33,321 bases of DNA, taken from NCBI GenBank assembly GCA_947449135.1, contig CANFQO010000033.1:1-33321 (forward strand), written 5' to 3'. The stretch comes from Planctomycetaceae bacterium. Its GTDB lineage: Bacteria > Planctomycetota > Planctomycetia > Pirellulales > UBA1268. Both the position numbers and the translations under genes were made by a program. Of this stretch, positions 1 to 33,321 are shown one piece after another; the stretch's first letter is position 1, and each line of letters starts with the position of its first letter. The notes below the pieces were generated by a model. That model saw only the letters and a program-made list of their open reading frames with translations. It searched no databases and was not told the DNA's origin.

Positions 1-497
1 CCGCCATAGATGACGTGGGCCGAAGACTCATTCCCCTCGTACTGCACCGGGTAAAAGAGCAGGCGGTCATGTTCCTCGACGACCGGCAACACCGCCTTGC
101 GGCTCGAACTCGTCCAACAGCCGAACAGGGCGGTGGCACCCCAGTCAAGCAGTTCGCGGGCCCGTTTTGGGTAGAGGTCGGTCCGTGATTTCGGGTCGGG
201 CCCCCAGACCTCGATCTGCCGGCCGAGCAACCCGCCGGAGGCGTTGATCTGTTCGAAAGCAAACAGTTCCACGTCGCGGAGCGACGTCTCGCTGATCGCC
301 ATGGTGCCGGTCTGGGAGTGGAGCAGCCCGACCTTGATCGTCTGTCGATCTGACGGCATCCGCGTGGGACGACAGCCGACGAACATGAAGGGGGCGAACG
401 CCTGCGCTGCGGCCAGCGTCGCTGCTGCGCCGGCGTGCCTGCCGAAATCTCTTCGGGAGATGCTCTGGGCACGTCTCCTGTCCTGGTGCCGCTCCAT
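1..497 (-). CDS. urtA: UrtA-like ABC transporter substrate-binding lipoprotein (3' end outside window)
   Basis: This is the N-terminal 165 residues of a periplasmic branched-chain amino acid/urea type binding protein (Peripla_BP_5 fold); the rest lies beyond the left edge. After the signal region the protein reads IKVGLLHSQTGTMAISETS, then FGCWTSSSRKAVLPVVEEHD and FYPVQYEGNESS, which are hallmark stretches of UrtA, the urea-binding component of UrtABCDE. The N-terminus has a twin-arginine motif (SRRDFGR, residues 14-20), a hydrophobic run and a lipobox ending at Cys42 (FVGC), so it looks like a Tat-exported lipoprotein. The ATG lies 3 bases after the stop of the upstream DUF4239 gene, with GAGGAG 7 bases before it, which indicates co-transcription. 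No other urt gene is visible. Amide or short-chain amide binding proteins are close relatives, so urea as ligand is inferred from family similarity. Confidence 0.82.
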   Translation of the reverse strand, partial: MERHQDRRRAQSISRRDFGRHAGAAATLAAAQAFAPFMFVGCRPTRMPSDRQTIKVGLLHSQTGTMAISETSLRDVELFAFEQINASGGLLGRQIEVWGPDPKSRTDLYPKRARELLDWGATALFGCWTSSSRKAVLPVVEEHDRLLFYPVQYEGNESSAHVIYG

Positions 498-500
498 CGC

Positions 501-1292
501 CTACTCCTCGACCATGTGCTTGTAGAGGGACTCGAACGGCTCGGGTGTCACGCTCACCTCGCCACGAAACGGATGGTCCATCGCGGCGATCAGGAAAATC
601 ATCGTGCCGAGATAGGCGGCCAGCAGGCCGCCGAGCAGCAGGTGCGTGATGAACCTCATGTCGAAGAGCCAGACCATGGCGATGTTGATGACCGCTCCCA
701 GGATGACGACGTACCACATCACCGGCGGGATGGCCGTATGCACGGAAAACAGCCGCATCCGCCGGTACTCGAGAAAAGCGTTGAACTGTCGCAGTGCCTC
801 GGCGTGGAGAATCTCCTGCGCCGGTGTCGTCGGCTGGAAGTCGAGAAGTTTTTCCTGGAACGCCTGCACGCGGATCGTCCCATCGACCGGCACGATCCCC
901 TGCTGCTGGAGTGGCCAGGCATACTTGATCGTATACCGCGTGTAGTCGCGGAGGATCCAGCGGAGGTTCTGGCCGTAGGGCTCCGGGTAGCGGGACACGT
1001 CTTCATAGAGGGCCGACAGCGCTGCGGCCTCGCGGGTGACGTTCGTACTCGTGTCGGATGCATTCTGGTAGGCGGTGACGGCGATCAGGCCCAAGAGCAG
1101 TCCATAGAACACGCAAAAACAGGAGAGCACGTAGCCGACGATGTCGTTGGCACCGCGGGTGTTTTTCACGAACTGCCGCAGGATCGGCCGCAGGAAGACC
1201 AGGCCCGCCCAGTAAAAACCGACGAACAGCGCGATCATCATGATCGCGAAGGTTTCGGTCGGCAGATCGTAGACCCAGAAGAGTTGGTGCAT
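501..1292 (-). CDS. DUF4239 (bestrophin-like) membrane protein
   Basis: The 263-residue protein has two N-terminal membrane segments (about residues 12-30 and 50-75), a soluble middle rich in charged helices (about 80-190) and two or three C-terminal membrane segments (about 195-245). This layout and the conserved segment EAAALSALYEDVSRYPEP match the DUF4239 family, annotated as bestrophin-like; channel activity has not been shown for this family as far as I know. I chose the ATG giving MHQLFWVYDLP. The open frame extends 34 codons further upstream, but that extension is Arg/Pro-rich, precedes the first membrane segment awkwardly and overlaps the previous gene. It lies between a DUF3299-like lipoprotein gene and the UrtA-like gene in the same minus-strand run. 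Its role there is unknown. Confidence 0.8.
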   Translation of the reverse strand: MHQLFWVYDLPTETFAIMMIALFVGFYWAGLVFLRPILRQFVKNTRGANDIVGYVLSCFCVFYGLLLGLIAVTAYQNASDTSTNVTREAAALSALYEDVSRYPEPYGQNLRWILRDYTRYTIKYAWPLQQQGIVPVDGTIRVQAFQEKLLDFQPTTPAQEILHAEALRQFNAFLEYRRMRLFSVHTAIPPVMWYVVILGAVINIAMVWLFDMRFITHLLLGGLLAAYLGTMIFLIAAMDHPFRGEVSVTPEPFESLYKHMVEE

Positions 1293-1374
1293 GGTTCCGT
1301 GCCGGGGGCACCGCCGCGGCGGCTGCCACGAACGGGAGAACGATGCTACCAACGGATTTTTGCCGTTGCACCTG

Positions 1375-1929
1375 TCACTGGACGGCCTCGCCATCCAGGG
1401 CGTAGATCGCCAGGTGCCGGCCGTCCGGCCCCCGCAATTCCTGCACCCGGAACGTCCCCGTCACGGCCACCGGGCGGACCGAAAAAACGGCTGTTTTTCC
1501 GGGAACCATCCGGACAACGACGCAGTCATGGAGCAGGGCACCGGGCCCAAAACAGCACTCCATATTGTCCCGCACCAGCACGAACTGGGTCAGCCCGGTC
1601 TGCTGGAAACTCGGCAGGATGTAGCCGCGAATGCGGACGCGGCTGTTCTCCAGGGCCGTGACCCGGGTGGGCAGCAGGTCACGGGTGAATGGATCGCCCT
1701 TTTGCATGTCGAGCTTGATGTCGTCGAAGGAGATGTCCCGCAGGGCCGTTGATGGAGTCGGCTGGTCGGGCAGCGGGGCGACTGCAGAAGTCTCCGCCGG
1801 CTCCGCCCACACGGCAACAGCGGGCTCCGCCCGCGGCGGCGCGGCTGGCGACCCACATCCACTGAGGCAGAAGGTGAGGCAGAAGGCCGCGACCAGCACT
1901 GTCAACAGATGGCTAGCGTACAAAGGCAT
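1375..1929 (-). CDS. DUF3299-like lipoprotein
   Basis: The 184-residue protein starts with a lipoprotein signal peptide (hydrophobic run then LSGC, lipid-accepting Cys25). A proline/alanine-rich linker follows, then a conserved beta-rich domain (about residues 70-180). That domain contains RIRGYILPSF, LTQFVLVRD and the CCFG motif, followed by HDCVVVRM. The same core, ITQFLLVRDQGDCCFG, is in the neighbouring gene, so the two are paralogues. The pattern (a strand ending in FVLV, then a Cys-containing turn) fits DUF3299, whose better-known members carry ACIH at the CCFG position. I chose the ATG after an in-frame GTG nine codons-equivalent upstream (1953) because it places the signal peptide at the N-terminus. 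It overlaps the end of the upstream gene by 17 bases. A metal- or redox-related periplasmic role is plausible from the Cys pair but not shown. Confidence 0.75.
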   Translation of the reverse strand: MPLYASHLLTVLVAAFCLTFCLSGCGSPAAPPRAEPAVAVWAEPAETSAVAPLPDQPTPSTALRDISFDDIKLDMQKGDPFTRDLLPTRVTALENSRVRIRGYILPSFQQTGLTQFVLVRDNMECCFGPGALLHDCVVVRMVPGKTAVFSVRPVAVTGTFRVQELRGPDGRHLAIYALDGEAVQ

Positions 1930-2614
1930 CCTCAAGGTGGTAGAGCACGCCACCGTCTATGCCAGGGGCGCCCATGGGGCGGATGACAAACCTGCCAGCG
2001 ATCTTGGTGAGTCGGGGCGAGAAATCAATGCCCTTTGGATGACCTGGATCTTTCAGTTGCACGAGCACCCGATCCGTGATCTTGGGATTGCCGCCGAAGC
2101 AGCAATCGCCCTGATCGCGCACCAGCAGGAACTGTGTGATGTGTTCCTTCTGTTTGCCCGGATACATGTATCCCTTCAGCAACACGTTGCGGCCGTTGAC
2201 GCTGCTGGCGGTGTCGGGCACCACATCCGGTGGATCGCCGGGCAACGGCTGGAGCATGCCGTAATCAATTCGCTCGTACCCTGGCGGCAATTCGCGAAGG
2301 TAGGTCCGCGACAGGCTGCCGAGACCGCCGACCAGCGACGCCGTCGACAGGACGACCGCCCCGATCACCAGTGAACGACCGGTGAAATCCTCGGGCTGCC
2401 GGGAGATCGTGCGGTAGGCCAGCGTGCCGAGCACGATGCCCAGAGTCGGCACCACAGCCAGCGGCCAGTCGACAAACGCGAGGGGCGACAGGACTGCCAA
2501 GACCGCCGCGGCGATCGCAGTCGGCGGGATCGCGCGATAGTGGCCATCCCCACCCTGGGAATCGATGCCGTCGGAAGACTGCTGTCGGGCTGTATCGAAG
2601 AGACCTGCTGGCAT
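1913..2614 (-). CDS. Membrane-anchored DUF3299-like protein
   Basis: The 233-residue protein has a short polar N-terminus, two to three hydrophobic segments (about residues 30-75 and 82-103; the first part resembles DUF4190-type helical hairpins) and a C-terminal extracytoplasmic domain. That domain carries VLLKGYMYPG, ITQFLLVRD and DCCFGG (about residues 145-175), then NPKITDRVLVQL. It is paralogous to the lipoprotein encoded immediately downstream. One copy is therefore anchored by helices and the other by lipid, so both domains are probably displayed on the same side of the membrane. The gene lies 21 bases after the stop of the ACPFC protein gene, consistent with one operon. Function is unknown; DUF3299 proteins in some proteobacteria occur with ABC transporters linked to zinc, which fits the neighbours here. 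Confidence 0.77.
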   Translation of the reverse strand: MPAGLFDTARQQSSDGIDSQGGDGHYRAIPPTAIAAAVLAVLSPLAFVDWPLAVVPTLGIVLGTLAYRTISRQPEDFTGRSLVIGAVVLSTASLVGGLGSLSRTYLRELPPGYERIDYGMLQPLPGDPPDVVPDTASSVNGRNVLLKGYMYPGKQKEHITQFLLVRDQGDCCFGGNPKITDRVLVQLKDPGHPKGIDFSPRLTKIAGRFVIRPMGAPGIDGGVLYHLEDAFVR

Positions 2615-2635
2615 GCGCGTATGTCCCTCTCTGCT

Positions 2636-4258
2636 CTAGCGGACAGACGAACCGGTGCCGCCCGCCCGCAGCTTGGCTCGTAAGAAGATCGCGATCAGGA
2701 GCGCAACGCCCCCCCCCAGGACCCACTTCCAAAGCGAAGGCTGCGTCTGAGCCTTGGCCGCCGTCGCCGCTGGCTTGGGGGCGGCTGCGGGCCCGGGCTG
2801 GGAAACCACGGGTTTTGTGGGGTCGATCCCAGGGGCCTCATCGGTGGCCTCTTCGTCTGCGAGCGTCGCCGGAATCCGAGACGCAATCGCCGCTTCTGCC
2901 TCCGAAACGGCAGGTGTCGCTCCCAGTGACGGGAGAACTGCATCACCACTGGCGGGAGCCGTTGTCCCGGCCGTGGTTGGGTCGCCAGGATCGCCGTCCG
3001 GCGGACCGGTTTGGTCGCTCACGATGGTCGCGGTGGCCGCCGAGGGAGTGGGTGTGCCCCCGATGGCTCCCGAAAAGGCGGCCAGGGTGGCGGCGCGGCG
3101 GACCGCCTCCGGATCGATCTTTTCGAGCCTGACAATGGCGTCGGCAGCCTGCGGGAGTGGGCAGGCACGCAAGTAGTTCACGATCGGTTCGCGGACGAAG
3201 ATGTTGTCGGCCTCGGCCTTCTCGAAGAGTTCCACGAGCCGGTCGATCGCCGACCAGTCCTGCCAGCGGGCGAGATCGGCGATCACCAGATCGGCAAGCT
3301 TCGGCTCCTCGAGCAAGAGCCGCAGTGATGCGAGCACCCGCTCCTTCGGAACGCGATCCGACTCCTCGCCGAGAAACCGCAGCGCCATCACCGCGGCATA
3401 GGTTTCGGTGAAGGGAATCTCTCGGCCGCGACGGTGCAGGAAGAGTTCGTCGACCAGGTCGAGTCCTGCGGGGCCCTTGAGCGTCACATAGCAAGCGATC
3501 AGGGCATCGAGTCCGCTGCGGACCTCCGCCTTCTCCGGGCCGAGGTCCTGGTTGGCGAGGATCGCGCCGATGCGGTCGGCGTCGGCCGGTGTGCCGCAGG
3601 CACCGAGCATGGTGGCATAGAGCCGCCGACGGTTGGCCTGCACCTTAGGATTCTCGATCCACTTCAGGAGTTGTGTCGGATCCATCCGATCCGCGAGGCC
3701 GCGGACATCGGCGTAGGGAGCGACGGCGAATTCGTCATACGCATCGCGGGCGAGCGTCTCGTCGGGATCTTCCAGATGCTGCTGAAAGAAGGCCAGACGA
3801 TCGGGGCCCTTCTCGGGAAGCGACGCGAGCTTGCGGAGATACTCCACTCCCCGTTCGCTCACCGGGATCGGGCTTGACCAGACGAGCTTCGGCGGCTCGA
3901 TGCCCATCAGGAGGAAGAGCGTGCCCACCGGCTTCTCTTCCAGAAGAATCGTCTCGATGGGAGTACCTTCCGCTCCGGTATGCCCGGCCTCCGCGATGCA
4001 ATCGCCGCCTTTGAGCACCTCGACAACGGCGAAGGTGCCCTTCGGGAGGGGCCCGTCGGCGCGGGGCGAGAGCGAACCTGCCGCCGGCGGCTTCACGAGC
4101 CGCACAATGGCCGCCGCCTGGCTCTGGGCAATTTCCTGCGCAAATGTGAGCGAGACAGCCGAGCAGAACGGGCAGGCCACGGCCCGAGGCGCCTGGCCGA
4201 CGAGCAGCCCGAGGCCGATCACGACGACGATGCAGTGAAGGAAGGCGATTTTTCTCAT
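2636..4258 (-). CDS. Secreted CxxC protein with C-terminal membrane anchor
   Basis: The 540-residue protein has a clear signal peptide (MRKIAFLHC..., hydrophobic 9-21, cleavage near AVA at 26-28) followed at once by CPFC (Cys29, Cys32). The central part (about 170-400) is helical and repeat-like, rich in Leu/Ala/Asp/Glu, and resembles HEAT-type arrays. A Pro/Thr/Ala-rich linker (about 405-505) leads to one C-terminal membrane segment (WVLGGGVALLIAIFL) and a short basic tail. I recognise the ACPFC start as typical of secreted planctomycete proteins of unknown function. The architecture suggests a periplasmic domain on a stalk. The N-terminal CxxC could bind metal or be a redox pair; heme ligation would need a His after the second Cys (CxxCH) and it is absent (CPFCS). 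It sits between the ABC pair and the DUF3299-like pair. Confidence 0.78.
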   Translation of the reverse strand: MRKIAFLHCIVVVIGLGLLVGQAPRAVACPFCSAVSLTFAQEIAQSQAAAIVRLVKPPAAGSLSPRADGPLPKGTFAVVEVLKGGDCIAEAGHTGAEGTPIETILLEEKPVGTLFLLMGIEPPKLVWSSPIPVSERGVEYLRKLASLPEKGPDRLAFFQQHLEDPDETLARDAYDEFAVAPYADVRGLADRMDPTQLLKWIENPKVQANRRRLYATMLGACGTPADADRIGAILANQDLGPEKAEVRSGLDALIACYVTLKGPAGLDLVDELFLHRRGREIPFTETYAAVMALRFLGEESDRVPKERVLASLRLLLEEPKLADLVIADLARWQDWSAIDRLVELFEKAEADNIFVREPIVNYLRACPLPQAADAIVRLEKIDPEAVRRAATLAAFSGAIGGTPTPSAATATIVSDQTGPPDGDPGDPTTAGTTAPASGDAVLPSLGATPAVSEAEAAIASRIPATLADEEATDEAPGIDPTKPVVSQPGPAAAPKPAATAAKAQTQPSLWKWVLGGGVALLIAIFLRAKLRAGGTGSSVR

Positions 4259-4347
4259 GGACGCATTCTAGCGGGAAACGTGCGGCCAACGCACGGACAG
4301 GCGGCTGGGGGTGCCCGGCCAGCGTCCATCGGCCATTCAGGTAAGGG

Positions 4348-4472
4348 GTTGCCCGTGTCCTAGAGCCGGCCTTGCTGGCAAGCGCAGCCATGGATGGCGG
4401 AGCGTAGCCAGCATGGAGTGAGCGTAGGCCAGGATGGCCGGAGCGAACGTCCGGCGACAGGGCACGGGCAAC
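4348..4472. repeat. Inverted-repeat element with internal 20-bp tandem units
   Basis: The ends GTTGCCCGTGTCCT (4348-4361) and AGGGCACGGGCAAC (4459-4472) are complementary at 13 of 14 positions. Between them are three degenerate direct copies with a 20-bp period, starting at 4381, 4401 and 4421 (AGCGCAGCCATGGATGG, AGCGTAGCCAGCATGG, AGCGTAGGCCAGGATGG). The element fills most of the 230-bp gap between the permease gene and the ACPFC protein gene. It has no convincing coding content. A dispersed planctomycete intergenic repeat or MITE is the likeliest explanation. It would be transcribed in the operon if the run is a single unit. Confidence 0.6.
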
Positions 4473-4488
4473 TCCGGAGCGCAGGCCT

Positions 4489-5853
4489 TCAGGACTGCAG
4501 CCACTTGGAGACATCGGTGCGGTAGGCGGCCAGGGCCGGGAGGAGGGCGGCCAGGATGGCCAGCACTACAAGGAACGGCACGAGGAGCAGTTCCGCGCCC
4601 GGTGCAGCCGAGAGCACGCTTGCCGAGACGCCGGCGTTGGTCGTGATCAGCGGCGCGATCGCCCCCACCAACACGTGTCCGAGCACCCAGCCGGCCATCC
4701 CGCCGCCGACGGCCAGGAGCACCGCCTCGATGAGCACGACAACGAGCACATGCGACCGACGGGCGCCAAGCGCCCGCATGATCGCCACGTCGCGGCTGCG
4801 TTCCAGCGACGAGCCCACCATGCTCACGAGGATCCCGATTGCCGAGACGATCACGACCAGCGTCGTCACCAGGAGAAGGAGCAGTTCCAGCGGTCTCACG
4901 AAGAGGTCGAGGAGCAGGCGGATCTCCCGAATCGGCTCGGCAGCCTGACCGTCGCGGCCCTCGTTGATCGTGGTCCGCAGGCCCATCGCGGTCAGTTCGG
5001 CGGGCAGGGGTGGCATGCCAGGCAGTCCGGGGATCGCAGCCGTTTCCACGAGAATTGCCGTCACCTCCCGCTGCGCGAAGGGAAGCGGCTCGTGCTTCTG
5101 GTTTCCGTCGTCAGGTGCGCGATCGGCATCCTTTCCGATTTCCGCTCTCCGTTCTCCGCTCTCCTCCCCCTCCACCGGCTTCGCATGCCCCTCCTGCAGA
5201 TAAAACCCCTCCATGTTGACGAACACACCGCGATCGACGGGCGTGTCGGTGCGGGCCAGGATGCCCGTCACCATGAACGGGTCGTGCACCTTCCCGTCGT
5301 CGGCGCCGTGTGTGGGGGCAAAGGGATCGCCCGGCTTGAGACCCAGATTGGCGGCCACCGTCGCCCCCAGCACGCCGCCGAAGAACTCGTCGTCGCGGAA
5401 GTTCCGGCCGGCAGCAAAGGCAAACGGCCGGCTGTCACCGAGCGTGAGCCGGTCGAAGTAGGTCGTATTCGTGCCGATCACGCGGAATCCGCGGAAGTAG
5501 TCCCCCATGCAGATCGGCACGGCCGTCTTGGTGCTGGCGGCGAATGTTCCATCGGCGCCGTCGGGCCGCTCGGCCGCGGGCAGGAACTGCTGGTAGAAGT
5601 CCCAGGAGATGTTCTCGATCGGTTTGCTGATGAGATAGACGCTGTTGAGCACCAACTGCAGCGGGCTCCCCTTCGCGCCAACGATCATGTTGTAGCCCAG
5701 GCCTGAGCCCGACTCGAACGCCTGCTTGACGATGCCGCCGGTGACGAGCGTGGCCACGACGAGTGCGACGCCGAGTGCCAGCGAGAGGGCGGTGAGCAGG
5801 CTGGTGAGCAGCCGCTGCCGGATGTTGCGCCAGGCGATGCCGAGAAGGGTCAT
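4489..5853 (-). CDS. ABC transporter permease, FtsX/MacB type
   Basis: The 454-residue protein has one N-terminal membrane helix (about residues 14-36: LLTSLLTALSLALGVALVVA), a large extracytoplasmic domain (MacB-PCD-like, about 40-310) and three C-terminal helices (about 320-350, 370-395 and 420-445), the topology of FtsX/LolC/MacB permeases. These proteins couple ATP hydrolysis in the cytoplasm to movement in the periplasm and do not form a classical transport pore. The start codon overlaps the stop of the ATPase gene as ATGA, so the two are translationally coupled. The periplasmic domain contains a low-complexity acidic/basic stretch (EGEESGERRAEIGKDADRA) encoded by a 7-bp tandem repeat at 5132-5166. 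That is unusual inside a transporter. Substrate is unknown; lipoprotein release, macrolide or metal-linked roles are all known for this superfamily. Confidence 0.88.
   Translation of the reverse strand: MTLLGIAWRNIRQRLLTSLLTALSLALGVALVVATLVTGGIVKQAFESGSGLGYNMIVGAKGSPLQLVLNSVYLISKPIENISWDFYQQFLPAAERPDGADGTFAASTKTAVPICMGDYFRGFRVIGTNTTYFDRLTLGDSRPFAFAAGRNFRDDEFFGGVLGATVAANLGLKPGDPFAPTHGADDGKVHDPFMVTGILARTDTPVDRGVFVNMEGFYLQEGHAKPVEGEESGERRAEIGKDADRAPDDGNQKHEPLPFAQREVTAILVETAAIPGLPGMPPLPAELTAMGLRTTINEGRDGQAAEPIREIRLLLDLFVRPLELLLLLVTTLVVIVSAIGILVSMVGSSLERSRDVAIMRALGARRSHVLVVVLIEAVLLAVGGGMAGWVLGHVLVGAIAPLITTNAGVSASVLSAAPGAELLLVPFLVVLAILAALLPALAAYRTDVSKWLQS
5132..5166. repeat. 7-bp tandem repeat inside permease gene
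   Basis: Five consecutive heptamers are seen on the plus strand: TTTCCGA, TTTCCGC, TCTCCGT, TCTCCGC and TCTCCTC (minus-strand consensus GAGAGCG/GGAGA-type). Because seven is not a multiple of three, gain or loss of one unit would shift the permease frame. The units are diverged, so slippage may be rare now. Confidence 0.65.
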
Positions 5854-6539
5854 GGGTGGTGCACCGTGGCTGCGCGGTTGAAATCCTCAAGCCGCACGCG
5901 GCGCGGAAACTGTCCGGCCACATCGGCGGCGTGGGTCACCACCAGGAGCGCCACACCCTGCTCGGTGCAGGTGTTTCGCAGTAGGTCGATCACCTGCTGT
6001 TGGTGGGCGGGATCGATGCTCGCCGTTGGTTCGTCGGCAAGCACCGCCCGGGGGCGATTGGCCAGTGCCCTGGCGACGGCCACCCGCTGCTGCTGTCCCA
6101 CGCTCAGTTCGGCCGGCTTGTGGGCGAGCCTGTGCCCCAGGCCCACCGCATCGAGGAGCCGCACCGCCCGGTGCCGGTCGGGGCGTCCCGATCCAAACGA
6201 CATCGCCACCAGCACGTTCTCCAGCGCCGTGAAGCCCGGCAGGAGGTTGAACTGCTGGAAGACGAGGCCGAGCTTGTCGGCCCGCACCCGGTCGCGACGG
6301 GCCTCGTCGAGGCGGGCGATATCAATGCCGTCGATGATCACCCGGCCGGCATCAGGCCGCATGATCCCGGAGATGACGTTGAGAAGCGTCGACTTTCCGG
6401 AGCCGCTGCGGCCCTCCAAGGCGCAGTGCTCGTCGGCGGCAAGGCAGAACGAGTCGATGTCGAGGATCGTCACCTGCTCGCCGCCCGGCATCGTGAATGA
6501 TTTGCGGACGTCGGTGAGTTCCAGCACGGATGTGGCCAT
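5850..6539 (-). CDS. ABC transporter ATP-binding protein, LolD/MacB type
   Basis: The 229-residue nucleotide-binding subunit is probably the partner of the permease that follows with an ATGA overlap. Walker A is GRSGSGKST (43-51), the Q-loop is FQQFNLLP (95-102), the signature is LSVGQQQRV (146-154) and Walker B ends ADEPT (169-173), with the switch His near LVVTHAAD. The signature has Val where LSGGQ normally has the first Gly, a conservative oddity. I chose the ATG that begins ATSVLELTDVRKSF. The 52-codon extension upstream is rich in Pro/Gly/Arg and overlaps the gap promoter, so it is unlikely to be translated. It is the first gene of a minus-strand run that continues through the permease, the CxxC protein and two DUF3299-like proteins. 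Confidence 0.9.
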   Translation of the reverse strand: MATSVLELTDVRKSFTMPGGEQVTILDIDSFCLAADEHCALEGRSGSGKSTLLNVISGIMRPDAGRVIIDGIDIARLDEARRDRVRADKLGLVFQQFNLLPGFTALENVLVAMSFGSGRPDRHRAVRLLDAVGLGHRLAHKPAELSVGQQQRVAVARALANRPRAVLADEPTASIDPAHQQQVIDLLRNTCTEQGVALLVVTHAADVAGQFPRRVRLEDFNRAATVHHP

Positions 6540-6615
6540 ACACGCAATCGTAGCCGCTGGAGGTGGTTCCTGAAGAGTCCCGCTCATCGTCATAACCGAT
6601 GTTTTCGCGGGCCGA

Positions 6616-6645
6616 TTGAGTGGCCACGGCACGGCGGTGTATATT
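6616..6645 (+). promoter_or_regulatory. Candidate sigma70-type promoter for gap
   Basis: TTGAGT (6616-6621), an 18-base spacer and TATATT (6640-6645) form a recognisable housekeeping promoter about 85 bases before the gap start. It lies in the divergent region between the ABC operon and gap. This is by pattern only. Confidence 0.5.
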
Positions 6646-6730
6646 TCGCCGCCCCCCTGTTGAAGCCTCCCGCCCGCAGCGTTGCTGGGCGGCACGCTTC
6701 CTTTCGACGTCCCGCCTCAGGAGATTCGCC

Positions 6731-7747
6731 GTGTCCATTCGCGTCGGCATCAACGGTTTCGGCCGCATCGGTCGCCTCACCTACCGAGCCATCTTCGAGA
6801 AATACGGCCTCAACGGCGACGTTCAGGTCGTGGCCTTGAACGACCTCACCGACGCCAAGACCAACGCCCATCTCCTCGAGTTCGACTCCAACTACGGCCC
6901 CTTCAAGGGCCATGTTGGCTACGAAGGGAATGATCTGGTCGTCGATGGCCACAAGATCAAGGTGTTTGCCGAGAAGGATCCGGGTGCCATCGACTGGAGT
7001 TCGCAGGACGTCCAGGTGGTGGTGGAGAGCACCGGCTTCTTCACCGACGCCACGAAGGCGGTCGCCCACAAGCGCGGCAGCGTGAAGAAGGTGGTCATTT
7101 CCGCCCCGGCCAAGAATGAAGACCTGACGCTCGTGCTCGGCGTCAACAACGAGATGTACGACCCGAAGAAGCACCATGTGATCTCGAACGCCTCCTGCAC
7201 AACCAACGGCCTGGCCCCGGTTGCCAAGGTGCTGCACGAGACCTGGGGCATCGATCGGGGCCTGCTGACCACCGTGCATGCCTACACCAACTCGCAAAAG
7301 ACGGTCGACACGGCGGCGAAGGATCTCCGTGACGCCCGGGCCGCGGCCCTCAACATCGTGCCCTCGAGCACGGGTGCGGCGCGGGCCGTGGGCCTCGTTA
7401 TTCCGGCGTTGCAGGGCAAGTTCACCGGCATGGCATTCCGCGTGCCTGTCTCCACGGTCAGCGTGGTCGACTTCACCGCGATCCTCGGCAAGGAGGCTTC
7501 TCCTGCCGATATCAACGCCGCGATGAAGAAGGCGGCCGAGGGCCCGCTCAAGGGGATTCTGCGATACACCGACAAGGAACTGGTGTCGACCGATCTGAAG
7601 GGCGATCCCCACAGTTCGATCTTCTCGGCCGTCGATACGATCGGCCTGGGCAACTTCGTGAAGGTGGTCAGCTGGTACGACAACGAGTGGGGTTACTCCA
7701 ACCGCGTCGCCGACCTGCTGAACTTCCTCGAGGACAAGGGGCTGTAG
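6731..7747 (+). CDS. gap: Glyceraldehyde-3-phosphate dehydrogenase, type I
   Basis: The 338-residue cytoplasmic enzyme of glycolysis/gluconeogenesis oxidises glyceraldehyde 3-phosphate to 1,3-bisphosphoglycerate with NAD(P). The NAD-binding start VGINGFGRIGRLTYRA, the catalytic motif SNASCTTNG (Cys156) and the activating His183 in TVHAYTNSQ are all present, as is the C-terminal SWYDNEWGYSNRV. The length is typical. I chose the GTG at 6731 because AGGAG lies 7 bases upstream (6719-6723) and the protein then begins at the usual SIRVGINGFG. The frame is open for 37 more codons, but that stretch is the 5' leader containing the promoter. Asn38-Asp39 at the end of the second strand favours NAD over NADP. 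It is divergent from the ABC operon and has no glycolytic neighbour. Confidence 0.97.
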   Translation: MSIRVGINGFGRIGRLTYRAIFEKYGLNGDVQVVALNDLTDAKTNAHLLEFDSNYGPFKGHVGYEGNDLVVDGHKIKVFAEKDPGAIDWSSQDVQVVVESTGFFTDATKAVAHKRGSVKKVVISAPAKNEDLTLVLGVNNEMYDPKKHHVISNASCTTNGLAPVAKVLHETWGIDRGLLTTVHAYTNSQKTVDTAAKDLRDARAAALNIVPSSTGAARAVGLVIPALQGKFTGMAFRVPVSTVSVVDFTAILGKEASPADINAAMKKAAEGPLKGILRYTDKELVSTDLKGDPHSSIFSAVDTIGLGNFVKVVSWYDNEWGYSNRVADLLNFLEDKGL

Positions 7748-7780
7748 GCCTCCAAGGCGTTGGAATCCGTGGACAAGTTT

Positions 7781-7819
7781 GCGGGCCGTCGGCTGCGTTA
7801 CGGCGCGTCCGCGGCCCGC
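7781..7819. terminator. Possible convergent hairpin between gap and lipoprotein gene
   Basis: GCGGGCCG (7781-7788) and CGGCCCGC (7812-7819) can pair around a 23-base loop that includes the lipoprotein gene's stop codon. No T-run follows on either strand. It may help end transcription from both sides, but the evidence is weak. Confidence 0.25.
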
Positions 7820-8952
7820 TGCTGTGGCCTGACGGCCACGGTGCAGTCGGTCTCGAACGCCGTCGCTTCGAAGGTGGTCAGGCTGACCTGCACCCGCACG
7901 TGCTCCCCCTGAGGGGGCTGGCCCGGCCAGCGGAGCACGAAATGCAGGCCGCGGTTCCGGGACGTCCGTCGGAAGCGGGCGATCGCTTCCGTGGCCGGAA
8001 TATCCCAGCGGGCCACCGGCCCGGTGCTGGGAGGGCCGCTGCCATCGAAGACGGTGATCGAGACATCCCCGGCCGCCGTCACGAGCCGCTCGTCGTCGTC
8101 CCGAGGCTCGATGACGATGGCCAGGCCATCACTCAGCCCATCTCCGTTGCCATCGAAACATTCGGTTCGTGCCGGATTGACGACCAGATGCGTGATCCGT
8201 CCAGCAACGGCCAGGCTCTCCTCGTTGGAGAGCCGCCGGTCTGAGGGAAGCTCTGCGGTCGGTTCGCTCATTCCGGAGAGGAGCTGAACTCTTGACTCGC
8301 TGATCCCCGCGGCGGGAGTGACGGTCGACGCATCGCTTCCGGAGGCGGCTGTCGCCGATACCGGGGTGACGAGTGACGTGTCTGGGGTGGCAGCGCCGGG
8401 AAATCGCGGTTCGGCCGGTAGCGGCGGGATGCCCTCGAGCGTCGGTGGAGTGACCGCTCCAGGTGCCGGTATCCCGATCGCAGGAGGAGCTGCGGGACCG
8501 GAGGCCGGTGCGCGGGGCGCAGGAATCTCGATCGCCGGCGGCGCGAGTGCCGGCTGTGAGGGCCCCGCTGCCGATCCCATCGGCAGCCGCGGTGGCGCCG
8601 CTGGACTGCCCGGCAGGGAGAGGCCGCGACCGCGTGCCGATGCATCCCCCTCGGTGAAGCCCAGCTGCCGCCGGAGATTCGTGTTTTCGCCGGCCGTCCT
8701 GTCCAGCCGGGCGCACTTGTCCTGCAGTTCATCCTGGAGTTGGTAGATCTGGTCTTCCTGCATCCGCAGCTCGCGCTCGAGCAGCTGTTGGCTCAAGTCG
8801 CTCTTGCAGCCGAGGCACGCAAGGACCGTCGCCAGCACGAAGCAGGCGACGGAGCTCATCGGCAGGCTGCCATGGCCTGAGACGATGCGGTGGCGTGCAA
8901 ACAACGCCTGCACCGCAGCATGAGGAACAGCCGGGTCACTGAACCGTGTCAT
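7798..8952 (-). CDS. Lipoprotein with coiled coil and Pro-rich linker, function unknown
   Basis: The 384-residue protein has a lipobox LACLGC (Cys49), a coiled-coil segment after it (about residues 53-85, rich in Glu/Gln/Leu heptads), a long Pro/Ala/Gly-rich linker (about 100-260) and a C-terminal beta-rich domain (about 270-375; contains VARWDIPATEA and FVLRWPGQPPQGEHVRVQV). I chose the ATG at 8952 because AAGGAGG lies 6 bases upstream. This gives an unusually long 31-residue leader before the hydrophobic signal segment. An internal Met32 (8859) would give a normal signal peptide but has no ribosome site. I know similar coiled-coil lipoproteins from planctomycetes without assigned function. 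A role as envelope spacer or cell-surface scaffold would be a guess. It is convergent with gap. Confidence 0.72.
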   Translation of the reverse strand: MTRFSDPAVPHAAVQALFARHRIVSGHGSLPMSSVACFVLATVLACLGCKSDLSQQLLERELRMQEDQIYQLQDELQDKCARLDRTAGENTNLRRQLGFTEGDASARGRGLSLPGSPAAPPRLPMGSAAGPSQPALAPPAIEIPAPRAPASGPAAPPAIGIPAPGAVTPPTLEGIPPLPAEPRFPGAATPDTSLVTPVSATAASGSDASTVTPAAGISESRVQLLSGMSEPTAELPSDRRLSNEESLAVAGRITHLVVNPARTECFDGNGDGLSDGLAIVIEPRDDDERLVTAAGDVSITVFDGSGPPSTGPVARWDIPATEAIARFRRTSRNRGLHFVLRWPGQPPQGEHVRVQVSLTTFEATAFETDCTVAVRPQQRAADAP

Positions 8953-9086
8953 GACGCGCCTCCTTGCGCCTCAGAGCAGCCCATCGCGGGCCGCCATCAT
9001 CCGATCACTCTGTTCTGACCTACCGTTTTTGTGCGAAAGCCAAAGGGGAAGATAAGGGTGGACGAAACGTGTGCGGCGACATCCTG

Positions 9087-9689
9087 TCAGCCGGGGGACT
9101 TCTCGGTCGGCATGCGGTCGATCACCTCGTCGATCAGTCTGTATTCGAGCGCCTCATGCGCCGACATGAACCGATCGCGATCCGTATCCTGTTCGATTTT
9201 CTCGAGGGGATGTCCCGTGTGCTTGAGCAGGATGGCGTTGAGTTTGTGCTTGATGTTCTTGAACTCCTTCGCGTGGATCATGATTTCCTCAGCCGTTCCC
9301 TCCATGCCGGCTAGCGGCTGATGGATCATGATTCTGGCGTTGGGAAGTGCCCGCCGTTTTCCCTTTGCGCCCGCGGTGAGCAGCACGGCTCCCATCGAGG
9401 CGCATTGCCCGATGCAGTAGGTGGCGACGTCGCAGGTCACGAACTGCATGGTGTCATAAATAGCCAGGCCGGCTGTCACGCTGCCACCGGGAGAGTTGAT
9501 GTAGAGGTGAATGTCCGACTTCGGATCGTCGGACTGGAGGAACAGGAGCTGGGCGACGATGGCATTGGCAACCTCGTCGTTGACCTGCGAGCCGAGGAAG
9601 ACGATGCGGTCCTTCAGCAAGCGGCTGTAGATGTCCATCGCCCGCTCTTCGCGGCCACTCTTTTCGATGACAAATGGGATCAGGGGCAT
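9087..9689 (-). CDS. clpP: ATP-dependent Clp protease proteolytic subunit (copy 1)
   Basis: The 200-residue serine protease subunit forms the 14-mer barrel that degrades proteins fed by Clp ATPases. The catalytic triad is intact: Ser98 (GQCASMGAV), His123 (IMIHQP) and Asp172 (DTDRDRF), with the spacing of E. coli ClpP. The processed-type N-terminus is [23 protein letters not shown], which is the canonical axial loop region. It is the last gene of a tig-clpP-clpP run and lies 88 bases after the other clpP. Two differing active ClpP proteins next to each other suggest hetero-oligomers or distinct client sets; no clpX or clpA gene is in the window. Confidence 0.96.
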
Positions 9690-9724
9690 GGGCTGCTTCT
9701 CGGCGGGTGTCTGAGGGGGGTGTG

Positions 9725-9743
9725 CCTGACCTTATGGGTCAGG
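9725..9743. other. Small stem-loop between the two clpP genes
   Basis: CCTGACC (9725-9731) and GGTCAGG (9737-9743) pair around a 5-base loop in the spacer between the two clpP genes. No T-run follows on the minus strand. It could be an RNA-processing or partial termination site that sets different levels of the two subunits. Confidence 0.4.
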
Positions 9744-9777
9744 TTTGTGGGCCAGGTTGGGAGCGGGGGTCGGAGGG

Positions 9778-10404
9778 TTAGTCCTTGCTGTCTTCCTCGG
9801 CGGCGACCGGCGGCTTGGTCAGCACGTCGTCGACCAGTCCATACTCCTTCGCCTCGGTGGCCGTGAGGTATCGGTCTCGGTCGGTGTCTTTGGCGATACG
9901 ATCGATGGGTTGGCCCGTGTGCTGGGCCAGAATGTCGTTCAAGATCGCCCGGGTCTTGATGATCTCGTCGGCCTGGATCTCGATATCACTGACCTGGCCG
10001 CCGACCTGGCCATAGGGTTGGTGGATCATCACCTTGGCATGAGGCAGGGCAAATCGCTTGCCCTTTGCGCCGCCAGCCAACAGCACGGCTCCGCCACTGG
10101 CGGCGAGTCCCACGCAGTAGGTGGCGACCTGGCAGGAGAGGATCTGCATCGTGTCGTAGATGGCCATCGTGGCCGTGACACTGCCACCTGGCGAGTTGAT
10201 GTAGAAGTGAATGTCCTTGCGGCGATTTTCGCTCTGCAGGTAGAGCAGTTTCATCACCAGTTCGTTGGCGTTGCCGTCATAGATTTCCCCCTGCAACAGG
10301 ATGATCCTGTTTTCGAGCAGGAGGTCGCCCAGCGTCATCTGCCGCTGCCGTTGGTAATCGCGTGAGGCGCTGGAGGCGTGCGGAACAAAGGAACGCTCGT
10401 GCAT
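9778..10404 (-). CDS. clpP: ATP-dependent Clp protease proteolytic subunit (copy 2)
   Basis: The 208-residue ClpP paralogue has an intact triad: Ser103 (GLAASGGAV), His128 (VMIHQP) and Asp177 (DTDRDRY). Compared with copy 1, the N-terminal axial segment is divergent ([21 protein letters not shown] replaces the [17 protein letters not shown] type). The motif around Ser is ASGGA, as often seen in second ClpP proteins of bacteria with two copies. I chose the ATG at 10404 to give a normal length. The frame is open to a GTG at 10497, directly after the tig stop (TGAGTG), which would add 31 residues and imply coupling to tig; neither start has a strong ribosome site. The gene is transcribed with tig. 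It probably forms mixed barrels with copy 1, or docks to a different ATPase, by analogy with two-ClpP bacteria. Confidence 0.94.
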
Positions 10405-10497
10405 GTCAGGTCTCTGTGGGACTGTGAAATCGGCGTTGGTTTGGGGTGCGAAGCCAGGCTGACTCGGTACTGGACGCCGGAAGCGTGATCCCGGCAC

Positions 10498-11994
10498 TCA
10501 TGCCCGTCGCGGACTGCCAGCCTCGGCCTGGGTGGCCGTTGGAATTTCCTCCTCGCCGACGACGACGCCGCAGACCGCATGGTCCACCGCCTCGGCGTCG
10601 CGTTTTTGAAATTCGAACGGGGTGTCGGTGAACTTGGCGTGGGATGTGATCAGATCGACCGTTTTTCGCTCGATGATCTGGTTGCGAAGCACGTCCATCA
10701 GGCCGCGTTTTTCGAGGTTGGCACGGACGCGACGCGGCGACTCTCCCGACTGGGCGGCGATCGCGCGAATCTCCTCGTCATAGTCGGCCGCCGTGTCAGC
10801 GATTGACTGGTCTTCCGCGATCCGCTCGAGGATGAAGTGCTCTTTCAGGGCGGCTGCCGTGCTGCCCATGACGCTCTGCCGCAGTTCATTGACGTGGCGG
10901 CGAATGGAGTCGTCGTCGAAACCACTCCGCCGCAATTCGAGGATTGCCCGTTCGAGTTCCCGCAGGCTCTGGCGACGAAGAAGATCAGGGGGCAGATCCC
11001 AGCTGGCCGATGCGGTAAGCGCACTGGAGACCTGCTGGCGAACCTGCCGGCGGCGGTGCCATTCGAGCTGGTTTTCCAGCTGCTTCTGCACCGCGGCACG
11101 CAGGTCATCCGCCGATTCGAAGCTGCCGAGTTCTTCGAGCAGCTCGGGGGTCATTTCCGGAAGCTCGAGCTGCTTGACGTCCACGACGGTGAGTTCGAGC
11201 GTCACTTCTTTGCCACGAAGCGACTCGACCGCGGCCTCGTTCGAAACCGTCAGCGTGGCAGTGACAGGGGTGCCGATCCGTGCTTTGCCCACGAGCGCAT
11301 CGAATCCTGCCAGTTCGGCATCGGCAAACGAGAGCTTGGGACGCACGATCAGTTCCAGGTCGGCTGCCTCCGACAGCACCTTGTCGCCGTCGAGAATCCG
11401 GAGGTTTGCCACGATCAAATCGCCGGGCTTCGCGGGGCCTGCATGGGGCACGAACCGCGCCCGCTCGCGGAGCAGGTTGCCGAGCGATTCATCGACGTCG
11501 GCGGCGGAGATCGTGCGGGAGGGCCGCCGGATCGACAGGCCCTTCCATTCGGGCATGTCGAATTCAGGCCGTACCTCGATCTTGAACTCGAACGTCATCG
11601 GGCCGTCAGCCGGCACAATGACGTCGTTGACGTTGAGTTCTGGCTCGCTGATTGGCGAAAGCTTCTCCTGATCCGACACCTGGGTCATGGCGTCGGCGAG
11701 GAGTTTGCTGCGGATCTGGTCCGAAAGCTCCGACTTGAAGCGGCTGCTGACGAGCCGCCGCGGCGCGCGGCCCGGGCGAAAGCCGGGCAACTGGGCGGCA
11801 GGCATCATTTCACCGAGCGCGTCGTCGCGATACCGGTCGATGTCTTCCCTGGGGATTGAAACCCGCACGCGTCGTTCGCACGCCGAGATTTTGTCGATGG
11901 CGACATCGAGCTTCAGCGGCAGGTTTGCCACTTCGTCGCCACCGGAAGCAGGGGATTCCAAGGCCGTTGCGGACTGATCGCTGGAAGAGGACAT
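10498..11994 (-). CDS. tig: Trigger factor
   Basis: The 498-residue ribosome-associated chaperone binds nascent chains at the exit tunnel. The N-terminal ribosome-binding domain carries the signature GFRPGRAPRRLV (family consensus GFRxGKxP) near residue 72. A central FKBP-like region (about 180-290) follows, then a helical C-terminal chaperone domain (about 290-450). The FKBP part is divergent: the aromatic pocket residues of active prolyl isomerases are largely replaced, for example LAGFDALVG where IPGFEDQLVG is usual. Isomerase activity is therefore doubtful. The C-terminus has an acidic/Pro tail beyond the usual length. Tig followed by clpP is a common bacterial order and places folding and degradation together; here two clpP genes follow. 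Confidence 0.93.
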   Translation of the reverse strand: MSSSSDQSATALESPASGGDEVANLPLKLDVAIDKISACERRVRVSIPREDIDRYRDDALGEMMPAAQLPGFRPGRAPRRLVSSRFKSELSDQIRSKLLADAMTQVSDQEKLSPISEPELNVNDVIVPADGPMTFEFKIEVRPEFDMPEWKGLSIRRPSRTISAADVDESLGNLLRERARFVPHAGPAKPGDLIVANLRILDGDKVLSEAADLELIVRPKLSFADAELAGFDALVGKARIGTPVTATLTVSNEAAVESLRGKEVTLELTVVDVKQLELPEMTPELLEELGSFESADDLRAAVQKQLENQLEWHRRRQVRQQVSSALTASASWDLPPDLLRRQSLRELERAILELRRSGFDDDSIRRHVNELRQSVMGSTAAALKEHFILERIAEDQSIADTAADYDEEIRAIAAQSGESPRRVRANLEKRGLMDVLRNQIIERKTVDLITSHAKFTDTPFEFQKRDAEAVDHAVCGVVVGEEEIPTATQAEAGSPRRA

Positions 11995-12073
11995 GACTGG
12001 TTCCGGCAGGAGCGGGAGAGCTAGTAAAACGAACGGTGGTAAGGGGGCTATGCGAACGGCGTCCGCTCATGGA

Positions 12074-12101
12074 GGCTTCGGGATGCACGCAACCCGAAGC
12101 C
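12074..12101. other. Perfect 9-bp stem-loop upstream of tig
   Basis: GGCTTCGGG (12074-12082) and CCCGAAGCC (12093-12101) pair perfectly around a 10-base loop. It lies on the minus-strand path from tRNA-Gly to tig, 80 bases before the tig start and about 115 bases after the tRNA. No T-run follows, so it is more likely a processing or leader structure than a strong terminator. Confidence 0.45.
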
Positions 12102-12216
12102 GATACATCGCTCGACCGCTACGGACCGCTCAAACGCTCCCAGGACGACTCCCGGGCGAGGAGTGTGGAGGGAGTGCTGACGGGCGTTCGGCCGACGGCA
12201 TACGAAAGAATCTCGA

Positions 12217-12289
12217 AGCGGGTGATGGGATTCGAACCCACGACAACCACGTTGGCAACGTGGTGCTCTACCAACTGAGCTACACCCGC
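12217..12289 (-). tRNA. tRNA-Gly (anticodon GCC)
   Basis: A complete cloverleaf of 73 bases including the discriminator T is present. It has acceptor stem GCGGGTG/CACCCGC, D-arm GCTCAGTTGGTAGAGC, anticodon arm CCACG-TTGCCAA-CGTGG with anticodon GCC, and T-arm GTGGG-TTCGAAT-CCCAT. It reads GGC and GGU glycine codons. CCA is not encoded and must be added after transcription. It lies upstream of tig on the same strand and has its own candidate promoter. Confidence 0.96.
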
Positions 12290-12359
12290 GGAACTGTTCC
12301 TAAAGCGGCCGCGCAGTGCCCGGAAAACGGGCCAGTCACGCGATGCCTAGGAACCCAGG

Positions 12360-12387
12360 ATTATAGGGCGGGCGGGGGTGGCCGCAA
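12360..12387 (-). promoter_or_regulatory. Candidate promoter for tRNA-Gly
   Basis: Read on the minus strand, TTGCGG (12387-12382), a 16-base spacer and a perfect TATAAT (12365-12360) lie about 70 bases before the tRNA. The resulting transcript would have a leader of about 60 bases that RNase P would remove, and might continue into tig. Confidence 0.5.
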
Positions 12388-12524
12388 GGTCATCCCCTGG
12401 GGGGACAGGGTTTTCTGCGAAGGCTGGGGGAACCGGGTGGTGGGGCTGCACAAAGCACGCTCCGCTGAGATCGAAGATATAGTGGTCGGGGCCCTCACCC
12501 AGCCCCAGCCCCCAACGATCTGCC

Positions 12525-13325
12525 ATGCCTGATCTCGCCCGCCGCGTGACTGTTCTCGATCTCGCGGCCGCCAAACGCGACCGTCGCCCCTTCACGATGG
12601 TGACAGCCTACGACTGGCCAACGGGCCAGCTGGCTGATGCCGCCGGGGTGGACTGCGTGCTCGTGGGCGACAGCGTGGCGATGGTTGTGGCCGGTCGGTC
12701 GTCCACCATCCCGGCCACGCTGGAGCAGATGATCTACCACGGAGAGATCGTCTCCCGAGCCGTGTCGCGGGCCCTTGTCGTCGTCGATCTGCCGTTTCCG
12801 CTCCAGCATCTTGGCGTGCGGACGGCAGTGGAGTCGTCCGCCAGACTTCTCAAGGAGACCGGCTGCCAGGCCGTGAAACTCGAGGGCACTGCCGGTCAAG
12901 CCGACATCATCGCCGGGATTGCCGCCGCTGGGATTCCGGTGATGGGGCATGTGGGACTCCGCCCGCAAGCCGTCCATCAGCTCGGCGGCTATCGCATGCA
13001 GCGGGATCTCGACCGGTTGATGGCCGATGCCGAAGCCGCTGCCCATGCCGGTGCGTTCGCCGTCGTCCTGGAATGCGTTCCACAGGAGGCGGCCGCGACG
13101 ATCACCCGCTCGCTCTCCGTGCCGACCGTTGGGATCGGCGCTGGCCCGCACTGTGATGGCCAAGTGCTGGTGATGCACGACCTCATCGGCCTCTCGTCCG
13201 GTCGGGTGCCCCGGTTCGTGAGGGCCTATGCCGATGTCCAGGCAACGGTTGGCGACGCGCTGGCCCGTTGGCGGCGCGACGTCGAAAACCGCAGCTTTCC
13301 CGGACCGGATGAGACGCTCGGCTGA
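12525..13325 (+). CDS. panB: 3-methyl-2-oxobutanoate hydroxymethyltransferase
   Basis: The 266-residue cytoplasmic enzyme is the first committed step of pantothenate and coenzyme A synthesis: it transfers a hydroxymethyl group from methylene-tetrahydrofolate to 2-oxoisovalerate to give ketopantoate. Family motifs are seen in order: MVTAYDWPTGQLAD, VGDSVAMV (metal-binding Asp), VVVDLPF (second metal Asp), KLEG (metal Glu), MGHVGLRPQ, LECVP (catalytic Glu) and VPTVGIGAGP. The length is normal. The start has no obvious Shine-Dalgarno sequence. No panC or panD gene is nearby. It converges with a lipoprotein gene, with a double hairpin between them. Confidence 0.96.
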   Translation: MPDLARRVTVLDLAAAKRDRRPFTMVTAYDWPTGQLADAAGVDCVLVGDSVAMVVAGRSSTIPATLEQMIYHGEIVSRAVSRALVVVDLPFPLQHLGVRTAVESSARLLKETGCQAVKLEGTAGQADIIAGIAAAGIPVMGHVGLRPQAVHQLGGYRMQRDLDRLMADAEAAAHAGAFAVVLECVPQEAAATITRSLSVPTVGIGAGPHCDGQVLVMHDLIGLSSGRVPRFVRAYADVQATVGDALARWRRDVENRSFPGPDETLG

Positions 13326-13333
13326 GATCCCGT

Positions 13334-13367
13334 CTGCAGAGCCCTGCCCGCAGGCAGAGGTCTGCAG
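13334..13367. terminator. Bidirectional hairpin between panB and lipoprotein gene
   Basis: The outer arms CTGCAGA (13334-13340) and TCTGCAG (13361-13367) enclose the inner arms CTGCC (13344-13348) and GGCAG (13353-13357) with a CGCA loop. It fits exactly in the 49-base gap between two convergent stops. Only a short T-run (GCTTTGG) follows on the plus strand. Confidence 0.55.
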
Positions 13368-13374
13368 GCTTTGG

Positions 13375-13869
13375 TCACGGCAGGACGACCTCGTCGGAGA
13401 TCACCACTGGCCGGCTGCTGGACACGGCTGCTGGGGTGGGCATGCCCGCACTCGGGCCAGGCGAGCCACCCGGACCAACCGGCAGGCTGCCAGCGCCGGC
13501 AGGCAAGCCCGGCGTCACGATCGTGCCCGATGACATGCCGCCCTCCACCATACCGCCACCCTGACACTGGTCGCAGTTGCCGCCCGCCATGGTTGCTCCG
13601 ACGACATGATCGCCGCCACCGCAGGGGGCTGCCTGACACGGCGCGGCCTGGCCGCAGGGACGCATGGCAGCGGGCGCGGCCGCCGGCATGGCGCCTGGGG
13701 GCACAAATCCCGGCGGCAGATGCCCGAAGAGTTTCTCGTACTTCCACACTTCCAAGGCGATGTATTTCTCGGTGAGCGACTTGCAGCCGGACAGTCCGGT
13801 CGCCGCTGTCATCACCAGAACCACCGGCAGGCATCGCGCCACGGCATGGCACCATGAATTCGAACGCAT
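13375..13869 (-). CDS. Small Cys/Gly/Pro-rich lipoprotein, function unknown
   Basis: The 164-residue protein has a signal peptide ending in the lipobox GLSGC (Cys29). A conserved-looking segment follows (KSLTEKYIALEVWKYEKLFG, about 30-49), then low-complexity sequence rich in Gly, Pro, Ala and Met with six Cys (for example RPCGQAAPCQAAPCGGG and NCDQCQGG). The start is supported by AAGGAG 9 bases upstream. I recognise the EKYIALEVWKYEKLFG stretch as recurring in short planctomycete lipoproteins, but no function is known to me. The Cys clusters could bind metal or form disulfides in the periplasm. Confidence 0.7.
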   Translation of the reverse strand: MRSNSWCHAVARCLPVVLVMTAATGLSGCKSLTEKYIALEVWKYEKLFGHLPPGFVPPGAMPAAAPAAMRPCGQAAPCQAAPCGGGDHVVGATMAGGNCDQCQGGGMVEGGMSSGTIVTPGLPAGAGSLPVGPGGSPGPSAGMPTPAAVSSSRPVVISDEVVLP

Positions 13870-14188
13870 TGAGTGAATCTCCTTCCCGGGGGCATCGCCT
13901 CGTGGCTGGTCAGAGCTGCGAGGTCAAGCAAAATTACCCCACGCCAGAGGCGCGGCAAGGAAAATGGAACGGCATCCGGGCTCGCCACAGAGCGTTGCCG
14001 TGAAGCTGTGCGGATCGTGCCGGGAAGGGTGGCGCGATCCAAAGCTTTTCGTGGAGCGGCCGTCTGCCTGGACCACATGAAGGCGGTTTTTCAAACTGCC
14101 TGTGGCGTTTGCGGCCGTGCTGATCCGTCGCCTCGGTTCGCCGCCGGAGGCGGTGCGGCCGCTTTTCACGGAGATGCCGTGGCTGCCA
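13870..14188. other. Intergenic stretch, nothing convincing
   Basis: These 319 bases hold the leader of the Cys-rich lipoprotein gene (ribosome site at its right border on the minus strand) and the region after the tiny basic protein gene. Open frames across it read as Arg/Ser-rich composition and lack start signals. I see no RNA gene or strong terminator. Confidence 0.4.
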
Positions 14189-14278
14189 TCAACCCTTGCG
14201 ATGGCGGATACGGGCCCGCATCCGGCGTTTCTTCTGCCCCAGTTTGCGGCGGCCCTTGCCCGTTTTCTTGACTCCCAT
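14189..14278 (-). CDS. 29-residue basic protein, AURKAIP1/COX24-like (bS22-type)
   Basis: The tiny protein begins MGVKKTGKGRRKLGQKKRRM and ends RARIRHRKG. Seventeen of 29 residues are Lys, Arg or His. GGAGG lies 6 bases before the ATG, a strong ribosome site that sets the start. The pattern KKTGKxRRKLGxKKRRMRxxIRHRK matches the short bacterial AURKAIP1/COX24-domain family, whose actinobacterial member was found in ribosome structures as bS22. A ribosomal or rRNA-binding role is therefore likely by family analogy. It stands alone between a lipoprotein gene and an App1-like gene. Automated callers that require 90 or more codons would miss it. Confidence 0.8.
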   Translation of the reverse strand: MGVKKTGKGRRKLGQKKRRMRARIRHRKG

Positions 14279-14409
14279 GCTGTCCTCCAGAGTGTGACCG
14301 ATCCAGATTGCTTGGAGACGTTGTAAGATGGGGTAACTTGTGAATGCAAGCACCATCCCGCATTCCGCATGGCAGCGGCCCGGCTTGAGTCCCGGCCGAG
14401 GACTGCGGC

Positions 14410-15471
14410 ATGTGCCCGCGGTCCGGACGCATGATCGTATTTTTCCCCACGTATGCGCGTCGTCTTCCCGGCGAAAACCGCTGGCGGGCCACCGTCGCCG
14501 GCATGATCTCACGGCCGTTGCCCTCGAAGAGCCACCGCCGCACCCTCGCTGTCGGAGTGCTGAAGCGGCTTCTTGAACTCAACGAAACACACCTGCAGTC
14601 TGCCGTGTTTCAGCGGCGTGCCGATGCGTTTCTGTTTCAGCGGGTGGCGGGAGAACGGGTGAAGATCACCCTTGGTGGACGGCAGATCGATGCGGGGCAG
14701 TCGGACCGGGTCGGCCATTTTCAGCGGTCGATCGACCTTGAGGAAGCGGAAGTCGACGCTCTCGTGGAATCTGCCGGCGGTTGTCGTTGGCTCCGCTACG
14801 AAGCGGCGGTTGCTGCCGACGATGGCTTCGACGGTCAGCCCGCGTCTGCCGCGTCGGCCGTGGGCTGGATCCAGATGATCCCAGAGGAGGGGATATCTGT
14901 GATTTCCGACATCGACGACACCGTGAAGGTGACGAACGTCGCCAACAGGCGCGAGCTCCTAGCCAACACGCTGCTGCGAGAATTTTATGCAGTGCCTGGC
15001 ATGGCGGAGGTCTACCGTCGCTGGCAGGAGACCGGCACGGCCTTCCACTACGTGTCGTCGAGCCCGTGGCAACTGGCCAACTGCCTGGGGCGATTCTTCC
15101 ACGAAACGGGACTGCCCTCTGGTTCCATGCACCTCAAACTGTTTCGGCTGAAGGATTCCACGCCGCTGGGACGGCTGCCGTCCCGGAAGCGCTCCAAACG
15201 GCGGACCATCGAACAGATCATCGCCGACTTCCCACGCCGGAAGTTCCTGCTCGTGGGGGACTCTGGTGAACGCGATCCGGAGGTCTATACCGCGGTGGCC
15301 TGCCGTCATCCGGACCGGGTGGCTGGCGTCGCCATCAGGCAGGTGGAGGGGAAGCCGTCTCGGCAGAAGGTTCGGACTCGGCTGGATCGGCTCGGGAGCC
15401 GGCTGCCCGCCGGTTGTCTGCATGTCTTTACGGAGGCCGCGGAACTGTCTGCCTTTGTCGCCGGCGGGTGA
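14410..15471 (+). CDS. App1-family (DUF2183) phosphatase-like protein
   Basis: The 353-residue protein has a C-terminal HAD-like catalytic domain of the App1/DUF2183 family, named for yeast phosphatidate phosphatase App1. The nucleophile motif is SDIDDTVK (residues 166-173). A conserved FHYVSSSPWQL (motif II region) follows, then a basic helix SRKRSKRRTIEQII and the acidic motif LLVGDSGERDPEVY. The N-terminal 150 residues are a beta-rich domain of the kind that precedes DUF2183 in bacteria. No signal peptide is evident. I used the ATG at 14410 (GAGG about 9 bases upstream); ATG 14431 is an alternative giving MIVFFPTYARRLPGE. The likely reaction is phosphomonoester hydrolysis, perhaps on phosphatidate, by family knowledge; the bacterial substrate is not known to me. 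Confidence 0.86.
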   Translation: MCPRSGRMIVFFPTYARRLPGENRWRATVAGMISRPLPSKSHRRTLAVGVLKRLLELNETHLQSAVFQRRADAFLFQRVAGERVKITLGGRQIDAGQSDRVGHFQRSIDLEEAEVDALVESAGGCRWLRYEAAVAADDGFDGQPASAASAVGWIQMIPEEGISVISDIDDTVKVTNVANRRELLANTLLREFYAVPGMAEVYRRWQETGTAFHYVSSSPWQLANCLGRFFHETGLPSGSMHLKLFRLKDSTPLGRLPSRKRSKRRTIEQIIADFPRRKFLLVGDSGERDPEVYTAVACRHPDRVAGVAIRQVEGKPSRQKVRTRLDRLGSRLPAGCLHVFTEAAELSAFVAGG

Positions 15472-15542
15472 CCGGCGAGCCTAAAATAGGCCGCTGTTCA
15501 GTCTTGGTCGCGGCGTGGGCGTTTGCTACCGTTCCGCCCCTG

Positions 15543-15564
15543 TGCGCCCTTGGAAAGGTGCGCA
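15543..15564 (+). other. Stem-loop in leader of secreted protein gene
   Basis: TGCGCCCTT (15543-15551) pairs with AAGGTGCGCA (15555-15564) with one bulged base and a tight loop, ending 21 bases before the next ATG. It could affect translation of that gene. This is only a fold seen by eye. Confidence 0.3.
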
Positions 15565-15585
15565 GATTCTTGGGGCTGAACGCTT

Positions 15586-16470
15586 ATGCAGACCGAACCC
15601 TCACGACGAGCCTTGCCAGCGGTGACGATGCCGCGGTGGGGATGGTGCCAACTCCTCTGCCTGGCACTTGCCTGCGTCCGGCCGTCTGCGTGCCACGCGG
15701 GTGAGGAGGGCTTTCGCGTGGAAAGCGAGGTCTTCGTCAACAACGCGGAGCAGCCGGTCGCGCGGAGCCTGACCCTGTTTCGCGACGGCGTGGCCTGGGA
15801 TTTTCTCGAGCCGCCGCTGGCCGAGAATGGCGATCAACGCAGCGCCAAGGCGGTTGGCAGCGCGTCAGCGGCCGGTGAAATCGTGCTCCACGATCCGGCG
15901 CGTGAACGGATCGTGATTGTCGATCCGGCCCGGAATATCAAGACACAGATCGATGCGATCAGGCTGGAACGATTGAGCGTGTCGCTGGCGTCATGGGCGA
16001 GAAAATCGGACGATCGCCTCGTGCGCTGGGCTGGCGGTCCCGACTTCGGTGAGGGCATGACGGAGTCGGACGAACGGATTGAGCTGGTGGGACCGCGGGT
16101 TCGGTATGCGATTGATTTCACCGCTCCACCGACGGCGGAGGCGGCTGGCATCTACCGACGGTTTGCCGACACGGCCATCCTTCTCAAGGCGCTCGTTCGG
16201 CCCGGTGGTCTGCCCCCCTTTCCGCGGTTGGCCATCAATCGCCGCGTTGCTGCCGCGGGGGGCATTCCCACAGAAGTATCGCTGGAGATCGATGCCAGGG
16301 CGGCCCTGGTCCCTGGTCGGGCCGACACTCTGCGGTGCGTGCACAAGTTTCATCCGCGGCTGCTCGCCGGTGACGTGTCACGCATCGATGAGGCGGAGAG
16401 CCGGGTGGCCGTCGCCGCACCGGTCGAACTTGCCGAGTTCGCGGCGTCGCCGCTGCCAGAAGGCGAATAA
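15586..16470 (+). CDS. Secreted protein of unknown function
   Basis: The 294-residue protein has an N-terminal signal peptide with Ala/Cys-rich hydrophobic core (WCQLLCLALACV) and likely cleavage after CHA, near residue 38. The mature part has EGFRVESEVFV near its start, a segment LTLFRDGVAWDFLEPP, and HDPARERIVIVDPARNIKTQID, which resemble beta-rich domains of conserved planctomycete secreted proteins. An alternative start at Met15 (15628, MPRWGWCQLL) gives a more ordinary signal peptide; neither has a strong ribosome site. No catalytic motif is recognisable. It is followed by a 309-base non-coding stretch, then csrA. I cannot assign a role. Confidence 0.68.
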   Translation: MQTEPSRRALPAVTMPRWGWCQLLCLALACVRPSACHAGEEGFRVESEVFVNNAEQPVARSLTLFRDGVAWDFLEPPLAENGDQRSAKAVGSASAAGEIVLHDPARERIVIVDPARNIKTQIDAIRLERLSVSLASWARKSDDRLVRWAGGPDFGEGMTESDERIELVGPRVRYAIDFTAPPTAEAAGIYRRFADTAILLKALVRPGGLPPFPRLAINRRVAAAGGIPTEVSLEIDARAALVPGRADTLRCVHKFHPRLLAGDVSRIDEAESRVAVAAPVELAEFAASPLPEGE

Positions 16471-16779
16471 CTCGTAGCGCTCGGTTCTTGAATCAGCATC
16501 GCCCAGGCTGCGGAACCGCTCCATCGCGATCAAGCCGCAGCACAGTCCGACGCGGCACAATTCGTCTCGTCGGTGTTCGGCAGCGCAGGGCCAAGAAAGT
16601 CTGCCCAACCGGACGATGTTTCCTTGGAAGCAAAGTCAGCCGATTCGTCTCCGGCCCGCTCGGTGCCGCGGTCGGTCAGGAAGCCGCGAGCCGTGCGATT
16701 GGTGTTCGGGCAAGGTTGACATTTGTATAGCTCATTCATTACAGTCATTCCACACATCTATTCGGAACGGAGGCCTTCG
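16471..16779. promoter_or_regulatory. Non-coding stretch carrying the csrA promoter
   Basis: These 309 bases have lower GC than the surroundings and no supported gene. A near-consensus promoter lies near the right end: TTGACA (16716-16721), an 18-base spacer and TACAGT (16740-16745), about 35 bases before csrA. The csrA leader then contains two GGA motifs, one inside the ribosome site, which are candidate CsrA autorepression sites. Confidence 0.55.
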
Positions 16780-17001
16780 ATGTTGGTGCTGTCCCGCAAG
16801 CAGAACGAACGAATTCGGGTTGGGGATTCAGTGGTGGTCACGGTCGTCCGCGTCAGCGGCGACAAGGTGCGGATCGGAATCGAGGCGCCACCGCACGTGC
16901 GAGTGCTGCGGGACGAACTGGAGCCCGACGTGCTCGGAGAAGTGGTGTTGGAGACGTCGACAGAACTTCCGATCCCCCGATTGTTGGGGCTGACGGGCTA
17001 A
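16780..17001 (+). CDS. csrA: Carbon storage regulator / translational repressor CsrA
   Basis: The 73-residue RNA-binding protein acts as a dimer and blocks ribosome sites or alters stability of target mRNAs by binding GGA motifs in hairpin loops. It starts with the family's MLVLSRKQNERIRVGD, and continues VVVTVVRVSGDKVRIGIEAP and HVRVLRDEL; the second Arg-containing strand that touches RNA is kept (Arg in VRVLRDEL replaces the VHREE form). The ATG has GGAGG 6 bases upstream. A longer in-frame start at 16723 overlaps the promoter and is unlikely. The adjacent flagellar genes common in other bacteria (fliW, flgK, flagellin) are absent, so it may serve metabolic or stress control. Confidence 0.96.
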   Translation: MLVLSRKQNERIRVGDSVVVTVVRVSGDKVRIGIEAPPHVRVLRDELEPDVLGEVVLETSTELPIPRLLGLTG

Positions 17002-17145
17002 CGGTGGTTTCAAAACAGTGCAAAACAGGCTCCAATCATCGGAGGGTGGCGCGGAGTAAGGCCGCGGTCGTTCCGAATGAAAGAGTGTGTGGCAGGGTTT
17101 CTGGCACAGATTTGAAACGCAGCCGAGCATGAGTGGCCTTTTGTC

Positions 17146-17892
17146 GTGAAGCAAGCATCGTGGCAGCTCCTGCGCAGAACCGTCGTGGGCGGTCTTATTG
17201 GGCTCGCGATCGTGCTCGTTATCTCTGGGGTATTGTTGAAATATGAGCCGGTGGTCTACCGGCAACTCGCGGGTCCCGGAGGTACTGCTGCCGGCGCTGG
17301 CGTGCCAGCGGGCGGAGGAGAGGGTGCCGAGGCCCTGTCGCGGCGGGCCGTGACGAAGGTCGCGGCCTGGCATGCCTCCATCTCGCGGCCGGGCGGCTGG
17401 GAAACGGCGTTGCGAGACGACGAAGTCAATGCCTGGCTGGCCGTCGATCTCCCGCAAAACCATGCCAGTTGGCTGCCGCCGGGCGTCACTCAGCCGCGGA
17501 TCGCGTTCCTGCCCCAGCATGCGGTGCTCGGTGCCCGGGTGGGCCGCGGGCCGTTCACGGCCGTTGTTTCGCTCGACTTCGAGATCCTGCTGCGGGACGT
17601 CAACCACCTAGCAGTCGTGCTGGAGCAGGCGCACCTCGGCGCAATTCCTCTGCCGCGGGCACCAATCCTGCGGGAACTGTCCCGCAGAATTAGCAGGATG
17701 GGTATGGTCACCGACCTGCGGAGGCTCGACGGTCGGCTGGTGCTCATGGTTTACATCCCGTCGACGCATGACGCGGGCGCGACCAGCTACTGGCTGGAGT
17801 CGTTGGCCATCGGCGCGGGCGAACTCCTCGTCGCCGGAGAAACGCGTTCGACGTCCGCGATCCTCCCAACGCCGCAACCACCATCTTCCTAA
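17146..17892 (+). CDS. Membrane-anchored protein of unknown function
   Basis: The 248-residue protein has one N-terminal membrane helix (about residues 12-31: VVGGLIGLAIVLVISGVLL) and an extracytoplasmic domain. A Gly/Ala-rich linker precedes a conserved-looking motif LRDDEVNAWLAVDLPQN (about 89-105), followed by beta-rich segments (FTAVVSLDFEILL, LVLMVYIPSTHDAG). The layout of helix, then an E/DxxxNxWL motif, then a beta sandwich loosely recalls YpmS/DUF2140 proteins, but I would not assign that family. The start is a GTG. It lies downstream of csrA after a 144-base gap containing several GGA motifs, and 67 bases before the beta-CASP gene. A planctomycete-specific envelope protein is the best description. 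Confidence 0.66.
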   Translation: MKQASWQLLRRTVVGGLIGLAIVLVISGVLLKYEPVVYRQLAGPGGTAAGAGVPAGGGEGAEALSRRAVTKVAAWHASISRPGGWETALRDDEVNAWLAVDLPQNHASWLPPGVTQPRIAFLPQHAVLGARVGRGPFTAVVSLDFEILLRDVNHLAVVLEQAHLGAIPLPRAPILRELSRRISRMGMVTDLRRLDGRLVLMVYIPSTHDAGATSYWLESLAIGAGELLVAGETRSTSAILPTPQPPSS

Positions 17893-17959
17893 GTCCGGAA
17901 CGAGTCTCACACCACGTGACCATCACAACTGACCCATCACGCCTCGCAAGGAATCTCCG

Positions 17960-19378
17960 ATGACCCCACCGACAACGGCACCCCGCTCTGGAGCCAGCCT
18001 CACCTTCCTCGGCGCTGCGGGCATGGTGTCGGGTTCGCGGCACCTGCTGGACGTCGGAGGCTCCCGTGTGCTCGTCGATTGCGGACTTTTTCAGGGGGAA
18101 AAGCATCTCCGCGAGCGGAATTGGGACCACTTCCCCGTGCCGGCCGACTCGATCGACGCCGTCGTGCTCACCCACGGACACATCGACCACTCCGGCTGGC
18201 TGCCGCGGCTGGCCCGGGAAGGTTTCAAGGGACCGATCCTCACCTCCCCGGCTACTGCCGATCTGCTCGGACTGCTCCTCTATGATTCTGCCAAGTGTCA
18301 GGACGAGGATGCGGCGTATGCAAACCGTAAGGGTTTTTCGAAGCACCAGCCTGCGCTCCCTCTCTACGACGAACGTGATGTCGAGCGGGCGCTGCGGTTG
18401 GTCAAGGCGGTGGCCCGCGACACCTGGTTTGAGCCAGCGGCGGGCGTGCGGTGTCGCTTTCACGATGCCGGCCACATGTTGGGAAGTTCCTTCATCGAGA
18501 TGGAGGTGACCGTGGCCGACGGCCGGCGACGGCTTGTCTTTTCCGGGGATGTCGGCCGCTTCGACGCGCCGCTCTACCATGATCCGGTGCCCGCCCCCGC
18601 CTGCGATTACCTCATCTGCGAGAGCACCTATGGCGATCGCGACCATCCCGCGAGCCGACCTCTCGACGAACTGGAGGCCGTGACCAAGGAGTCGCTCGCA
18701 CGAGGAGGCATGATGCTCGTGGCGTCGTTTGCGATCGGCCGCTGCCAACAACTGGTCTACCTGCTCCGCACGCTGATGGCCGCGGGTCGGCTGCCCGAGG
18801 TGCCTGTCTGGATCGATTCTCCGATGGCGGTCGAAGCCACGGAGGTATTTCGGAAACATGTGGCGGAGCACGATTTCACAGAGGCAAGGATGGCTGGCGT
18901 GGCCGAGGCGCTGGCATCACCGTTCGTGCGGATGGCAAAGACGGCTGCCGAGTCGAAGGCGATCAACGCCCACGAGGGACCGGGAATCGTGATCGCGTCC
19001 AGTGGCATGATGAACGGTGGCCGGATCCTGCACCATCTTGTTCAGCGGCTCCCCGACCCCAAGACGACGGTGCTGGTGGCGGGCTTCCAGGCGATCGGCA
19101 CCCGGGGCCGCAGCCTGATCGACGGGGCGAAGTATCTCCGCATCCATGGTCGGGACATTCCCGTCAAGGCAGCCGTGCGGCGGGTCGATGCCCTCTCGGG
19201 CCATGCCGACCGCCATGAGATCGGCCGCTGGCTCTCCGGGATGCCAGCGCCACGGAAAACCTTCCTCGTGCACGGCGAACCACCGGCGGCGCAGGGGATG
19301 GCGGACTTTCTCCGGCAGACCCGTGGTTGGGATGTGGAGATTCCCTCCATCGGCACGAGCGCACGGCTGGATTCCTGA
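17960..19378 (+). CDS. Metallo-beta-lactamase/beta-CASP RNase-like protein
   Basis: The 472-residue protein has the full set of MBL/beta-CASP motifs. These are THGHIDHSGW (His72, His74, Asp76, His77), FHDAGHMLGSS, FSGDVGRFD, a beta-CASP insertion (about 200-370) with DSPMAVEAT and ASSGMMNGGRILHHL, the SGHADRHEI motif and the terminal HGE. These residues bind two zinc ions and define nucleases such as CPSF73-like and TTHA0252-type RNases. It lacks KH domains and resembles the bacterial TTHA0252 group rather than RNase J. AAGGAA lies 6 bases before the ATG. Likely role is RNA processing or decay in the cytoplasm, by family knowledge; its position after csrA may be coincidental. Confidence 0.92.
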   Translation: MTPPTTAPRSGASLTFLGAAGMVSGSRHLLDVGGSRVLVDCGLFQGEKHLRERNWDHFPVPADSIDAVVLTHGHIDHSGWLPRLAREGFKGPILTSPATADLLGLLLYDSAKCQDEDAAYANRKGFSKHQPALPLYDERDVERALRLVKAVARDTWFEPAAGVRCRFHDAGHMLGSSFIEMEVTVADGRRRLVFSGDVGRFDAPLYHDPVPAPACDYLICESTYGDRDHPASRPLDELEAVTKESLARGGMMLVASFAIGRCQQLVYLLRTLMAAGRLPEVPVWIDSPMAVEATEVFRKHVAEHDFTEARMAGVAEALASPFVRMAKTAAESKAINAHEGPGIVIASSGMMNGGRILHHLVQRLPDPKTTVLVAGFQAIGTRGRSLIDGAKYLRIHGRDIPVKAAVRRVDALSGHADRHEIGRWLSGMPAPRKTFLVHGEPPAAQGMADFLRQTRGWDVEIPSIGTSARLDS

Positions 19379-19444
19379 GACTGGATTCCGGGGTCGTTTC
19401 AACGACAATCGATTCAAGAGATCCGTCGGCAGGGAAGAACAGCC

Positions 19445-20437
19445 ATGGCCAAGACAACAAAGGCAACGAAGACCACTTCGCCATCACGATCGGCGGCTCC
19501 GGCGGGCAATGCTCCCATTCGGCCCAAGGCCTGTAGCATCCTCCCCGACACCACGCTCGGCGACGACGTCGCCTTGGTCGCCGAAAACATGGAGGCAATT
19601 CTCTCCTCGCCCAGCTATAGCCTGGCTCAGGACGACCGGCATCTCTTGGATAAGTCCGAGATGCGCGGCGTCCGGATGCTGCTTGAACTCGGCAAACCGG
19701 AACTGGCGTTTCAGGCGGACAGCATCACCTCCACGGTGATCGTCTTCGGCGGCACGCAGATCGTGGAGCGCACCGCGGCAGAACGCCGCTTGTCGGATGC
19801 CCGCCGCGCCATGGCAGCGGCGACCGCCGCCGGTCCTGCTTCGGCCGTGCCGACGAATCTCGCCCGGGAATTGAAGCGGGCGGAGAAGCTGCTCTCCTAT
19901 TGCCGCTACTACGATGCCGCCCGCGAGTTCGCGCGATTGGTGTCGATCGACAACCAGTGCGATGACCAGCGAGACTATGTCATCATCACGGGCGGCGGGC
20001 CGGGCATCATGGAGGCTGCCAACCGTGGGGCGTTTGACGTCGGCTGCAAGTCGATCGGCCTCAATATCAAGCTGCCGAGCGAGCAGCAGCCCAACCCTTT
20101 CATCACGCCGGAACTCTGCTTCCAGTTCAAATATTTCGCCCTGCGCAAGTTCCACTTCATCCTGCGAGCCGCCGCCGTGGTGCTCTTTCCCGGAGGCTTT
20201 GGCACGCTCGACGAGATGTTCGAGACGCTCACGTTGCGGCAGACGCACCGCATGCAGCCGGTGCCGATCATTCTCTTCGGCCGCGACTACTGGTCGCAGG
20301 TGATCAACTTCCAGTTCCTGGCAGACAGTGGTGTGATCTCGGATGACCACCTCAAGCTCTTTACCTATGCGGAGACTGCGGAAGAGGCCTGGCAGCAGAT
20401 CGTCGACTTTCATGGCAGCCTGAAGAAGCAGGGCTGA
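19445..20437 (+). CDS. LOG/TIGR00730-family Rossmann-fold protein
   Basis: The 330-residue protein carries the family's two signature motifs, GGGPGIMEAANRGA (183-196) and PGGFGTLDE (249-257), in the usual spacing. Family members are nucleotide 5'-monophosphate phosphoribohydrolases (LOG-type, cytokinin-activating in plants and some bacteria), long misnamed lysine decarboxylases. This one has an extra N-terminal part of about 110 residues beyond the core. It includes a helical segment and RRLSDARRAMAAATAAG, so it belongs to the longer subgroup. The gene begins with AAG/GGGAAG-type ribosome site before the ATG. The SDR gene follows 41 bases downstream on the same strand, likely in one unit. The natural substrate in planctomycetes is unknown. 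Confidence 0.87.
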   Translation: MAKTTKATKTTSPSRSAAPAGNAPIRPKACSILPDTTLGDDVALVAENMEAILSSPSYSLAQDDRHLLDKSEMRGVRMLLELGKPELAFQADSITSTVIVFGGTQIVERTAAERRLSDARRAMAAATAAGPASAVPTNLARELKRAEKLLSYCRYYDAAREFARLVSIDNQCDDQRDYVIITGGGPGIMEAANRGAFDVGCKSIGLNIKLPSEQQPNPFITPELCFQFKYFALRKFHFILRAAAVVLFPGGFGTLDEMFETLTLRQTHRMQPVPIILFGRDYWSQVINFQFLADSGVISDDHLKLFTYAETAEEAWQQIVDFHGSLKKQG

Positions 20438-20478
20438 CGATCGCTTCGAGCCCCCGCCTCGTCTCCTGGAGATGGCCC

Positions 20479-21255
20479 ATGCCCGAGCCACTTGAATTCA
20501 TACCCGGTTCGGTGGCGCAGAGCGGCCGGGTGGCATTGGTCACCGGCGGAGCAGGAAAGATGGGAGCAACGGTGGTCCGGGCGTTGGCATCCAGGGGCTA
20601 TGCCGTCGCGATTCACGCCCACGGCTCGTTGTTGCAGGCCCGTGAACAGGCGGCTCAGCTCGATGCTGCGGGCGTGCCCAGTCTGGCCGTGACGGCGAAC
20701 CTCCGCGACGAAGGGCCGGTGCGGGCCATGGTGCAACGCGTTGCCGACCACTTCGGCCGGATCGACGCGCTGGTCACCTGTGCCGCGATCTGGCAGGCCG
20801 GCCAGTTGGAGGAAGTGACAGCGGAGGACCTCCGGGCCCACTTCGACATCAACTGCGTGGGCACCTTTGTGGCAGCCCAGGAGGCAGGGGCTTTCATGGT
20901 GCGTCAGCCAGACGGTGGTGGAATCGTCACGCTCGGCGACTGGGCGGTGTCGCGCCCATACTCGGACTACGCCGCCTATTTTCCGAGCAAGGGCGCGATC
21001 CCCGCCCTGACGCGGAGTCTGGCCGTGGAGTTCGCCGCCCGCAACCCGCGGGTGCGGGTCAACTGCGTGCTGCCTGGCCCGGTGACGCTGCCGCCGGACA
21101 TGGAGCCGGAGGCCCGAGCCGCCGTGCTTGCCGGCACCCTGGTGAACCGGGAGGGAACTCCTGCGCACGTGGCTCACGCTGTGCTGTTTCTGCTGGAAAA
21201 CGATTTCGTCACCGGCGTCTGTCTACCGGTGGATGGTGGCCGCACCATCGCCTGA
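20479..21255 (+). CDS. Short-chain dehydrogenase/reductase, PTR1/FolM-like
   Basis: The 258-residue NADPH-type SDR has TGGAGKMG (22-29) in place of the classical TGxxxGIG, matching the TGxxxRxG pattern of pteridine reductase PTR1 and FolM. The catalytic Tyr167 and Lys171 (YFPSK) are present, but the residue 13 positions before the Tyr is Asp154 (TLGDWAV), not Ser. Asp at this position is the mark of PTR1 (Asp181, Tyr194, Lys198) and FolM. The segment AIHAHGSLLQAREQAAQL also parallels the PTR1 NADPH loop. Reduction of dihydropterin or biopterin, or of folate precursors, is the likely activity by analogy. The C-terminus is the usual SDR one (TGVCLPVDGGRTI). The gene ends 1 base before the convergent stop of the kinase gene. 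Confidence 0.85.
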   Translation: MPEPLEFIPGSVAQSGRVALVTGGAGKMGATVVRALASRGYAVAIHAHGSLLQAREQAAQLDAAGVPSLAVTANLRDEGPVRAMVQRVADHFGRIDALVTCAAIWQAGQLEEVTAEDLRAHFDINCVGTFVAAQEAGAFMVRQPDGGGIVTLGDWAVSRPYSDYAAYFPSKGAIPALTRSLAVEFAARNPRVRVNCVLPGPVTLPPDMEPEARAAVLAGTLVNREGTPAHVAHAVLFLLENDFVTGVCLPVDGGRTIA

Positions 21256-21256
21256 T

Positions 21257-23041
21257 TCAGCTCATGCGGATCGTGAACGTGCTGCCCACGCCCGGTTCGC
21301 TTTCCACTGCCACTGTCCCGCCGTGTGCCTGCACGATGTGCTTCACAATCGACAGCCCCAATCCCGTGCCTCCGAGTTTGCGGCTGCGGGCCTTGTCGAT
21401 GCGGTAGAATCGTTCGAAGAGCCGCGGCAGGTGCTCAGCCTCGATGCCGCAGCCCTCGTCTCGCACCGTGATCACGACGCTCCCGGCGCTGCCGGTCGTT
21501 GCTGTTTCGGTGGCGACCCCGATCCAGATTGTTCGGCCCGGATCGCTGTACTTGATCGCATTGTCGACCAGGTTGATCAATGCCTGCTCGAACAGCGGCG
21601 CGTTGACCTCCGCCGTGATGGATTCGTCGCAGGTGACGTCGAGCCGGATGGAACGATCTTCGGCACGGGGCAGACAGTCAACGGTGACGGCGGAGAGCAG
21701 GTCGGCGATCCGCACCGACTCGCGGGGCAGGTTCCCCGTGCCCTCGCTCTGCTCGATGCGGGAGAGTGCCAAGAGATCCTCGATGATCGATGCCAGCCTG
21801 TCGGCCTGCCTGGCGATGATGTTGAGAAATCGACGCGAATCGACCGGATCGTCGCTCGCCCCGTCGAGGAGCGTTTCCACGAAGCCCTTGATCGACGCGA
21901 TCGGCGTCTTCAGCTCATGCGACACGTTGGCCACGAAATCGCGACGAATGTTCTCCAAACGCTGCACGTCGGTGACGTCGTTCAAAACGATCACCGCCCC
22001 ACCCTCTCCCGACAGATCCCGCAGTGCCGTGCCCCGCAGTCGAATCGTGCGGTCGCGGGCCCCGCGGAGCAGGAGATCGTCTTCGACAGGCTCGCGGCAG
22101 TCGATCGCCCGCAGTGCGAATCGCCGCAGGTCGGGGTTGCGGACGACCTCCTGCAGGGGGCGGCGGATAGAGCGGGCCGGGTCGACTGCCAGCAGTTCCG
22201 CCGCGGCTCGGTTGATGCCTACCACCCGCTGTCGGGCGTCAATGGCGAGGACGCCCTCGATCATGCTGCCCAGCACCGCCTCCTGCTGAGTGCCCTGCCT
22301 GCCGATCGTAAGCCCACGCTCGACGAGCTGTTCACGCAGCGCCCCGATCGCCTCGGCGAGTTCGGCAAGCTCCGTTGAGTCAGCCGTGGGAATGGGCGCG
22401 CTGACATCGCCGTCGGCCAGCCGAACCGCTGCCAGCGAAAGATCGGCCACCGGCCGGGCCAGGCGACTGGCAACCGCACGGCCCGCGGCCAGAGCCGCGA
22501 CCGCCCAGGCCAGGAATCCGAGCAGCAGCCACCGCTGTGACCGGGCCAGTTCGGCGTCCGATTCGATCGTGTCTGCCGTGACGCGGACGATGCCCGCGGG
22601 TCGCCCGGCCGGGCCCACCGGAGCAGCCACCACGAGGATGCGTTTTCCGGCGGCGGCATCGTAGCGGCTGGTTCTGGCAATCCTACCGGCACGGGCCTCC
22701 TCAATGAGCGCGTCGGCTGCAGGCGACCTCTCGCTCACGCTCCCGCCCGCGGCTGAGGTGGCAAGCATGGTGCCGTCGGGAGAGAGCAGATCGACCCGAG
22801 CCCGCGTGCCACCCACCATCCACCGGGTGGCATCGGCGAACGTGGCAGGATCGAGCGGTTCGGAGTGTTCGGGAAAGATCGCGGCCAGTCCCGTCGCCAC
22901 GTCGGCCACCCGTTGCAGCTGCGCGGCATCGGCCAGCCGTGCCAACTGCACGCTCGACAACCAGAAACAGCCGACTAACCCCGCGGCGACCAGCGCGCAG
23001 AAGCCCGCGAACACGTGCCAGACGAACCGCGAGCGGGCCAT
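21257..23041 (-). CDS. phoR: PhoR-type sensor histidine kinase
   Basis: The 594-residue membrane kinase has an N-terminal helix (about 8-28), an extracytoplasmic sensor region (about 30-155), a second helix (about 160-180), a HAMP-like segment (about 185-240) and a PAS domain (about 245-360). A HisKA dimerisation domain with phospho-accepting His375 (VSHELKTP) and an HATPase domain (N-box VDNAIKY, G1 DEGCGI, G2 GGTGLGLSIVKH) follow. It phosphorylates the response regulator gene product encoded just upstream. The pair matches PhoR/PhoB-like systems that sense phosphate limitation or envelope state. No pst or phoU gene is in the window, so phosphate as signal is by analogy. The 66-base gap to the regulator gene suggests one transcript. 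Confidence 0.9.
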   Translation of the reverse strand: MARSRFVWHVFAGFCALVAAGLVGCFWLSSVQLARLADAAQLQRVADVATGLAAIFPEHSEPLDPATFADATRWMVGGTRARVDLLSPDGTMLATSAAGGSVSERSPAADALIEEARAGRIARTSRYDAAAGKRILVVAAPVGPAGRPAGIVRVTADTIESDAELARSQRWLLLGFLAWAVAALAAGRAVASRLARPVADLSLAAVRLADGDVSAPIPTADSTELAELAEAIGALREQLVERGLTIGRQGTQQEAVLGSMIEGVLAIDARQRVVGINRAAAELLAVDPARSIRRPLQEVVRNPDLRRFALRAIDCREPVEDDLLLRGARDRTIRLRGTALRDLSGEGGAVIVLNDVTDVQRLENIRRDFVANVSHELKTPIASIKGFVETLLDGASDDPVDSRRFLNIIARQADRLASIIEDLLALSRIEQSEGTGNLPRESVRIADLLSAVTVDCLPRAEDRSIRLDVTCDESITAEVNAPLFEQALINLVDNAIKYSDPGRTIWIGVATETATTGSAGSVVITVRDEGCGIEAEHLPRLFERFYRIDKARSRKLGGTGLGLSIVKHIVQAHGGTVAVESEPGVGSTFTIRMS

Positions 23042-23107
23042 GAAAAAGACCGGTAGAGACGGAGAGTGACAGCAGCGACCGACATCGACCCGGGAGTGGA
23101 ACTCCCG

Positions 23108-23797
23108 TCACGCCCGGAAACGGTATCCCACACCACGGACGGTTTCGACGTAGGAGCCGAAACTGCCGAGTTTTTTGCGCAGGCCGGCGACTTGTACGTC
23201 CACCGAGCGTTCTGTCACAGGATAATCCTCCCCCTTCACCGCGTCGACAATCTGCGTTCGCGTGTAGGCCCAGCCGGGCCGTTTGGCCAGGAATTGCAGC
23301 AGGGCAAACTCCGTGTAGGTCAGTTCGACGGGCTGACCCGCCAGGGTCACCTCATGCCGACCGGGGTGGATCGACAGTTCGTGGACGTCGATTGTCGTCT
23401 CCTGGTCGGCCTTGGCATCCCCCTCTTTGCGTCGCAAGAGTGCCTTGACGCGGGCTGACAGCACCCGCGGGCTGAAGGGCTTGGCGATGTAGTCGTCGGC
23501 GCCGCGATCCAATCCCGCCACCATGTCGCCCTCCTGCCCCTTGGCGGACAGCATGATGATCGGAATCTCACGGGTCTTGGGGTCGCTCTTGAGCCGATGG
23601 CAGACCTCGAGGCCGTCCACCGCGGGCAGCATCCAATCGAGCACGATCAGGTCGGGCGGCTGTTTTCGGGCGGCCTTCAACGCCTCTTCACCCGTTCCCA
23701 CGCACTGCACGCGGTAGCCATCCTTGGAGAGTTTGTAGCTCACCAATTCCAGCAGATCCTCCTCGTCATCGACCACCAGGATCTGTTGTCCGGCCAT
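23108..23797 (-). CDS. phoB: PhoB/OmpR-family response regulator
   Basis: The 229-residue regulator has a receiver domain (ILVVDDEEDL, phospho-acceptor Asp54 in IVLDWMLP, Thr/Ser at MLSAKG, Lys in AKPFSPR) and a C-terminal winged-helix DNA-binding domain (LTYTEFALLQFL, RSVDVQVAGLRKKLG, ETVRGVGYRF). I chose the second ATG (MAGQQILVVDDE) because AGGA lies about 8 bases before it; the first ATG at 23806 would add three residues and place that site inside the gene. It binds DNA in the promoter regions of its targets once phosphorylated by the kinase gene product that follows. PhoB-like consensus targets cannot be predicted from this window. Confidence 0.92.
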   Translation of the reverse strand: MAGQQILVVDDEEDLLELVSYKLSKDGYRVQCVGTGEEALKAARKQPPDLIVLDWMLPAVDGLEVCHRLKSDPKTREIPIIMLSAKGQEGDMVAGLDRGADDYIAKPFSPRVLSARVKALLRRKEGDAKADQETTIDVHELSIHPGRHEVTLAGQPVELTYTEFALLQFLAKRPGWAYTRTQIVDAVKGEDYPVTERSVDVQVAGLRKKLGSFGSYVETVRGVGYRFRA

Positions 23798-23916
23798 CGT
23801 GGGCATCCTGTTGTGGTGGGTGGAAAAAGCAGGCGACGCGGAGTCGACACGGGTGATAGCCGAGTGCCGTTAGGGTTTTGTGAGGCGTGTCGAGCGGCTG
23901 TGTGGCTGGCGTGTTT

Positions 23917-26900
23917 TCAGGAGAGCAGCATCTCGACATCCTCAGCCGTCAGGCTCGAGACCATGGTTTCGTCGGCGCGGACGATCGATTCGGCTAGTTC
24001 TCGTTTTCGATCCTGCAGGGCAACGATCTTTTCCTCGACAGTGTCCCGCGCGATCAACCGGTAGGCGAAGACACGGCGGGTCTGGCCAATGCGATGGGCC
24101 CGGTCCACAGCCTGAGCCTCGACGGCCGGATTCCACCACGGATCAAGGATGTAGATGTAGTCGGCCGCGGTGAGGTTGAGACCCTGCCCGCCGGCCTTCA
24201 GGCTCACCAGGAACAGCCGGCAGTCGGTGTCCTCCTGGAACCGTTGGACACGCGCCTGGCGGTCGGTCGTCTTGCCGTCCAGGTATTCGTAGGTGATGGC
24301 TCGCTCGTCGAGCCGGCGGCGGACAATCGACAAGAAACTCGTGAACTGGCTGAACACCAGCACCTTGTGTCCCTCGTCGATCACCTCGGTCAACTGTTCG
24401 AGGAGCGTGTCGAGCTTGGCCGCCGGATCGTCGAGACGGGCGGGATCGACGAGGCCGGGGTGGCAGGCCGTCTGCCGCAGCCGCAGGAGCGCCTCGAGCA
24501 CCGCGATCCGTGACCGCCCGATGCCCATGCGGCCGATCCGGCCCGACAGTTCCAGGCGGTAGTGCTCCCGCAGTTCGTCGTAGGCCTTCCGCTGCTCCTC
24601 CCCGAGTTCGCAGAACAGTGTCTGCTCCGTCTTCTCAGGTAGATCGGAGAGCACCTGTGTCTTGGTTCGCCGCAACAGGTAGGGACGAACGGCGCGGGCG
24701 ACCACGTCGGAACTGGTGCGGCCGCCGGCGAGAAACCGCTTGAGTCGTGTGGCGCTGCCGAGTTGGCCGGGATTCAAGAACTCGAAGATGCTCCAGAGTT
24801 CGCCGATGTGGTTCTCCACCGGCGTGCCCGTGAGGGCCAGGCGATGGCGGGCCCGCAGGAGCCGGCATGCCTTCGCCGCCTGACTGGCCGCATTCTTGAT
24901 CGACTGCGCCTCGTCGAGCACGACATAGTCGAACTCGATCTCGCGGTGGTTGACGATGTCACGGCGGAGCGTGCCGTAGGTGGTGAGAACGATGTCGTAG
25001 TCCACCAAGGCCGCCGATTCATCGATCCGGGCATTGCCCGTGTAGTTGAGCACTCGCAGTGAGGGGGCGAACTTACGTGCCTCTTCGATCCAGTTGAAAA
25101 CGAGACTCTTTGGCACGATGACCAACGACGGGCGATGGGCGATGCCGCCAGTGGTGAGGAGTGTCTGTCTGCGGACGAACATCGCCAGCACCTGGATCGT
25201 CTTGCCGAGGCCCATGTCATCGGCGAGACAGCCGCCCAGGCCCATCCGCTCGAGAAACGAGAGCCAGCCGAGCCCTTCCCGCTGGTAGTGCCGCAGCGTG
25301 CCCTGAAATCCCTCCGGCTCATCTTCTGCCTCGGGGCGTTCGCCGCGGGACAGTTCGTCGCGAATGCGTTCGAAGGCCTCGTCGACATGCGACTGCGGTT
25401 GGCCCGCCAGGAGCGCGTCGAGCAGTGCCATCTGGATCCTGCCATACCGCAGGCGGCCATCATGCTTCTGCGCGAGCACCGCCATCGGCTCTATCTGCGC
25501 CGCGAGTGACTCGGGCAGGATGCCGAGCGAACCATCCGAGAGCTCCACCGAGCGACTTCCCTTCGCCAGCGCCTCCAGCAAGGCGGGCAGGTCTGCCGTG
25601 ACACCGCCGAAGTCGATCGCTGCCGAGAGCTCGAACCAGTCGATTCCGCTGGTCACGTTCCAGGCCACGCTGCCGGCCGGACGGTAGCGACGGCCGGAGA
25701 CCTCGACCGTCCAACCTGCTGCCGCCAGTTGCGACACAGAGGCATCAAGCCGGGCACGGGCAATCTCGACGTGGTGGCTGACGATGTCGGCGTCGGCATC
25801 ACCGACTTTCGGGGCTGTGCCGCCGTATCGCGGCAGCATGGCAACTGCCTCGCGTTCCGCCGCCCGGTCACGCCGCACCAGAATCCGTCGCTCAGGGTCG
25901 GTGGCTCCACCAGCGGGTTCGTCAGCGGCAATCAGGATGCCGCCGTAGTCGAACCAGATCCGTCCGGCCAGTTGGACCCGCGGTGTCGCCCGGCGGCGCG
26001 ACGGCCGAATCGGCCGGTCTTCGTCGCCGTCGAGAGGCATTGTCTCGTCCTCGGCATCGAGGCTGACGGTGGGCGAGTCGTCGAGCACGAGTTTGGGTCG
26101 GGGGGCCCCCGACTCCACCCGCCAGCCGGTCCAACTGGGCAGTTCAAGTCGGGGCAGATCGGCCAGCAATGCCAGACGGTCGATGAGACCGTCGACCTGT
26201 GCGCCTGAGAATTCAATCGGCCCGCGTCGTTCGAACTGATCCATCCAGCCGCCGGTCCCGGTCACGGTCAGCCGGGCCAGACGATCTTCGAACACGATCA
26301 GACCCGACCGGAGGATCGCTCGTGGTGTCCGCAGGTCCTTCCGTTCACTGCCGCGGACGAGCATGCCACGGAGCGTCGCCCGACCAGGACGCGGCAGTGG
26401 CTTCTCCTCGGCGGCCATGTCGGCAACGGTTTCGGCGCGGGTGCTGGCCACGTCGTCGGGCTCGAGCACGAGTGCAAATTCCCAGGGCCGGCCACTGTCC
26501 CAGACCAGTGGCACGACCAGGTCGGGATTTCGTCGCGGCTCTGGTTGCAGCACGAGCCGGCCGGTCTCGCAGAGCATGGCCAGATGCGTGGCTGCCGACT
26601 GCGAACTGATGACCACCCGGCCGATCGTTCGACGTTCGAGCGGCTCAGCCATGCCGGTTTCACCAACTGCCGTTGCCCCCACCAGTTGCGCCAGGATGGA
26701 CCGTTCCTGCGCGTCGAGTTGGTCGATCTCAACCTGTCCGGGGCCGATCACGATCGGCCTGGGACGGCCCGTGGCGTTGCCCGCCACGTCGAGTTGCATC
26801 CTTCCAGGCAGGAGCACGGCGGCCCTGGCATCGGCCGAGGCTGCCAGATCGAGCAGGAAGATGACCGCGCCGGCCGACTTGCGGTTGTCGCTGATGGTGA

Positions 26901-27447
26901 CCATGCGATCCCGCACCGCCGGTTCGACGAGCCGCCGGCGTTCGTCCAGTTCGGCCGCCCAGGCGGGCAGGCGTCCTCCGCCTACTCGGCCAGTGACAGG
27001 GGTGACGGTGGCAGCGGCAGGCGGGACATATTTCCGCGTGGTCGTCGGCCCGGATTCCTCCACGTCCTCGTCTTCGTGGCTCGTCTCGTCAGCCGTGTCT
27101 TCGTGATCGTCAGCGGGCACGATGTCGAGGGCAATCGGAGTATGGTCATGCAGATTCGAGAACAGACCGCGGCGGTCGACTTCCAGAAGCACGGCCGCCA
27201 AAAGCGCGCACGGCTTGCCGGTCCGGCCCACGGCGGTCGTGGAATGACTTTCCAGCGACATGCCCCCTTTGCGGCGGGCCGAAAGCTCGAGTCGCACCTC
27301 CAGATCCTCACCGCCGTCGTCGCCGGCGATGCTCGCATGCACCTGCCCGACCCGCGGGCACCAGACCCGCTTGAGCGAGAGCGACCGTGCCTTGGCGACA
27401 TCAGCGGGTTCGAAGAGATGAAAGAGGCGTTTTTCGAGGCTCGTCAT
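23917..27447 (-). CDS. SNF2-family DEAD/DEAH helicase-like ATPase
   Basis: The 1176-residue protein has a large N-terminal region of unknown fold (about 1-700) with an acidic stretch EDEDVEE near residue 120. The SNF2 ATPase core follows: motif I DDMGLGKT (Lys749), motif Ia region VIVPKSLVFNW, motif II LDEAQS (Asp845), motif III ALTGTPVEN and motif VI QAVDRAHRIGQTRRV in the C-terminal helicase half (about 950-1170). Such bacterial SNF2 proteins are double-stranded DNA translocases related to RapA/HepA and may act in transcription recycling or DNA maintenance. No nuclease or methyltransferase gene lies beside it, so there is no sign of a defence cassette. The gap to the next gene is 114 bases. 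GC and codon use look like those of neighbours. Confidence 0.9.
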   Translation of the reverse strand: MTSLEKRLFHLFEPADVAKARSLSLKRVWCPRVGQVHASIAGDDGGEDLEVRLELSARRKGGMSLESHSTTAVGRTGKPCALLAAVLLEVDRRGLFSNLHDHTPIALDIVPADDHEDTADETSHEDEDVEESGPTTTRKYVPPAAATVTPVTGRVGGGRLPAWAAELDERRRLVEPAVRDRMVTISDNRKSAGAVIFLLDLAASADARAAVLLPGRMQLDVAGNATGRPRPIVIGPGQVEIDQLDAQERSILAQLVGATAVGETGMAEPLERRTIGRVVISSQSAATHLAMLCETGRLVLQPEPRRNPDLVVPLVWDSGRPWEFALVLEPDDVASTRAETVADMAAEEKPLPRPGRATLRGMLVRGSERKDLRTPRAILRSGLIVFEDRLARLTVTGTGGWMDQFERRGPIEFSGAQVDGLIDRLALLADLPRLELPSWTGWRVESGAPRPKLVLDDSPTVSLDAEDETMPLDGDEDRPIRPSRRRATPRVQLAGRIWFDYGGILIAADEPAGGATDPERRILVRRDRAAEREAVAMLPRYGGTAPKVGDADADIVSHHVEIARARLDASVSQLAAAGWTVEVSGRRYRPAGSVAWNVTSGIDWFELSAAIDFGGVTADLPALLEALAKGSRSVELSDGSLGILPESLAAQIEPMAVLAQKHDGRLRYGRIQMALLDALLAGQPQSHVDEAFERIRDELSRGERPEAEDEPEGFQGTLRHYQREGLGWLSFLERMGLGGCLADDMGLGKTIQVLAMFVRRQTLLTTGGIAHRPSLVIVPKSLVFNWIEEARKFAPSLRVLNYTGNARIDESAALVDYDIVLTTYGTLRRDIVNHREIEFDYVVLDEAQSIKNAASQAAKACRLLRARHRLALTGTPVENHIGELWSIFEFLNPGQLGSATRLKRFLAGGRTSSDVVARAVRPYLLRRTKTQVLSDLPEKTEQTLFCELGEEQRKAYDELREHYRLELSGRIGRMGIGRSRIAVLEALLRLRQTACHPGLVDPARLDDPAAKLDTLLEQLTEVIDEGHKVLVFSQFTSFLSIVRRRLDERAITYEYLDGKTTDRQARVQRFQEDTDCRLFLVSLKAGGQGLNLTAADYIYILDPWWNPAVEAQAVDRAHRIGQTRRVFAYRLIARDTVEEKIVALQDRKRELAESIVRADETMVSSLTAEDVEMLLS

Positions 27448-27561
27448 GCGGCACGCACCGGGTGGGAAAGTGGTTGCGCATGACGCGACGGCAACGAGGG
27501 CCGTTTTGCGCGCAACACGCTGTTGTACCCCGCCGGGGCCATGCTTGGCGAGGGGCTGCCT

Positions 27562-28665
27562 TCACGGCCGCTCCATACCCTTGACTGTTGCGATGAGTTC
27601 CAACACGTTGTCCACCGGGGTCTGGGGCAGGATGCCGTGGCCAAGGTTGAAGATGTGGCCGGGGCGTCCGGCGGCCTGTGCCAGCACATGCTGCGTCTGG
27701 CGGCGGACCGTATCCCGGTCCGACAGCAACACCACGGGATCGAGGTTTCCTTGCACCGCGCGGTCATGGCCGACCAGCCGCCAGGCGTCGCCTAGTTCGA
27801 TCCGCCAGTCGATGCCGATGACGGAACCACCCGCCTCGGCCAACAGTGGCAGGAGCGAGGGATTCCCGGTGGCGAAGTGGATCACCGGGGCCCGCTGCGA
27901 CGCCTCATGCAGTGCGGTGCGGCTGTGTGGCAGCACGTAGCGACGATAGTCATTGGGAGAAAGGCAGCCGACCCAGCTGTCGAAGAGTTGTACCAGCTGC
28001 GCACCGGCCTCGAGTTGCGCCACGAGATAGCGGCTGACGGCGCGGGCGATCCGGTCCATCAGGTCATGCCAGGCTGACTCATGCCGGTACATGAGCGATT
28101 TTGTGTGGAGCCAGGCCTTGCTGGTGCCACCCTCGATGCAGTAACCAGCCAAGGTGAATGGTGCGCCCGCGAAGCCGATCACTGGCAGTGAATCGTCGAG
28201 CCCCGCGCGGGTGGCCCGCACGACATCCATCACATAGCCAAGTTGGTCGAGGTCTTCGAGTTCACGCAGCCGAGGCACGTCGGCCGGCTCACGGATCGGA
28301 TTGTGGATCACTGGCCCCTCTCCCGCGGTGAACTCCAGGTTCATCCCCATCGGTTCGAGGATCGGAAGTAGATCGCTAAAGATGATCGCCGCATCGACCC
28401 CGAGGCGATCGACCGTCGCGATCATCACCTCCGCAGCCAGTTGCGGGTTTTTCACCAGCCCCATGAAATCGACCTGCTCCCGCACACGGCGGTATTCGGG
28501 CAGGTAACGGCCCGCCTGACGCATCAGCCACACCGGTGTGCGTTCCACAGGTTCGCGGCGGCAGGCCCGCATGAGGAGGGCCTGCCCGCGCCGATCGGCT
28601 CGTGATGGGCTCTCGGCCATGGGCGGGGTGGGTGCAGAGGCTGGGGAACGGCGTGGATCTGACAT
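27562..28665 (-). CDS. hemE: Uroporphyrinogen decarboxylase
   Basis: The 367-residue cytoplasmic enzyme converts uroporphyrinogen III to coproporphyrinogen III by removing four carboxyl groups. The substrate-binding signature RTPVWLMRQAGRYLPEYR (about 42-59) and a later conserved GFAGAPFTLAGYCIEG are present; length is slightly above the usual 340-350 because of an N-terminal Pro/Ser/Ala-rich leader. Internal Met16 (28620) would shorten it but has no ribosome site. It is divergently placed to the CcsA-like and hemA genes, which form the rest of this small heme cluster. A long inverted repeat occupies the divergent region. Confidence 0.95.
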   Translation of the reverse strand: MSDPRRSPASAPTPPMAESPSRADRRGQALLMRACRREPVERTPVWLMRQAGRYLPEYRRVREQVDFMGLVKNPQLAAEVMIATVDRLGVDAAIIFSDLLPILEPMGMNLEFTAGEGPVIHNPIREPADVPRLRELEDLDQLGYVMDVVRATRAGLDDSLPVIGFAGAPFTLAGYCIEGGTSKAWLHTKSLMYRHESAWHDLMDRIARAVSRYLVAQLEAGAQLVQLFDSWVGCLSPNDYRRYVLPHSRTALHEASQRAPVIHFATGNPSLLPLLAEAGGSVIGIDWRIELGDAWRLVGHDRAVQGNLDPVVLLSDRDTVRRQTQHVLAQAAGRPGHIFNLGHGILPQTPVDNVLELIATVKGMERP

Positions 28666-28686
28666 GGAGTGCTCAAAACAAGAGGT

Positions 28687-28778
28687 GGAAAAATGAGGGA
28701 CGGGAGCGAATTTCGCATGTCAACAGTGAGGCATCGGACTCATACAGTAGCGAAATTCACTCCCGTCCCCATTTTTCC
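28687..28778. repeat. Long imperfect inverted repeat between hemE and ccsA-hemA
   Basis: The left arm (28687-28716) begins GGAAAAATG and ends CGAATTTCGC; the right arm (28750-28778) is its complement with one inserted base and one C/T change, so 28 of 30 bases pair. The 33-base loop contains a smaller TGAG/CTCA hairpin. The arm composition (AAAAATG-GGGACGGGAGTGAATTTC) resembles palindromes associated with REP/RAYT-type IS200-like elements. It sits beside the likely start sites of both divergent genes. Confidence 0.7.
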
Positions 28779-28785
28779 GGCAGAC

Positions 28786-28791
28786 TACAAT
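28786..28791 (+). promoter_or_regulatory. Candidate -10 box for ccsA-hemA
   Basis: TACAAT (28786-28791) lies 8 bases after the right arm of the inverted repeat and 27 bases before the ccsA-like start codon. A -35 hexamer is not recognisable: its expected position falls inside the repeat arm. The repeat may therefore supply or modify the upstream element. Confidence 0.35.
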
Positions 28792-28818
28792 ACTTGTCGA
28801 CTCACCGCAGGGATCAGC

Positions 28819-29709
28819 ATGGTCGAATTCGTGTCGGGCATTTCCGTCGTCTGTTTCGCGGCAAGCTACGCCGTGGCGCTGCTTTGCGAGGCCTCACGGC
28901 TGTTGTTCCGATCGGGTGTGCGCGGGGCGGCCATGATCGCCTTCGCTGCCGCCGGGCTGGTGGCCCACACGCTGTTCCTTGGTTGGCGGGCAACCCACGA
29001 GCCGGCAGTTCCGCTCTCGAGTGCCTTCGACTGGTATCTGTTGGCGGCCTGGGTATTGGCGGGTGGCTACCTCTGGCTCACGATCGCCAACCCCCGCACG
29101 CCCGTGGGTCTGTTCATGCTGCCGGTCGTGCTGGGGCTCATCGGTGCGGCGCAGGTTTCCAGTCGGGCTCCCTTTCCGCAGAGTCCGGCGACACAGATCT
29201 GGGGAGCGATTCACGGCAGCTTCAATCTGGCGGCGAGCGTGGCCGTTGCCATTGGTGCCCTGGCGGGATGCCTGTGGTTGATTCAGGCCGGTAGGCTGGC
29301 TCGCAAGCAGCCGCCGCTACGGAGTTTCCGGCTGCCGAGCCTGGAACGTCTTGCCCACACCACCGAGCGCACCCTCGCGATTGCCGCCTGGACGGCTGCC
29401 GCCGGTTTCCTCTCAGGCATCATCCTCAACGCCGTCAACCGGCAGCGCGGACTGCTTGAGACGGTGCCGTGGAACGACCCCGTGGTGCTGAGGATGGCCG
29501 GGCTGGTGGTGTGGCTCGTGACGGCCGCGGCGGCGGCGCGGGTAACGAGCCGCCGCGCCGACGGCCCGCGGATTGCCAGCTGGCTGTCGCTGGTGAGCTT
29601 TGGCGTGCTCACGGCTTCGATTCTCTGGGGACTCTTCGGTGCGACGCGACATGGCGTGCCTCCGATCCAGCCTGCGGCCGCGCATGCCAACCCGGAGGCC
29701 ACGCCATGA
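28819..29709 (+). CDS. CcsA/HemX-type cytochrome assembly membrane protein
   Basis: The 296-residue integral membrane protein has about eight hydrophobic segments, in the pattern of the cytochrome c assembly (PF01578) family. The conserved stretch WGAIHGSFNLAASVAVAIGA, with a His suited to heme handling, is present, but the WWD-type motif of full CcsA/CcmF is absent, so HemX/YpjD-like is more precise. HemX-type genes often lie next to hemA, as here. I chose the ATG giving MVEFVSGISVVCF (AGGG about 7 bases upstream); the frame is open for 50 more codons across the inverted repeat, which cannot be coding. The stop overlaps the hemA start (ATGA), so the two are translated together. Confidence 0.8.
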   Translation: MVEFVSGISVVCFAASYAVALLCEASRLLFRSGVRGAAMIAFAAAGLVAHTLFLGWRATHEPAVPLSSAFDWYLLAAWVLAGGYLWLTIANPRTPVGLFMLPVVLGLIGAAQVSSRAPFPQSPATQIWGAIHGSFNLAASVAVAIGALAGCLWLIQAGRLARKQPPLRSFRLPSLERLAHTTERTLAIAAWTAAAGFLSGIILNAVNRQRGLLETVPWNDPVVLRMAGLVVWLVTAAAAARVTSRRADGPRIASWLSLVSFGVLTASILWGLFGATRHGVPPIQPAAAHANPEATP

Positions 29710-30983
29710 CGCTGGCTTTTGTGGGTGGCACCCATCGCACGGTGCCCTTGGCGTTGCGGGAGAGGCTGGCCTTCTCTGCCGAGCAGGCGGCCGAGGCACT
29801 CGTCCGGTTCCGCGAGCGGTTTCCGGGGCAGGAGGGCGTGCTGCTCTCCACCTGCAACCGGGTGGAGTTCTACGCCGCCGGCGAGCGGTCGGATGTGCCG
29901 CCACCGCCGCCCGATCAACTCCTATCGTTCCTCGCAGAATGCCGCGGAATTGATGCCGACTTGCTCACGCCCGTGCTTGCAGGCGACCGCGACGAGGCGG
30001 TGGTTCGCCACCTGTTCAGCGTGGCGGCGGGGCTCGATAGCATGGTGCTCGGCGAGCCGCAGATCGTGGCTCAGGTGAAGCAGGCATGGAGCCTGGCGCA
30101 GGAGAGTCGCACCGCTGGCCCGCTGACCGGCGAGATGTTCCAGGCTGCGCTGCGGACCGCGAAGCGGGTGACCACGGAGACCGCCATCGGCCGCGAGCGG
30201 CTCTCGATTCCGAGCGTGGCTGTCGCCGATTTTGCCAGCGGCGTCTTCGAACGCTTCGATGACAAACGCATCCTCCTGATCGGCGCGGGCAAGATGGCGG
30301 GTGAGACGCTCCGCTATCTGCGGGCGGCTGGGGCCCGGGATATCGTCGTCGTCAACCGCACCGCGGGACGCGCCGACGAACTCGCAGCGCGCCTCGGCGC
30401 CCGGGCCGGTCGATTCGAGGATCTCGCAGCGGAACTCTCGGCAGCCGACCTCGTGGTGAGCACGACCGGGGCGACGGAGCCGGTCGTGTCGCCGGAGTTG
30501 TTTGGTCAGGCGGAGTCGCGGCGCGGAGGCCGGCCGCTGGTGGTGCTCGACCTCGCCGTGCCGCGGGACTTTGATCCGCGGATCGGCCAGCGGCCGGGCG
30601 TCTGGCTCTACTCGGTGGATGATCTTGCGGCGGCCTGCGACGCCAACCGCAAAAGCCGGCAGCGGGAACTGCCGGCGGCGCTGACGATCATCGATGAGGA
30701 AACGCAGCGTTTTATGGGCGATCTGCACCATCGCTCGACGGCGCCTGTGATCGAGCGACTTCGTGCGGGCTGGAGCGAAACCGGCGAGGCGGAGCTTGAC
30801 CGACTCTTCCGGCGGCTGCCGACGCTCGACGATGCCGCGCGGGCCGAGATCCGGCAGGCCTTTGACCGCTATGCCGCCAAGCTCCTCCATCCGCCGCTGG
30901 CGTCGCTACGGAGCGAGAGCCGAGCGGGCTCACCACACGGCCTGCTCGATGCCCTGAAGCGGCTATTCGATCTGAAGGATTGA
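29706..30983 (+). CDS. hemA: Glutamyl-tRNA reductase
   Basis: The 425-residue enzyme reduces glutamyl-tRNA(Glu) to glutamate-1-semialdehyde with NADPH, the first step of tetrapyrrole synthesis in the C5 pathway. The catalytic Cys50 in STCNRVEFYA, the GTHRTVPLALRERLAF N-terminus, the NADPH site LLIGAGKMAGETLRYL and the dimerisation helix at the C-terminus are all present. ATGA overlap with the CcsA-like gene fixes the start. The reading frame extends upstream for 79 codons within the ccsA-like gene, which is a shadow. Use of the C5 pathway fits planctomycetes. No hemL or hemC is visible. Confidence 0.96.
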   Translation: MTLAFVGGTHRTVPLALRERLAFSAEQAAEALVRFRERFPGQEGVLLSTCNRVEFYAAGERSDVPPPPPDQLLSFLAECRGIDADLLTPVLAGDRDEAVVRHLFSVAAGLDSMVLGEPQIVAQVKQAWSLAQESRTAGPLTGEMFQAALRTAKRVTTETAIGRERLSIPSVAVADFASGVFERFDDKRILLIGAGKMAGETLRYLRAAGARDIVVVNRTAGRADELAARLGARAGRFEDLAAELSAADLVVSTTGATEPVVSPELFGQAESRRGGRPLVVLDLAVPRDFDPRIGQRPGVWLYSVDDLAAACDANRKSRQRELPAALTIIDEETQRFMGDLHHRSTAPVIERLRAGWSETGEAELDRLFRRLPTLDDAARAEIRQAFDRYAAKLLHPPLASLRSESRAGSPHGLLDALKRLFDLKD

Positions 30984-31006
30984 ACGATCGAGGTTCGATC
31001 CCGCAT

Positions 31007-31029
31007 GATGCCGTCGCTTCGACGGCATC
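31007..31029 (+). terminator. Hairpin terminator after hemA
   Basis: GATGCCGTCG (31007-31016) and CGACGGCATC (31020-31029) pair perfectly, with CTT between them (or 9 pairs around a 5-base loop). It lies 24 bases after the hemA stop and is followed only by GCTTTCCCC, so the T-run is weak. Its presence argues against the in-frame ATG at 31005 as the zwf start. Confidence 0.55.
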
Positions 31030-31079
31030 GCTTTCCCCCGGTTGTTGCCGCCAGCTTCTTCGTCCGGGACGTCATCTTC

Positions 31080-31085
31080 GAGGAG
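31080..31085 (+). promoter_or_regulatory. Ribosome-binding site that fixes the zwf start
   Basis: GAGGAG lies 9 bases before the GTG at 31095 and is the only good Shine-Dalgarno match near the possible zwf starts. It decides for the GTG over the ATG at 31005. Confidence 0.6.
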
Positions 31086-31094
31086 ACTCGCGTC

Positions 31095-32978
31095 GTGCCA
31101 TCTCATCTGCCAGCGGTCGGTGACGGAAGACAGCAGGCAAGCTCGGTCGCAGCATCTGGCGTGCTCGTCATCCTGGGTGCCTCCGGCGACCTGACCAAGC
31201 GGCTGCTCATGCCGGCGCTCTACAACCTCGCCTGCGACGGTCTCTTGCCCGAGGAGTTTGCCGTGGTCGGCATGGCTCGTGGCGATATGAACACGGAGGC
31301 ATTTCGCAGACAGCAGCGGCAGGAGATCGCCAAATTCAATACCCGGCAGACCTTCGACGCGGATCGCTGGGCATGGCTGGAGTCGCGGCTGCACTTCACC
31401 GCAGGCGAATTTGACGATGCCGCCGCCTACGGCCGGCTGCGGAAGTTGGTGGAGAGGGTGGGCGGGGGCACCGCCGCCGCAGACAACACGCTCCTCTATT
31501 TGGCGATTTCGCCCGATTTCTTCACCGTGGTCAATCAGCAGCTTGCCGCCGCTGGCTTCACCCGGCTCCCGGGACAGAAGCGGATCATCGTTGAAAAGCC
31601 GTTTGGCAAGGATCTGGCCTCGGCCCACGACTTGAACCAGTCGCTGCTCGCGCTCTGGAACGAGGACGAGATCTATCGCATCGACCATTATCTGGGCAAG
31701 GAAACGGTGCAGAACCTGCTGGCGTTTCGACTGGCCAACGACATGTTCGCCCCGCTCTGGAATGCCGCGCACATCGACCACATCCAGATCACCGCGACCG
31801 AGACGGTCGGCGTGGAGACCCGCGGCGAATATTACGACAAGACCGGCGTGGTTCGCGACATGCTGCAGAACCATCTGCTGCAGATGCTGGCCTACATCTG
31901 CATGGAGCCACCCGAGTCGCTCGATCCGAATGTCGTCCGCGACGCGAAGGCCCGGGTCTTGCAGGCGGTGCGGCTGTTTGGTCCTGGCGATGTCGCCCGC
32001 GACTGCGTCCGAGGACAGTATGGCCCGGGCGTGAAGGCGGACGGCACTCCAGCGGTTGGCTACCGGGAGGAGCCACACGTCGATCCGCAGTCGAATACGC
32101 CGACGTTCGCGGCCATCAAACTCCATCTCGACAACGAGCGGTGGGCAGGCATGCCGGTGTATCTGCGGAGCGGCAAGTCGCTCTGGAAGCGGGGCACCGA
32201 GATCGTCGTGCAGTTCAAGACCGCGGGCGAACCAAATCTGCTGATCTTCCACATCCAGCCCTTCCAGGCAGTCGAGATCCGCATGCAGGCCAAGCGACCC
32301 GGACCAGCGTTCCAGTTCCAGCGGGCTGGGATGCGGTTCGACTACGCCGAAACATTCGAGGCCTCCAGGGGCACGGGCTACGAAGTGCTGCTGTATGGCG
32401 CGCTCAACGGCGACCCGACGCTCTTCTCGCGGACCGATTTCGTGGAGGCCTCCTGGCGAATCATGCAGCCGGTCCTCGACACCTGGGCTGGAACGCCGGC
32501 CGCCGACTTCCCCAACTACCCAGCGGGCACATGGGGGCCACGTTCCGCCACCAGCCTGCTCGAACGGGATGGTCGCGGCTGGCACGAGTGTCTGAGCCGG
32601 GATGTGCTCGCCCGCAGCGAGTTCTTCGCCGCCGCGCCCGCCGTGCTGCTCAACACGCTCATGCTGGCCTTCCGACCGCTCGCAGTAGAGGCGGGGGCGA
32701 CGATCGTCGAACACGGAGAACGGAAGTGGGATCTCTACGTCGTCTGTCGCGGTGAGTTGGAGGCAGTGGGGCCGGCTGGCAATCGGCTGGGAGTCGTCAA
32801 GGCGGGGGAATGCTTTGGCGAGATGGCGCTGTTGTTGAATCAGCCCCGCAGTGCCACCGTCCGCGCGGTCTCTCCCTGCGATCTGCTCGTGCTCGACGCC
32901 GACGATTTCGGTCGGATCATCGCGGACTTCCCCCAGGCCGAGGCCGACCTGCGCCGAATCGCGACCAGCCGCCGGTAG
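31095..32978 (+). CDS. zwf: Glucose-6-phosphate dehydrogenase fused to cyclic-nucleotide-binding domain
   Basis: The 627-residue protein combines two domains. Residues about 20-495 are a complete glucose-6-phosphate dehydrogenase: NADP-binding GASGDLTKRL (28-37), EKPFGKDL and the catalytic signature RIDHYLGKE (Asp197, His198). The reaction is glucose 6-phosphate plus NADP to 6-phosphogluconolactone, the entry to the oxidative pentose phosphate pathway. Residues about 499-627 form a cNMP-binding domain. It starts CLSRDVLARSEFFAAAP, has GRELEAV-like beta strands and the phosphate-binding cassette FGEMALLLNQPRSATV (Phe574, Glu576, Arg585). The usual length is 480-510, so the extra domain is real and in frame. 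I chose GTG 31095 because GAGGAG lies 9 bases upstream; 31005 ATG would read through the hemA hairpin. No adenylate cyclase is in the window. Confidence 0.93.
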   Translation: MPSHLPAVGDGRQQASSVAASGVLVILGASGDLTKRLLMPALYNLACDGLLPEEFAVVGMARGDMNTEAFRRQQRQEIAKFNTRQTFDADRWAWLESRLHFTAGEFDDAAAYGRLRKLVERVGGGTAAADNTLLYLAISPDFFTVVNQQLAAAGFTRLPGQKRIIVEKPFGKDLASAHDLNQSLLALWNEDEIYRIDHYLGKETVQNLLAFRLANDMFAPLWNAAHIDHIQITATETVGVETRGEYYDKTGVVRDMLQNHLLQMLAYICMEPPESLDPNVVRDAKARVLQAVRLFGPGDVARDCVRGQYGPGVKADGTPAVGYREEPHVDPQSNTPTFAAIKLHLDNERWAGMPVYLRSGKSLWKRGTEIVVQFKTAGEPNLLIFHIQPFQAVEIRMQAKRPGPAFQFQRAGMRFDYAETFEASRGTGYEVLLYGALNGDPTLFSRTDFVEASWRIMQPVLDTWAGTPAADFPNYPAGTWGPRSATSLLERDGRGWHECLSRDVLARSEFFAAAPAVLLNTLMLAFRPLAVEAGATIVEHGERKWDLYVVCRGELEAVGPAGNRLGVVKAGECFGEMALLLNQPRSATVRAVSPCDLLVLDADDFGRIIADFPQAEADLRRIATSRR

Positions 32979-33321
32979 AGGGTATTCAAATCACGTCTCG
33001 CGGCCCAAACCGCCGGGGGCGGTGACACGACTGCATCCGCCGCCCCGGCGGCGGGGGGCTCCGACTCGGAGCGAGGATACGCTAACTCGCTCCGGCTTAC
33101 CCCGACCCCCGGCTCCTCAACTGGTAAGAGCGTATCTTTGGTCGTTGCCGCAATGGCTTGGCACAACAGGGGACGTAGGCGAGGGGGTCGGCGGAAGCTC
33201 GAGGAGCGTTGGGCCGCCGCGGCCCCCGCGACGAGACTTTTGCCGCCCCCGAAGCCGATGCTGCACGAAACTCAGATGCGATCTACCGTGCCGCGGGGGG
33301 CTTGGGCAGGCATGAGGCCAG
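32979..33321. other. Intergenic stretch after zwf with structured repeat
   Basis: These 343 bases have no supported gene. They contain GC-rich hairpin-prone sequence (CCGCCGCCCCGGCGGCGG at about 33038-33056) and a repeat-like element at 33067-33136. An open frame from an ATG near 33151 runs to the edge, but it has no ribosome site and reads as Arg/Ala/Pro-rich sequence, so I do not call it. Confidence 0.4.
33067..33136. repeat. Nested inverted-repeat element after zwf
   Basis: CGGAGCGAG (33067-33075) and CTCGCTCCG (33086-33094) form a perfect 9-bp hairpin. In addition, GGTAAGAGCGTATC (33123-33136) is the complement of GATACGCT (33076-33083) joined to CTTACC (33096-33101), i.e. a 14-bp arm split by 12 bases. 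The two foldings are mutually exclusive in part, so the element could switch shape. It resembles intergenic repeats of planctomycete genomes. Confidence 0.5.

Follow-up and report, generated by a model that had tools for sequence, protein, structure and literature searches.

A long palindrome lies between two divergent genes, hemE and a ccsA-like gene, in a Planctomycetaceae bacterium, and the question is where it came from and whether it serves the heme genes at its sides. The stretch of DNA analysed, hereafter the window, is 33,321 nucleotides long. In it, the left arm of the palindrome (28687-28716, + strand) runs from an outer GGAAAAATGAGGGACGGGAG to an inner CGAATTTCGC, with GGGACGGGAGCGAATTT as its core. 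It is followed by a 33-base loop (28717-28749) and by the right arm (28750-28778, - strand), an inverted copy of the left one. The arms pair throughout except for a single mismatched C at 28707 and a single bulged A at 28696. The inverted repeat had been noticed in a first-pass annotation, with which we agree on the arms, the 33-nt loop and the 28 matches. The 20-base arm core occurs twice in the window, against 0.02 occurrences expected. Taken as single-stranded DNA, 28680-28785 folds at -34.3 kcal/mol compared with -10.96 (sd 2.5) for shuffled sequences (z -9.3), none of the 200 shuffles folding as well. The - strand RNA toward hemE also folds better than shuffled sequence (z -7.2).

The left neighbour, hemE (27562-28665, - strand), encodes uroporphyrinogen decarboxylase (TIGR01464, 392 bits against a cut-off of 303), and the element starts 21 bases upstream of its ATG (28665) and may overlap the hemE leader, as the first-pass annotation stated. 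The right neighbour is a ccsA/ccsB-like cytochrome c biogenesis gene (28819-29709, + strand), whose ATG was placed at 28819 by comparison with relatives, in which the start is conserved. Its name is tentative because the match to the CcsB model (TIGR03144) is weak, at 31 bits for a cut-off of 188; a Pfam search returned no match for it. Beyond it on the + strand, a TIGR01035 match confirms the name of hemA. Seven bp separate the end of the right arm from TACAAT (28786-28791, + strand), the putative -10 box of ccsA, which lies outside the element and is conserved in the family with or without it. The earlier remark that the repeat abuts this box is thus correct as a statement about the sequence. 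Farther along the window, zwf (glucose-6-phosphate dehydrogenase, 31005-32978, + strand) carries a cyclic-nucleotide-binding domain at its C-terminus (PF00027, residues 561-640, 67.7 bits). The fusion looks unusual and might couple the supply of NADPH to a cyclic nucleotide.

The palindrome is very probably a non-autonomous, MITE/REPIN-like hairpin of a RAYT/TIRYT-type HUH (Y1) transposase; the hairpin would have been inserted once in an ancestor of the genus and is most likely passive now. A puzzling feature of heme genes thereby becomes an insertion that has a candidate enzyme, can be assigned to a dated branch and can be compared with empty sites.

Dispersed copies and the transposase linked to them

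The first-pass annotation made its reading of a mobile repeat hang on whether the arm has other copies in the genome. They are found, and the reading survives. Allowing up to two mismatches to the core and taking the reversed pattern in the same genome as control, the host genome (G000; 3.69 Mb in 169 contigs) yields 51 arm matches, and the control three. The counts are 92 in G003 (control 1), 39 in G002 (1), 16 in G001 (0) and 23 in G009 (2), while G004, with 3 (0), and G008, with 2 (3), are at background level. An arm census restricted to the fetched loci takes in 42 arms, fewer than the 51 of the host genome. Whole hairpins number 18 in the host, with none in the control; 17 are credible after removal of C2:27471, which lies inside an ORF. 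Some of these share a common loop at unrelated places of the genome, as seen from the identical positions over whole hairpin units in the pairs C28a/C28b (76/84), C28a/C37 (73/86), C28b/C37 (72/84) and C21a/C21b (58/69), and arm-loop-arm units have therefore been copied as wholes. The hemE-ccsA hairpin is thus supported as one copy of a dispersed, mobile-type repeat.

As far as approximate ORF calls show, the other copies in the host mostly adjoin the stop codons of genes that converge or run in the same direction; the hemE-ccsA copy and C28:9217 have divergent genes at their sides. The hairpin at C47:14898 (L058 1501-1565) seemingly lies within a 792-aa ORF, again an approximate call, and has a counterpart at the shared site in G003. 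In G055, of the same order, 40 hairpins of a related family occur (L092 and other places), with GACGGGAGTCGTTTC as arm and about 10 transposase matches. Viral contigs contain no exact match to the arm pattern. Among the matches listed for the arm string in the literature, all look unrelated by title, and the accessible portions of the literature on TIRYT, on REPIN/RAYT with gene conversion and on RAYT in Planctomycetes, which apart from the papers cited here are studies of Pseudomonas, hold no description of this hairpin family.

The host genome possesses a single Y1_Tnp gene, of 227 aa, which scores above the Pfam cut-off and reaches 60 bits with the NCBIfam RAYT (REP-associated) model, under its cut-off of 80. 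On its 3' side it carries the arm GGGGACGGGACTGAATTTCCG; on its 5' side the contig breaks off within the inner portion of the arm opposite, so that the second arm is partly seen. Its homologue in G003 (87% amino acid identity) has AAATGGGGACGGGAGCGAATTTC on both sides, oriented as the arms of the window. A RAYT-type gene with flanking copies, which the first-pass annotation had proposed to look for, is therefore at hand. Across the order, the inverted repeats flanking the transposase beat all 100 shuffles at 22 of the 24 loci tested (30 were fetched and 6 with partial genes left out), the exceptions being G039 and the host locus cut by the contig end, which ties with the shuffles. Transposase homologues are detected in 30 of 59 genomes. 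In G001 and G002 the arms are present, yet no homologue is detected; the arms can persist where the gene is gone, or an assembly gap may hide it. These two genomes, the partly seen second arm, the tie with the shuffles and the RAYT score under cut-off all count against the preferred explanation.

The motifs NHWHLVLW (HUH) and YVERNALRA (tyrosine) are intact in the proteins of G000, G003 and G009, and an extension of about 100 residues follows the Y1 domain. Pfam finds no HTH in this C-terminus up to E 10, a search in which the HMMER filters may hide weak ones. In plasmid sequences, distant homologues of the transposase turn up in 12 records, none of them reaching 60% identity. The genes of G003 and G009 (L110 1325-2005 and L111 1501-2178) share 91.9% of their DNA sequence, against 73% for the hemE region, a difference that points to transfer between genera and suggests that a RAYT-type gene moved horizontally between these two.

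The element would then be made of the transposase's terminal repeat in two inverted copies, with a short loop in place of the gene that the autonomous element carries. Acting in trans, the enzyme would recognise the single-stranded arms and cut them with its tyrosine, and the whole arm-loop-arm unit would be moved or copied.

Insertion at hemE-ccsA and the putative promoters around it

Thirty loci upstream of hemE were examined, the best matches from the 57 of 59 genomes with hemE. The element is present at four of the five loci of the genus (G000-G003), as an orthologous insertion, and the site is empty in G004. It is found at none of the 25 loci outside the genus, one of which ends at a contig edge and three others of which have no recognised adjacent ccsA start. 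Five hemE records (L191, L196, L201, L203 and L207), 80-88% identical to the hemE of the host yet labelled Candidatus Kuenenia or Acidimicrobiales, are probably mislabelled bins.

The loop is specific to this locus. A 61-base query spanning it finds long matches only at hemE-ccsA in G000, G001 (93% identity over 56 bases), G002 (89%) and G003 (85%), and has no match in G004. The other matches are a partial second one at the same G003 locus and one of 15 bases in G002 (E 0.76). The G003 locus is rearranged, its loop being inverted and a third arm present; a palindrome-driven rearrangement or a renewed insertion could lie behind this structure. In a tree built from three stretches of genes (5549 columns), G004 is the sister of the host with a support of 100. 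Since the loop is locus-specific and the tree places G004 beside the host, the most parsimonious history has a single ancestral insertion in the genus, followed by loss in this sister species. G004 has almost no arms anywhere, in an assembly that is 72% complete, and its spacer may represent old sequence or a deletion scar. According to this scenario, one unit would have entered the hemE-ccsA spacer of the genus ancestor just upstream of a pre-existing ccsA -10 box, to be inherited afterwards, rearranged in G003 and lost in G004.

A -10-like motif including TACAAT, defined by eye after the loci had been read, occurs 28-63 bases before the ATG at 24 of the 26 loci with an adjacent ccsA. As the element lies just upstream of this conserved box, the ccsA transcript probably starts downstream of it. 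On the other side, TATACT, a candidate -10 of hemE, is found at none of the five loci inside the genus, G004 included, compared with 18 of the 25 outside it. The hemE promoter thus seems to have changed in the genus, not clearly owing to the element: G004 is without the element and also without TATACT, so the change does not track the insertion. The TATACT of the outside loci lies near the hemE start (L060-L088, compared with 28640-28690 in the window), by reading 7 bases before the ATG in L067, a position that hints at leaderless hemE transcripts outside the genus.

A rather unlikely alternative, yet the one that survives best, keeps the same origin and adds a function: the copy would have been recruited as a bidirectional terminator or insulator between hemE and ccsA, or as a hairpin in the hemE leader. 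The terminator or insulator would be the most plausible recruited form, given an A-tract, a GC-rich stem and a T-tract on both strands; T5 tracts are read in the stem ends. Retention at four of five loci of the genus is consistent with recruitment, as are the many copies that adjoin stop codons, as terminator-like repeats would, and the absence of TATACT at all five genus loci. Furthermore, the loop is better conserved than third-codon positions. It is identical to that of G001, G002 and G003 at 30, 29 and 27 of 33 positions, respectively, compared with 0.62-0.66 at third-codon positions in three genes, hemE, ccsA and SNF2 (binomial P 0.0005, 0.003 and 0.03), in a test chosen post hoc with the data already seen. 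This hints at a constraint on the loop at hemE-ccsA, which allows recruitment and does not prove it. Against recruitment, loops at other shared sites range from 30/35 identical to not alignable, so that equally conserved loops exist elsewhere in the family, and the sister species dispenses with the element and has lost TATACT as well.

A scan for intrinsic terminators with a short-loop GC stem and a T run, limited to loops of 3-8, gives none, which also speaks against recruitment as a terminator. A promoter scan returns one - strand site whose second hexamer is the A-tract of an arm and which, by eye, is not kept in G001. Under the preferred explanation, the copy at hemE-ccsA would most likely be passive and form a strong hairpin, or a cruciform, on the upstream side of ccsA, and a mild insulating effect is possible.

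Arm variants at shared sites

The sites at which G000 and G003 share an element, as judged from the flanking genes, allow arm changes to be followed in place. Eleven single-stretch sites were compared (G000/G003: L002/L153, L009/L165, L023/L160, L025/L150, L027/L158, L045/L169, L050/L106, L053/L172, L054/L170, L055/L140 and L058/L156). Contig-split sites (L003; L020/L057, which are one site) and the transposase gene itself were left out, and the first of two G003 hairpins was counted at the L009 site. All 22 G003 arms at these sites carry AGCG, and those of G000 carry ACTG (12), AGTG (7), AGCG (2) or ACCG (1). Core differences between the two genomes amount to 13 and 19 at two positions and to 3 at the other 15. 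The arms next to the transposase are of the ACTG type in G000 and of the AGCG type in G003. At seven of the 11 G000 sites both arms display the same variant, and four are intermediate or mixed; the hemE-ccsA copy of G000 has AGCG/AGTG arms.

The flanking genes and some loops stayed orthologous while the arms changed, a concerted pattern that is hard to reconcile with independent mutation and fits conversion or repeated replacement better. The arms may, tentatively, be kept uniform within each genome by being rewritten in place toward the arm of its own transposase, the hemE-ccsA copy being one such site on a core metabolic promoter; the odds are somewhat against this reading. The four mixed sites and the comparison of two species count against it. 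Gene conversion among REPs has long been proposed, to judge from the title of a 1988 review. The conversion idea is thus not new, and its pairing with the transposase's own arms is testable. The spread of such repeats is called poorly understood in the accessible part of PMC8266576. If the concerted change holds, these genomes provide a natural setting in which to test how RAYT-type transposases maintain the match between themselves and their dispersed hairpins.

Placement among known mobile repeats

The first-pass annotation had likened the arms to REP palindromes mobilised by RAYT. The mobile-type repeat and the link to a RAYT-type gene stand; the REP label is corrected, because both the GTAG tag and the self-folding arm fail. 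A canonical GTAG-tagged REP/REPIN of the enterobacterial or pseudomonad type would account for an intergenic inverted doublet that forms a hairpin and is linked to a RAYT-like gene. Tested for its two defining features, this assignment becomes very improbable: no conserved GTAG stands beside the arms (the sole one, in the G000 loop, is GTAA in G001 and G002), and arms taken singly fold at best slightly better than shuffled sequences (14, 68 and 200 of the 200 shuffles match or surpass them). Least probable of all is an operator dyad, or a structured RNA, dedicated to the heme genes. The location between hemE and ccsA-hemA and the strong fold would speak for it. Against it, the same arms stand at many other loci, the site is empty at the 25 loci examined outside the genus, and the sole Rfam match, mir-577, reaches 39.8 bits for a gathering score of 100 and is of a kind that long hairpins may give.

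Classical MITEs are linked to DDE transposases. The element resembles them in having terminal repeats like those of the autonomous element with its own gene missing, whereas the enzyme linked here is an HUH (Y1) one. In CGTC-tagged REPs, according to the accessible text of Di Nocera et al. 2013 (PMC3733652), the CGTC tag is unpaired, the hairpin is short and no transposase is linked. The arm described here also contains CGTC (reverse strand, by reading), but inside a long stem, and a transposase is linked to it.

REPINs are non-autonomous hairpins of two inverted repeats with a variable spacer, according to the portions available of Bertels and Rainey 2011 (PMC3116915) and of PMC8049555. The element shares with them the inverted doublet, the variable spacer, the resulting hairpin, the non-autonomous state and the link to a single-copy RAYT-like gene; its arms, however, are not GTAG REPs. 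The copied units and the loss in G004 may be indirect signs of excision or duplication by the RAYT, as in REPINs. The text available of PMC8049555 further describes RAYTs as vertically inherited, unlike the gene of G003 and G009 with its signs of transfer between genera.

The closest likeness is to TIR repeats and TIRtrons. In the part of Di Nocera et al. 2013 that covers them, RAYT-like genes with long terminal inverted repeats (TIRYT, TIRtrons) are accompanied by dispersed TIR doublets, and a GGGGWSAS motif is common to part of the TIRs. Here too, the repeats at the sides of a RAYT-like gene are long inverted ones and not REPs, and moderately abundant copies are dispersed, many of them as doublets. 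The arm, with GGGGACGG, fits GGGGWSAS at 7 of 8 positions; elsewhere in the order, homologues carry GGGGACAG or GGGGTCAG. Quentin et al. 2018 (PMC6006769), in the sections available, place 20 of 26 TIRYT enzymes in subclass 2.1, which has a C-terminal HTH domain; the present enzyme has its extension of about 100 residues at that end, in which Pfam recognises no HTH up to E 10, with filters that may hide weak ones. Overall, the arms fit TIRYT-type terminal inverted repeats better than canonical REPs, and from its sequence the element would be a REPIN-like doublet of a TIR-type family, a novel addition to a known kind of mobile DNA.
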